From positions 1 to 64,000 of the forward strand of contig CAIOLC010000174.1 of assembly GCA_903859055.1 (NCBI GenBank): DNA of 64,000 bases. Reading direction: 5' to 3'. The notes beneath the pieces are model-generated. The model worked only from the letters and a program-made list of their open reading frames with translations, was not told the DNA's origin and did no database searches. This DNA comes from an uncultured Chlorobiaceae bacterium (GTDB taxonomy: Bacteria; Bacteroidota; Chlorobiia; Chlorobiales; Chlorobiaceae). A program made the position numbers and the translations under genes. Shown here piece by piece: positions 1 through 64,000 of this stretch (its first letter is position 1; each line of letters starts with the position of its first letter).

Positions 1-148
1 AATGTTAAAAGAGGCTGAGGGCCTTGATTTTCTTGAGAAATCAGGATTGGGGTATCTGGCGATGGATCAATCGGGCAAGATTTACCACAAAAACACCTGA
101 CACATTTTTTTCGACTCTTCTCGACAATTTTTATTCAAAAAAAAGACA

Positions 149-2035
149 ATGAAATACTCTTCTCTGAGGCGTACGATGGCCTTTCTTGTTGTTTTTCTGG
201 CGCTCTGCCTCAGGGTAAGCGCTGCTCTCGCCGCGGAATTCCTTGATCCCGATCAGGCCTTCAAATTGAAGGCTGAACTCAATGGCTCACGAACCGTTGC
301 GCTGCATTGGGAGATTGCCAAAGGATATAAGCTGTATCGCGACAAGGTGACGGTCACTGTTGAAAATGGCAAAGACGAGATAAAAAGCCCTGTTCTGCCA
401 AAAGGAATCAGCTTCACTGATCCCACATCAAACGAAAAGCTGGAGATCTACCACGACAAGCTTGATGTCGAGGTGCCGCTTGCCAAGGCTGACAAGGTTT
501 TCACCCTGAGTGTCGGCTATCAGGGGTGTGCTGAGGATGGCCTCTGTTATCCTCCAATAACAAAACTGTTCACGGTTGACCCCGCCAAACCCGGAGTACT
601 CCTCATCGCAGGCGACCAGGGTGCTCCTTCAGGGCCAACAACAACGGCTCCGCCTCCTCCTGTCGCAACTCCGGGGCCAGGCACCGATCCACAGGAAAAA
701 GGGGGCCAGAACGAACTCTCCCTCATCGCATCAACACTTGCCGGCGGGAGTTTATGGAAAGTCTCTCTCGCATTTCTGCTCTTCGGGCTGCTGCTCTCCT
801 TTACCCCGTGCGTGCTGCCAATGGTGCCAATTCTCTCCTCCATTATTGTCGGTGAGGGTGAGGTAACGCGCCAGCGCAGCTTTCTTATGGCTCTTGCCTA
901 TTGCCTTGGGCTGGCTCTCGTCTACACCGCTCTTGGCATTGCGGCAGGGCTGGCAGGTGAAGGTCTTTCCGGAGCCTTGCAGAAGCCTTGGGTACTGATC
1001 ATGTTTGCCGTGCTGCTGGTCACACTTTCACTCTCCATGTTTGATGTTTATCAGTTGCAGATGCCTGCGGCCATACAGAGCAAACTTGGCAAAGCGTCGG
1101 GCGGGCTCAAAAGAGGACGTTTTGCCGGCGTGTTTTTTATGGGTGCCCTGTCGGCCCTTATTGTAGGTCCCTGCGTCGCTGCGCCACTTGCCGGAACACT
1201 TGTCTATATCAGCCAAACCAAGGATGTGCTCCTCGGCGGGCTGGCGCTCTTTTCCATGGCTATGGGTATGAGTGTGCCGCTTCTGCTGGTCGGCTTGTCT
1301 GCGGGCAGTCTGCTCCCCAAGGCCGGCTTATGGATGGTCAGTGTCAAATATGTTTTCGGTCTTTTATTGATTGCCGTGGCAATATGGATGGTCTCACCGG
1401 TTCTCTCGGCGCAGGTCGCCATGCTCTTCTGGGGTGCCTTTGCTATCCTCTGCTCCCTCTTTCTTGGTATTTTTGACGCATCAACCGGTAAAGCCACTAT
1501 TGCCCAGCGCTTTGGGAAAGCTTTTGGCTTTGTGCTCTTTGTGTTTGGAGTACTGGAGCTTGTCGGTGCTGCATCAGGTCATACCAATGTGCTTGAGCCG
1601 CTTGCGCCTCTTCAGGGAGAAACACGACCCGGTGGCACTGGTGGATCTGGCCTGGGTGGCAAAGAGGAGGGGAGAATAAGTTTTACCAGGATCAAAACTG
1701 TAGCCGATCTCGATAAGGCACTGATCTCGGCAAAAAAACCGGTCATGCTTGATTTCTATGCGGACTGGTGTGTCGCCTGCAAAGAGATGGACAAGTTCAC
1801 CTTTCATCATCCCAAAGTGATGGCTCAACTTAATGACCTTACATTGCTCCAGGTTGATGTCACTGCCAACACCCCTGATGATGTGGCCTTGATGAAGCGC
1901 TTCAGTCTCTTCGGCCCTCCAGGCATCATCTTTTTTGACAGTACCGGCAAAGAGATCCCTGAGAGCAAAATAGTTGGTTTTCTTAAAGCTGATCCTTTTC
2001 TTGGACATCTGAACAAATATGTGAGAGGAAAATAG
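149..2035 (+). CDS. dsbD: Thiol:disulfide interchange protein DsbD (N-terminal DsbD domain, CcdA-like membrane domain, C-terminal thioredoxin domain)
   Basis: 628 aa ORF; signal peptide, membrane segment with FTPCVLPMVPIL, C-terminal thioredoxin motif DWCVACKEMD. Confidence 0.93.
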   Translation: MKYSSLRRTMAFLVVFLALCLRVSAALAAEFLDPDQAFKLKAELNGSRTVALHWEIAKGYKLYRDKVTVTVENGKDEIKSPVLPKGISFTDPTSNEKLEIYHDKLDVEVPLAKADKVFTLSVGYQGCAEDGLCYPPITKLFTVDPAKPGVLLIAGDQGAPSGPTTTAPPPPVATPGPGTDPQEKGGQNELSLIASTLAGGSLWKVSLAFLLFGLLLSFTPCVLPMVPILSSIIVGEGEVTRQRSFLMALAYCLGLALVYTALGIAAGLAGEGLSGALQKPWVLIMFAVLLVTLSLSMFDVYQLQMPAAIQSKLGKASGGLKRGRFAGVFFMGALSALIVGPCVAAPLAGTLVYISQTKDVLLGGLALFSMAMGMSVPLLLVGLSAGSLLPKAGLWMVSVKYVFGLLLIAVAIWMVSPVLSAQVAMLFWGAFAILCSLFLGIFDASTGKATIAQRFGKAFGFVLFVFGVLELVGAASGHTNVLEPLAPLQGETRPGGTGGSGLGGKEEGRISFTRIKTVADLDKALISAKKPVMLDFYADWCVACKEMDKFTFHHPKVMAQLNDLTLLQVDVTANTPDDVALMKRFSLFGPPGIIFFDSTGKEIPESKIVGFLKADPFLGHLNKYVRGK

Positions 2036-2056
2036 ATTCCTCTTTGATCATCAAAC

Positions 2057-2088
2057 AAAAAAGCCTGCTCTCTCAAGCAGGCTTTTTT
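2057..2088. terminator. Rho-independent (bidirectional) terminator between convergent dsbD and rlpA-like gene
   Basis: Inverted repeat AAAAAAGCCTGCT-CTCTCA-AGCAGGCTTTTTT. Confidence 0.85.
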
Positions 2089-2118
2089 GTCTCTTCAAGG
2101 AGAGATCGCAAATCAGAT

Positions 2119-2586
2119 TCAGCCGGAGACAAATGCTGACGGAAGAGCCCTCAGTGCTTCGAGCTTGACCTGTACAACACCCGTTTGCATAATACCGATC
2201 TCTTTTGCCGCGCCTGCCGACAGATCAATAATCTGCCCCTTGACAAACGGCCCGCGATCGTTGATGCGCACAACAACATCTTTCCCGTTGCTCAGATTGG
2301 TTACTCTGACCCATGTGCCAAAAGGGAGGGAGGGGTGGGCAGCCGTCAACTGATCCTTGCTGAAGGTTTCGCCGTTTGCAGTCTTGCGTCCGTGAAACTG
2401 GCCGGAGTAAAATGATGCAGTGCCTTCAGTGGCTGCAACATGCCTCTTTTTTGCATGCCCTCTTCGTTGGGCAGCCTCTGCTGTGCTGTTGAATGGATTA
2501 AAAGGGAGAATATTCAATGATGAAAAGCCAATACCTATCAGTACGGCAAAGAGCGGCAAATTAAAAAAATGTTTCTCATGTTTCAT
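2119..2586 (-). CDS. RlpA-like septal ring lytic transglycosylase / double-psi beta-barrel protein
   Basis: [60 protein letters not shown] is a typical RlpA domain; N-terminal signal/TM segment. Confidence 0.88.
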
Positions 2587-3031
2587 ACGCTCATGGTTTA
2601 AGCCCGCAACTCCTCAGACAATGTTTCTCAAGATGGAGTGCAAAAAATGAATAAAAATCAAAATGCTATTCAGTCGCGTCACAGCCCAAATATAACGAAA
2701 ATATCTTTAAACAACCAATTCGACCAGAAAGATCTCATTTGTGCGTTAAAATCGCCGCAATAATCGCCATAACGGCGTAATCAATGCGCTTTTTACACTG
2801 GTATCGCATATTGCTACGTCACATCACGCCATGAATAAAGATACCATCAATTCTTTATTATGAATAATATTCACCAGACTGACTTTGTTCCAATATTGTT
2901 TCATTTTCTCTCCTCAACCGCTGACGACAGGGGCTTTATTTGATTTACGATCATATTGCCTATATTCAGGGCTTGAACTTTTGGTTTAGCACGACCCCAT
3001 GCATGTAGTCAATGTTTTTTTCATTTTTTGA

Positions 3032-4951
3032 TTGATGATGTCAACAATATCGGAAAAACCTCACGCAGGTAATCATGCAGAACAAACCGGAATGAAGCGC
3101 CTGGCCGGGCTCTCTCTTGCTGCTCTGGGTGTCGTCTTCGGAGATATAGGTACCAGCCCGCTTTATGCTGTTCGGGAGTGTTTTCATGGAGAATATGGTA
3201 TTCCTATTACCCACGACAATATCCTTGGCGTACTCTCTCTCCTTGTATGGTCTCTTCTCCTGATTGTCAGCCTGAAATATCTCACTTTTATCATGAGGGC
3301 AGATAATGATGGCGAGGGGGGGATTCTTGCCTTAACTGCTCTTATTATCACGCAAAGCTGCAAAAAAGGCTATGAACGGGGTTTCCTGGTGATCATTGGC
3401 CTGTTCGGAGCTGCGCTGCTTTACGGGGACGGAATGATTACACCAGCCATATCAGTGCTGAGTGCCGTGGAGGGGGTTCAGATTATCGCCCCTGCCTTCA
3501 AAGATCTTGTCATACCGGTGACGATAGTAGTACTCATCGCTCTTTTCTTTTTCCAGCATCATGGAACTGCACGGGTAGGTGCCCTCTTCGGGCCGATTAT
3601 ACTTGTCTGGTTTGTTGTCATCGGGCTGCTTGGTTTAGTGGAGATCATAAGATTTCCACAGATTTTACAGGCAATACTACCCTGGTACGGGATCTCCTTT
3701 CTGTTAAGCAACCATCTTCAGGGATTTATGGTGCTGGGGGCGGTCTTTCTCTCCGTGACCGGGGCCGAGGCTCTCTACGCAGATATGGGACATTTTGGCA
3801 AACGTCCGATCAGGCTCACCTGGGCATTATTAGTTCTGCCTGCATTACTCCTCAACTATTTCGGCCAGGGAGCGCTCTTGCTTGCGTTTCCTGAACAATC
3901 GCACCACCCTTTTTACGCTCTGGTGCCCACTTGGGGAATGATTCCGATGGTGATTCTTTCAACTCTGGCAACCATTATTGCCTCTCAGGCACTGATAACA
4001 GGTGTTTTTTCTTTAACCCAGCAGGCTATCCAGCTCGGCTATCTGCCACGATTGACCATCACCCATACCTCCGCCAAGCATATTGGCCAGATCTATGTTC
4101 CTGCAGCCAACTGGGCGTTAATGATGTCAACCATAACGCTTGTCGCAGGCTTTGGTTCATCCAGCAAGCTTGCGGCCGCTTATGGTGTCGCGGTAACAGC
4201 GACCATGCTGATCTCCACGATTCTTTTCTATTATGTGGCACGTGATCTTTGGAAATGGAACAAAATCGCACTTGACCTCCTCGCTGGTTTTTTTGCCATC
4301 ATTGATATCTCCTTTTTTGGAGCGAGTATAAGCAAGCTTTTACAAGGCGCATGGTTCCCTCTTGCGATCGGCTTTGCGGTCTTTACACTGATGTTGACCT
4401 GGAAACAGGGACGCAGCCTGCTTTTAAAACAGTTGCAGGAGCGCACCCTTACCACCGAAGAGTTTATTCAGAGCCTCTCCTTGCAACAACCTCACAGGGT
4501 AAACGGACAGGCGGTCTACCTGACGGCAAACCCTGATGTCGTCCCAATTGCTCTGCTCCACAATCTTCGTCATAACAAGATGATGCACTCCGAAGTGGCC
4601 TTGTTTCATTTCAGCACTGAACGTGTTCCGAGAGTGCAAAACAGCCACAAGGTGGAGGTGACCAAACTCGGCAATGGCTTCTTCAAGGTTGTTGCACGAT
4701 ATGGCTTTTTGGAATATCCCAATATCCGACAGGTGATTGCCTTGGCAAATCGTCAGGGATTACAGTTTAAACCTGAAGCTATCAGCTTTTTTCTGAGCCG
4801 TGAAAAAATTGTGACCGGGCTGAAGTCAAAAATGGTTTTATGGCGCAAAAAACTTTTCGCACTGATGGCTCGTAATGCCCTGAGTGCAACAGCCTACTAC
4901 GATTTGCCAGCAGGTCAGGTCATTGAAATAGGCGTTCTGGTACAAATCTGA
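3032..4951 (+). CDS. kup: KUP/HAK family potassium uptake protein
   Basis: LAALGVVFGDIGTSPLYAVRECF and GDGMITPAISVLSAVEG motifs, multi-TM. Confidence 0.95.
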   Translation: MMMSTISEKPHAGNHAEQTGMKRLAGLSLAALGVVFGDIGTSPLYAVRECFHGEYGIPITHDNILGVLSLLVWSLLLIVSLKYLTFIMRADNDGEGGILALTALIITQSCKKGYERGFLVIIGLFGAALLYGDGMITPAISVLSAVEGVQIIAPAFKDLVIPVTIVVLIALFFFQHHGTARVGALFGPIILVWFVVIGLLGLVEIIRFPQILQAILPWYGISFLLSNHLQGFMVLGAVFLSVTGAEALYADMGHFGKRPIRLTWALLVLPALLLNYFGQGALLLAFPEQSHHPFYALVPTWGMIPMVILSTLATIIASQALITGVFSLTQQAIQLGYLPRLTITHTSAKHIGQIYVPAANWALMMSTITLVAGFGSSSKLAAAYGVAVTATMLISTILFYYVARDLWKWNKIALDLLAGFFAIIDISFFGASISKLLQGAWFPLAIGFAVFTLMLTWKQGRSLLLKQLQERTLTTEEFIQSLSLQQPHRVNGQAVYLTANPDVVPIALLHNLRHNKMMHSEVALFHFSTERVPRVQNSHKVEVTKLGNGFFKVVARYGFLEYPNIRQVIALANRQGLQFKPEAISFFLSREKIVTGLKSKMVLWRKKLFALMARNALSATAYYDLPAGQVIEIGVLVQI

Positions 4952-4954
4952 ACT

Positions 4955-5722
4955 ATGGTTGAGCTGTTGCAGCAAATTGTTGACAAGCCTCTTGCTTCAC
5001 TGCTGGTTGTCGGTAACCTCATTATTATCGAAAGCCTGCTCTCTGTTGACAATGCGGCCGTACTGGCCACCATGGTTATGGATCTGCCGGAGAAGCAACG
5101 CTCTGCAGCCCTGAAGTACGGGATTATCGGGGCCTATCTCTTTCGGGGGCTCTGTCTACTTTTTGCATCTTTTCTTATACAGGTATGGTGGCTCAAGCCG
5201 GTTGGTGGGTTATACCTTCTCTACCTGGTCTTTTCCTGGATGAAAGGGAGAAAGACTCCTCAGAAAAGCGATGATCTGCTCGACAAACAAAGTAACCGCT
5301 TTTATCAGATGACCTCCGGCAGGTTAGGTGCTTTCTGGTCGACCGTCATGCTCATTGAAATCATGGATCTTGCCTTTTCCATAGACAATATTTTTGCTGC
5401 CGTGGCCTTTACGGACAACCTTCTGCTCATCTGTGTCGGTGTTTTTATTGGTATTTTGGCCATGCGTTTCGTCGCCCAGGCATTTGTCGGCCTTATGGAA
5501 CGATATCCCTTTCTTGAGAGCTGTGCCTTTCTGGTTATCGGGTTACTCGGTGCAAAACTCTCCCTTTCCGCTGTCGGGAATTTCTATCCAGAATCCTCCT
5601 TTGTCAAAGTGATGGAGGGGCATGAGGCCGATATCGTCACCTCATGTATCACGGTTACTATTTTCTTTCTTCCGGTGCTCTCGTGCAAATTATTCAATAT
5701 ACCACCCAAAAAGCAGGGTTGA
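4955..5722 (+). CDS. TerC family integral membrane protein
   Basis: ESLLSVDNAAVLA and EIMDLAFSIDNIFAAVAF motifs, TerC-type topology; 3 bp downstream of kup. Confidence 0.85.
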   Translation: MVELLQQIVDKPLASLLVVGNLIIIESLLSVDNAAVLATMVMDLPEKQRSAALKYGIIGAYLFRGLCLLFASFLIQVWWLKPVGGLYLLYLVFSWMKGRKTPQKSDDLLDKQSNRFYQMTSGRLGAFWSTVMLIEIMDLAFSIDNIFAAVAFTDNLLLICVGVFIGILAMRFVAQAFVGLMERYPFLESCAFLVIGLLGAKLSLSAVGNFYPESSFVKVMEGHEADIVTSCITVTIFFLPVLSCKLFNIPPKKQG

Positions 5723-5853
5723 TTGGTTGAAAAACTCTTGCTCTTGACAGCCAGCACAAAGATAAGTTTGTTTTTCCCCCCTTTTTTTTGTATAAAGAGT
5801 TATAATGCACTTTATAAAATGATGCGATATCATATAAAGAAAAGGAGACTACA

Positions 5854-6138
5854 ATGAGACAATTCAGCGTTGGGGACAAGATTATCTATCATAAGCCAAA
5901 AAGCTCCTTTTGCCCAAGCCCGAGAGCGCGGGAGGTGTATCCTCTCGAACATGGAGAGGACTATCACTATATTATTGACAAGTTCTGGGAAGTTGCACAG
6001 GTCAATAATGATGGCACACTTGATGTGATTACCAGAACCGGGAAAAAAAACAGGCTGCAGGCCCTTGACCCAAATATCACGACGGCCAATCCGATTCAGC
6101 ACCTTATGTACCGCAAGCGCTTCCTTCGCATGAGCTGA
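5854..6138 (+). CDS. Hypothetical protein (94 aa)
   Basis: ORF with an AAGGAGA-type RBS just upstream of the ATG; no recognised domain. Confidence 0.7.
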   Translation: MRQFSVGDKIIYHKPKSSFCPSPRAREVYPLEHGEDYHYIIDKFWEVAQVNNDGTLDVITRTGKKNRLQALDPNITTANPIQHLMYRKRFLRMS

Positions 6139-6145
6139 GGCTCTC

Positions 6146-6889
6146 TTGTCCACCATTTATCAAAACATCATGGAAAAGAACCTGAGGTATCAGGGCAGAG
6201 TTCTTGTGGCTGGCGCAACCGGCAAAACAGGGCAGTGGGTTGTTCAGCGACTGCTGCATTACGGCATTGCCGTCAGGGTCTTCTCACGAAGTCGGGAGAA
6301 AGCACTGGCGCTGTTTGGTAAGGGTGTGGAGATTTTTGAAGGAAAAATTCAAAGCAGTAACGATATCTCAAGCGCTCTCAATGGGTGCCTTGCGGTTATT
6401 TCAACGCTCGGGTCAAGCTCCATCAAAGGAGAGTCATCACCAGGAGAGGTGGATCGCGACGGGGTGATCAGACTTATTGATGAAGCGGCCAAGGCCGGAG
6501 TACAACACTTTGCCATCATCAGCTCCCTGGCTGTAACAAAATGGTATCATCCACTCAATCTTTTTGCCGGTGTCCTGAGCAAAAAATGGGAGGCGGAAGA
6601 GCATCTCCGCGCCATCTTTGCCAAAGAGGGACGATCGTACACCATTGTAAGGCCGGGAGGCCTTAAAGATGGCGAGCCACTGCTTCACAAGCTTCGTGTC
6701 GACACTGGTGACCGACTGTGGAACGGCTTTATCAACCGTTCTGACGTGGCAGAGCTTCTCGTCATCTCCTTGTGGCTTGAGAATGCCAAAAACAGGACTT
6801 TTGAGGTGATTAATGAGAGCGAAGAACCACAGAAAAGTCTCGAACAATGTTATGATGCCCTGCCTCCTGATTTTCCGAAAATAGTATAA
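6146..6889 (+). CDS. NAD(P)-binding atypical SDR family protein (NAD(P)H-binding); internal ATG at 6170 is an alternative start
   Basis: VLVAGATGKTGQWVVQRLL Rossmann motif; AIISSLAVTKWYHPLN; IVRPGGLKDGEP. Confidence 0.85.
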   Translation: MSTIYQNIMEKNLRYQGRVLVAGATGKTGQWVVQRLLHYGIAVRVFSRSREKALALFGKGVEIFEGKIQSSNDISSALNGCLAVISTLGSSSIKGESSPGEVDRDGVIRLIDEAAKAGVQHFAIISSLAVTKWYHPLNLFAGVLSKKWEAEEHLRAIFAKEGRSYTIVRPGGLKDGEPLLHKLRVDTGDRLWNGFINRSDVAELLVISLWLENAKNRTFEVINESEEPQKSLEQCYDALPPDFPKIV

Positions 6890-6947
6890 CAAGGAAGCCC
6901 CAACCAGCAGCTCAAAATCTTTGAACTCCCCCCCACCCCCTGGGAAC

Positions 6948-6965
6948 GCCGAGCTCCAGCTCGGC
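6948..6965. repeat. Short GC-rich palindrome GCCGAGCT-CC-AGCTCGGC next to a C-rich tract; possible REP-like element or terminator between convergent genes
   Basis: Perfect 8-bp inverted repeat read directly from the sequence. Confidence 0.5.
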
Positions 6966-6967
6966 AT

Positions 6968-8404
6968 TCAGTGCTCCCTTTTGCCGTCAGAGACCTTGCT
7001 CTCTGGCTGAAATACTCTGAAAATAATATCCATCAACCAGACAACAATGACGTTAAACGTCACGGAGACAAGAATGAACCAGCTCCATGCCAGTCCATAA
7101 TATTTCAGCACAAAAACAATGGCCATACTTGCGACAAGCCCTGTGGCCAGACTTGCCGGATGAAAGTTGCGCTTGCTTTTGGAGAGCAGAAAGAGCCCCA
7201 GCAATCCTCCGTAGGTAAACGACGCAATTTCAAGGCCAACCATAACCATTGCCTTGTTTCCGGCATCAAAGAGGAGCGCAATAAGAATAAGCAGAATTGC
7301 CCAGAAAAAACTGATCAGCCTTGACATTCCCAATGACGATTTTCCTCCAAGAATATCGTTGACCGTCGAGGATGCAAGGGAGTTTATGGCTGAACTGTGG
7401 GTTGACATGGCGGCTGACAAGACCCCGGCTATCAAAAGCCCCTTCAGCCCGACCGGAAGATGGTGTACAATAAACCAGGCAAATTCGCGATCCTTTTCCA
7501 TTGGTGCACCGTGCATGAAAACGGAGATCAGTGAACCGGCAAGGAGAAAGACGGAAAACTGAAAAAAGACAAAAAAGCCACTCCCGATCATCGCTTTTCT
7601 TGCCGAACGAAGATCTTTGCAGCCCAGCACCCGCTGTACCATCATGTAGTCAACGCCGTGGGAAGAGAGTGAGAGAAGAATACCGCCGATAAAAGCACTG
7701 AAAAAGGTTAACGGATTGGTTAAAAAGTGCGGGTCAGTATTGATAATCTTCAATTTTCCGGCATCTAACAGAGAAGCGACAATTGCCGGAACCCCCTGCC
7801 CAATGCTTTCAAAGAGAAAAATGACAGAGAGCACGCCGCCAAGAAGATAGAGGCTGAATTGAAAGCTTTCCAGCCAGACCACCGCCTTGATGCCGCCTGA
7901 AAGCGTATAGACAAGGGTGACAACGCCGATAATCATCACCGAAAGTGGGAGTGACCAGCCGGTGACCACCTGCACCACCACCCCTGCAGCAAGAAAGCGG
8001 ATAGCATCGCCAAGCGTTCGGGTGACAAGAAAGACCACTGCCGCCACCTTCTGCATTCCCTGCCCAAACCGGAGACCGATAATCTCATAAATAGAGCTGA
8101 CTCCGTGCTTGAAATACATGGGCAGGAGAATGGCGCTCACCAGCACTCTTCCCACAATGTAACCCATGGCGAGTTGCAGAAAGCTCCAGTCGCCCCTGTA
8201 GGCAAGCCCGGGAACGCTGACAAAGGTGAGCACTGACGTTTCGGAGGCAACAATCGAGAGCATGGAGGCAATCCACGGCAGGTTTTTATTGCCGAGGAAA
8301 TAGTCGCGACTGCTTTTGTTGCTTTTGCCATGCCAGAGCCCGAACAGGGTATTTCCAACCAGAAAAAGCACAATAATGGCAAGATCAAGAGGCTGCATGG
8401 TCAT
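6968..8404 (-). CDS. Sodium:solute symporter (SSS) family transporter; start trimmed from the 8629 ORF end to MTMQPLDL
   Basis: SSS-type multi-TM protein (LPWIASMLSIVASETSVLTFVSVPGLAYRGDW); trimmed start lies just after the namZ stop. Confidence 0.88.
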   Translation of the reverse strand: MTMQPLDLAIIVLFLVGNTLFGLWHGKSNKSSRDYFLGNKNLPWIASMLSIVASETSVLTFVSVPGLAYRGDWSFLQLAMGYIVGRVLVSAILLPMYFKHGVSSIYEIIGLRFGQGMQKVAAVVFLVTRTLGDAIRFLAAGVVVQVVTGWSLPLSVMIIGVVTLVYTLSGGIKAVVWLESFQFSLYLLGGVLSVIFLFESIGQGVPAIVASLLDAGKLKIINTDPHFLTNPLTFFSAFIGGILLSLSSHGVDYMMVQRVLGCKDLRSARKAMIGSGFFVFFQFSVFLLAGSLISVFMHGAPMEKDREFAWFIVHHLPVGLKGLLIAGVLSAAMSTHSSAINSLASSTVNDILGGKSSLGMSRLISFFWAILLILIALLFDAGNKAMVMVGLEIASFTYGGLLGLFLLSKSKRNFHPASLATGLVASMAIVFVLKYYGLAWSWFILVSVTFNVIVVWLMDIIFRVFQPESKVSDGKREH

Positions 8405-8408
8405 CAAT

Positions 8409-9575
8409 TTATGAGTGGTAAAGGTGATACTGTTGCTTTCTCCCCAAAAACTCCACTTCATCATGATGCCATGAGGAGAGAATCGTGGGGACATCCCCAC
8501 CGCTCTCAATAGCCGTACGGATATGGCTGTTACCGGCAAGAAGATCAAACGCAGGAATGGTATCGTTAAACTCGTAAACCCCTCGCAAAAACTTGATCTG
8601 CCCGGGATAGAGTTCATGGATCGCCGCAATCATGGCAACACCTGTGGCGAAGGAGCGGTAACGGGAGTGGTCAGTCACCTGCTGCCAGATACCACCAATA
8701 ACCTCTCCGCAATATTTATGAAACGTCGGCTTGAACCACAGCGGACGAAAGAGGACACCTTCAAGCCCAGAGGAGCGGCAGTGTTCTGCCAGCTCAAACG
8801 GATGGATGAAGGGAGCGCCGAAAAGCTTGAAAGGGGTGGTTGAACCTCTTCCTTCTGAAACATTAAGCCCCTCAAAGAGGCACATCCCGGGGTACACTTC
8901 TGCCGTCTCAAAGGTTGGCATATTCGGGGATGGTGGAACCCAAAAAAGGCCCGTTTCCGGAAAAAGCATGGAACGATGCCACCCCTCCATAGGAAGAACC
9001 GTAAGGTTGACATCCAGCTTCTTAGCCTCACGATAGAGTAATGCAAGCTCACCGGCGGTCATACCGTGGCGTACCGGCACCGGGAAAATGCCTACAAATG
9101 AGCCATAGGCATCATCGAGCAGTGGCCCTTCAACAATCTCTCCACCAAGAGGATTGGGCCGGTCGAGCACCATGATCTCAATATCGCGACCTGAAACTGC
9201 CTCCATAAAGAGCGCAAGCGTATTGATGTAGGTGTAATAACGGGAGCCAACATCCTGAATATCGAAAATGACAAGATCAAGATGATCAAGCACCGCAGGA
9301 TCGGGTATCAGCGTCTCGGCTAAATTCCCATAAAGGCTGACCAGCTCACAAGCAAGATCAGGCTGATAACCGACCGCAACCTGATCCTGCTCAGTTGCAA
9401 ACAGCCCATGTTCGGGCGTGAAAATCCGTTTGACAGAAACGCCTCTCTCCTTCAGAGCACTCCAGGAATATCTTAAATCAGAGGTAACGGAGGTTTGATT
9501 GACAATCAAACCGATGCTCCTCTTTGTCATGCTCTCTGTACTTCTGAGCAGTTTGTCAAGCCCTGTTGCTATCAT
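8409..9575 (-). CDS. namZ: DUF1343 family exo-beta-N-acetylmuramidase (NamZ-like)
   Basis: IGLIVNQTSVTSDLR, IFTPEHGLFATEQDQV, LVIFDIQDVGSRYYTYINTL, VLDRPNPLGGEIVEGPLL: DUF1343 signature blocks. Confidence 0.85.
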   Translation of the reverse strand: MIATGLDKLLRSTESMTKRSIGLIVNQTSVTSDLRYSWSALKERGVSVKRIFTPEHGLFATEQDQVAVGYQPDLACELVSLYGNLAETLIPDPAVLDHLDLVIFDIQDVGSRYYTYINTLALFMEAVSGRDIEIMVLDRPNPLGGEIVEGPLLDDAYGSFVGIFPVPVRHGMTAGELALLYREAKKLDVNLTVLPMEGWHRSMLFPETGLFWVPPSPNMPTFETAEVYPGMCLFEGLNVSEGRGSTTPFKLFGAPFIHPFELAEHCRSSGLEGVLFRPLWFKPTFHKYCGEVIGGIWQQVTDHSRYRSFATGVAMIAAIHELYPGQIKFLRGVYEFNDTIPAFDLLAGNSHIRTAIESGGDVPTILSSWHHDEVEFLGRKQQYHLYHS

Positions 9576-10531
9576 CCCGGCATCTCCTGTTGTTGCTCTT
9601 CCGCCATAACCGTCACACTGTAAGGGTCAAGAACTGAATTGATAATAACACTGCCTGGCTTAATCTCTACCCCAGGAAGGAGAACTGAATTCCTGATAAC
9701 AGATTCTGCCCCAATCCGGCATCCACTGCCAATAACTGAGCCCGAGATCTCTGCGTCCTGGCTCACTATGGCCTCTGAAGAGATTGCATGGGGAGAGAGG
9801 CCGGTGGCAAGCCTCATCGACTCTGCCAGATTGCCGATAACCCCTCTCCGGTCAAGATTGGCCTGCCAGTAGCGCTGCATCGTGCCGATATCCATCCACA
9901 ACCCCTGATGCTCGTAACAGCCAAGCCCGCCATGATCAATCAGCCCTGTAAAGCCTGTATCGACAATGCTCGAATGCTCAGGTGTCATAAAACGAAATAT
10001 TTCCGGGCTGAGAACCGCTGTGCCGGTATATATGAGAGAGGAGTAAAGTCCGGTATGTCGGCGATTCGCAAAATCCTTGATCTGTCCACCCTCGACACCA
10101 ACAGAACCAATAACGGCTGCCTCCGGGGTGGCATACAGAGTAAGCGTTCCAGGGCAACCCGACTTCTGATGATGCTGAACAAGTGCTCTGAAATCAATAT
10201 CAGTGATAATATCGCTGTTGACCAGAATAAAATCTTCATCACCGAGGAGTTTTTCACATTTTTTGAGCCCCCCTCCCGTGCCAAGAATAACTGGCTCTTC
10301 TGAAAAAGTGACCTGTACACCGGGCAGATGGGTTGCTTCAACAATGCCTCTTATCGACTCGGCATGATGATGAATGTTGCAGATAATCTCGCTGATTCCA
10401 GCCTGTTTCAAGAGAGAAACGGTATAGAATAGGCTGGGGATATTGAGTACTGGAATCAGCGGTTTCGGAATATTGGACGTCAGTGGACGAAGACGGATGC
10501 CGAGACCGGCGGCAAGGATAAATGCTTTCAT
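9572..10531 (-). CDS. murU: Nucleotidyltransferase, probable N-acetylmuramate-1-phosphate uridylyltransferase (MurU-like)
   Basis: AFILAAGLGIRLRPLTSNIPKPLIPVLNIP nucleotidyltransferase motif; 4-bp overlaps with both an AmgK-like kinase and NamZ. Confidence 0.75.
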   Translation of the reverse strand: MKAFILAAGLGIRLRPLTSNIPKPLIPVLNIPSLFYTVSLLKQAGISEIICNIHHHAESIRGIVEATHLPGVQVTFSEEPVILGTGGGLKKCEKLLGDEDFILVNSDIITDIDFRALVQHHQKSGCPGTLTLYATPEAAVIGSVGVEGGQIKDFANRRHTGLYSSLIYTGTAVLSPEIFRFMTPEHSSIVDTGFTGLIDHGGLGCYEHQGLWMDIGTMQRYWQANLDRRGVIGNLAESMRLATGLSPHAISSEAIVSQDAEISGSVIGSGCRIGAESVIRNSVLLPGVEIKPGSVIINSVLDPYSVTVMAEEQQQEMPG

Positions 10532-11535
10532 GATACCTCACGCTCAAGCAGAGGTTGCAGGATGTTGCCAGCCACTCTCAGTTCACGGCGTGCATTGATA
10601 TACTCCGGAATATAGGCCAGGGTTGGAGCAATCGAGTGCTCAAAGCTGCTGTTTTGTTTGACCCTTGTCTGGTAAGAGAAGGTGCCGACGGCCTTGATGT
10701 TTCGCTGAAATGCCATAATATCGAAATAGTAAAGATATTCATCAAAGCTCATGGCACTCAAATGATGGCTTCGAAGTGCCTTGTAGTGATATAGTTTAAG
10801 CTCCTCCGTCAAGAGCGGATCAAGGGTGACATAAGAGTCCCTGATGAGTGAAACGGCATCATATTGCGGCAACCCCATCCTGGCATCCTGAAAGTCAATA
10901 ATCACCGGCCTGTTCTGGTGAATCAGAATATTACGACTGTGAAAATCACGATGGTTCAGCACAAAATGGCGGGGCTGGACAAGAATTTCGGCAATCGACT
11001 CAAACTCATGCCGTAAGGCACCAATCGACTTCTCATCAAAAAGGGGAGAAAAGTAATTGCGCAAGCCATGTTCAATAAAAAAATCAAATTCGAACATCAG
11101 TTTTTCCCGATCAAAACTGAGGCCGAAGGGCAGCTCTTTATCGTTACCCCGAATTGACTGAAATTGTATCAGCAGATCGATAATCTCACGATAACAATCA
11201 GAAATTGTTGTCTTATCTGGTGAAGCAAAAAGATTTTGCAGCAGAAGATCTCCGCAGTCTTCAAGAAACAGAAGCCCTTGTTCAGCATCAATCGCTATGA
11301 GAGCTGGAACAGGGAGGCCATGACGAGATAAAATCCCGTGCAGAAGCAGAAATGTATACCCTGCCTGGGTTGCAGCGTTAAAAACCGGATCGTGACAGGC
11401 GATAAGACTGCTGCCGGCACTGGAAACTCTGAAATACTGACGACTTGAAGCATCGCCCTGTATGGCGGCTATGCCAGAAGGCTCACTACGGAAAGAGTAC
11501 CTGAAAAGGGAGGCAATACTGTTCTGGATGGTCAT
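10528..11535 (-). CDS. amgK: Aminoglycoside phosphotransferase-family sugar kinase, probable AmgK (MurNAc/GlcNAc anomeric kinase)
   Basis: APT fold motifs FVLNHRDFHSRNILIHQNRPVIIDFQDARMG; adjacent to MurU-like and NamZ genes. Confidence 0.75.
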   Translation of the reverse strand: MTIQNSIASLFRYSFRSEPSGIAAIQGDASSRQYFRVSSAGSSLIACHDPVFNAATQAGYTFLLLHGILSRHGLPVPALIAIDAEQGLLFLEDCGDLLLQNLFASPDKTTISDCYREIIDLLIQFQSIRGNDKELPFGLSFDREKLMFEFDFFIEHGLRNYFSPLFDEKSIGALRHEFESIAEILVQPRHFVLNHRDFHSRNILIHQNRPVIIDFQDARMGLPQYDAVSLIRDSYVTLDPLLTEELKLYHYKALRSHHLSAMSFDEYLYYFDIMAFQRNIKAVGTFSYQTRVKQNSSFEHSIAPTLAYIPEYINARRELRVAGNILQPLLEREVS

Positions 11536-11671
11536 ACTGCAACATTTGAGATCAGCTTCCCGGTAACATGAGGCTCAACTAGCGAAAAATCATCCGACGA
11601 GGCACTGCTTCTCAGGCTCTCTCCCATCGAGAATGAACCGGTAGAGAGAGAGACGACAAGAGAGCAAGTGC

Positions 11672-11712
11672 AAAAAAAAAGCACCCTGCACAGCAAAGGT
11701 ACAGGGTGCTTT
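11672..11712 (-). terminator. Rho-independent terminator downstream of the chlorosome protein gene
   Basis: Minus strand reads GCACCCTG..CAGGGTGC followed by a T-run. Confidence 0.85.
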
Positions 11713-11728
11713 CAAAAAAACTCAGCAC

Positions 11729-11953
11729 TTACTTTTTAGGAGCAATTGCTGAAGTGATGTTCTGCAAAACCTGGCTCAGCGTGGAAACCACACTACCAAC
11801 AAGGTCAGTAGCTGTTTTGCCAAGTGGCTCGGCAAACTGAGCGGCGGCCTTGATGCCACTGCTGATCAGCTCAACCTGCTGCTGGGCAAGCTTGCCAAAA
11901 GTTTCAATGAGGGTGCTGATCGCGCCTGATAAATCGTTGCTTCCGTTTGACAT
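11729..11953 (-). CDS. Chlorosome envelope protein, CsmB/CsmF family
   Basis: 74 aa MSNGSNDLSGAISTLIETFGKLAQQQVEL...KTATDLVGSVVSTLSQVLQNITSAIAPKK; resembles CsmB/CsmF, which of the two cannot be resolved here. Confidence 0.8.
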   Translation of the reverse strand: MSNGSNDLSGAISTLIETFGKLAQQQVELISSGIKAAAQFAEPLGKTATDLVGSVVSTLSQVLQNITSAIAPKK

Positions 11954-12117
11954 AATGTTTACTGTTTTAAGGTTGTAAAGAGTGATTTTTGTTGTAACTC
12001 TGCGCTTCGGGAAAGAGTTCCCCTTTTTTCCAAGTTAAAACATTTTAATCTATGGAACAAATGGAAAAATATGTAAAGAGGGGTGCCTGCCCCTCTTCCG
12101 AAAATAATAATCGCACA

Positions 12118-12891
12118 TCAAAGCGAGTCTCTGACCGTTTTTTCCTTCTCTGAAAAAAGCTTTGCGCCAATAAACTGCCGATTCATTCGGGCGATGTTGG
12201 CAACAGAGATTCCTTTCGGACATTCAGCTTCACATGCGTAGGTATTGCTGCAAAGACCAAAGCCAAGCTCATCAAGGCATGCCACCATCTTCTGAACTCT
12301 CATTGCAGCCTCAACCTTCCCTTGCGGGAGCAGAGCAAGATGAGAAACTTTTGCACCAATAAAAAGCATTGCCGCCGCATTGGAACAAGCTGCAACACAA
12401 GCACCACAGCCAATGCATGCCGCCGCATCCATTGCCGCCTCGGACTTCTCTTTGGGTACAGGAATGGTATTGGCATCCGGAACCCCTCCTGTATTAACAG
12501 AAACATAGCCACCGGCCTGGATAATTTTATCGAACGCACTCCTGTCAACAACAAGATCTCTGATGACAGGGAATGCCTTTGCTCTCCAGGGCTCGATATG
12601 GATGGTATCGCCATCGACAAATGAGCGCATATGCAGTTGACATGTTGTCACCCCCTTGACAGGCCCATGGGGACGACCATTAATATAAAGACTGCATGTG
12701 CCACAAATTCCCTCCCGACAGTCATGATCAAAAGCCACAGGTTCACCACCTGTCATGACAAGATTTTGATTGAGGGTATCAAGCATTTCAAAAAAAGAGC
12801 TGTCAGGAGAGATCCCTGCAACATCGTAAGAGATCATCTCACCTTTGGCTGTAGCGTTTTTCTGCCGCCAGATTTTCAGCGTAAATTTCAT
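12118..12891 (-). CDS. sdhB: Succinate dehydrogenase/fumarate reductase iron-sulfur subunit
   Basis: [15 protein letters not shown] 2Fe-2S motif; [19 protein letters not shown] and CEAECPKGI Fe-S motifs. Confidence 0.94.
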
Positions 12892-12900
12892 AATTACCCG

Positions 12901-14841
12901 TTATTTATAGCTCCGCTGGGAGAGCTTGATCTCGTTGAATTGAAGTTCCTCGCGGTGAAGAGTGGCTGAGACTTCACGACCTTTGTATTCCCATGCAGCA
13001 ACAAAGGCAAACTTGTCATCATTCCGTAATGCTTCACCCTCACTGGTCTGATGCTCCTCCCTGAAATGTCCTCCACAAGACTCTGCCCTCTGCTGGGCAT
13101 CGCGCACCATAAGCTCTCCAAGCTCAATAAAATCTGCGACTCTGCACGCTTTCTCCAGTTCAGGATTGTATTCATCAAGCCCACCGGGAATTCTCACGCC
13201 CCGAGCATATTCGTGACGAAGCTCCGTAAGTTGATAAAGAGCTTCAGTGAGTCCCGCATCATTGCGGGCCATACCGCAATACTCCCACATAATTTTGCCA
13301 AGACGGCGATGAAAATGGTCTACCGACTCCTTGCCGCCGCAGTTTTTGATCTGCTGAAGACGATCGGTGACGGCTTGCGCCGCAATGGTAAATTCAGAGG
13401 ATGAGGTATCAAAACGTGGGGTATGAATTTCTGCGGCCAGATAGTTGCCGATGGTATAGGGAAGCACAAAATAGCCGTCGGCCAGCCCCTGCATGAGCGC
13501 TGAAGCTCCAAGCCTGTTGGCTCCGTGATCCGAAAAATTGCACTCTCCAATGGCAAAAAGCCCCTGGATTGTAGTCATCAGCTCATAATCAACCCACAAA
13601 CCTCCCATTGTATAGTGGACTGCGGGATAAATCATCATTGGTGTCTCATAAGGATTCTCTGCCACAATCTGCTCATACATCTGAAAGAGATTTCCGTAGA
13701 GGGCATCAATTGTATCATGCCCTTTTCGTTTGATGGCATCAGCAAAATCAAGAAAAACAGCAACACCGGTTCGGCCCACACCAAAACCCGCATCGCAACG
13801 CTCTTTGGCTGCCCGTGAGGCAACATCCCTCGGCACCAGATTACCAAATGCAGGATAACGGCGCTCCAGATAATAGTCGCGATCCTCTTCTGGAATATCC
13901 GCTGGCTTGATGCTCTGGTTTCTCAGCTTTTCAACATCCTTGACCTTTTTGGGAACCCATATCCTGCCATCGTTACGCAAGCTTTCACTCATCAACGTGA
14001 GCTTTGACTGGGTATCGCCATGTACTGGAATACAGGTGGGATGAATCTGTGTAAAAGAGGGATTGGCAAACATCGCGCCTTTTTTATAGGCACTCCATGC
14101 CGGGGTTACATTGGAACCCATGGCGTTCGTCGAAAGAAAAAAGACGTTACCGTATCCGCCGCTGGCCAGAACCACAGCATGAGCTGCATGACGCTCTATC
14201 TCGCCTGTAACAAGATTACGGGTAATAATACCTCGCGCCCGGCCCTCCACAAGCACCGTATCAAGCACATCACGACGATTAAAAAGAGTGACATTTCCCA
14301 GTGCTATCTGCCTGCTTAAGGCACTATAGGCACCAAGAAGCAGTTGCTGACCGGTCTGCCCCCTGGCATAAAAAGTTCTCGATACCTGTGCGCCACCAAA
14401 AGAACGGTTGGCAAGCAGCCCACCATATTCACGGGCAAAGGGAACTCCCTGGGCAACACAAAGGTCAATAATCTGGTTGCTGACTTCAGCTAACCGATAC
14501 ACATTGGCTTCTCGAGCACGATAATCACCACCTTTGATGGTATCGTAAAAAAGCCTGTAGGCACTATCGCCATCATTGGGGTAATTTTTTGCTGCGTTTA
14601 TTCCCCCCTGCGCCGCAATACTGTGCGCCCGGCGAGGACTGTCCTGGTAACAGAAGACTTTGACCCTGTAACCAAGCTCCCCAAGCGATGCCGCTGCCGA
14701 TGCGCCGGCAAGCCCGGTGCCCACGACAATGATATCAAGTTTCCGTTTGTTGTTGGGATTTACCAGCCTGGAAGCCGATTTATAGGCAGTCCACTTGCTT
14801 GCCACCGGCCCTTCAGGGATTCTGGCGTTAAGGCGTGTCAT
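12901..14841 (-). CDS. sdhA: Succinate dehydrogenase/fumarate reductase flavoprotein subunit
   Basis: [23 protein letters not shown] motif; [62 protein letters not shown]. Confidence 0.95.
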
Positions 14842-14880
14842 TGAAGAGTGTTGTGAAGGTTGCTTTCGTTCAAAAGTTGC

Positions 14881-15546
14881 TTATCTCCGGAAAAAAAGGA
14901 TGAAAAGGGGGACAAGAGTGAATCCCGCTGCAATCGTGCATGAGTAGACTGAACCAATAACCTTCACCGCATCCATATATTTGCTGTGGTTCCATCCAAG
15001 CGTCTGAATGGCAGATTGAATGGCGTGATTCAGATGAATACCAAGAACGACAAAACAGGTTATATAAAGCAAGGAATACCAGGGAGAGGAAAAAAGAAGC
15101 AGGGTGCGGTGGTAAAAATCGTGAGCTGGTACGCCTGGAGGCGGAGCAACAAGACCGATTTTGATAAAATAAAAATCGAAAAAATGGATTGCGAGAAAGA
15201 TCAAGACAATAATGCCGGTATGAAACATATACTTGGAAAAAGGGGCTGTCTCTGAATGGTTGCTGACCGCATAAGGAGAGGGTCGAGCACTTTTATTCTG
15301 GCCTGAAACCAGCAATCCAAAAAAAATATGGATGAAAAATCCCGCAAACAGAACGATCTCGAAGATTTTGATGAGAGCATTGGTGCCCATAAATGTTGCT
15401 GCCTCAGTAAACGCACGTCCTCCATCATCTTTCAGCAACATCAGGTTAATTCCAAGATGGACGCACAAAAAGCTGATCAAAAAAAGTCCGGCCAGTGCCA
15501 TAAATACTTTTTTGGTAATGGATGAATACAACAACATAGTGTTCAT
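14881..15546 (-). CDS. sdhC: Succinate dehydrogenase/fumarate reductase cytochrome b subunit
   Basis: Five-TM b-type subunit with spaced His residues; operonic with sdhA/sdhB. Confidence 0.88.
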   Translation of the reverse strand: MNTMLLYSSITKKVFMALAGLFLISFLCVHLGINLMLLKDDGGRAFTEAATFMGTNALIKIFEIVLFAGFFIHIFFGLLVSGQNKSARPSPYAVSNHSETAPFSKYMFHTGIIVLIFLAIHFFDFYFIKIGLVAPPPGVPAHDFYHRTLLLFSSPWYSLLYITCFVVLGIHLNHAIQSAIQTLGWNHSKYMDAVKVIGSVYSCTIAAGFTLVPLFILFFRR

Positions 15547-15774
15547 ACAGTGTTTATTTCAATGGGAAAGAACAGTGGATTATGTCATCCGGCGGGTGTG
15601 AAGTTACTGCTCCATTATTTAACTTCCAATAAAAATATTATCCTCAGGCACAATTAACCGAACAGGGGAGAGAACTCCTTTCACCATGTTCATGGGAAAG
15701 CTGTCAGTCGCACCTTAACGTCTCTGTCCCGTAGAGAGCTTGATAACAGGTTCTTGCTGGCTCAATCCACCGAC

Positions 15775-16569
15775 TCAGATCAAAAAGGGAGATCCTTCTG
15801 CACCCCCTTTTTTTGAGATTCTCCCTGAAACATAATTGATAACTGCCTGAACCGCTTTGGTGCGTTCACCATCACAAAAAATCTGGTGTTCTGAGTGCTC
15901 AAACCAGAGAACCGATTTTGCCGAAGGCTCTGTAGCTATCCTGTTCAGAAGTATCGTTGCGCTTTCAGGAAGAACCGTACTCTCTTTGCGACATTGCAGG
16001 ATGAGAAGAGGTACTGAAACACGATCAAGCAGCGGCAGTGTCTGTTTGATCAGATCGAAAAAAGAGAGAATAGCATTTGTCGGTACCCAGGGATAATGGG
16101 AAGGAGCATAAGCACCAACGCCATCTGAAGAATGGCTCTGTAACGTCCAGTTTTTATAGAACGTACTGACTAGAGGCGCAACAAGATGCAAGGGGCGTCC
16201 CGGAGCAAACAGGGAGGTGAGCTTGATCGCTGGCGCTGCCAGAACAAGAGAATCAATGCAGCCCTGATACTTGGCAGCAAGATTCAGGGAGAGAAGAGCA
16301 CCCATGCTATGTCCAATCACGATTATCCTCTCTGCACAACAGAGAAGCTTTTGCATGGCCCGTTCGGCATCCAAAAACCACTCATCCCACTGCACCCCCC
16401 TCAGTGCCTCGGGTGAAGCTGCACCATGTCCTGCAAGAAGAGGCATGAAAACCGGAATACCCAGCGCTTTCAGAGGATCGTACAAAGCGTTGACGCTCTC
16501 AAGAGTTCCGGTAAAGCCATGCAGAATAAGAACGCCAAGAGAACTTCTCCTGTTTTGTTGTTCCGCCAT
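15775..16569 (-). CDS. Alpha/beta hydrolase (carboxylesterase-like)
   Basis: GVLILHGFTGTLESV, IIVIGHSMGALLSLNLA (GHSMG nucleophile elbow), EHSEHQIFCD. Confidence 0.86.
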   Translation of the reverse strand: MAEQQNRRSSLGVLILHGFTGTLESVNALYDPLKALGIPVFMPLLAGHGAASPEALRGVQWDEWFLDAERAMQKLLCCAERIIVIGHSMGALLSLNLAAKYQGCIDSLVLAAPAIKLTSLFAPGRPLHLVAPLVSTFYKNWTLQSHSSDGVGAYAPSHYPWVPTNAILSFFDLIKQTLPLLDRVSVPLLILQCRKESTVLPESATILLNRIATEPSAKSVLWFEHSEHQIFCDGERTKAVQAVINYVSGRISKKGGAEGSPFLI

Positions 16570-16716
16570 GAAGGTAAATTGAAAAAATATGCATGACTTC
16601 TCATCAACAGACGCGACCTTCAGGCAAGATACAAGTTATAGGGAAAATTCCTGTAAATTGGCTATGTTTTGTTCAATATTACTGAACGACGGAACGAAAA
16701 ATAACAACAGAAAACA

Positions 16717-17226
16717 ATGCGCAAGGCACTACTGACTTTCTCTCTTCTGTTCCCATTGGCACTCAGCGCATGCTCCTCTTCAAGAACAAACTGGGGCGGA
16801 AGAGGAGATGTTCATGGCATCTCTCCTGAAGATGCTTTCCGGCTGGGCAAGATCAAGAACACGCCCTATATGATTGACGGAAAAGTTTATGTGCCAATGA
16901 GCTATGAGGAGGCAACTGCTTATGAGGAGATTGGAACGGCTTCGTGGTATGGCCAGGAGACACTTGACCAGCACAACGGGCAGTTAACCGCTTATGGAGA
17001 GGTTTTTGATCCAACACAACCCAGTGCCGCACACAAGTATCTCCCGCTGCCCTCCCTGGTCAAAGTGACCAACCTTGCTACCAAATCGTCAATTGTTGTC
17101 CGTGTCAACGACAGAGGCCCATTCATTGGAGACCGTGTTCTTGACCTGAGCGCCGAAGCGGCAAAAAGACTTGGCTTTTACGAAAAGGGCACCGCGACCG
17201 TTAAAATTGAGGTTTTATCCCCATAA
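16717..17226 (+). CDS. RlpA-family septal ring lytic transglycosylase lipoprotein
   Basis: Lipobox LALSACSSS; IGTASWYGQETLDQHNGQLTAYGEVFDPTQPSAAHKYLPLPSLVKVTNL...VRVNDRGPF. Confidence 0.9.
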   Translation: MRKALLTFSLLFPLALSACSSSRTNWGGRGDVHGISPEDAFRLGKIKNTPYMIDGKVYVPMSYEEATAYEEIGTASWYGQETLDQHNGQLTAYGEVFDPTQPSAAHKYLPLPSLVKVTNLATKSSIVVRVNDRGPFIGDRVLDLSAEAAKRLGFYEKGTATVKIEVLSP

Positions 17227-17373
17227 AAAGATTTCCCGTTCTGAGCAAAAACGCGGCTCCAAGAGCCAGAGGAAGAGCGAATTATTTTTTCATGATTACT
17301 GCCCTGATTTCGTCGAGGTTTGGCTGTATCAATAAAAATATTGCATTGGCAGGGGCTCCTCTCTGTTTACCTG

Positions 17374-18420
17374 TTAACAATCAAGCAGAGTGTTAAATTT
17401 TCTGGCCGCTCGCCCCTCCCAGTTACGTTTGTGGTAGGCATACCCTGCGATGAGTGGCAATGCAATGGTGGCTTCGGCAAAGACCATCTGTTCATGAGCC
17501 GTATCAACCTTGCCCCACGAACTGGCCTCCTTAAGGGTTGAACCGGAAAGTGCTCCATCACGCTCGTCGGCGACAGTAATCTGTATCGCATAAGTGTGCA
17601 TGGAGACATCCCGATAGCCGAGTACCTCTGCAGCAACCACAATATCCTGGGCAAAGTTCTTCGGCACCCCTCCTCCAATCATGAAAACACCAGTTTTGTC
17701 ATTCTCGATCTTGATTCTGGTCAGTTCACGAAAATCTTTCACCGAATCAATAGAGACATGTTTATCAGGATTATTCCACTGATGATGCACCAAACCAAAT
17801 CCGGCTGAACAGTCTGAAAAAGCTGGACAGAATATTGGCACCCCCTTTTCATAAGCTTTATACACAATTGAGTTCTTGTCGTGATTATTTGTCTCAATGT
17901 ATCGCCCCATCTCAACAATAAATTCACGTGAAGAGTAAGCACCCGGCTCCATGGAGTTGGCGATAATGGCGGTCGTATCATCGCAGATACGAAGATCATC
18001 TTCGTCTATATAGGTATCGTAAATACGATCAATATGGAGCTCCCTGAGAAGGGTATCGTCCATAAACTGACTTCCTTTATAGTGACGAAAGCCAAGTGCT
18101 TCAAAAAAGTCCTGATCAACAATGTTGGCACCCGTGGAGACAATGGCATCAACCATATTGCTCTCAATCATGTCAATGATAATCTGCTTCAATCCAGCGC
18201 TTATCAATGAACCGGCAAGAGTCAGAATGACGGCGCACTCCTTGTCCTGCTGCATAAGATCAAAAATAGAGGCCGCCCTTGCAAGATTTCTCGCCTGAAA
18301 AGCGGTGTTACTCATCTGGTCAATGAGAGGCACAATATTCAGTTGCTTGATATCAATATGGCAAACCGGTGCGCTCAGTAACTCCTCTTTTCTGAATCCT
18401 GACAGCATATCTGCTCCCAA
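17374..18420 (-). CDS. Deoxyhypusine synthase family protein
   Basis: DHS-type fold; VSTGANIVDQDF, SSWGKVDTAHEQMVFAEATIALPLIAGYAYH carries the catalytic-Lys SWGK motif. Confidence 0.88.
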   Translation of the reverse strand: MGADMLSGFRKEELLSAPVCHIDIKQLNIVPLIDQMSNTAFQARNLARAASIFDLMQQDKECAVILTLAGSLISAGLKQIIIDMIESNMVDAIVSTGANIVDQDFFEALGFRHYKGSQFMDDTLLRELHIDRIYDTYIDEDDLRICDDTTAIIANSMEPGAYSSREFIVEMGRYIETNNHDKNSIVYKAYEKGVPIFCPAFSDCSAGFGLVHHQWNNPDKHVSIDSVKDFRELTRIKIENDKTGVFMIGGGVPKNFAQDIVVAAEVLGYRDVSMHTYAIQITVADERDGALSGSTLKEASSWGKVDTAHEQMVFAEATIALPLIAGYAYHKRNWEGRAARKFNTLLDC

Positions 18421-18439
18421 TATGATTTAAAATAAAAAA

Positions 18440-18539
18440 GAGAGTAAGCTGACTATATCACACACTCAAATTACCGGATGCTGCTTCCTTCCGGATCTGA
18501 CATGGTTGGGCAACTGAGCGTTGTATAGGACTTACTCTC
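18440..18539 (-). ncRNA. ffs: Signal recognition particle RNA (bacterial small 4.5S-type)
   Basis: Minus strand: GAGAGTAAG...CATGTCAGATCCGGAAGGAAGCAGCATCC...CTTACTCTC-TTTTTT; conserved SRP apical motif, perfect 9-bp terminal stem and T-run terminator. Confidence 0.9.
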
Positions 18540-18760
18540 AAATGTATTGGCTTTCGAAATCTCAATCGTTCTGTAGAGAATCGAAAACAAGTTCATGAAT
18601 ATAGTGTATACGGCAGTGAAAACAAAAAACAAACAAAGGCCTTTTATCTTTCTCTCAACTGTTATAACTTCAGGCTCATTGAGCTTTAATAAATGCAAGA
18701 ACCTCTGCCCGGCAAAAAACAGCAGCGCCGTTGCCACTTGAGGCAGCAATAATCACACCT

Positions 18761-19822
18761 ATGGGAACTCAGAGAATTTTAAGCGGGATGCGCCCCACCG
18801 GCAAACTCCATCTCGGACATTATACCGGCGCACTTGAAAACTGGGTTGAGCAGCAAAATCTGCTTGACCTGAATGGCTCAAGGGCTTATGAAACATGCTT
18901 TCTCATTGCCGATTATCACAACCTGACCACCTCGCTTGAAACCGGGGATATCTACAATCATTCAATCGATATGCTGATCGACTGGCTGGCGGCAGGAATT
19001 GATCCTGAAAAAAGTCCGGTTTTCCGGCAGTCTCAGGTCAAGGAGCATGCAGAGCTTTTTTTGATTTTTGCCATGCTGATTACCTCGTCGCGCCTGGAAA
19101 GAAATCCCACATTGAAAGAGCAGATCCGGGATCTTAATATGGAGTCGCTGACCTATGGTCATCTTGGCTATCCTGTTTTACAGTCTGCAGATATACTTCT
19201 CTATAAGGCAAACGTTGTCCCTGTTGGAGAAGACCAGATACCACATGTGGAGATTACCAGGGAGATCGCCCGCAAATTTAACAATCAGTACACCCACCCG
19301 ATTCTTGGAGAGGTATTTGCAGAACCAGCTCCAAAAGTCACGAAATTCTCACGCCTTCTAGGCCTTGATGGCAAGGCAAAAATGTCAAAATCTCTTGGTA
19401 ATACTATTCTGCTCTCTGACTCACCGGAAGAGATCTTGAAAAAAATGCGAACGGCTGTTACTGATACCCTGAAAATCAGAAAGAATGATCCAGGCCATCC
19501 GGAGGTATGTACCGTTTTCAGTTACCATGCAAAATTCACCGCTCCAGAACAGCTCAGATCCATCACTGAAGATTGTCGTGCAGGGAGCCTTGGCTGTGTG
19601 GACTGCAAAAAACTGTGCGCTACCAATATTTCTGTCGAGCTGGCCCCTCTGCTTGACCGCCGCCGCTATTATGAACTCCGACTGGATATGGTCACAGAGA
19701 TTCTGTTTGAGGGAGAGAAAAAGGCAAGAAGTCTGGCCAGCGCCACCATGCAGCAGGTACGAGCTGCAATGAAGCTTGGAGAATCACCATTGACAAACCA
19801 TACCTGTACCTCTTCATGCTGA
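18761..19822 (+). CDS. trpS: Tryptophanyl-tRNA synthetase (start set at MGTQRILSGM)
   Basis: SGMRPTGKLHLGHYTGAL (HIGH-type motif) and KMSKSLGNTI (KMSKS). Confidence 0.95.
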   Translation: MGTQRILSGMRPTGKLHLGHYTGALENWVEQQNLLDLNGSRAYETCFLIADYHNLTTSLETGDIYNHSIDMLIDWLAAGIDPEKSPVFRQSQVKEHAELFLIFAMLITSSRLERNPTLKEQIRDLNMESLTYGHLGYPVLQSADILLYKANVVPVGEDQIPHVEITREIARKFNNQYTHPILGEVFAEPAPKVTKFSRLLGLDGKAKMSKSLGNTILLSDSPEEILKKMRTAVTDTLKIRKNDPGHPEVCTVFSYHAKFTAPEQLRSITEDCRAGSLGCVDCKKLCATNISVELAPLLDRRRYYELRLDMVTEILFEGEKKARSLASATMQQVRAAMKLGESPLTNHTCTSSC

Positions 19823-20505
19823 ACCCGTCGAAAAACGCCTTTATTTTTGACATGGATGGTGTGCTTACCGATAATATGCGCCTCCATGCCGATTCATGGG
19901 TTGAACTCTTCAGTGACTTCGGACTTGAGGGACTTGATGCTGAGCGCTATCTCGTTGAAACCGCAGGGATGAAGGGGCATGATGTGCTTCGTTACTTTCT
20001 CAATCCCGAGATCAGCGAAACAGAAGCCACAAGACTGACGGAACTCAAGGATTTTCTCTACCGTGTCCGCTCGCGAGACCTCATCACCGCCATTCCAGGA
20101 CTCAAACCATTTCTTTGTGCCGCTGAAAGTAACAACATCCTCCTTGGGATCGGCAGTGGTGCTTGTGCAAAAAATATCGAGTATGTGCTTGACCTCCTGA
20201 AGCTGACTGATATGTTTCATGCTGTTGTTGACCCATCACAGGTTGAGAGGGGTAAACCTCATCCCGATATTTTTTTGCGGGTTGCTGAACTTCTGGAGGT
20301 ATCTCCTTCATCCTGTATCGTCTTTGAGGATGCTCTTCCCGGGGTTGAAGCCGCACAGCGGGCGAACATGCTTTGCGTTGCCGTAACGACAACCAACAGC
20401 GCCGAAACCTTTCGTGGCTTTAACAATGTCGTGGGTATCATCGACGACTTTACGACGCTCTCACCCGGCGATCTCCTTCGAAAATTCTCAAGGGAGAACT
20501 TCTGA
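19816..20505 (+). CDS. HAD family hydrolase (beta-phosphoglucomutase-like)
   Basis: [50 protein letters not shown]. Confidence 0.9.
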
Positions 20506-20525
20506 CTCTTTTACTACCAACTTCT

Positions 20526-22184
20526 ATGCTCGAATTTTTTTCTCCTGTCATCCAAAAAGCACTGCTGGCCGCAGGTATTACCACAGAAAAGGCCATCCAG
20601 ATTGAACAGCCTTCCGACCATAAGTTTGGCGACTTTTCTACCAATATTGCCTTGCTGGCCGCAAAAGAGTGCAGGAAAAACCCGCGTGAACTTGCACATG
20701 CTCTCATTCCTTTTCTGCTTTTCCCCCCGGACACTGTTGCTAAAATTGAGGTGGCTGGAGCAGGGTTTATCAACTTTTATCTTTCGCCACTTTTTATCAT
20801 GCGTTCGGTAGAGCAGGTGCTGCTTGATGGTGATCATTACGGAAAAGGAGAACTCGGCATCGGCAAGAGTGCTCTTGTAGAATATGTCAGTGCTAATCCA
20901 ACCGGCCCACTGACGATCGGAAGAGGCAGGGGAGGCGTTTTGGGCGACTGTATAGCTAACCTCTTCGAGACACAAGGCTATAAAGTTACTCGAGAGTACT
21001 ATTTCAATGATGCGGGAAGGCAGATGCAGATTCTTGGTGAATCAGTACGCTTGCGCTATCTCGAACTCTGCGGCAAACAGATTGAGCTCCCTGCAACACA
21101 CTACCAGGGTGAGTATATCAGGGAGATTGCAGAATCTCTTTATGCGAACAATGGCAAGACACTTGAAGAGAGTGAGGAACTCTCGTTTTTCAAAAAGAGC
21201 GCTGAAACATCTATTTTCGATTCTATTCGCCAGACACTACAACGGCTGGGAATTCGCCATGACACCTTTTTCAATGAGCACGCTCTTTACCAGGAAGATG
21301 AGGGTGGAATTTCTGCCAATCAAAGGGTTATTGATGCACTGCAAGAAAAAGGATTTATCGATAAGTATGACGGTGCTACCTGGTTTCTTACGACAAAGCT
21401 TGGGCAGGAAAAGGATAAAGTTCTTGTGAAATCCTCAGGAGAGCCAAGTTACCGCCTTCCTGATATCGCCTACCATATCACAAAGTTTGAGCGTAGCTTT
21501 GATGTTATCGCAAACGTTTTTGGGGCCGATCATATTGATGAATATCCTGATGTGCTTGAAGCTTTGAAAATTCTCGGCTACGACACTGCAAGAATTAAAA
21601 TCGCCATCAATCAGTTTGTTACCACAACTGTTGATGGAAAAACAGTTAAAATGTCGACAAGAAAAGGGAATGCCGATCTGCTTGACGATTTGATTGATGA
21701 TGTCGGCGTAGATGCCACTCGACTTTTTTTCATTATGCGTGGCAAGGATTCGCACCTTAATTTTGATGTGGAGCTTGCCAAAAAGCAGTCAAAAGAGAAT
21801 CCTGTCTTTTATCTGCACTACGCCCATGCCCGAATTTGCAGCCTCTTGCGTTTGGCATTGCAAGAGAGAGCTTTTGACCCTGACTGCAGTGCAGACCATC
21901 ATCTTCTCCGAAAACTCAGCTCGCAAGCAGAGCTCCAGCTTGGCTTAGCACTGCTTGATTATCCTCCTATGATTAGAACAAGCCTCCGTCTGCTTGAGCC
22001 ACAGAAAATGGTTGAGTACCTCCACTCACTGGCAGAACTTTTTCACCGCTTCTATCAGGAGTGTCCTATCCTCAAAGCTGAAACTGATATCTGCACAGCC
22101 AGACTTTTACTCTCTTTAGCAACGCGACAGGTCTTGCGCAATGGGTTTAAAATTCTTGGTGTCTCTGCGCCGGATTCAATGTAG
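20526..22184 (+). CDS. argS: Arginyl-tRNA synthetase
   Basis: [24 protein letters not shown] class I motif; [20 protein letters not shown]. Confidence 0.95.
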
Positions 22185-22192
22185 CAGAATTG

Positions 22193-22762
22193 TCATCTGT
22201 AAAGCTTTTGTGTGGTAATATACCTGAAAAGTGAAGATGGAAGAACTCTTGAAAAAGATTCTCCCGCCTTTACTCGTCGTCTCACTTCAGTCGACGACAC
22301 TGGACAGGTAAAATCAATAACCCTTAAGACACTTTGCCCTCTCTGTGGCAGGCCTGAGTCTCTTTTGAAGACCACAACATCACAAAGCTCAGAAAGTCGC
22401 TCATGCTCCTTCCATAATGGAAACTTAGTAAAGCTGTCCTCACCGACAAGGAGTGTTACCTTGTCGGATGGATAACGATCGTGAATGTGCCTCATAAGAT
22501 CAACTGTGTACGAAGGCTTTTTTTGTTCAAGCTCCCAACTGCTGACTTCGCTGCAAAATCCGGTTTCGTTCAGCTCTGATGAGAGTAACTCTGCCATTCG
22601 TTTTCTGTGATAATCTTCAACCTTTGAGCCCAGCTTGAGGGGATTGTTGGATACCGAAATGATGATCCAGTCAATCTCAAGCAGCTCTCTTGCAAAGAGG
22701 CAGAGGGCAAGATGGCCATTATGCGGCGGATCGAAGCTTCCACCAAAAACTGCGATATGCAC
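22193..22762 (-). CDS. nadD: Nicotinate-nucleotide adenylyltransferase
   Basis: IAVFGGSFDPPHNGHLALCLFA; PVSSTEVRRRVKAG. Confidence 0.92.
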   Translation of the reverse strand: MHIAVFGGSFDPPHNGHLALCLFARELLEIDWIIISVSNNPLKLGSKVEDYHRKRMAELLSSELNETGFCSEVSSWELEQKKPSYTVDLMRHIHDRYPSDKVTLLVGEDSFTKFPLWKEHERLSELCDVVVFKRDSGLPQRGQSVLRVIDFTCPVSSTEVRRRVKAGESFSRVLPSSLFRYITTQKLYR

Positions 22763-22774
22763 AACTATGGATGA

Positions 22775-23674
22775 TCAGATTTTTATATTCTGTGCAATTT
22801 TATTCTTGATGCTCTGCATCTCTCTCTTCTTTTCAGGGAAACGCTTGAGATACTGGTCGAGTGTCTGGCTGGCATCAAACCACTTTTTCCGCTTGACCAG
22901 CACCTCTATCTTCCCCTCAATCCCCTGCTTGAGATAGCTTGTATCGCTGTAACGCTCAATCAGTTCGTCAAAGAAAATGCTGGCAGCCTTCAGTTTTCCC
23001 AGCTTGACATACTCTCTGGCGACCATAAGAACATGCTTTGCCAGTTTCTCCCGAAGAGTGGTAATTGCTTTCTCTGAATATCTTAGACTGTCAACCCTTG
23101 AAAACCGGCCGGTTGCCGTTTCGTAGTGCTGCTTGTATCCATCATTTTTGGGATTGATTTTCAGTAACTCTCGATAGGTCTCGACATCACTTGCGATTTT
23201 TGATGAATCTGCCATTGGATAGAGATCCATATAGAGAGCGAAGTTTTCTATCGCTTTGCGGGTTGGCTGCTGATCCAGTCCTACAGGAGGGGAGAGCTTC
23301 TCATAAGATTTTGCAATCATAAACTGTGAGGCTCTGGCATAGGGAGAGGCAGGCATCTGCTGCTGTAAACGGGCAAACATCTCAGTGGCCAGAAGGTACT
23401 GACCTGACTGGTAGTATGTCTGCGCAAGAAGATAGAGGACATCATCTTCAAGTGCTGTAGCGCGAGAGGTAAACAACAGCGATTCCAGCCCTAAAGCCGC
23501 CTCCTGATAATCCTGTTTGTTATACTGCTTCAACGCCCTTGTATAGCCTTCGCTCACAACAACAGCCGTTGGCAACGGTGGCCTGGAGGAGGAACAGCCG
23601 GAACTCATCAGTACCCCCGTGGCCAGGAGCAAGAGTGCTGAACGTGAAAAATATCTTGTAACCGACTTTGACAT
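22775..23674 (-). CDS. bamD: Outer membrane assembly lipoprotein BamD-like (TPR)
   Basis: Lipobox MSSGCSSS; TPR-like YxxAxxxFxxL repeats in BamD arrangement (YPMADSSKIASDVETYRELL). Confidence 0.8.
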   Translation of the reverse strand: MSKSVTRYFSRSALLLLATGVLMSSGCSSSRPPLPTAVVVSEGYTRALKQYNKQDYQEAALGLESLLFTSRATALEDDVLYLLAQTYYQSGQYLLATEMFARLQQQMPASPYARASQFMIAKSYEKLSPPVGLDQQPTRKAIENFALYMDLYPMADSSKIASDVETYRELLKINPKNDGYKQHYETATGRFSRVDSLRYSEKAITTLREKLAKHVLMVAREYVKLGKLKAASIFFDELIERYSDTSYLKQGIEGKIEVLVKRKKWFDASQTLDQYLKRFPEKKREMQSIKNKIAQNIKI

Positions 23675-23764
23675 ACATTCGCTCCGTTATCGCTTATAAA
23701 TTGAATCTGTACTTCATTGCAGAACTGAAAACTTATGATGAGCATGCCACCGATCGAATAAGGC

Positions 23765-23992
23765 TCAGGAGAGACGAGAACTGCTTTTCCCGGGTTTTTC
23801 CTCTATTGCACAACGTCCACAACTTGATATTCCAAAAAGAGTGTAGAGTGGACAAAATCCAAGAGTCGATGTCAGCAATGGTATGATGCCTGCCGCTCCC
23901 CACCAGGAGTGCGCGACAACGCCAGCAACAATAACCAGAATTCCTGTGACAATACGGATGATTCTGTCGGTTTTACCAATATTCTTTGGCAT
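23765..23992 (-). CDS. DUF2892 (YgaP-type) small membrane protein
   Basis: MPKNIGKTDRIIRIVTGILVIVAGVV..PLLTSTLGFCPLYTLFGISSC. Confidence 0.82.
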   Translation of the reverse strand: MPKNIGKTDRIIRIVTGILVIVAGVVAHSWWGAAGIIPLLTSTLGFCPLYTLFGISSCGRCAIEEKPGKSSSRLS

Positions 23993-24169
23993 AATTTCTA
24001 AGAATAATATGAATTAATGATTGGGGGGAAGCCTGACTTCCAACATCGCGAAGTTACAATTTCTTTGCCTGATTAGCAATCAGCCATTCCGTTTTTATCT
24101 TGAGACAAGGTGTGATGGAGAAAGATTGCATAGTAATCAGCAGTAACAATGCGGGAGATCTACTCATTG

Positions 24170-24242
24170 TGGAGCTTAGGGGAGTCGAACCCCTGACCTT
24201 CTCATTGCGAACGAGACGCTCTACCAACTGAGCTAAAGCCCC
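24170..24242 (-). tRNA. tRNA-Ala (anticodon CGC)
   Basis: Minus strand GGGGCTTTAGCTCAGTTGGTAGAGCGTCTCGTTCGCAATGAGAAGGTCAGGGGTTCGACTCCCCTAAGCTCCA; full cloverleaf, loop TTCGCAA, G3:U70 wobble in acceptor stem. Confidence 0.95.
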
Positions 24243-24274
24243 AATATCGACACCTTCTCCAGTGAAGCGGAAAA

Positions 24275-24303
24275 TAAAAAAATAGCCTGCAAAGCAGGCT
24301 ATT
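24275..24303 (-). terminator. Rho-independent terminator after atpH
   Basis: Minus strand ATAGCCTGC-TTT-GCAGGCTAT followed by TTTTTTATTTT. Confidence 0.88.
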
Positions 24304-24333
24304 GACTGTCAAGCCATCAAAAACGCACCCACC

Positions 24334-24879
24334 TCATGCGGTTTCAGCAAGAAGAGTCTCTCGGAGTCTGTAAAGCTGATGGCTGATGGTTCCATCGAAA
24401 ATAGTGTCGCCTATTTTAACAGAAACACCACCAATAAAATTTTCGTTAAGAGAGAGATGCGCTCTTACTCGCTTCCCGGTATAAGACTCAAGTCTTGCTA
24501 TGAGTTCTGCCGTCTGCTCATCCGAAAGTGCAACAGCGCTTTTAACCTCTGCATTGACAATCCCCTGCCTTTCATCAAGGAGAGATTGAAACTCGTCAAT
24601 AATTTCGGGAAGCAGGCCTGCCCGTTTTTTTCGTGCCACGAGCTTTAAAAAAACAAACATCTTGTCGCCAACCGCCCCCTTGAAAACCTCTTCAAGAATT
24701 TTAATCTTCTTGTCACCCTTGACAACCGGACTCCGCAACGTGTGAACAAGATCGCGTGAATGATGAAGTACCTCCCTGATCACCTCCAGCTCACCAACAA
24801 CCTGATCAAGAAAATTTCCCTCCACGGCCGCAGTCAAAAGAGACAAGGCATATCGACGGCTTGCAATTAAACTTGACAT
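24334..24879 (-). CDS. atpH: ATP synthase F1 delta subunit
   Basis: ASRRYALSLLTAAVEGN...; C-terminal GGVSVKIGDTIFDGTISHQLYRLRETL. Confidence 0.93.
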   Translation of the reverse strand: MSSLIASRRYALSLLTAAVEGNFLDQVVGELEVIREVLHHSRDLVHTLRSPVVKGDKKIKILEEVFKGAVGDKMFVFLKLVARKKRAGLLPEIIDEFQSLLDERQGIVNAEVKSAVALSDEQTAELIARLESYTGKRVRAHLSLNENFIGGVSVKIGDTIFDGTISHQLYRLRETLLAETA

Positions 24880-24892
24880 CTCGTGCCCTTTT

Positions 24893-25420
24893 TCAGTTAC
24901 GTTTAGATGAAAGATCCTGAATCATGCTGTTCACTATTTTTTTCTGCATATCGGCATCAAGCGCTGTTCTGATAATTTTCTCAGCTCCCTTCACAGCAAG
25001 GTCAGCAACCTCATTGCGCAGAACATCAAGTGCACGTCGCTTTTCCTGTTCGATAGAATCCATCGCCGCAGCAATCATCTTCTTGGACTCATCCTGTGCT
25101 TTTTCTGTAAGCTCAGCACGCAACTTTTCAGCATACTCTTTTCCTTCGCGAATGATCCTGTCAGCATCGGCATCAGCTTTCGAAAGCAACTCTCTGTTTT
25201 TACGAAGAATAGCCTCAGATTCCTCTTTCGCCTGGTAAGCACGGTCAATAGATGACTGAATTCCCTTTTCTCTCTCTTCAAGAGCGGAGATAATAGGCCC
25301 CCATGCCACTTTTCTTAAAATTACCAACACAATAACAAACGTTACTGCGGTCCAGAAAATAAGCCCGGGATTCGGGGTTAAAAGACTACCCGCAAGAAGC
25401 ACAACTCCTGACGTAAGCAT
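24893..25420 (-). CDS. atpF: ATP synthase F0 subunit b
   Basis: [39 protein letters not shown]; long coiled coil. Confidence 0.93.
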
Positions 25421-25523
25421 GAAAAATGGTTCTGTTAACGGTTAATAAGAGCCGATTACCGCCTGATTGAATCTCTGACGGCAACCGGGATATCTTCTGT
25501 ATTCAGTCGTTGACTGCAAACAC

Positions 25524-25745
25524 TTACTTAAGAGCAAGCAGTACGCAGATAACTTCACCGAAAAGAGCAACACCTTCAATAAGAGCGGCGGCAATAATCA
25601 TGGTTGTGCGGATATCAGAGGCTGCCTCCGGCTGACGAGCTGTGCCCTCAGTTGCGGATGCGGCAATATTGCCAATACCAAGTCCTGCACCAATAACCGC
25701 CAGGCCAGCGCCAAAACCTGCACCTACATAAGCTAAACCTTCCAT
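25524..25745 (-). CDS. atpE: ATP synthase F0 subunit c
   Basis: GAGFGAGLAVIGAGLGIGNIAASATEGTARQPEAA...AALIEGVALFGEVICVLLAL. Confidence 0.95.
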   Translation of the reverse strand: MEGLAYVGAGFGAGLAVIGAGLGIGNIAASATEGTARQPEAASDIRTTMIIAAALIEGVALFGEVICVLLALK

Positions 25746-25862
25746 CGTGTAATTACCTCCGTTTATTTGTTGTATGTTTTTGCTAAAGTATTATTAGCCG
25801 TTTGAAACCCAGAAAAAGAAAGAAGAAAATATAATCTATTCCTTGACAATCCGCGCCATAAT

Positions 25863-26893
25863 TTAGTGATGAGCAACGGCGGTATCATGTTCATCATGGC
25901 CGCCTTCATGTGCCGTAGCCAACCCGATAAAGAGCGACGTAAGCATCGTAAAGATAAAGGCCTGAAGGAAAGCAACAAAAATTTCAAGCAAGTAGATAAA
26001 TGTTGCAAAAGGAACTGAAACCACTGCTGCGGCAACATAACTCTTTATAATAAAACTGATAAAGATCAAGCTCAGAATGACAATGTGACCAGCGGCCATA
26101 TTTGCAAAAAGACGAACCGTCAGAGCAAATGGCTTGGTAAAAAGTCCAATGATCTCAATAGGAACCATGATAATCCAGAGGGCCCAGTGGGTTCCGACAG
26201 TAAGGTGCTTGAGAAAACCAACAACTCCATGCGCTCTTACCGAGGCTATCTGGATAACAAAAAAGGAAAAGACCGACAAAGTCAGAGTAACATTGATATC
26301 ACCAGTGGCGGTAGAGCCATAAGGTATGAGTCCAAAAAGATTACAGAAAAGGATAAACATAAAAACCGTCAGCAGAAAGGGGGTATGCTTCTCGAATCCA
26401 TGTCCAATATTTGCCTTTGCCACATCAAGACGTATAAACTCAACGAGAGCCTCCATGGTATTTGCCATACCCGAAGGTGCCTGCCGGACACCCATAGCCT
26501 TGTATTTACTCCCAACTATCGAAAAGATCAGCACAAGAGCGACTGCCACAATCCAGATCATCACAACACGCTTGGTTATCGAGATATCCAGTCCTCCCAA
26601 AAGAGGCACCGACGCAGGTATTGACATCCTGGGAAGCTCAACAGCCCCAAACGGCTCAAAAGCAAACTCGTTACTGTCCATAACGTGATGCATGATCACA
26701 GCACCAGGAGTCTCAGCTTCAGCCTCACCAGAATGTTCGCCCGGAACCGCCGGAGCTGTCGCCACGGACTGCTCACCAACCGCCTGCCGCTCTGTGGAGG
26801 CGACAGCAACACCGCTGAGATTGAACAGCAGAGGTACAAGAATTGCAAAAACCCTAAAAAAGCTTTTGGTTGTATGGGATTAGACCGTTTCAT
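25863..26893 (-). CDS. atpB: ATP synthase F0 subunit a; main ORF 25863..26765, but the likely ATG start at 26893 is in another frame (apparent -1 frameshift at about 26855-26861)
   Basis: Subunit a motifs ([53 protein letters not shown]). Sequence upstream of the GTG in frame encodes a signal peptide but has no ATG; ATGA overlap with the upstream gene supplies an ATG in the alternative frame. Confidence 0.85.
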
Positions 26894-27276
26894 GCAGTAT
26901 TCTTTTTCTGTTTATTTTTCTTTTGATATCCGAGAATTTCAACAATAACATAAATACAGTAAAAAGCAAAAAACGAGAAAACAAAATCATTAACGACTGC
27001 AAGTCCATTAAGAATGACAATCGCAATGACCGCCATCATAAGAAGCATTCGTATCGCAAGCCCACCGAACACAACTTTTGTGAACGATGAAGAATCTTTA
27101 TCAAGAGCATAATCAAAGAGCAAATATCCGGCGATTGTATTTGAAATCACCATCACCCATGCAAGAAAAAGTGCCCAAAAATCCACCCTCCCTGCCTCAA
27201 GCGGGAAATAGAGTACCCCCCATAAAACGATGGATAAGATACACAACTTAATAAAAAATTCAAATAGTGGCTTCAT
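26890..27276 (-). CDS. AtpI-like ATP synthase-associated membrane protein (subunit I)
   Basis: 128 aa four-TM protein between AtpZ-like and AtpB; stop overlaps the ATG at 26893. Confidence 0.7.
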   Translation of the reverse strand: MKPLFEFFIKLCILSIVLWGVLYFPLEAGRVDFWALFLAWVMVISNTIAGYLLFDYALDKDSSSFTKVVFGGLAIRMLLMMAVIAIVILNGLAVVNDFVFSFFAFYCIYVIVEILGYQKKNKQKKNTA

Positions 27277-27323
27277 AACAAATGCCTCTTTCTCATGGAC
27301 AGCCTTATTAACCGCAAAATTCC

Positions 27324-27560
27324 CTATTTTTTGTTCGCTGCTCTCACCACTTTCATGAGAACAAGCGCCATTCCAACCATACCAACAACCACGCCAGCAA
27401 GAAGCAAAAAGGGGGATGTCCCAATTTTGCTGTCAGCCCAGTATCCGATAAAAACAAAAAATGCGAACCCCCCGGAGACCTGGAGCCCTAATCCAATATA
27501 GTCAGACGAGGCCCGTACAGAATGACCAAAATCCTCGGGAAACCTTTTCTCTCCATTCAT
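27324..27560 (-). CDS. AtpZ/AtpI family protein (start trimmed to MNGEKRF)
   Basis: YIGLGLQVSGGFAFFVFIGYWADSKIGTSPFLLLAGVVVGMVGMALVLMKVV. Confidence 0.82.
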   Translation of the reverse strand: MNGEKRFPEDFGHSVRASSDYIGLGLQVSGGFAFFVFIGYWADSKIGTSPFLLLAGVVVGMVGMALVLMKVVRAANKK

Positions 27561-27785
27561 GAGCGCACCCGCACCATTTTTTGCTTCTCTCTGATTCCAG
27601 TAGCCCGCCAACTCAACGGAAAATGTGAAGCAGTACTTTTTTGAGTCATTACAATCTCTTGCTGAAGATACGACTCCTTCGCCATATATTGAATCTTTTG
27701 ACGGATATTAATCTCTTCGCTCTCTTTTTGTAAGAGTTATTGCGTCATTGACCTCTTCTTCACAGAGTTCGCAAACAACATCTCC

Positions 27786-28595
27786 ATGCCTTTAGCCAAC
27801 ACATTTTCAGCAGAAACGGCAGCCACCCCTGGTGCCGCAAATGGATATCTTGTCCCTGACTGCTTCAGGAACTCTCCTGGCCTTGTTGCACTGCAAAGCA
27901 CAAGAAACGGAGGGGTCAGCAAGGGCAGTTACTTTTCACTGAACCTTGGGAAAAATACCGGAGATGTACCGGATTTGGTTCTGAACAACATGCAACTCCT
28001 TTGCAATCAACTCAGTATCAATCCAGAGAGAATGGTCTCTTCGGAACAGGTGCATGCCACACGGATTCTCTGCGCTGAAAAGCCGGGCCACTATCAGGGA
28101 TATGACGCATTCATCACTGATCAGCAGAATCTTTTCCTCTGCGTTTTTACTGCAGATTGTTATCCTGTGCTTATTTACGACCCCCGCCATAGAGCCTCAG
28201 GCGCAGCTCACGCAGGCTGGAAAGGCACTGCGGGGATGATAGTCAAAAAAACCATGCGAGCTATGCAGAGGAGATTTGACACAAATCCCGAAGAGTGCCT
28301 TGCCTTTATCGGCGCAGGTATTTCAGTTGAAGCTTATGAGGTCGGACACAATGTGGCCTCTGCATTTCCTCCTGATTGCACCAGACGTTTGCATCACTCA
28401 CTGGAGAATGAAAAATATCAACTGGACCTCAGGATGGCCAACTATCGCCAACTGCTTGATGCCGGAGTACCGGCATCAAGCATAGAGTGCTCTTCTTACT
28501 GCACTTTTCGTGACAACAATCTTTTTTTTTCGTTCCGGCGAGATCAGGGAGTCACAGGACGGATGGTCAGCCTCATTGGTGTCGCCAGCTCATAA
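27786..28595 (+). CDS. pgeF: Peptidoglycan editing factor PgeF (YfiH / multi-copper polyphenol oxidoreductase-laccase domain)
   Basis: EQVHATRI, TADCYPVLIYDPRHRASGAAHAGWKGTAGMIVKKTM, IGAGISVEAYEVG. Confidence 0.92.
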   Translation: MPLANTFSAETAATPGAANGYLVPDCFRNSPGLVALQSTRNGGVSKGSYFSLNLGKNTGDVPDLVLNNMQLLCNQLSINPERMVSSEQVHATRILCAEKPGHYQGYDAFITDQQNLFLCVFTADCYPVLIYDPRHRASGAAHAGWKGTAGMIVKKTMRAMQRRFDTNPEECLAFIGAGISVEAYEVGHNVASAFPPDCTRRLHHSLENEKYQLDLRMANYRQLLDAGVPASSIECSSYCTFRDNNLFFSFRRDQGVTGRMVSLIGVASS

Positions 28596-28599
28596 CCCT

Positions 28600-29892
28600 C
28601 TAAGTAAATCTCCTGCCATAGGAGCCATAGAGCTCATGGGCCTGACGAGATATCTCCTCCCGAAAATCAGGGTGCGCAATACTTGCAAGAGCCTCTGCCC
28701 TCTGCCTCAAATTTTTGCCATGGAGATTCACTATACCAAACTCGGTAACAACATACTGCACATGCGCTCTTGTCGTGACGACACCAGCGCCGGGCTTGAG
28801 TTGGGGCACAATTCTTGACAGGCCATGCTTTGTTGTTGATGGTAGAGCAATAATCGGCTTGCCCCCTTTGGAAAGCGCCGCCCCACGGATAAAGTCCATC
28901 TGACCACCAACACCGGAGTAATATTTTTGCCCAATCGAGTCGGCACATACCTGGCCGGACATATCAATCTCAAGAGCACTGTTAATAGCTGTCACTCTCG
29001 GATTTCTCCTTATCTCCCGCGTATCGTTGACATAATCTGAAGGGAGCATCTCAACAAGCGGATTATCATCGACAAAATCGTAGAGACGCCTTGTGCCAAT
29101 AAGGAAACTTGCGACAATAATCTCTCTGTGACTTCGTTTTTTACTGCCGTTGATCACCCCTTTTTCAACAAGATCAACCACGCCATCCGAAAACATCTCA
29201 GAGTGAATGCCAAGATCCCTGTGGCCAGAAAGTGCTGCAAGAGTCGCATCAGGAATAGCACCAATACCCATCTGCAAGGTAGCGCCATCCTCAACTATTG
29301 ATGCGATATGCCGACCAATGCGAGTCTCAACATCTCCCATTTCATGACGAGGTGTCTCAGGAAGAGGATCATCAACCTCTACCATCGCATGAATCTTGCT
29401 TGCATGAAGCATCCCCTCGCCATGTGTTCGCGGCATTTGGGGGTTCACCTGTGCAATTACAAGTCTTGCGGATTGCACCGCAGCAAGTGTCGCATCTACA
29501 GAGACCCCAAGAGAGCAGTAACCATGTCGATCAGGTGGCGAGACGTGGACAAGAGCAACATCAAGTGGCAGAATTCTGTTATAAAACAGTGACGGGACAT
29601 CACTCAAAAAAACAGGGATGGCATCGCCGTCCCCATGTTGTACCGACTGACGGACATTTTTGGCCACGAAAAGCGCATTAAGCCTGAAACTTTCACGATA
29701 TTCCGGCCTCGCGTATGCCGCCTCCCCTTCGGTGTGGAGACTTACAATTTCAACATTTTTTAACTCGCCAGCCCGTTGGACCATAGCGTCAATCAACCGT
29801 TGCGGCGTTGCGGCCGCTGTGTGCAAAAATACTCTGTCACCTGACTTTATTCTTGCTACCGCATCTTCTGCGGAAAGCGTACAATAGTGCAT
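28600..29892 (-). CDS. Acetyl-CoA hydrolase/transferase family protein (4-hydroxybutyrate CoA-transferase-like)
   Basis: DGATLQMGIGAIPDATLAALSGHRDLGIHSEMFSDGVVDL; GVGGQMDFIRGAALSKGGKPIIALPSTTK. Confidence 0.88.
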   Translation of the reverse strand: MHYCTLSAEDAVARIKSGDRVFLHTAAATPQRLIDAMVQRAGELKNVEIVSLHTEGEAAYARPEYRESFRLNALFVAKNVRQSVQHGDGDAIPVFLSDVPSLFYNRILPLDVALVHVSPPDRHGYCSLGVSVDATLAAVQSARLVIAQVNPQMPRTHGEGMLHASKIHAMVEVDDPLPETPRHEMGDVETRIGRHIASIVEDGATLQMGIGAIPDATLAALSGHRDLGIHSEMFSDGVVDLVEKGVINGSKKRSHREIIVASFLIGTRRLYDFVDDNPLVEMLPSDYVNDTREIRRNPRVTAINSALEIDMSGQVCADSIGQKYYSGVGGQMDFIRGAALSKGGKPIIALPSTTKHGLSRIVPQLKPGAGVVTTRAHVQYVVTEFGIVNLHGKNLRQRAEALASIAHPDFREEISRQAHELYGSYGRRFT

Positions 29893-29901
29893 GAACCCCT
29901 T

Positions 29902-31194
29902 TTAATTTCCGTTATTTTTTCGCCGAAGATATGCCGGCGTATCTGACAAACCTTTCTGAATGATATCCTCATGGACTCCACGCCCACCCACAATCGGGGG
30001 GGCGTGATCAACGTCCCGTACACTATTTTTCCTCAAACCAACCTCAGATGGATCATGTATTGATAGCTGCCTGCGAATATAAGCCGGAATCCTCAAATCC
30101 TCTTCCTGGCGTTCAGGATAGTGAGATACTGGTTTCCTGCCTGTTGTCGGCATCTGTCCCTGCCTCATGCCTGGAACAGCAGCAACAGGATGTCGTACCA
30201 CAGGTGCCTTGCCCTCATCCCCATCCTTTCGCCTGAAACCGGTCACAATAACCGTCACCCTGATCTCGCCCGACACCTGCGGCTCATCAACGTAACCATT
30301 GATAATCTTGGCTTCGCTACCAACCTGTTCCTCAATATAGTTCATGGCATCAGACATGTCTCGCATAGTGACCTGGCCGGTAATATTGACCAGAACGCCT
30401 TTTGCGCCTTTGATCGAAACTCCCTCAAGCAGAGGGCTGTTGATCGCATCAGAAGATGCCTTCAGGGCACGTCGTTCACCTGCCGCTGCGGCAGAGCCCA
30501 TAACAGCATCACCCGCACCCGACATAATGCTCCTGACATCTGCAAAATCGACATTAACATGCCCATGACGGGTAATAATATCAGCGATACCCTTGGCGGC
30601 TCTGTAAAGAACATCGTTTGCCATATTAAATGCGTCAGTAGCACTTACCCCCTCCTCGGCAATACTCAAGATCTTCTCATTTTCTACAAGAATGAGAGTA
30701 TCAATGTACTTTCGCAGCTCCGCAATACCTCCGTCTGCAATCCTCGACTTGACCTGACCCTCAAAATTAAATGGCCTTGTTACCACACCAATGGTGAGTA
30801 TCCCCATATTCCGGGCAATAGAGGCAATGACAGGCGCAGCACCTGTACCGGTACCCTTGCCCATACCTGCAGCAATAAAAACAAGATCCGCGCCACGGAG
30901 CTGGGCAGCAATAATCTCCCGGTCATCCTCAGCCGCCTGCCGGCCTTTAGCCGGATCAGCTCCGGCCCCAAGCCCGCTTGTTGCCTTCTTGCCAATCTGC
31001 ACCCTGAGCGGCGCCTTTGAATTCAAAAGTGCCTGACGATCCGTATTAAAAACTATATACTCAACACCACTTATTTTCCGATCAATCATATTATTGACGG
31101 CATTGCCACCGCAACCACCGACACCAACAATTCTTATCGTAACACCCTTGCCCTGGTCACTGTCAAACAGGCCAGGATCCAGCTCAAATGCCAT
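29902..31194 (-). CDS. ftsZ: Cell division protein FtsZ
   Basis: [48 protein letters not shown]-type T-loop. Confidence 0.97.
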
Positions 31195-31236
31195 CGTTCT
31201 TCTCCACGTTAAACAGCTTTTCTTGTCTGTCGTTGA

Positions 31237-32538
31237 TCACAGGTTATCCCAAAATTTCTTCATCCGGTCCACAATTTTATTTCCGGCCGGAGAGGACTCT
31301 TGTTTCTCTGCTCCCTCCTGTGCTCCAGAGGAAGCCTCCGCAGGAAGAACCTCGGCTGTAGAGGCAAAACTGTGATTTACTGAAAGGTTATTCTGAAAAG
31401 CGTGGGCAACAAGACCCATCACCGTTGCATACATTGGATTATTGACAGAGCCCTTGATGCCTCCTGACACACCTTCTGGATAACCGATTCGAACATCAAG
31501 CCCCAAAATATCATGAGTAAGATCCTCCGTTCCAGGCAACAGCGAACCGCCACCAGTTATTATTGCACCCGCATTAAGATACTCATAATAACCTGAACGC
31601 TTGACTGAATCGCGCACAAGCTCCAGTATCTCCATCATACGTGCCTCAATGATCATCGTCAACGAACTCCTGGGAACCGATTTCTGTGGTCGCCCCTCTA
31701 TCCCCTCAATAAGGAGCTCTTCATCCTCTCCACTGAGCTTGCCATAAGCGCATCCATATTTTATCTTGAGATCCTCAGCCACTTCATAGAGAGCCCTGAC
31801 TCCATGTGCAATATCAAGGGTAACATCATTTGCAGCAACCTTGATCACCTCTGAATAACGAATCGCGCCATCAATATAAATCGCCACTTCGGTAGTTCCA
31901 CCGCCAATATCAATCACCACCACGCCACTTTTTTTCTCCCGCTCCTTCATCACCGCCATACCCGATGCCACTGGCTCAAAGGTAACTGCACTGATCTCCA
32001 AACCAGCCTTTTCAACACACTGCCTGATATTGCGAATCTTTGTTCTCAATCCAACGACAATATAGGCACTGCCCCTCATCGTCGTCCCTGCCATTCCTAT
32101 AGGGTCAAGGAGACCCTCCTGATCATCAACAATAAACTCCTGGGGAATAACATGGATTATTTCATGATCGATATCCAGATAGCGGATATTGGTCTTTGCC
32201 TTCTCCAGAAACCTCTTTACATCAGACTCATTGACAATTCCTGTCTGGTTGATACTGATCTCGGAGTTACTGTGAATGCAGTGGACATGAGCACCGGAAA
32301 TCCCTACATTCACTCCATGAATACGAATGGAGGACTCGCGCTCAGCATCGGCCACTGCCGCCCTTATCGCCGCAACGGTCTTGTTGATATTGACAACTGT
32401 CGCCCGCTGAAGACCATCTGAATTGGAACGACCCTTTCCAAGCACATTCAGCTTTCCAAGCTCATCCTTTTCAGCGACCACAACACAAACCTTCGTCGTT
32501 CCAATATCAAGACCTACTGCAATATTGCTTTTCAGCAT
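31237..32538 (-). CDS. ftsA: Cell division protein FtsA
   Basis: VGLDIGTTKVCVVVAE; VVIDIGGGTTEVAIYIDG; IITGGGSLLPG. Confidence 0.95.
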   Translation of the reverse strand: MLKSNIAVGLDIGTTKVCVVVAEKDELGKLNVLGKGRSNSDGLQRATVVNINKTVAAIRAAVADAERESSIRIHGVNVGISGAHVHCIHSNSEISINQTGIVNESDVKRFLEKAKTNIRYLDIDHEIIHVIPQEFIVDDQEGLLDPIGMAGTTMRGSAYIVVGLRTKIRNIRQCVEKAGLEISAVTFEPVASGMAVMKEREKKSGVVVIDIGGGTTEVAIYIDGAIRYSEVIKVAANDVTLDIAHGVRALYEVAEDLKIKYGCAYGKLSGEDEELLIEGIEGRPQKSVPRSSLTMIIEARMMEILELVRDSVKRSGYYEYLNAGAIITGGGSLLPGTEDLTHDILGLDVRIGYPEGVSGGIKGSVNNPMYATVMGLVAHAFQNNLSVNHSFASTAEVLPAEASSGAQEGAEKQESSPAGNKIVDRMKKFWDNL

Positions 32539-32562
32539 CGTTCTAAACTTCCTTGATTATCA

Positions 32563-33429
32563 CTATCGGGAATGATCTGGGCTCACCTCTGGAGAGACAG
32601 GCACTGTGGTAAAAACCCTGCCTGTAAAACGCAGATCCACTGTATCATAAAATCCAAACCCTTTTTTTGAAACAACCTTTTGCCAGAATATCTCAAATTT
32701 TTTCAACTTTTCCTTAAAGTTGCCATCATTACCGATAATAAAACGGGTGGGTGAGTTCCCCGCAATACACCAGCTCAAATTGTTCCCTGCAAGGTGCAAT
32801 TCCTTGATAAGCAACCTGGCATAATCCGCCCCTGAAAGAGCTTCAAGAAACTTTAGTATCAAACCCACATCCCGCTTGTCAAGCTGCTGCAAACCATTTT
32901 TTACTATTTTTACATGGCTTATTCCAGCAATTGAAAAGAGATCCGGGTAACGATCAGCAACCTCTTGCCGCCACGGAAGAAGAAACCCTTCACGATCGAG
33001 AACCATCGTCGAGTTGCCAAGAACCGCAAGTGCAACTGGCTCCCTCTCAGACACTTTTATCCGCAACACCCCGTTCAGCTCCTTGGTGACCACTGCGCTC
33101 TGGAGATAGGGATGCACCATAACCCTCTGCCGCAGCTCATCGGAATCAATCTCCTGAAAATTTAGCCCTTTATAATCGGATAACCGTGACATCAGCTCCT
33201 GCTCAGGAATAATTGACTCTCCATCAACAACAAATCCCCGCACAATCACCTCTTTTTTCCAGTGTGATGCAGATGAGGCAAGCACTGCTAAAGCAGCAAG
33301 AACGCTCAGCAACATAATGAGCAGCAGCAATTTGCTGCCACCAGAGCCCGGTACAGGGGTAATCGGTGACTCCCCGGATTCCGGCTCCGTCAGATCATCT
33401 GAATACTCTCTCTGTTCGGAATCAGACAT
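32563..33429 (-). CDS. ftsQ: Cell division protein FtsQ/DivIB (POTRA)
   Basis: Single N-terminal TM, POTRA region, position between murC and ftsA. Confidence 0.83.
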   Translation of the reverse strand: MSDSEQREYSDDLTEPESGESPITPVPGSGGSKLLLLIMLLSVLAALAVLASSASHWKKEVIVRGFVVDGESIIPEQELMSRLSDYKGLNFQEIDSDELRQRVMVHPYLQSAVVTKELNGVLRIKVSEREPVALAVLGNSTMVLDREGFLLPWRQEVADRYPDLFSIAGISHVKIVKNGLQQLDKRDVGLILKFLEALSGADYARLLIKELHLAGNNLSWCIAGNSPTRFIIGNDGNFKEKLKKFEIFWQKVVSKKGFGFYDTVDLRFTGRVFTTVPVSPEVSPDHSR

Positions 33430-33486
33430 AGAAATATTTTTGTTCTTTCATGACACAACTCCCGTCCATTGCTCCTTGAAAGATCA

Positions 33487-34878
33487 TCAGAGAGCATTGC
33501 AACATCCTGCAACTCGCGATGCGAGACGGGTTATATCTCCTGCCCCCATAAAGAGCAGCATATTCCCGTTCACCGCCTGCTCCATAACAAGAGCAAACAG
33601 AGCCTCACGATCAGCAAGAAACTCTACATGCTTGCCTCCCGCCTTGCGGACGGATGCCGCAACCAAATCACCTCCAACACCAGGATAGTCCTCAGCCTTT
33701 TCCCGTGCCGGATAGATATCTGCCACATAGACAACATCCGCCCTTGAGAGAGCCCATCCATATTCATCAGCAAACTCTCTGGTACGGGAAAAGAGATGCG
33801 GCTGAAATATTGCGATGACCTTCGACTTCACCCAGCCGCTTTTTGCGGCCCTGACCGTTGCCTTCACCTCTGAAGGGTGGTGAGCGTAATCATCCACAAC
33901 CATAAGACCGGAGCCGTTATCGTATTTCACCTGGAAGCGCCTTCTCATGCCACTGTACTGGCCAAGACCCGCAATCAGCTTTTCGGGCATGATTCCCAGC
34001 TCCAGACCTGCTGAAAAGGCCGCCAGGGCATTAAGAACATTGTGCCGTCCAGGAACATTGATACAGACCTCCCGATATTCAGCTCCAAAAGCGTTCACCG
34101 TGAACATGGTGCGCTCTTTTTCAAGAACAATGTCGGAAGCAATAACATCGGCAGGCTCATCAATACCAAAAGTGGTATAGAGACGGTTCATTGAAGGAAT
34201 AATCTTTCTGATCTCCGGCCAGTCAACACAGCAGATAACCCGCCCATAAAAAGGCACCTTGTTGGCAAAGGCAATAAAGGCCTTTTTCAGCTCCTCCAGA
34301 GTTCCGTATGTGTCCATGTGCTCCGACTCAAGACTGTTCACGATGGCAATTGTCGGGGTAAGTTTCAGAAATGCACGGTCATACTCGTCAGCCTCAATAA
34401 CCATATATTTCCCCTCACCAACCACCGTGCTCCCCTTCAGATAATCAGATATGCCTCCAATCATGACTGTCGGCAACTCTCCCGATTCGATCAGCATCGT
34501 GGCAATCATGGCGGTGGTCGTTGTCTTGCCATGTGTCCCTGAAATACATATTCCGTACTTATAGCGCATCAGCTCACCAAGCATCTCATCTCGCTTGATG
34601 ACCGGAATACCAGCGATTCGGGCAGCAATGATCTCAATGTTCTCCTCTGCCCGAATCGCTGAGGAGTAGACAACCACATCACACGAAGTGACCTGTTCTG
34701 CCCGATGTCCTTTATAGATGAGAGCACCCAGCTCGGCAAGTTTATCGGTCACTTCACCCGTCGAAAGATCAGAACCGGTCACGCCAAAATCTGATTTAAG
34801 GAGCAATTCCGCTATAGCGCTCATCCCCGCGCCACCAATGCCAACGATATGAACACTTTTTGTTCTTCCCAGTTCCAT
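33487..34878 (-). CDS. murC: UDP-N-acetylmuramate--L-alanine ligase
   Basis: [51 protein letters not shown]. Confidence 0.95.
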
Positions 34879-34890
34879 GGATTCGACTCC

Positions 34891-35988
34891 TTAATGTTGT
34901 TTAGCAAGAGCAATAATGCGCAGCGCAAGCTGACGGGCCGCATCGGGATATGCCAGTTTTCGTGCAGCTTCTCCCATCTCCTTCAATTTTTCGGGATTAT
35001 TTAATAAACCAAGAATATTTTCAAGCGATTCTGCCTCTCCAAGAGCATCATCCTCAATCACCGTGGCGGCCCCGGCCATCACCAGCGACCTTGCATTATG
35101 ACGCTGATGGTCTCCTGTCGCATAAGGGTAAGGCACAAGGAGAGTGGGCTTGCCAAGATTTGTCACTTCGGCAAGAGAGGAGGCCCCTGCCCGGCAGAGC
35201 ACAAGGTCGGCGGCACTGTAGGCGGCACCCATCTCTTCAATATACGCTCCGAGCCAGAGATAAGGGGAGGGAGAGAGCTCTCCCTTGATCCGCTCATAAT
35301 CGAGCGCACCGGTCTGCCAGACAAGATTACATGAGGCAAGAATCTCCTGACAATGTTGCAGTAGAGCGTTATTGATGGCACGCGCTCCCCGACTCCCGCC
35401 AAACACAAGAAGAGTAGGACGCGCTTCGTGCAGGCCAAATCGTGCTCTTGCAACTGAAACTTCTTCAACTTCAAACAAACGCGCTGGATTTCCGGAGACA
35501 AAAACCCTGCTGGATTTTGGAAGAAACCGTCGGGCATCTTCAAATGAGAGATGTACCTCACTGGCCAGTATGGCAAGCAGTTTCGTTGTGATGCCGGGAA
35601 AAGCATTCTGCTCCTGAATAAGGCTTTTTTTCCGCATGATTTGGGCTGCAAGCAGAAGTGGAGCACTGACAAAACCGCCTGTACCGACGACAACATCAGG
35701 AGACTCCCGATGAACAAGAACAATGGCACGGCCAAGAGCTACCACAAAATCAAGAAGCACCCCCAGGTTTGCAACCATGTCAGCCAGTGACCGCCCTCTT
35801 TTCAGTCCTCTCACTGGAAGAAGAGAGAGCTTGTAACCAAGTCTGGGAAGTTCAGTCGCTTCAATCCCGCTGCTTGTCCCGACAAATGAGATCCCAATAT
35901 GCGCAACAAGCCTCTTCAACTCTCCAGCCATGGCAACAGCCGGATATAAATGGCCTCCCGTTCCACCCCCAGCAAACAAGACCTTCAT
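34891..35988 (-). CDS. murG: Undecaprenyldiphospho-muramoylpentapeptide beta-N-acetylglucosaminyltransferase
   Basis: [66 protein letters not shown]. Confidence 0.95.
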
Positions 35989-37178
35989 GCCGACCGCCCT
36001 TCCGCAGCCTCAGGCTGCTGGCCTTTCTGAAGCTGTCGTTTCTTGTACCTCGATATACTCATAAGAATACCTACACCAAGAGAGTTGAAAAGAAGTGCTG
36101 TGCCTCCGTAGCTGATGAAAGGAAGTGCAACACCTGTGGTAGGAAGCAGATGACAGGCAACCGCAATATTGATGAAGGCAAAAAGTGAAATTGCTGTCGT
36201 AATTCCACTGGCCACATATTTGCCAAAATTATCCGGCGCATGCTTGGCAATAATGATACCACAGACAAAAAAACCGGCAAACAAGGTTATAACCGCCAGA
36301 GCGCCAATAAATCCATACTCCTCCCCAACGACAACAAAAACAAAGTCGTTGTAAGAGAGAGGAAGGTAAAGATCCCTCTGCTTGCTTGCCCCGATCCCCA
36401 AACCAAACAATCCGCCATTGCCAAGTCCAATCAATGCCTGCACAACCTGATAGCTTAGCCCCTTTTCATTGCCACTCGTAAAAGAGAGTAGACGCGCCAC
36501 CCGATAAGGCGCCGCAACGGCAAAAACACCTGCGACAGGTATCAGCAAAGAAAACGTTGTCAGGAGATGGCGAACATTAACCCCGCCAATAAACATCAGC
36601 ATAAAACCAATCAAAGCAATCAATGATGCTGTACTAAAATTAGGCTCGAGGGCCACAAGAGCCACCACGATCATTAACAACGTCAACAAAGGATAATAAG
36701 AGTTATTCAAATCCTTTATATAGCTCTGCTTTTCAGTAATCAACCTTGAGAAATGAAAGATGATGGCATACTTTGCAAAGTCTGACACCTGAAATTTTAT
36801 AGGCCCAAAACCGATCCAGCGTGCTGCGCCGGAGATAAGACCAACCAGCTTCATGGCCAGAAGAAGCGTCAGCAACACAATACTGGCAAAAAGAATAATC
36901 TTGCTGGTTTTCCAGAAGAGATGATAATCGAGCTGAGCAACAAGCAGAACAGTAAGACTTCCAAGTACGGCAAAGGTAAGCTGGCGCCAGAGGAAATACT
37001 CCGAGCTCGAGTACTTGGTCACCGCCCACCCCGCCCCGCTGCTGTAAACAATAACAATGCCAATGCACATCAGAAGAAACACAATGAGCATCAACAGTTT
37101 TCCGGCAATCACCTCCCCGATGGAGGGAGGTACCGGCAGTGCCTGAACCGGAGAAGCTGTCGTGAAGTCTCTCTTCAA
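35985..37178 (-). CDS. ftsW: Lipid II polymerase FtsW (SEDS); start trimmed to MLKRDF
   Basis: SEDS motifs; [36 protein letters not shown]; 4-bp overlap with murD stop. Confidence 0.93.
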
Positions 37179-38572
37179 CATGACAGTAATTGATGAACAC
37201 ATTGTTTAAACTGACATCCGCGCTCCTCAAAATTTTCGAACATATCGAAACTTGCACACCCTGGCGAAAAGAGCACCGTCTGACCAGGCAAAGCTGCCTC
37301 ACTGGCGAAAAGGAGAGCCTCTTCAAGTGAGGCTGCCCCTTTGAGAGGAACCTGCCCCTCAAAAAAGGTCATGATTTTCTCCTGCGATTCACCAATGGCA
37401 ATCAGCAGAGAGATTTTCTGCCTGACAATCCCGGCAATGGCCTCATAATCGTTTCCTTTATCCCTTCCACCGGCAATGAGCACCGCTGTTGACGGAAGAG
37501 ACTCAAGCGCCTGACGCATCGCATTGAGGTTGGTCGCCTTCGAATCGTTGACCCAGTCAACCCCGTTGATGTTTCTGACAAATTCCTGGCGGTGCTCCAC
37601 TCCCTGAAAAAGGCGGAGCACCGAACGGACAGGCTCATGACCAATACCCAAAGCTTCCGCGACTGCAACGGCAGCAAGCACATTTGAAATATTATGTCGC
37701 CCTCGAAAACTGTTTTTCAAAAAGTCAGCGGTCAACATCACCTCTGCATCACCCTCTGGCCTGCGCACCACGATCTTCTCCCCATCGAGCATGACTCTTC
37801 GACGATCAATCCCGCCATCAGAACCCGATTCCATCCCGAATGGAATAATGCTGAAAGGGAATGGGTAAGAATTCAAGGTAAAATTGGCCGAGAGCCGGGG
37901 ATCATCGGCATTATAGACAAGCGTATCTGACTCCCGCTGGTTAGCATAGATCTGAAACTTTGCAGCCGCATACCTCTCCATCTCACCTTGATAACGATCG
38001 AGATGATCTGGTGTAATATTGGTTATCACGGCAACCTCTGGCCTGAAGGTGGGTGAGTGCTCCAGTTGGTAGCTGCTCAGCTCCACAACCGCCACATCGC
38101 CAGCGTTCATCTCTTTCACCAGAGATGAAAACGGCACACCGATATTTCCGACACTGAAAGAGCGGTAACCCTGCCTGCGGCCATCCTCTTCACAAATCCG
38201 ATGAACAATGGTTGATGTCGTGGTTTTTCCATCGGTACCGGTAATCCCGACAATCCTTGCCTTACAAAAGAGACTTGCAATTTCAATCTCGCTGTAGAGA
38301 GGAATAGCTCTTGCCTGCATAGCCTGCACAACAGGAGCTTGAGGCGGAATACCCGGACTGATAACACAAAAATCGGCATCATACACCCGCCCTGAATGCC
38401 CCGCCTCCTCAAAAGGAATCTGCATCTCCTTCATTCGTGCGCACTCCCTTTCGCCGATAGAGCCAACCTCACTGAGCAGCACCTCCGCACCCTCTGCAGC
38501 AAGCAGCTCAGCCGCAGCAAGACCACTCTTGCCTGCGCCAATCACTGAAATTCTTTTACCCTTTATATTCAT
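37175..38572 (-). CDS. murD: UDP-N-acetylmuramoylalanine--D-glutamate ligase
   Basis: [34 protein letters not shown]-type motif ([19 protein letters not shown]). Confidence 0.95.
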
Positions 38573-38577
38573 GGGTA

Positions 38578-39684
38578 TTATCTGAGTTTTAAAGTCATAA
38601 GACTGGCCAGAAAAAAAAGAATAGTCAAAATCCAGAACCTGATTACAATTTTCTGTTCAGCCCAACCCTTCAACTGAAAATGGTGATGCAGAGGGGCCAT
38701 CAAAAAGATTCGCTTACCCTCGCCCGTCCTTATCTTCGTGTACTTGAAGTAGAGCACCTGCAGTGAGACCGAGAGGGTTTCAAGAAAAAAAACTCCCGCC
38801 ATCAATGGAAGGAGCAGCTCCTGCTTGATAAGAAGAGCAATCACCGCAATAGCACTTCCAAGAGCAAGCGAACCCGTATCCCCCATGATAATTTCAGCAG
38901 GGTTAGTGTTGAACCACAAAAATCCTACACACGACATGACAATGGCCATACTGACAACCGCCACCTCACCCGCTCCGGGAATAAAGGGGATATTAAGATA
39001 GACCGCATAAACCGCATTACCGGCAAGGTAGGAAAAACCGGCAAGACCAATAAAAACAATCGCCGAACTTCCGGCTGCCAGACCGTCAAGACCATCCGTC
39101 AGATTGACTGCGTTGGATACAGCGGTAATAATGAAGATAACAACTGGTATATAAAAAATACCGTAGTCAATGGAGAGATGTTTCAAAAAAGGGACCGTTG
39201 TCCTTGACATAAGCACATAAAATGCAGGATCATTTGAGGTATATATCCCTATCAACAACCCCAAAGAAACCTGCCCGATCAGTTTGTAACGCGCCGATAG
39301 CCCCCCTTTGATTTTCAGCACCACCTTCCGGTAATCATCAATAAAGCCGATAGCACCCATCCAAAATAGAGCCAGCATGATCAGCCAGACATGTGGATCG
39401 GTAAACTTCGACCAGAGCAGCACTGAAACCTCGATGGAAAAAATAATAAGCACTCCACCCATTGTTGGTAACTGCTTTTTCTTTTTATGCTCCGGGGGAG
39501 CCTCCTCCTTGATCGGTTCGATAAACCGGGTTTTCAGAAATCTGATAAATCCTGGCCCCGCAAAAATGGTGATCAGCAGCGCAGTAATCGCAGCAGCACT
39601 TGCCCTGAACGTCAGGTACTCGATAACGTGGAGCGCCGGAGGATCAAACACATCATTGATGTACTTCAAGAGATAGTAGAGCAT
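38578..39684 (-). CDS. mraY: Phospho-N-acetylmuramoyl-pentapeptide-transferase
   Basis: [50 protein letters not shown]. Confidence 0.96.
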
Positions 39685-39688
39685 CCTG

Positions 39689-41122
39689 TTATTCTTCCCT
39701 TTTTATGATTTTTTCTTTTATCAGCGCATCAACAACACGCTCAAGCCTCATGCCTCTTGAGCCCTTGAAAAGCACGGCATCCCCATCCTGCAAATCCGTC
39801 AGCAATCGCTCCAGCAGGGTTTCGTGGTTCTGAAAATGTCCCCAGCATGAGTTCAGGCTCTCCTGACCGATCAGCCTTGAACTCTCTCCGAGGGTATAGA
39901 GCATATCAACCTTTTTCTGATGGAGATAACGGCCAATAGTCTTATGCTCCACATCTCCCGACACACCAAGCTCCAGCATATCGGCCAGCACCGCCACTCT
40001 TCTTCCTTCGCATGGTATATCACAGAGGGCATCAATTGCCAGACGCATCGAGTCAGAATTGGCATTGTAGGTGTCATTAAGAATTCTCAGCCCCCCTCTA
40101 TTTATCACCTCAAGCCGTTTCCAGCCCGGTGCTGGTACAAGGCCTTCAAGCCCTTCACAAATCTGATTCAAAGAGAGACCAAAATGGAGCCCGACAGAGG
40201 CAGCAGCAACAGCATTAACAATATTATGCTTTCCGGTAAAATTCAGGGTAATCTTTTCAACTCCTTCTTGTGTGCTCAAAAGAAAAGCAAGACGCCCGTC
40301 ACGCTCAATCGAAATCGAACTGGCCCGACAAAGAGAGCCGAAAGAGGAGACAGAAACTCCGTAACAGATTTTTTCAGGGAGCCCTGCGCCAGCAGCTTTG
40401 AGGAGTTCATCATCCATATTGACAAAAGCCGTCCCCCCATGTTCCCGCAGATAGTCGAAAAGCTGTGTCTCAGCAGCGGCAACGCCATCAAGATCAAGAA
40501 GAAACTCAAGATGCTCGTGACCGATATTGGTCAGGAGAGCATGAGTTGGCCTGGCAATCTTCGCCAGCAGGGCCATCTCTCCAGGATGGTTAATCCCCAC
40601 TTCAACAACAGCAACCCCACTCTCCTGCCTGAGCTGCAAGAGGGTCAGCGGCACCCCGAGATGGTTATTACGGTTTCCCTGGCTCATCGTCACTCTGAAG
40701 CCTGTTCCAAGAACCGATGCAACCATCTCTTTGGTCGTGGTCTTTCCATTGCTGCCACCAATAGCGACAACAGGAAGGGTAAAAGTGTTCCGATACATTG
40801 CGGCAAGACGCTGCAGCCCCTCGACGGGGTCAGGGACAACGATAAATCCTCTGCCCGGAGGTGGCTCAGGTGAGTTTTCGGCATACCACTCACGACTGAC
40901 CATTGCCCAGTTTGCTCCCTTCTCAAAAACCGCATCAATATAGTGGTGGCCATCGCTCTTTTCTCCCTTCAGAGCGATAAATATAGCACCATCAACTATC
41001 TCTCTTGAGTCAATCGCAACATTGGGTTCAATAATCTCAATAGAAGGGGAGCCGTTCACAGGAAGAACCATCTCTCCAAACCCACGGAGATCATTGATAC
41101 GCAACACACCTTTTACTGGCAC
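39689..41122 (-). CDS. murF: UDP-N-acetylmuramoyl-tripeptide--D-alanyl-D-alanine ligase
   Basis: [38 protein letters not shown]. Confidence 0.95.
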
Positions 41123-42675
41123 ATCCTCTCCTTTGCCGGAACTCCGGCACCATTTTTTCGCATACTTTGTTTGATGATATCCTGATCCGAAAAAGGATAT
41201 TTTTTTCCGGCAATCTCCTGGTATCGTTCATGTCCCTTTCCTGCAACAAGAAGCACATCACCCTCCCCGAGCTGAGCAATCGCACTGGCAAGCGCTTCCG
41301 CCCGATCACTGATCCTTCTGTACTCTACACCTGCCATCCCTTTCTCAATTTCATCAAGAATTGTTTCCGGATTCTCATCCCGAGGATTATCGGAGGTGAG
41401 AAAGACCAGATCAGCCAGCTCGCTGGCGATTCTCCCCATCTCCGAACGCTTTGATCGGTCTCTGTTGCCACCACAGCCAAAAACTACCAACAGACGTGAA
41501 CCTGCCTGCTTCAGGGAGCGCAGGGTCACCAGTACTTTCAAGAGCGCATCGGGTGTATGAGCATAATCAACAAAGACCGAATACCCGTCACTGCCATCAC
41601 CAACTCTCTCCATTCGTCCATCAACGGCAGAAATTGCTGAAAGAGATTGGCAGATCTGTTCGGGCTGAAGAGCCATACCTGCTCCAAGAGCAGCCGCCTC
41701 CAAAACATTCATAACATTGAAAGCGCCCGGAAGCTTCACCTCCATTTTCATCACCTTTCCGGGAAAATGGAGTTCAACAGTCGTTGAGTCAAGAGAGCTG
41801 TTGAGAATGCGCGCTCCAAAATGGTGACGACACTTCATCTGAGGAGAGAAACCCGGCTGCAAGGTACAGAAATATCTTTTTTCTGCCACAACCGGAAATG
41901 AGAGCTGCCCTGCAAAGGGATCGTCACTGTTGAAGACCGCAAACCCATCAGGAGCAAGCTGCCGGAACAACTGCTGCTTGGCCGAAGCATACTCCTCCAT
42001 TGTCCTATGAAAATCAAGATGCTCCATCGTCAGATTGGTAAAGAGCGCCGCATGAAACCGGATACCGTAAACCCGCTGCAGCACAAGAGCGTGAGAGGAG
42101 ACCTCCATCACCGCTGCCCGGCACCCGGCATCCACCATCAGAGCGAAAAGAGCATGAAGCTCATGTGCCTCTGGAGTGGTACGATCAAGCACAATATCCC
42201 GATCTCCTATCCGGCAAAGGTTGGTGCCGATGTAACCCGCAGGAATGTTACATGCATTGAGCATGGCAGTAATCAGCTTTGCCGTCGTTGTTTTGCCATT
42301 GGTGCCGGTCACCCCGATAATCAACAATCGATCTGCAGCATTTCCATAAAAAACTTTTGATGCTTCAGCAAGAGCCTTGCGAGCGTTGACCACTTTTATA
42401 TAGCAACAGGATGAAACAACCTCGCATGGAAACTCTTCACAGAGAACAGCCACCGCCCCCCGCTCTACCGCCGAACTGATATAGCGGTGGCCATCGGCAG
42501 AGTAACCACGCACCGCAACAAAAAGGGAGCCCTGCACCACCTCTCTCGAATCACAGGTGAGTTCTTCAATAACCCTTCCCGTCCCCTCGCCCAAGATGGC
42601 AAGAGAGGTCACCGACTCTGTCAGCTCATCCAGAAGAACGCCCCGTCTGCTGCTTTTTTCGAGGGAGAGAGTCAT
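41113..42675 (-). CDS. murE: UDP-N-acetylmuramoyl-L-alanyl-D-glutamate--2,6-diaminopimelate ligase
   Basis: IGVTGTNGKTTTAKLITAML; VFVDYAHTPDALLKVL; TSDNPRDENPETIL (meso-DAP type DNPR motif). Confidence 0.95.
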   Translation of the reverse strand: MTLSLEKSSRRGVLLDELTESVTSLAILGEGTGRVIEELTCDSREVVQGSLFVAVRGYSADGHRYISSAVERGAVAVLCEEFPCEVVSSCCYIKVVNARKALAEASKVFYGNAADRLLIIGVTGTNGKTTTAKLITAMLNACNIPAGYIGTNLCRIGDRDIVLDRTTPEAHELHALFALMVDAGCRAAVMEVSSHALVLQRVYGIRFHAALFTNLTMEHLDFHRTMEEYASAKQQLFRQLAPDGFAVFNSDDPFAGQLSFPVVAEKRYFCTLQPGFSPQMKCRHHFGARILNSSLDSTTVELHFPGKVMKMEVKLPGAFNVMNVLEAAALGAGMALQPEQICQSLSAISAVDGRMERVGDGSDGYSVFVDYAHTPDALLKVLVTLRSLKQAGSRLLVVFGCGGNRDRSKRSEMGRIASELADLVFLTSDNPRDENPETILDEIEKGMAGVEYRRISDRAEALASAIAQLGEGDVLLVAGKGHERYQEIAGKKYPFSDQDIIKQSMRKNGAGVPAKERMCQ

Positions 42676-44693
42676 GAGGATTTTCTATTCATCTTTTTTG
42701 GGGCAAGCGCAACCTTTATCACTCTCTCTTTTTGAACCATACTGCCCGGCGCTACATTCTGCTGAACCACAACGCCGTCAAAATTACCCGAATAATCCAT
42801 CTCCAGCATGAGCCACTTGAGCAGCCGCTGGGCATCGCGACCCCTCAGCCCTCTCAGCTCAGGAACAGCAACTGTCGCTATGGAATCAATAACCCTCTGT
42901 TCCGGTGAGGGAAGAGCAAGATTTTTCTGCATCTCTTCCGAACAGGCTATCATTCTCGCAGCAATACCAGCAAACACCGGAACAGCAACTGTCGCGGCAT
43001 AGTAGGCGGTTCTTGGCCTTTCAACAATCACAATAATAGCATATCGTGGAGCTTCGACAGGAAAATAGCCGACAAACGAAGAGACATACACCGGGTTGGC
43101 GTAGGAGCCACCTGCAGCTCGACGAGCTGTTCCGGTTTTCCCGGCGACACTGATACCCGGCAGAGCGGCATTTTTAGCCGTTCCACTGTCGACGACAGCC
43201 TTGAAATACTCTTTGCTGAGGTATCGGGCAGTTTCAACAGAGACCACCCTCTTCACCTTCTCGGGAACATTCTCCCGAACAACCTTTCCCTCAACATCCA
43301 CAATCTTTTTGATCACATAAGGGCGCATCAGCTCACCATCGTTGGCAATAGCCGCGTATGACTGCAAGGTCTGCAACGGTGTTGCCATCACCTGATAGCC
43401 ATAGCCCATCCATGGCAGGGTGGTTCTGTCCCAGTTTGCAAGAGAGCGGACTCTCCCCGAAGACTCACCAATAAGCCCGATACCGGTTTTTCTTCCAAAT
43501 CCAAAACTTCTGGTATAGAAGTTAAATTTCTCTCGCCCAACCGCCATAGCAGTCTTTGCGGCAATAATATTGCTTGAATACATGATGGACTGCCGGAAAG
43601 TGATATTTCCGTATGGCTCATGATCCCTGATCCTGAGATTATAGAGTGGCAGAATCCCATTATGAGCAAACACCATATCATCAGCCTTTCTTTTGAGAAC
43701 ATCGGTTGCTGCCGCCGCCATAACAAGCTTGAAGGTTGAACCTGGCTCATAACTGTCTGTCACGGTACGATTTCGCGCCAGCTCAGGCTTCCACGTCTCC
43801 CGCCGATTGAGATCAAACGCTGGATTGTTGGCCATGGCAAGAATTTCGCCTGTTCGAACATCCATAACAATACTGGCCGCCGCTTCCGCCTGAAACCTCT
43901 CAACAGCCTTTGAAAGCTCATCTTCAACAATACTTTGGATATCGCCATCAATCGTCAACTGTACCGTATGGCCTTTGATGGCATCCTGCTGCTGGACATC
44001 GGGCGCAGGATAGCGTACACCCGTTGCATTGCGCTGAAAAATTCTGGTGCCATCCTGCCCTTTCAGCTCCTTGTTCAACTGTAGCTCAAGTCCGCTGCTT
44101 CCCTCATTGGTACTGCCGGTAGAGCCGATCAACTGAGCCGCAACGTTGAGATAATAACGCTGCTGCTCCTTGTCAAACCAGACCCCTGGAATTTTTTCCT
44201 CCATCAGCGGCAAGGCTCTTGCAACAGGAATTTTTCGTCCAAGAACTGCCATCCCTTTGGGACGCCTCAACTCTTTGAGGCACTCAAGTCGATTAAGCCC
44301 CAACTTGCTTGCAAAAAGTGTTGCTACCGCCGCAGAATTATCAAACGTCTTCTGTTTTCTTGTTCTTTTGTCATTCACCGGCTTGCCGTTTTCATCAAAC
44401 AAGGGAGTATTTTGCACAATGGCTGGATTGGCATAAAACGAAATTGATTCAATACTTTCGGCCAGCATTCGTGAATTACGGTCAAGAATGACTCCCCGCT
44501 GAGCATATTCCGTCACAACCCTCTCATACTGTTTGGCGGCTTTCTGCTTGTACTTGGTAACATTGACCACCTGGATATTGAGCAACATGCCAATAATGGC
44601 AGCAATAAACATCGAAAAAAGAAAAACGACGATACCGAGCCGCTTGCCAAACTCTTTATCTTCAGGTTTTCGGATGTTGTGCTGATCATGCAT
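42672..44693 (-). CDS. ftsI: Penicillin-binding protein FtsI-like with C-terminal PASTA domain
   Basis: SYEPGSTFKLVMAAAA (SxxK), YSSNI (SxN), GKTGTAR (KTG); C-terminal VPELRGLRGRDAQRLLKW...PGSMVQKERVIKVAL. Confidence 0.92.
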   Translation of the reverse strand: MHDQHNIRKPEDKEFGKRLGIVVFLFSMFIAAIIGMLLNIQVVNVTKYKQKAAKQYERVVTEYAQRGVILDRNSRMLAESIESISFYANPAIVQNTPLFDENGKPVNDKRTRKQKTFDNSAAVATLFASKLGLNRLECLKELRRPKGMAVLGRKIPVARALPLMEEKIPGVWFDKEQQRYYLNVAAQLIGSTGSTNEGSSGLELQLNKELKGQDGTRIFQRNATGVRYPAPDVQQQDAIKGHTVQLTIDGDIQSIVEDELSKAVERFQAEAAASIVMDVRTGEILAMANNPAFDLNRRETWKPELARNRTVTDSYEPGSTFKLVMAAAATDVLKRKADDMVFAHNGILPLYNLRIRDHEPYGNITFRQSIMYSSNIIAAKTAMAVGREKFNFYTRSFGFGRKTGIGLIGESSGRVRSLANWDRTTLPWMGYGYQVMATPLQTLQSYAAIANDGELMRPYVIKKIVDVEGKVVRENVPEKVKRVVSVETARYLSKEYFKAVVDSGTAKNAALPGISVAGKTGTARRAAGGSYANPVYVSSFVGYFPVEAPRYAIIVIVERPRTAYYAATVAVPVFAGIAARMIACSEEMQKNLALPSPEQRVIDSIATVAVPELRGLRGRDAQRLLKWLMLEMDYSGNFDGVVVQQNVAPGSMVQKERVIKVALAPKKMNRKSS

Positions 44694-44747
44694 AAGTCAT
44701 ACTCTTCTATCAATCCAAGTCATCGCTCCATGAATCGAATCATTATT

Positions 44748-45206
44748 TCAAGGCCTCAATTCAACAGGGGGAATACCTGATGGCTCCAGACCAAGCTTAA
44801 CAGCATCTTGTGTAATACTATGAATACTGTGCAATTCATGAACCCTGAGCTCCTGGGAGGTTATCACGCTTGAGGTCATCAGGATCTGATCCCTGAGTTT
44901 TTCATTCTGTCGGGCAAGGTTGATGATCGCCAGGGTATTATAGGTTTGAATAAGAAAAATAACGGTTCCGCCAAGCAGATAGAGAAAAGTTTTGGGCTGC
45001 AATAACGTGCCAATATCAAACTTGAGTGTATTGAGAAGCGGCTCAATCGGAGAATAATCCTCCTGGCCATCAACACTATCCACTCCACGAACGTCACTCA
45101 CCTCTCCGAATCGCTTTGAAGCGGGAACCGTTTGAGGCACGCTCTTTCTACTCCTTTTCAGACCTCTCTTGATGCCGCTCAGTAAACCAATAATTTTACT
45201 CTTCAC
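44748..45206 (-). CDS. Probable FtsL-like division protein
   Basis: 152 aa, one TM (FLYLLGGTVIFLIQTYNTLAIINLA) then coiled segment; located between rsmH and ftsI. Confidence 0.6.
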   Translation of the reverse strand: MKSKIIGLLSGIKRGLKRSRKSVPQTVPASKRFGEVSDVRGVDSVDGQEDYSPIEPLLNTLKFDIGTLLQPKTFLYLLGGTVIFLIQTYNTLAIINLARQNEKLRDQILMTSSVITSQELRVHELHSIHSITQDAVKLGLEPSGIPPVELRP

Positions 45207-46186
45207 GACACGCTCCCTGAAAAAACTTTTTCAATCACTCTTAGTTTTGCACTTCTTGCCCTGGAGTTTGACTCAATCTCCTGATGAGTGGGAACGAGAG
45301 GCTTCCGGGTAACAGGGATGATGTTGCCCCGACTCAGAGGCTCCCTCAATCCAACTCCTTTGGGTCCCCAGTCACTCTTTGCTTTCTCAGCAAACGACCT
45401 TTTAACAATCCGATCTTCAAGCGAGTGGTAACTAATAACCGCCATACGGCCACCTGCAGCCAGAGTTTCAACTCCTCCGTCAAGTGCTTGCCCGAGCACG
45501 TCAAGTTCACCATTGACCTCAATTCTCAATGCCTGAAAAACTCTTGAAAGGCTTTTTATTACCTTCTCACCCCCATGAGCGTTTTTGCGAATAATGGCGG
45601 CAAGCTCCTCTGTTCCTTGCACTGAACCATGGATCTGGCGGTACAACACAAGAGCTTTTGCAATACTCCGGCTCCTTGGTTCTTCACCATAGCGATAAAA
45701 AAGCCGGGCCAGCTCCCTCTCCTCATAACCATTAACGATATCTCCGGCATGCAACGGAGCATCGCAATCCATCCGCATATCAAGAGCCCCTGACTTGAGA
45801 TAACTGAACCCTCGTTCAGCAGTGTTAATCTGAAAGGATGAAACACCAAGATCAAGTAAAATACCGGCAGCACCGGGCTCTATCCCTTTTTCGCGACAAA
45901 CCCTGCCGACTATGGCCGAAATATCCTGAAAATTCCCCTTTACCAGTACCGAAGCACCACCGTAGTCGCTGAGCTTTCCGGCGGCCTCCCGCAAAGCAGC
46001 ACTATCCTGATCAATGCCGATCAGAAGCGATTTGTCCAAATACCCTGCCTGAGCCAGCGTGCGAAGCATGGCATGCGAATGGCCGCCACCTCCCAGAGTC
46101 CCGTCAACATAGATTCCTGGTTTTCTCACCAGCAATGCAATAATTTCAGCAACGAGCACTGGATCATGAAATATCCCCTCTTCCAT
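45203..46186 (-). CDS. rsmH: 16S rRNA (cytosine(1402)-N(4))-methyltransferase (start trimmed to MEEGIFHDP)
   Basis: GIYVDGTLGGGGHSHAML; AAGILLDLGVSSFQI; VISYHSLEDRIVKRSF. Confidence 0.95.
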   Translation of the reverse strand: MEEGIFHDPVLVAEIIALLVRKPGIYVDGTLGGGGHSHAMLRTLAQAGYLDKSLLIGIDQDSAALREAAGKLSDYGGASVLVKGNFQDISAIVGRVCREKGIEPGAAGILLDLGVSSFQINTAERGFSYLKSGALDMRMDCDAPLHAGDIVNGYEERELARLFYRYGEEPRSRSIAKALVLYRQIHGSVQGTEELAAIIRKNAHGGEKVIKSLSRVFQALRIEVNGELDVLGQALDGGVETLAAGGRMAVISYHSLEDRIVKRSFAEKAKSDWGPKGVGLREPLSRGNIIPVTRKPLVPTHQEIESNSRARSAKLRVIEKVFSGSVS

Positions 46187-46191
46187 TGCCA

Positions 46192-46662
46192 CTAAAAATA
46201 CCTGCCTGCAAGCAAAGAAAAACGCTCCGCACTCTGCCGCAGAAGCAGAGAGAGGCGTTCGGGCTCCCAAATAATCATCTTTGTATCTGCACCAATAATC
46301 ACAACATCCTTTGTAATACCTGCATGTTCGAGAAACTCCCTCGATAAAGCAACCCGTCCCTGCCGGTCAAGCTCGACGATTTCAAGGCTTTCATACATCA
46401 ACATTTTCAGCAGCCTCTCTTCAGGGTTAAAATCCGAAAGAGCAGAGAGACTTTTTCGCATCTCATCCCAGACAAAAGGTTCATACAGCTCAAGTGAGCG
46501 ATCTGGAGTCTTCATGATATAGAGAGCCTCTACCCGCCCTGCAACCTCGTCGCCAACACCATCCATGGCTGTCGGGCCGAATTTTCTTCGGAATTTTACG
46601 GGTATCATCAGCCGCCCCTTTTCGTCAACGGCATGCCTCTCCTTGCCTATGAAGCCAGCCAT
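46192..46662 (-). CDS. mraZ: Transcriptional regulator MraZ
   Basis: HAVDEKGRLMIPVKFRR; VELDRQGRVALSREFLEHAG; first gene of dcw cluster. Confidence 0.93.
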   Translation of the reverse strand: MAGFIGKERHAVDEKGRLMIPVKFRRKFGPTAMDGVGDEVAGRVEALYIMKTPDRSLELYEPFVWDEMRKSLSALSDFNPEERLLKMLMYESLEIVELDRQGRVALSREFLEHAGITKDVVIIGADTKMIIWEPERLSLLLRQSAERFSLLAGRYF

Positions 46663-46763
46663 TTCTCTACTCCCTATGCTTCAGTGTTATCCATCTCTTG
46701 CAACTTTTTCAGCCACTTACAACCAGAAAGAGTGTAAAAAAAGAGCCAGATTGATAATCCGCC

Positions 46764-46791
46764 CCATTATTTACCATTTTTTGCCACCCCA
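46764..46791 (-). promoter_or_regulatory. Candidate MraZ operator: 10-bp-phased TGG repeats upstream of mraZ
   Basis: Minus strand TGGGG-TGGCAAAAAA-TGGTAAATAA-TGGGG; TGG triplets exactly 10 bp apart (46786, 46776, 46766). Confidence 0.6.
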
Positions 46792-47027
46792 AAATGTATA
46801 AAAAAAGCAGGCAGTAAAAAAATAGTTGCATATTTTTAATAGTGCTGGCTGGTGCATATTTTAAACAATGCCGATCCTCGTGAAGTGTGGAGAGGGCAGG
46901 GGTGCTGCAGGGTGCGATTTTGGATCATTGAATCAGCAAAATCATTGAACACAAAGCTAAAAATTGTTACTATAACAGGTTCTCACAACCCTTCATATTT
47001 TCTTATCCACGATTAACCACCGTCATC

Positions 47028-47357
47028 ATGATGTCTGACACTTCCGTCAATAATGCAGCGCATTGGCAGGAACTTGACGATTGGAGAAAAAAAATTGATG
47101 CCCTTGACCGGCAGCTCTCCTCCCTCCTTTGCGAAAGGCTGGATTGCGCCCTCAATATCAGCGCTCTGAAATTGAGAATTGGTGAAGAGGTACTTCAACC
47201 CGAGCGTGAAAAGGCGGTTCTCAACAATGTGCTGAACTGTGCTGATTCACCTCTCAAATCGCATGCACTCGAAAAAATTTATCGCTGCATTATTGAAGAG
47301 AGCCGACTTTTTCAGCATGAGTGGAAACGCAATCAACCAGGAAACAAGGGCACCTGA
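47028..47357 (+). CDS. Chorismate mutase (AroQ-type, monofunctional)
   Basis: WRKKIDALDRQLSSLLCERLDCALNISALKLRIGEEVLQPEREKAVLNNVL. Confidence 0.82.
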   Translation: MMSDTSVNNAAHWQELDDWRKKIDALDRQLSSLLCERLDCALNISALKLRIGEEVLQPEREKAVLNNVLNCADSPLKSHALEKIYRCIIEESRLFQHEWKRNQPGNKGT

Positions 47358-47372
47358 AAAGGTTCAAGCATC

Positions 47373-48383
47373 ATGGCTTATACAATAAAATCTGTTCCTC
47401 GAAAACTTCAGGCCGGAGCTGTACTTGTTGTGACCGCACTCGTAATTTTTCTCTTTCTACCAGGACTTAACACATCATCAAGCACAACCCGTCTGATTGT
47501 CCATCGGGGCACAGGATTCAGAGCCATTCTTGGGGAGTTGCAGCGTAACGGCTCCATTGTACAGCAATGGCCAACGCTCGTGACTGTCACCATTGTTCCG
47601 CAATTTCGCAACATCAAGCCAGGAAGATATGCTATCCCGCCAGGAATGTCGAACTTCGGACTCATGTTCTATCTGCATAACCAAAAACAGGATGAGGTTC
47701 GGGTCACCTTCCCTGAAGGCCTTGAACTCCGTCGCGTTGCAAAAATTCTCTCAAGAAAGCTTGATATCGACTCGGCAGGGTTCATGGCCGCAGCTTCCAA
47801 CAAACAACTTCTTGCCAAGTATGGCATTACGGCAAACAATGCTGAAGGATATCTCTTTCCCGGCACCTATAACTTTGCCTGGGCCAGCACCTCGCTGGAA
47901 TCAGCCGAATTTCTTATCCGTCAGTTCCATCACTTTTATACGGACAGCCTGAAAAGTGTTGCATTGAAAAAAGGGCTGAACGAAACCGAGCTCCTGACCC
48001 TTGCCTCTATTGTTGAAGCTGAAACCCCCCTTGATCAGGAAAAGCCCTATGTTGCAAGCGTCTATCTCAACAGGCTGAAGATAAAGATGCGCCTCCAGGC
48101 AGATCCTACCGTGCAATATGCTCTTGGTGGAGCACCCCGGCACCTCTACTACAAAGACCTTGGCGCTGACTCACCCTACAACACCTACCGTCACAACGGG
48201 CTACCGCCCGGACCTATCTGCAACCCTGGCAAGGCCTCTCTTCTTGCTGTGCTGCAACCGGCCGAGAGCAGATATCTTTACTTTGTTGCAACCGGAAAAG
48301 GCGGCCATTACTTTGCAGAGTCTCTGGCCGAACATGCCTCGAACATTAAAAAATACAAGCAAGTGCTCCATGCAGAGAGGTGA
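47373..48383 (+). CDS. mltG: Endolytic murein transglycosylase MltG
   Basis: LASIVEAETPLDQEKPYVASVYLNRLKIKMRLQADPTVQYALGG; YNTYRHNGLPPGPICNPG. Confidence 0.94.
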   Translation: MAYTIKSVPRKLQAGAVLVVTALVIFLFLPGLNTSSSTTRLIVHRGTGFRAILGELQRNGSIVQQWPTLVTVTIVPQFRNIKPGRYAIPPGMSNFGLMFYLHNQKQDEVRVTFPEGLELRRVAKILSRKLDIDSAGFMAAASNKQLLAKYGITANNAEGYLFPGTYNFAWASTSLESAEFLIRQFHHFYTDSLKSVALKKGLNETELLTLASIVEAETPLDQEKPYVASVYLNRLKIKMRLQADPTVQYALGGAPRHLYYKDLGADSPYNTYRHNGLPPGPICNPGKASLLAVLQPAESRYLYFVATGKGGHYFAESLAEHASNIKKYKQVLHAER

Positions 48384-48464
48384 AGAGCTGGGTGCATTGC
48401 AATATCTTCTCCATTACCATACATTAAGGAAAAGGATACCTTATTAACCAACCTTTGTGAACTC

Positions 48465-49658
48465 ATGCAGAAAAAAAGTTTGTCTGACATTTCAACCCAG
48501 GGAAAAAGGGTACTGATGCGCGTCGATTTCAATGTTCCTCTTGATGACAACAAAAAAATTACCGATGACAAGAGAATTGTAGAATCACTTCCCTCTATTC
48601 GGAAGGTTCTGGATGATGGCGGACGCCTTATTCTGATGTCGCACCTTGGACGACCAAAAGGCAAAGTTAATCCTGAATACTCGCTTGCGCCGGTAGCGGC
48701 CAGGCTTGCAGAGCTGATTGATTGCCCTGTCACCATGGCAAAAGATTGTGTTGGCACTGAAGTGATGAAGCAGGTGCTCGCCATGCAGGATGGAGAGGTT
48801 CTTCTGCTAGAAAACCTCAGATTTCACGCTGAAGAAGAGGGAAATGATCCCGATTTTTCACGGGAGCTCGCCTCACTCGGTGAGGTATACGTTAATGACG
48901 CTTTTGGAACAGCGCACCGGGCACACGCTTCGACAGAAGGCATCACACACTATGTTCAGACGGCTGTCGCCGGATTTCTGATCGAGAGAGAGCTGATCTA
49001 TCTTGGAAAAGCACTGCAGGAGCCCGAGCGCCCGTTTGTGGCTATTCTTGGTGGTTCGAAAATATCAGGTAAAATCGACGTTCTTGAAAACCTTTTCAAA
49101 AAGGTAGATACCGTTCTGATTGGTGGCGCCATGGTCTTCACCTTCTTCAAGGCACAAGGGCATGAAATTGGCAAGTCACTTGTTGAAGAGAGCAAAATCG
49201 AACTCGCTCTTGAGATTCTTGATCAGGCAAAACAGAAGGGTATCAAGCTGCTCTTGCCAACCGATGTTATTCTTGCCCCTGCGGTTGCCGATAATGTTAA
49301 TTTTTATGCCGCAAAAATTACCGATATTCCCGCCGATATGATTGGCGTTGATATTGGCCCTGAGACAGCAGAGATATACCGTAATGAGATTCTTGCCTCA
49401 CGAACGGTGCTCTGGAATGGCCCGATGGGTGTTTTTGAAATTGACAATTTTGCAGGAGGCACCATGGCTGTTGCAAGAGCTCTTGCAGAGGCAACCACAA
49501 AGGGTGCGACCACGATTATCGGTGGTGGCGATTCGGCTGCAGCCATTGCAAAAGCAGGTCTGGCGAGCGAGATGACGCACATCTCAACAGGTGGTGGCGC
49601 AAGCCTCGAATTCCTTGAAGGCAAGGAGCTGCCGGGCATCTCAGCCCTCAACGATTAA
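48465..49658 (+). CDS. pgk: Phosphoglycerate kinase
   Basis: [46 protein letters not shown]. Confidence 0.97.
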
Positions 49659-49678
49659 AGACGAATTTTCAAGAGTAC

Positions 49679-50494
49679 ATGAACTATTCCCAACCATACA
49701 GTCCCGGGGGCTTTCAATTTATGCCCCCGGCTATTAAAACAATTATTCTGGTCAATGTGGCTGTTTTTCTGCTTCAGTTGACCCCTTTTGGTGAGGCAAT
49801 TTCAGCGATCGGCGCACTTTGGCCTCTCGGATCCGGTAATTTCAGAATCTGGCAACCGGTAACCTACATGTTTCTGCATGGGGGGATGACACATCTCTTC
49901 TTCAACATGTTTGCACTCTGGATGTTCGGGGCGGAGATAGAGAACCACTGGGGCACCCGGCAATTCAATATCTACTACTTTGTCTGTGGTATCGGAGCGG
50001 CCATTATCAATCTGCTGGCCACCATGGGTAATACCTATCCAACAGTTGGCGCATCAGGGGCCATATACGGAGTATTACTTGCTTTCGGCATGATGTTTCC
50101 AAACCGCTACATTTTTCTCTACTTTCTCTTTCCGGTCAAGGCCAAGTATTTTATTGCTGGCTATGCACTGATAGAGTTTGTCTCAGGATTTGGCAGTAGA
50201 GCTATGGGCAGCGGAAGCAACATTGCCCACTTTGCCCACTTGGGCGGTATGTTGATCGGTTTTCTTTACATCTCGATCAAAAGAGCAGAGTTATCACTCT
50301 CTGATCTGATCGACAAAATTGGCTCAGCCGCAAAAAAGAGAGGTGGCCCACGCCTGCATACTCAAAACAGGGTCGTACCGCCAGTTTCAGAGGCTGAGAT
50401 TAACGCCATACTCGACAAGATTTCAGAGCATGGTTACGCATCGCTGAGCCAGGAGGAGCGTCGAAAACTGCTTAAGGCAAGCGGCAAGGGGTGA
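49679..50494 (+). CDS. Rhomboid family intramembrane serine protease
   Basis: TYMFLHGGMTHLFFNMFALWMFG; PTVGASGAIYGVLLAFG (GASG). Confidence 0.92.
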   Translation: MNYSQPYSPGGFQFMPPAIKTIILVNVAVFLLQLTPFGEAISAIGALWPLGSGNFRIWQPVTYMFLHGGMTHLFFNMFALWMFGAEIENHWGTRQFNIYYFVCGIGAAIINLLATMGNTYPTVGASGAIYGVLLAFGMMFPNRYIFLYFLFPVKAKYFIAGYALIEFVSGFGSRAMGSGSNIAHFAHLGGMLIGFLYISIKRAELSLSDLIDKIGSAAKKRGGPRLHTQNRVVPPVSEAEINAILDKISEHGYASLSQEERRKLLKASGKG

Positions 50495-50564
50495 CCAATA
50501 ACCTCCCTGGCGCTTGTGATTATCTCATAAAAACGCAGTGGAAAACAGAACAAGAGAAGGTTGA

Positions 50565-51053
50565 ATGGCTCAAGAGATACTCATACAACCAATTGGCATT
50601 ATTCATACTCCACACAAGGAGATGCTGAATACGCCAATTCAGCCGATTGCAGCTCTGGGAGTGAAGGGAAGAATAGAAATTTACGATGAATATGTCACTG
50701 GACTGAGTGACCTTGATGGCTTCTCGCATATCACCCTTCTCTATCACTTTCACAAAATATCTGAGTATGCCTTAAAGGTCATTCCTTTCATGGACTCCCT
50801 GGAGAGGGGGATTTTTGCCACAAAAGCTCCAAAAAGACCGAACAGAATTGGAGTGTCCACCGTCAAGCTTCTCAATATCAGTGGCAATATTGTCGAAATT
50901 GAAGAGGTTGATATGCTTGACGGTACGCCATTACTTGATATCAAACCGTACTATCCCCGTTATGATAATCGTAGCGATGTTTCCATAGGGTGGCTTGAAA
51001 AAAATAAAAATCTTCCTGTTGAGAACATGAGAGCTGACGAACGATTTCGATGA
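50565..51053 (+). CDS. TrmO/TsaA-like tRNA (N6-threonylcarbamoyladenosine(37)-N6)-methyltransferase
   Basis: IGIIHTPHKE...LDGFSHITLLYHFHK...GIFATKAPKRPNRIGVSTVKLL; DGTPLLDIKPYYP. Confidence 0.88.
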   Translation: MAQEILIQPIGIIHTPHKEMLNTPIQPIAALGVKGRIEIYDEYVTGLSDLDGFSHITLLYHFHKISEYALKVIPFMDSLERGIFATKAPKRPNRIGVSTVKLLNISGNIVEIEEVDMLDGTPLLDIKPYYPRYDNRSDVSIGWLEKNKNLPVENMRADERFR

Positions 51054-51117
51054 ATAAAAAAGTACTGAAACTCATCAACTCTCAATAAAAAAGTTTTAGC
51101 TCCTGTTGATGGTTTCA

Positions 51118-52560
51118 TCAGCACCGCTCAAAACAGGCGACGCTCTCGATATGGCTGGTGTGCGGAAACATGTCAACCGGCTGCACGGAGGTCAGCCTAT
51201 AGCCCTGCAGGGCAATCTCTTTGCCATCACGGGCAAGACTGGCAGGGTTACAACTGACATAGATAACTCTCTTCGGTCTGAGCCGGAGCATGGTGGCAAG
51301 TGCCTTTGGGTGCATCCCCGCCCTCGGTGGATCGGTAATGATCACCTGGGGAGCATCATAGGCATCAAGCATCTCAAGCATGGCATGAAAATCTTTCAGA
51401 TCAGCCTGAAAGAACGCCGCATTGCTGACACCGTTCAGCGTCGCATTGCTTCGTGCATCCCGGATTGAACTTTCAACCAACTCCAGACCAATCGCCTGAC
51501 GACAGTGCCGGGCGAGATAGAGCGTAATGGTGCCCGTCCCGCAATAGAGGTCGTAAACGGTCTCTTCAGGTTGTAACCCTGCAACCTCAAGAATGGAGTT
51601 GTAGAGAACCTCCGCCTGGGAAGAGTTGGTCTGAAAAAAAGAATTTGCCGATATTTTGAAATCAAGGCCGCCAAGACGCTCGGTAATATATCCCTCTCCA
51701 CTGATGGGATACTCTGCATCTCCGGTTGCAACATTATTGTGGCGCTCCGTCACATTGTTCACCACCGTCAGCTTCTCGCTGGCCATTCCAGCTTCAAGGT
51801 GCCCCCTGTAACGCTGCATGAGCACTTCATCATGCCATGAAGTGACAAGATTCACCATCACCCCTTCACTCTTTTCACTGCAACGGACAACAAGATTGCG
51901 CAAAAAACCGGTATGCGCTTTAGCCGCATACGGGCTAAGGCCGTTGGAAATAGCAAACTCGCGGGTGAGTGCCAACACCTGATTCATCGCCTCACTGGCA
52001 AGGTAGCAGTAGTCAATATCGATAACCTTCTCGAAATTGCCGGGCGTATGAAAGCCAAGCGCAAACTCCTTCGGTCGTGAAAGCACGGCCAGCGGCAGCT
52101 CTTCGGGCAGCAGATAGCGCATGCTTGAAAAGGAGAATTCAATCTTGTTCCGATAATGAAACGGCGTTGACGCTGCATGAACCTGATACACTGGAGGATC
52201 GGCAAAATCACCAAGATGCTCAAGTGCATCCTTCACCTTTTTCTGCTTGTAAAGAAGCTGAGCCTCATAGCGAATGTGCATCAACTTGCAGCCACCGCAG
52301 ATACCGAACCAGGCGCACTTCGGTGGCACCCTGTCAGTTGATGGCTCCAAAATCTCCTTCACGATCGCCTCAAGATAGCGCTGGCGAACTTTTTTTATCT
52401 GAGCCGAAACGCGATCACCAACCGCAAGCATTCCGCTCACCATAACCGCCATACCGCTGTCAAGCCGTCCAAAACATTGATCTTTTTCAGCAAGATCCGT
52501 CACCGTCAACGTGATACTATCACCTTTACTGAACCGCTCATCCGCCATAACATAAAACAT
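51118..52560 (-). CDS. rlmD: 23S rRNA (uracil(1939)-C(5))-methyltransferase RlmD-type (TrmA/RumA family)
   Basis: CAWFGICGGCKLMHIRYEAQLLYKQ Fe-S/RumA motif; VYDLYCGTGTITLYLA; YVSCNPASLARD. Confidence 0.9.
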   Translation of the reverse strand: MFYVMADERFSKGDSITLTVTDLAEKDQCFGRLDSGMAVMVSGMLAVGDRVSAQIKKVRQRYLEAIVKEILEPSTDRVPPKCAWFGICGGCKLMHIRYEAQLLYKQKKVKDALEHLGDFADPPVYQVHAASTPFHYRNKIEFSFSSMRYLLPEELPLAVLSRPKEFALGFHTPGNFEKVIDIDYCYLASEAMNQVLALTREFAISNGLSPYAAKAHTGFLRNLVVRCSEKSEGVMVNLVTSWHDEVLMQRYRGHLEAGMASEKLTVVNNVTERHNNVATGDAEYPISGEGYITERLGGLDFKISANSFFQTNSSQAEVLYNSILEVAGLQPEETVYDLYCGTGTITLYLARHCRQAIGLELVESSIRDARSNATLNGVSNAAFFQADLKDFHAMLEMLDAYDAPQVIITDPPRAGMHPKALATMLRLRPKRVIYVSCNPASLARDGKEIALQGYRLTSVQPVDMFPHTSHIESVACFERC

Positions 52561-52608
52561 TATACGATGTTGATAAACAAGAATTACCTCCGGCCACCCG
52601 AAATGCTT

Positions 52609-53205
52609 TTACCTGGGAGATGCTTGACGCATAAGACGAGGTTGAAGAAAATTTTTCAGAAACCAGGAATATACCAGATAGATCAGTAGGGCGCTGCACA
52701 CCCCAATCACCACACCGGCAAGCAGATCTCCCGGATAGTGAACTCCAACATAAACCCGGGAGAGAGCGATAAGCAGAGCATAGAGAATCATGATGAAGCT
52801 AAAGAGCTTTTCAACCAGAACACCTCGATGAAAAAAGATCCAGAGCATGGTAGCCACAGCAGCAGAATTTGCAGCATGAGATGATGCAAATGAATAACTC
52901 CGGGGCTGATTGACAAGGAGACGAACATGGTCGAGTGCGAAGCAGGGCCGAATACGCTGAACCAGCGGCTTCAACACACCTGAAGCCACAAAATCAGAGA
53001 GCCACAGTGCAAGAAGGGCAAGAACTATAACCAAAATACCCGACTTTCCGCCTCGGATAAGCACAAAAAGAGCAACAAGCAACAAAATATGGCCGGAAAG
53101 GCGGCTCTGTGTCAGAAACACCATGAGGTCGTCGGCTGCCGGGTGAACCAGATGAAGGTTCAGCAACCGGAAAAGCCACACATCAGCCTGTTCAATCAGC
53201 ACCAT
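52609..53205 (-). CDS. PAP2 family phosphatase
   Basis: KPLVQRIRP; SYSFASSHAANSAAVA; SRVYVGVHYPGDLLAG. Confidence 0.9.
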   Translation of the reverse strand: MVLIEQADVWLFRLLNLHLVHPAADDLMVFLTQSRLSGHILLLVALFVLIRGGKSGILVIVLALLALWLSDFVASGVLKPLVQRIRPCFALDHVRLLVNQPRSYSFASSHAANSAAVATMLWIFFHRGVLVEKLFSFIMILYALLIALSRVYVGVHYPGDLLAGVVIGVCSALLIYLVYSWFLKNFLQPRLMRQASPR

Positions 53206-53213
53206 AAGAGTTG

Positions 53214-54974
53214 TTACTTTTTCGCCCCCCCTTTTTTCTGTCTCCTTGCAGAACCAGAAGAGTTGCTGACAAGCGCAATATTCGGCAAATCGGCTGATGT
53301 AGTCGTTTTATTGATGTAATACTGCTGAGCAACACTGAAAATGTTGAACATCAAATAGTAGAGACCCAAACCTGCCGGCATATTGTTAAAAAAGAGCAAC
53401 ATCATGGCAGGAAACATATACATCATCACCTTCATCTGCTCATTAGACTGTGTCGTCGGTGTAATCTTCTGTTGGAGATAAACAGTCACAGCCATAAGAA
53501 TCGGGAATACAGCAATGTGGCTCCCATACATCGGGATCGCAAAGCCGAAATCAAGAATTGAATCAGGTACAGACAAATCCTTTGCCCAGAGAAAACCATG
53601 CTGACGAAGCTGAATAGAGGAGCGGAACACATAGAACATTGCAAAGAGCAGCGGCATCTGGAGCACCACAGGCAAGCATCCACCAATCGGGTTAACTCCA
53701 GCCTCCTTGTAAATCCTGCCAAGCTCGCTCTGCAATTTAGCAGGATCACTCTTGTATTTCTCCTGAAGCTCTTTCAGTACTGGTTGCAGTGCCGACATCT
53801 TCTTCATTGACTTCGTCGAGGCCATTGAAAGCGGATAGGTCACCAGCTTGATAAGAAAAGCAAAAATAATAATGATAACCCCGTAATTGCTTACAAAACC
53901 ATTCATCCAGTTAAAAACAGGAAGAATGATAAACTCGGCAAAAGGCCTTGTAAGCCAGTCCCAACCAAAATCCATAACCTTTTCAAGTCCAACATTCTGC
54001 GCCTTGACCGTGTTATAGTCAAGAGGACCAAGATAGAGTTTGAATTGGTCGTTCACCACCATCCCTGTTTCGGGCACTCCCATCTTCAGAGCAGCAACAT
54101 AATTTTCAAACTCGTTACCGGCAACTCGTTTGCCATCAAGATATATACCGGCCGTGCGACCTTGGGGAATAAGAGCAGCAACAAAATATTTATTGCGAAC
54201 AGCAACCCATTTAGCCTCGCCAGACTGCTCTTCACGAAAAGTCTGATTCTCTTTGCTGGCATCAACCTTCACAACACTGCCACCAAGAAAAGCACTGGAC
54301 AAGGCACTCTGAGCCTCATCCTGCCGGTTTTTTTCTGAATATGGGACTCCACCATCCCACTGTAATTGATATTCGTTCCCTGCAAGCTCATTTGAAAATC
54401 CTGTCAGCTTGACATCGTAACCGACACTATAACTATCACCGGTAAACTTCCAGGTAATATCAACCGCCTGCTGTGCTCCCACTCCAAGATGGTACCTCAG
54501 CGCATAACTCTCTTTACCTGAAAGAGTTCTAACCGAGTCAACCGAAACCCCGCTGAAATAGAGGTCACGGGTGTCTATTTTTTTCCCTTCCCTGGTCAGA
54601 AAAAGTAATGAGAGCGCTCCACTCTTCGAATTGCTGACCAGATCAAATGCTTTGCGATTACCATCAAGATGCTTTTTAAGTACCAGTGACTTCAACGTAG
54701 CGCCTTTTGAAGAGAGTGTTGCCCGAAAGAGATCATTCTCAATGATGAATTGCTGCTCTTTGCCAGCAGCAGCGGCGTTATAAACACCGAAATTATCAGA
54801 TGCAGGAGATGGTAAGAGCACTGAAGATGCTTGTATCTGCTGTTCCGCCTGCTCAGTTTTTACAACTTTTGTCTTCTGTAATGGTTTATTTTCCGGCGAC
54901 ATAAATTGAAGCCAGACCATCATGATCGCCGCTATAATTGCCAGGCCGGTTATCGAATTTCTATCCATGACCAC
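53214..54974 (-). CDS. yidC: Membrane protein insertase YidC
   Basis: N-terminal periplasmic domain; [62 protein letters not shown]. Confidence 0.96.
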
Positions 54975-55241
54975 TCACTTTAATTTTTTACCAAAATACT
55001 TATCATCAGATGCCTTAGGTACAGGATCAAATCCACCTTTTGAAAATGGATTGCAACGAAGAACCCGCCATACTGTCAACCATGAAGCATTAAAAAAATT
55101 ATGACACTGAAAGGCCTCCAGAGCATAACTGGAACAGGTAGGATAATACTTACAGGAAGGACCGAGCAAAGGAGAAAGGAATACCCGATAGAGCTTTATG
55201 AGTGCTATCGGCACTTGATTGACATATCTCCAGCTTTTCAT
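54975..55241 (-). CDS. yidD: Membrane protein insertion efficiency factor YidD
   Basis: [34 protein letters not shown]...[19 protein letters not shown]. Confidence 0.93.
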
Positions 55242-55308
55242 GCGTTCAATACTCCCTTATCAAGGATAATACTTGCTCGGCCTTAACCATACAGCCAATC
55301 GTATAAGC

Positions 55309-55725
55309 TCAGGAAAAAACCATGCTGGCTATTAATCCCCTGATCTCTTCCCTGAATGCCAAAAGACCAGGAAGAGTCTTTCTCCTGCCCATATAAAGAA
55401 AGGCTATACAGATCCTTTCATTCAAACCGTCATGGTGAAGCCGATTTAAATCCATTGCAACAGCATGTTTTTCGAGCCTGTAGGCTTCCCTCATCATTCT
55501 CTTCACCCTGTTGCGCCTGACTGCAGATGGGACTGTTTTTTTGCCGACGGTAAAGAGAATTGCCGGAACTTCATGAAACTTAAAATTTTCACGCTTGACA
55601 GAGGCATACACTAACCTTAAAAATTGCCCCTTAACACTTTGTCCACTCATGAACAAATGTGAAATTATCAGCTTTTTTCTCAATATCTCATGCTTGCGCA
55701 GAGAACAGCCATGTACTTTATCCAA
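55309..55725 (-). CDS. rnpA: Ribonuclease P protein component
   Basis: AVRRNRVKRMMREAYR RNR box; between yidD and rpmH. Confidence 0.92.
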   Translation of the reverse strand: MDKVHGCSLRKHEILRKKLIISHLFMSGQSVKGQFLRLVYASVKRENFKFHEVPAILFTVGKKTVPSAVRRNRVKRMMREAYRLEKHAVAMDLNRLHHDGLNERICIAFLYMGRRKTLPGLLAFREEIRGLIASMVFS

Positions 55726-55767
55726 AACCTGACAAGGAAAGTGTTATTAAACAATCAGCAAAAAAGC

Positions 55768-55929
55768 TTACTGTCCGGCTGTACCCATATCGCTGCTCAC
55801 GGAAAGAGAGTGCCGCCCCTTGGCTCTCCTTGCAGAGAGAACTTTACGGCCATTTTTTGTCGACATTCTCTGTCTGAAGCCGTGCTTGTTCCTTCTTTTT
55901 CTATTCCGCGGCTGATAGGTTCTTTTCAT
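55768..55929 (-). CDS. rpmH: 50S ribosomal protein L34 (53 aa; absent from the supplied ORF track)
   Basis: My translation: [53 protein letters not shown]. Confidence 0.96.
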
Positions 55930-56111
55930 CGCTTAAAGCTCCACACTTTTTTTTAATAAATGAGTCAATATTACAGGGCGCGTAATTTAACATAATCATG
56001 TGTCAATAACAAATATAGGTACAGCGCCCCAAATAAGCTTCTTCAAGGTAACCGTGGAGATTTTCAGGATAAATTGTAAAAAAATCTCCTCTGAATCCTG
56101 GATAGATAAAA

Positions 56112-56120
56112 TGTGGATAA
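56112..56120 (-). promoter_or_regulatory. Consensus DnaA box (TTATCCACA)
   Basis: TGTGGATAA on + strand in rpmH-dnaA intergenic region. Confidence 0.75.
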
Positions 56121-56204
56121 CTTGTTGATGAAATAATTCAACACCTGTAACATACAGGAATTTCAGGCTCACAAAAGAATCAACAAATGTTGACTACTCT
56201 TCTC

Positions 56205-56251
56205 TTTCAACATATTAAGTTATTTAAAATAAATAACTTAATATGTTGAAA
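56205..56251. repeat. 47-nt near-perfect palindrome upstream of dnaA (22-bp arms, AAA centre)
   Basis: TTTCAACATATTAAGTTATTTA-AAA-TAAATAACTTAATATGTTGAAA. Confidence 0.92.
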
Positions 56252-56308
56252 ACCTTAAGCGGAGTTCTGTTTAAAGATGAGGTTGTTTTCATGAAAGGAA
56301 ATTGTTTT

Positions 56309-56317
56309 TTATCCACT
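56309..56317 (+). promoter_or_regulatory. DnaA-box-like site TTATCCACT
   Basis: One mismatch from the TTATCCACA consensus, in dnaA upstream region. Confidence 0.55.
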
Positions 56318-56461
56318 TAAAAAATTAACTTGTGAGCAGTGAATGTTGATGACGCTTCATAAAGGACAGATAGAGAACTGGGAATTCATTTTTTCAGGCT
56401 CTATATTACGTTAAAAGCCGTTATTGAAAACTTATAAATTCAACCCAGGAAAAGCAGCTCA

Positions 56462-57871
56462 ATGGAACAGCAAGTCTGGGAGGCATGTTTAAATGCCATC
56501 AGAGAGAAAATTAACCCCCTCGCCTTCAAAACATGGTTTTTTCCGATTAAACCAATAAGCTTTTCAGGGAGTGAACTGACGATAGAGGTGCCAAGCCAGT
56601 TTTTTTATGAGTGGATTGAGGAGAACTACTCAACCTATTTAAAGCAGGCTCTGAAAGAGGTGATTGGTCCAGAAGCCCGATTAATGTATTCTATTGTGAT
56701 GGATAAATCACAGGGAGAGCCGGTTACTATAGAGTTACCTCACCAGAATGCAATGAATGCCGATTTTATTGAAGCAAGCAGAGCTTCTGAGGCTCGTACA
56801 AAAAAAACAGAGGAGTTTGATCGTAATCTTGCCCGGTTTGAAACTCATTTAAATAAAAAATACACTTTTGAAACGCTTATTAGAGGGGATTGTAATTCCC
56901 TTGCTTTTGCTGCAGCAAAAGCTGTTTCTCAGAGCCCTGGTCAAAATGCCTTTAATCCTCTAGTTATCTATGGGGGGGTAGGGCTTGGTAAAACACATAT
57001 CATGCAGGCTGTAGGTAATAGTGTGAGAGAGAATAGACTCTCTGAAAGGGTTCTTTATGTTTCGAGTGAGAAGTTTGCAATTGACTTTGTTAATGCGATC
57101 CAGAATGGTAAAATTCAGGAATTTTCTTCATTTTACCGTTCCATTGATGTACTTATTATTGATGATATCCAATTCTTTTCCGGAAAAGAGAAGACGCAGG
57201 AGGAAATATTTCATATTTTTAACACGTTACATCAATCAAATAAACAAATTATCCTTTCTGCTGATCGCCCAATAAAAGATATTAAAGGTATTGAAGATCG
57301 TTTGATTTCACGCTTTAACTGGGGACTCTCGGCTGATATCCAACCACCTGATTATGAAACGAGAAAAGCAATTATTCTTAGTAAATTACATCAGAGTGGG
57401 GTAAACCTTGATGAAGCTGTTATTGAATTCATTGCAACTAATGTAACTGAAAACGTAAGAGAGCTTGAAGGGTGTATTGTTAAATTACTGGCAGCCCAAT
57501 CACTTGACAATAGAGATATTGATCTGCAATTTACCAAGTCAACACTGAAGGATATTATACGTCACACAACAAAACAATTGAGTCTTGACACGATTGAGAA
57601 GGCTGTGTGCTCATATTTTTCCATTACACCTAATGATCTTAAAGGAAAATCAAAAAAAAAGGAGATATCAGTTGGAAGACAAATTGCAATGTACCTTGCA
57701 AAACTTCTAACAAACTCATCATTAAAAACAATTGGTCTGCATTTTGGTGGAAGGGACCACTCAACGGTTATTCATGCAGTAAACACAATAACCAGAAAGG
57801 TTGATACAATACCTGATGAGAGAAAAATAATTGAAGAAATCAAGAAAAGAATAGAGATCCTCTCTATGTAG
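56462..57871 (+). CDS. dnaA: Chromosomal replication initiator protein DnaA
   Basis: [22 protein letters not shown] Walker [20 protein letters not shown] Walker [16 protein letters not shown] DnaA signature. Confidence 0.98.
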
Positions 57872-57877
57872 AGGTGG

Positions 57878-58010
57878 TGTGTATAAGTTGTTAAGATCGT
57901 GTTGAATGAATCTTGATAACCCTGTTATTATAAACATTATCAACTACTCAAAAAGATTATCAACAAATTATAAACAAAAGATAAAGGGGATAACAAACAA
58001 CTTATACACA
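57878..58010. other. Candidate oriC element between dnaA and dnaN: inverted 15-bp repeats, each with a TTATACACA DnaA box, flanking an AT-rich spacer with TTATCAAC boxes
   Basis: TGTGTATAAGTTGTT (57878-57892) and AACAACTTATACACA (57996-58010); TTATCAACT 57938-57946; TTATCAACA 57958-57966. Confidence 0.75.
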
Positions 58011-58151
58011 TAAATAATCAGTATTAGTTTATAGGTAAAGTGTTATAATTTATATTGATAACTTAATCAACCAAATAACTGTCAAGATTTCAACACTCTC
58101 AACAACAACAACAATTTTTATTTAAACACTTAATAGTTAAAGTTGGAACAG

Positions 58152-59276
58152 ATGAAATTCACCTCCTCAATCCGTCAACTTCAGGATCCTGTAAGTAAAG
58201 TATCTCAGGCTATCCCTGCAAAATCAATGGATCCACGTTTTGAAAATGTTCACCTTTCCATTGAACCAGGAATAGTAACACTTTTTGGTACCGATGGTGA
58301 ACTGTCAATTACAGCAAAAAGTGATGTTGAGACATCAGACACTGCTAACATAGGTATTAATGCCAGAATACTTCAAGATTTTCTTAGAAGCATGTATGAT
58401 ACCTCTGTTACATTTACTGTTGAGCGCCAGGAAATCAGTGATCATGGAATGATACATATCGCTACTGATAAGGGTAAATATAAGATTGCTTGTCTTTTTG
58501 AGAGTAAACCAGAGAGGTTTGAAAAGAGCTATGACATCACGCTCGAATTTGAAACATCTGAATTTCTCGACCTTATCCAGAAAACCACTTTTGCTTGTAG
58601 TGTGGATGGTATGCGACCAGCAATGATGGGTGTCTTATTTGAACTCGAAGGGAGTATTGTTACTGCAGTTGCTACTGATGGGCACAGGCTCGTTCGTTGT
58701 AGAAAAACTTCATCTATGGAGATTGTAGAAAAACAGAAAATAGTGGTTCCTGCCCGAGTTCTCTCTATTTTACAAAAACTTTCCCATCATGAAACACTTA
58801 TAATGTGTATTGATGCTGATCGTCGTTTTGTTCGTTTCATTATAGGAAATATTATTCTGGATGCCTCCCTTATTATTGAACCGTATCCAAATTATGGTGC
58901 AGTTATTCCTCTGGAGCACGACAAGTATGTTATCATTGATCGTGCAACCATTTATGATTCAGTTCGTCGTGTTGGTCGCTTCTCCAGTATTGGTGATATA
59001 AAAATGGTAATTGATGGTCAGACAATGAGATTGATGGCTGAAAATATTAATGAAGGAGAGGCTGCACAGGAGGAGTTACCTTGTAAATATACTGGGGAAG
59101 AGATAAGTATTGGTTTTAACTCTAAATTTATTGAGGCCGCCCTTGCCCACCTTGATGATAAGGATATCTGTATTGAGTTAAAGAGTCCGACTACTGCTGT
59201 CATTTTTAAACCAAAAAAGGATATAGAAGATGATAAATTTATTATTCTTGTGATGCCAGTAAGAATCAATAATTGA
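58152..59276 (+). CDS. dnaN: DNA polymerase III subunit beta (sliding clamp; start at MKFTSS)
   Basis: DnaN-type three-domain clamp; VTAVATDGHRLVRCRK; C-terminal FIILVMPVRI. Confidence 0.96.
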   Translation: MKFTSSIRQLQDPVSKVSQAIPAKSMDPRFENVHLSIEPGIVTLFGTDGELSITAKSDVETSDTANIGINARILQDFLRSMYDTSVTFTVERQEISDHGMIHIATDKGKYKIACLFESKPERFEKSYDITLEFETSEFLDLIQKTTFACSVDGMRPAMMGVLFELEGSIVTAVATDGHRLVRCRKTSSMEIVEKQKIVVPARVLSILQKLSHHETLIMCIDADRRFVRFIIGNIILDASLIIEPYPNYGAVIPLEHDKYVIIDRATIYDSVRRVGRFSSIGDIKMVIDGQTMRLMAENINEGEAAQEELPCKYTGEEISIGFNSKFIEAALAHLDDKDICIELKSPTTAVIFKPKKDIEDDKFIILVMPVRINN

Positions 59277-59292
59277 GTTTTTTGGAACGGTA

Positions 59293-60402
59293 TTGAGAAT
59301 TCATAAGATACAGTATGAAAATTTTCGGAACCACCCGTTTCTGACTTTTAAACCTGATATTGGAATTAATCTTGTTTATGGTCCGAATGGTTCAGGTAAA
59401 ACATCTTTACTTGAGGGCATTCATTATTGCGCCTTAACAAAAGGTTTTAACAATGCAACGGATAATGAGTGCCTCTTATTTGATTCTGATTTTTTTTTAC
59501 TCGAAAGCAACTTTATCTCTCAAGTCGAGAGTGTAGTCACTGTTAAAGTAATATATACCAAACAGAGAGAGAAGCAGATTATTGTCAACAACTGTGATGT
59601 TAAACCTTTTTCACGTCATATTGGAACTGTTCCATGTATCACCTTTTCTCCTGCTGAAATAGTTATTGTCAATGGTTCCCCAGGTGATCGGAGAAGGTTT
59701 ATGGATAATGCTATAAGTCAGACGAATAGAAGATATCTAGATGACCTTCTCGCTTATCGTAGAGTTCTTCTCCAGCGTAACACGCTTCTTTTTCAGATGC
59801 GCGAAAATCAAAGAGTTCATCCTGAGATGCTCCCATTATGGAACGAACATCTTTCTCGACTTGCAGCATCGATTGTATACGCCAGAAATCAATTTATTTC
59901 TGTTTTTTCAGTAATTTTTAATGATTTATATCAATATTTCTCCCGTAATGAGTCTCCCTTTATATTATATCGCTCCTCAATCGGAACAATAGATTTTGAT
60001 ATTTCTCCTTTTGAGTTGTACTCTATTTTTCTTAAAAAATGTGAGGAGAGTAAAAAAGTAGAAATATTTCGTTCACAAACACTTATTGGTCCTCATCGTG
60101 ATGATCTTGTTTTTCAGCTTAACGGCAAAGAGATTAAAAAATATGCATCGCGGGGTCAATTACGTACTTTTTTAATCACCATAAAGCTTGCTCAACACCG
60201 TTATGTCGAGAAGATACTTGGAGATAAACCTCTTTGTCTTTTTGATGATATTTTTAGTGAGCTTGATAGCTCAAGAAGAGATGATATTTTTTCTATTCTT
60301 GAAACGTCTGGTCAATCCATTATTACTTCTACAGAAAATCCCATGAAAAATAATGTAAATCACATTTCTATGGGGCAGCTTAAAAGAGGAGGTGAGAGGT
60401 AG
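59293..60402 (+). CDS. recF: DNA replication and repair protein RecF (TTG start)
   Basis: NLVYGPNGSGKTSLLEGIHYCALTKGF; TLIGPHRDDLVFQLNGKEIKKYASRGQLRTFLI; LFDDIFSELD. Confidence 0.95.
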   Translation: MRIHKIQYENFRNHPFLTFKPDIGINLVYGPNGSGKTSLLEGIHYCALTKGFNNATDNECLLFDSDFFLLESNFISQVESVVTVKVIYTKQREKQIIVNNCDVKPFSRHIGTVPCITFSPAEIVIVNGSPGDRRRFMDNAISQTNRRYLDDLLAYRRVLLQRNTLLFQMRENQRVHPEMLPLWNEHLSRLAASIVYARNQFISVFSVIFNDLYQYFSRNESPFILYRSSIGTIDFDISPFELYSIFLKKCEESKKVEIFRSQTLIGPHRDDLVFQLNGKEIKKYASRGQLRTFLITIKLAQHRYVEKILGDKPLCLFDDIFSELDSSRRDDIFSILETSGQSIITSTENPMKNNVNHISMGQLKRGGER

Positions 60403-60697
60403 CTTGGCTATAATTAAAGATCCGAAGCAAATTTCAGCTATCATACTTGATATGTTCCAGTCTCTTGGGCTAGAGGAGGCTCGTCAGGAATTTGGAACAC
60501 TTCATGTATGGCATAGTGTCGTTGGTGAGGCCATTTCCAGAGAAACTGCTCTTGAGCGTTTTAGTGATGGAGTGTTGTTTATCCGTGTTCGTAATCCTTC
60601 ATGGCGAATGGAGTTGAATTATCGTAAACAGGGAATTATTATAAAGCTTAATGATGCTTTAAAAGAATGTGTTGTAAAAGAAATTATTTTTAGATAA
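60392..60697 (+). CDS. DUF721 family protein (DciA-like)
   Basis: Small protein with VWHSVVGEAISRET...GVLFIRVRNPSWRMELNYRKQGIIIKLN; position after recF. Confidence 0.82.
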   Translation: MRGSLAIIKDPKQISAIILDMFQSLGLEEARQEFGTLHVWHSVVGEAISRETALERFSDGVLFIRVRNPSWRMELNYRKQGIIIKLNDALKECVVKEIIFR

Positions 60698-60745
60698 AAG
60701 AGCTGTAATATTTTCTACCACAGCCCTTTTTTAAATATACTGTAT

Positions 60746-61969
60746 TCAAAGAGGACAACTCAGTTGGTACATTTCAATCATTTTATCAGCAAATGCTTTT
60801 CCGAAAGCTGTACACTTTTCAAATTCAGGCTCATGAGGCTTGAATTTTATCATTAGATTTTGTTCAAATACTTTAAGCTTCAGCATGGAGAAATTGCTTT
60901 CAATCATTTTCGAAGCCTCCCCACTCCATCCATAGGAACCGAATGCAGCAGCAAGTTTTCCTTTATCGCGGATAGGGTTGATTGTTGCGAATAAGTTATA
61001 AATTTGTGGCAAGATATTCTGGTTGATTGTAGGTGATCCAACAAGTATACCAGTACAGTGGGCTATCTTCTCTTCCAAATCCAATGCTTTCATACTTTCA
61101 ATGTCGCAGATTGTAACATGAAAGTCACATGATTGCTGTAATCCTCCAGCAATCTTTTCTGCCATCAAGGTTGTATTTTCATAAGCGGAGACGTAAGCAA
61201 TCAGTATGTTTTTTTCATTTGGGAGGGCTATTGCTGTCTTGGCATATTGTAATGAAAGGTCAACATATTTTTTCCACTGCGATCTCAATAGGGGTCCATG
61301 TCCCGGACAGATGGCTTGAATGTCGAGCGTGCTGATTTTATCAATAGCCTGAATCATGTATTTACTGAATGGCTTCAGGATAGAGTCAAAGTAGTAGGTG
61401 AATGATCCTTTAAAATCTCCGACGACATCATCATACATACCTTCATGGCAGAAGTGTGAGCCGAATGAGTCACAGGTAAAAAGAATGCGATCCTCTTCAA
61501 GCCAGGTGTAGATGGTGTCAGGCCAGTGGAGGTTTGGAGCGTTTATAAAATGAAGAGTTTTGTTTCCCAAACTCAAAGTGTCTCCTGTTTTGACAACAAG
61601 GGATTTAAAGTCATGGCCTGTCTGATCGCGAAGAAACTTTATCGCATTTCCGCTTCCAACAACTGTTGCGTTTGGGGCTATCGACAGCAGATTTTTCATG
61701 TTTCCTGAATGATCAGGTTCTGTATGATCCACAATGATATACTCTATCTCTGAAGGGTCTGTAACTTGTTTTATTTTAGCAAGATATTCTGGCCAAAACT
61801 TCTCTTTCGTAGTTTCTACAATTGTTTTTTTATCAGCATTGATGAAGTACGAATTGTAGGTTGTTCCATATTTTGTCTCCATGACAATATCGAAGGTGAT
61901 AAGTCCAGGATCAAGAACACCAATCCAACTGACATCATCCGTTATTGGCAGTACTTTATTATCTATCAT
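60746..61969 (-). CDS. FprA family A-type flavoprotein (flavodiiron protein)
   Basis: [36 protein letters not shown] (HxExDH iron ligands); flavodoxin domain [16 protein letters not shown]. Confidence 0.92.
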
Positions 61970-62064
61970 AATTATTGAGGTGGATTATTGAAGCGTATGA
62001 ATTATTCCCCTATACATACAAAATATTATTCTATAGAGTTCCTTATTCTTGAAGGCTCTATGAG

Positions 62065-63999
62065 TTATTCCTCCTCTTCGCTGCTCCTGGTTGTTTCTGT
62101 ATGCTGTATCTCTTTTTGTAGAGTAATACCTTCAGGAGAAAATGAGAAGAGAGTATCTGTTGAAAATATTGAACTGTAATCCTGTGGCTTAAAAAAAGGA
62201 AGAAACTTCTGGCAATGTTCATCAAGCCTTTTGAGGTAAAAATAGGTGTTTTCATCTGGCCTTTCTTTGTTCCATTCTGATGCAAGTTTACCTTTATCCC
62301 AGGAGGATGTCGCGGTGCTGTTTCCTGTTACATAATAACTTATCCTCTCTCCTTTTTTTATCTGCATTCCTTTTCTTATGGCAATTTCATAGGTAATGGA
62401 TTTTGAGCGCTTCCCTGATTTCACATCCTCAAGGTATTGTTCTATTGAGTTTTTAAAGGTTTCTGTTCTAGAAAATTCGGTTACATCAAGTTCATGGTTA
62501 AGGATCTTGTTTTTATACATTGCAAAGAGATTGTGAAGTCCTGTAATATCCTCAGTTAATAGTGTCTCAAATCCGCTACGAACAAACTCTCTCCCAAACT
62601 TTTCTCCACTTCTGCTTGTCAGAGAAGAGCCTTTTAAAACCATCACTCCATCATAACCGAGAAGAGCATAATTCTTTTTCATGTAGGATATCATTTTCCT
62701 GAACCGTCCATCAAAACCTATATTTATACCTTCTGGCATGAGTAAAGAGACTTCGGAGACTAATTTTCTTTCATCATTTTCGGTCATAATCCCAGGTGGA
62801 GGAACAAAGAGAATACCGTCAGTATCGACCTCTATAATTTTGCATCCTCGCTTTTGGAATTCGATAATCATTTTTTTTGCAAGAGACTGGCCTGTTGTGG
62901 TCACTTTGTCAGCTTCAATAAAATCATTAAAAATGCCTCCGTTATATCCTAAATAGCCATACATGGCATTGATAATAATTTTGAATGAGCCCTGCATGGC
63001 CTCAAAATTATGAGCGAGAGGCATATTCCCACGACTTTTCTCCTCTTTTGAGCGGTGCTTTGCCTTGAATCGAAGCTCCTTGAGCCCCTTAAGCACTTTC
63101 GGGAATATCTGTAATTCATCGCTTTTTGGACATATATTGTATGAAAGCATTATTGACGGATACAGGGACTCGACATCTGCATAGACAATTGGCCCAAGAA
63201 TTCCTTTCAGATAGACCTCAGTGTAGCCCCCTGAGTTCTGTTGACCTGATGCTGGTTTTGGTATGGACTGTTTTACACGAAGATATTCTCTGACAATGAG
63301 TGCTTCTATTTTTGCAGCCTGCCCTATTCGTGCAGTCATAGAATAGGTATAAGGCACCATTTGTGTCATGTAAAAATTACTACCTGAAAGAAGTGAGGAG
63401 AGAGATCTTGTTTCACGAACATCATCAAGAGCATAATTCAGTAATAATTTATAATCATTTTCCCAAAGGTCAGCTATATCATTATAATCAATATAGGTGC
63501 GGTCTGGTGATGCAAAACCGAAATGCTTTGCAACGGCTTTCAGCCCGTAACTCTGCATTGAACGTTTCGTTATATCATAACTTTGGACAAGAAAAAGTGT
63601 GTCAATAACATGGCGTCCCTGAATATCACAAAATGTGTAATCAATACTTCTGTCAGCAAAGCGGATACTTGCCGGATATGTTCTTGGCTGTAATCCATTA
63701 CGACCTATTGTAAATGCAATTCCGTGTTGTTCGCATCTTTTTTGAAGATACGGCAGATCAAAGTTGAAGATATTGTGTCCTTCGATTACATCAGGATCCA
63801 TAGTCTGGATCAGCAAAATCAATTCTTGAAGAAGTTCTTTTTCGCTCCTCTCTTTTGAGTGAATTACTTTTTCCCATCCTCTATTATCACTCATTGAGAT
63901 TATAATTATCTCATCTTCTCCGATCCCCTTTCCTCTCCTCAACGGGTTATAATTGGTCTCAATGTCGAGTTGCATTCGATAGAGATCATCAAAGATCAT
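62065..63999 (-). CDS. DNA polymerase family B, exonuclease plus polymerase domains (5' end truncated at window edge)
   Basis: LDIETNYNP (ExoI), [17 protein letters not shown] (ExoII), YALDDVRET (ExoIII), [19 protein letters not shown] (motif A), EVDTDGILF (motif C). Confidence 0.9.
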
Positions 64000-64000
64000 C

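Follow-up and report, generated by a model that had tools for sequence, protein, structure and literature searches.

Background

The closest described systems to the locus analysed here are the -1 programmed ribosomal frameshifts of the dnaX, IS1/IS3 and IS911 types, the singleton frameshift genes of prokaryotic surveys (GeneTack) and the ordinary atpB genes of the Chlorobiaceae. T TTT TTA is a strong slippery site for eukaryotic ribosomes, and the earlier note on this DNA had called it a classic -1 slippery heptamer, that of HIV-1 gag-pol. In E. coli the efficient U motifs have a final pyrimidine (H_HH.U_UU.Y), U_UU.U_UU.A is not among them, and U_UUA tetramers fall in a group that rises just 1.8-3.6-fold over background (PMC4066793). 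Transcriptional slippage or realignment has been reported on longer runs, of over seven A or over eight T (Tn, n>8), and the prior expectation for a homology-supported break seen in one genome only is a sequencing error (Antonov et al., PMC3711429).

Here we examine a window of 64,000 nucleotides (positions 1 to 64,000 of contig CAIOLC010000174.1, assembly GCA_903859055.1, an uncultured Chlorobiaceae bacterium) in which the start of atpB, the gene for subunit a of the ATP synthase, is out of frame with the remainder of the gene. The locus resembles the programmed frameshifts in having a correctly phased X XXY YYZ heptamer where the frames meet, but differs from them in that the heptamer is not conserved, no clear stimulators were found around it and the motif is weak in E. 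coli. With the singleton genes it has in common the occurrence in one genome, a homology-supported break and a homopolymer, and we found no difference from them. With the atpB genes of other Chlorobiaceae it shares the PF00119 domain, the order atpI-like/atpB/atpE/atpF/atpH, the coupled ATG and the signal peptide core; the window copy differs in being one base shorter around codons 11-13, which puts its start out of frame.

Structure of the atpB locus

The gene lies on the minus strand, and its match to the ATP-synt_A profile (PF00119), with 205.8 bits against a curated cut-off of 33.9, identifies the product as subunit a of the F1Fo ATP synthase. It is followed directly by atpE, atpF and atpH (matches to PF00137, PF00430 and PF00213) and is the only atpB in the whole assembly, a 306-contig draft. 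Upstream on the same strand is an ORF of 128 aa (26890-27276), presumably a membrane protein, which we call AtpI-like from its position and hydrophobicity only. A Pfam search gave no match for this ORF, yet its end and its coupling to atpB are conserved across the genus.

The layout described in the earlier note was confirmed. Read on the minus strand, the AtpI-like ORF ends in a stop that shares bases with the ATG at 26893 (ATGA), and this ATG opens a frame of only 65 aa (26893-26696), whose final TGA overlaps a GTG at 26699, just before an ATG at 26693, both in the atpB frame. The atpB frame itself is open only downstream of a TAA, and the first usual start codon in it (ATG, GTG or TTG) is the GTG at 26765, the start of the ORF in the track; 38 residues are encoded between the TAA and this codon. 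The predicted 300-aa ORF that begins there (25863-26765) would have no signal peptide, and it is preceded by an SD-like GGTGAG. The two frames meet across GC-TTTTTT-AGGG, with the six T at 26861-26856, and the heptamer TTTTTTA occupies 26861-26855, phased as GC[T TTT TTA]GGG, at the junction where the note had joined the frames. Upstream of the junction are codons 1-11 from the coupled ATG (26862-26893), whose frame is later lost. Downstream, in the -1 frame (25863-26860), is the remainder of atpB with the signal-peptide core, an Ala/Pro/Glu-rich linker and the ATP-synt_A domain (E=9.8e-61), the last lying entirely 3' of both GTG 26765 and ATG 26693.

Comparison with relatives

Alignment of atpB starts from related Chlorobiaceae had been proposed in the earlier note as a check, and we collected these regions from genus- and family-level relatives. 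All 44 distinct start regions with the coupled ATG (MKR/MKP-type) continue into the remainder of atpB without a change of frame, and the break is seen solely in the window. A second recovery pass yielded 47 distinct intact atpB genes. The Chlorobaculum-type genes (L037-L042) begin at a different, uncoupled ATG, and their frame is also open. The nearest relative (L003, from genome G022), with whose contig C2 the window is syntenic along its full length, has 83% DNA identity over the atpB stretch. Its start reads MKRSNLIQPKALFRVFAIMVPLL in one frame, so that relative to it the window lacks a single base at the T tract, and in L043 an in-frame GCTTTTTTTAAA stands at the same site.

Both window frames are needed to recover the N-terminus of the relatives, MKRSN-IQPKA being encoded upstream of the junction and FRVFAI-VPLL downstream. 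In L003 the two parts follow each other in a single frame that opens from the same start with MKRSNLIQPKA, as they do in other relatives, and this joint encoding is no coincidence. The signal peptide that the note had read upstream of GTG 26765 matches this single-frame N-terminus of L003, and a signal peptide is retained in all relatives. A scan of viral contigs returned no further copy of the atpB start, and among the papers covered by a literature search none joined Chlorobium, atpB and frameshift. In two order-level relatives the atpB matches (G044:C24:18984-19649 and G046:C88:37590-38261) are listed with one internal stop codon each, which may mark an early C-terminal end or a break.

The divergence of the coding sequence after the junction bears on the age of the break. 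Over the 20 codons of the signal-peptide block 3' of it, 21.7% of sites are different from L003, compared with 14.1% in the rest of the gene; in pairs of intact genes at a similar distance, divergence of this block spans about 2-52%. Both the hydrophobic core and the AVA-S cleavage motif are retained, with no sign of decay. Because the block is within the range of intact pairs and keeps its core and cleavage motif, the break probably either arose recently or does not exist in the living cell, a conclusion drawn from a divergence test of low power.

Origin of the frame break

We consider it most likely, with a probability of roughly two in three, that the frame break arose in sequencing or assembly, or reflects a minority variant adopted in the consensus, and that the gene in the cell itself is unbroken. 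The organism would then have an ordinary Chlorobiaceae atpB, starting at the ATG coupled to the atpI-like gene and encoding subunit a as a precursor that carries a signal peptide at its N-terminus; one base would have been dropped from the T tract at 26861-26856 in the draft consensus, whether by error or through a minority variant, and the living cell would require no recoding. This reading is favoured because the window is the sole out-of-frame case against 44 in-frame relatives and the 47 intact genes of the second pass, because a persistent loss-of-function frameshift is unlikely in the sole gene for F0 subunit a, which is a single-copy core gene, and because the signal peptide shows no decay and the assembly is a draft of 306 contigs. 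Of the explanations put forward in the earlier note, an error or mutation is borne out, one base being missing by comparison with the genus relatives examined, all of which are unbroken, whereas slippage gained no support.

Two observations count against an artefact. The first is that the assembly is not generally frameshift-ridden. We ran a census in which approximately 288 kb of coding sequence was aligned by stretches to the nearest relative, and it gave 22 candidate indels with conserved flanks in this assembly and 20 in the relative (reverse test). Among the strongest candidates that were read, clear breaks in this assembly were confined to atpB and a PIN-domain-like accessory gene (L258), and the 124 A/T runs of at least 7 in 185 kb of coding sequence showed no excess of breaks. 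So few other clear breaks indicate that the assembly is not generally indel-ridden by comparison with the relative, and an error at atpB is not proven. The second is that a tract as short as T6/T7 is not where short-read data typically fail.

That the sole atpB has truly lost one base, and that subunit a is made either by internal initiation, and hence without its signal peptide, or by frameshifting on T TTT TTA, is to our mind decidedly less probable, even if it deserves to be taken seriously. Such a loss would mean that an essential stator subunit depends on recoding or has lost its signal peptide. Our best reading ranks the consensus artefact first and a recent deletion bypassed by internal initiation second. 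Initiation could occur at GTG 26765, or by reinitiation at GTG 26699 or ATG 26693, and the resulting subunit a would have no signal peptide, as in E. coli. The hybrid energies with the anti-SD (-9.7 kcal/mol at GTG 26765 and -8.0 at ATG 26693), the zero-frame TGA overlapping GTG 26699 and the position of the ATP-synt_A domain wholly 3' of GTG 26765 and ATG 26693 are all consistent with such a bypass, and the small number of other clear breaks also speaks for a genuine deletion. SD-like matches are nevertheless common by chance, GTG 26765 is absent from L003, and the retention of the signal peptide by all relatives suggests that it is important, so that we regard this bypass as rather improbable.

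The deletion might instead be tolerated if the frame were restored by a few per cent of ribosomes, through a -1 slip on T TTT TTA, or of RNA polymerases, through slippage on the T6 tract, which would be an adventitious rescue and not programming. The phase of the heptamer is right for such a slip, other bacteria are known to rescue indels through frameshifting or slippage (PMC5009743, PMC4256274), and slippage at dnaX has been proposed for Chlorobium relatives (PMC3711429). In this assembly, however, dnaX is in a single open frame across the matched region. The atpB motif has the final A that efficient E. coli U motifs lack (PMC4066793), and its six T are fewer than the runs on which transcriptional realignment has been reported (PMC3711429). 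Folding 3' of the heptamer gave no consistent signal (z=-2.0 for 61 nt, -0.76 for 93 nt and +0.75 for 121 nt), and a compact hairpin starts about 23 nt after it. We saw no purine-rich SD-like element upstream of the heptamer and found no clear stimulator, either conserved or at the usual spacing, around it, and an Rfam search returned no RNA element. Subunit a is moreover needed in quantity, and a rescue of this kind seems to us a poor prospect.

A programmed and selected -1 frameshift regulating F0 subunit a, which has the heptamer and its phase in its favour and nothing else, is nearly excluded by non-conservation (0 of the 44 relatives). Moreover, GCT TTT TTT AGG automatically becomes GCT TTT TTA GGG when one T is lost, so that the phase is no independent evidence, and T TTT TTA in slip phase is common in ordinary genes here, with 5 occurrences in the 185 kb of coding sequence counted for this assembly and 13 in the 339 kb counted for the relative, or about one per 26-37 kb. 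An in-phase slippery heptamer can accordingly be a by-product of the loss of one base in a T tract, and the test for such heptamers is their conservation across relatives.

Most of the other strong census candidates that were read proved not to be breaks in this assembly. The one at L277 falls in the intergenic spacer separating two ribosomal protein genes, that at L172 is intact in this assembly, and the window's own hit at 16572 is upstream of an ATG and resembles an over-extended start. The break at L282 belongs to the relative and not to this assembly: the PIN-like gene there (L282:2668, G000:C169) appears unbroken in the assembly that holds the window, and its frame is broken in G022 (G022:C1:184752). 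In the PIN-domain-like accessory gene of L258 (L258:9084, G000:C52) the single-base indel against the near relative is outside homopolymers, and the relative's copy is open.
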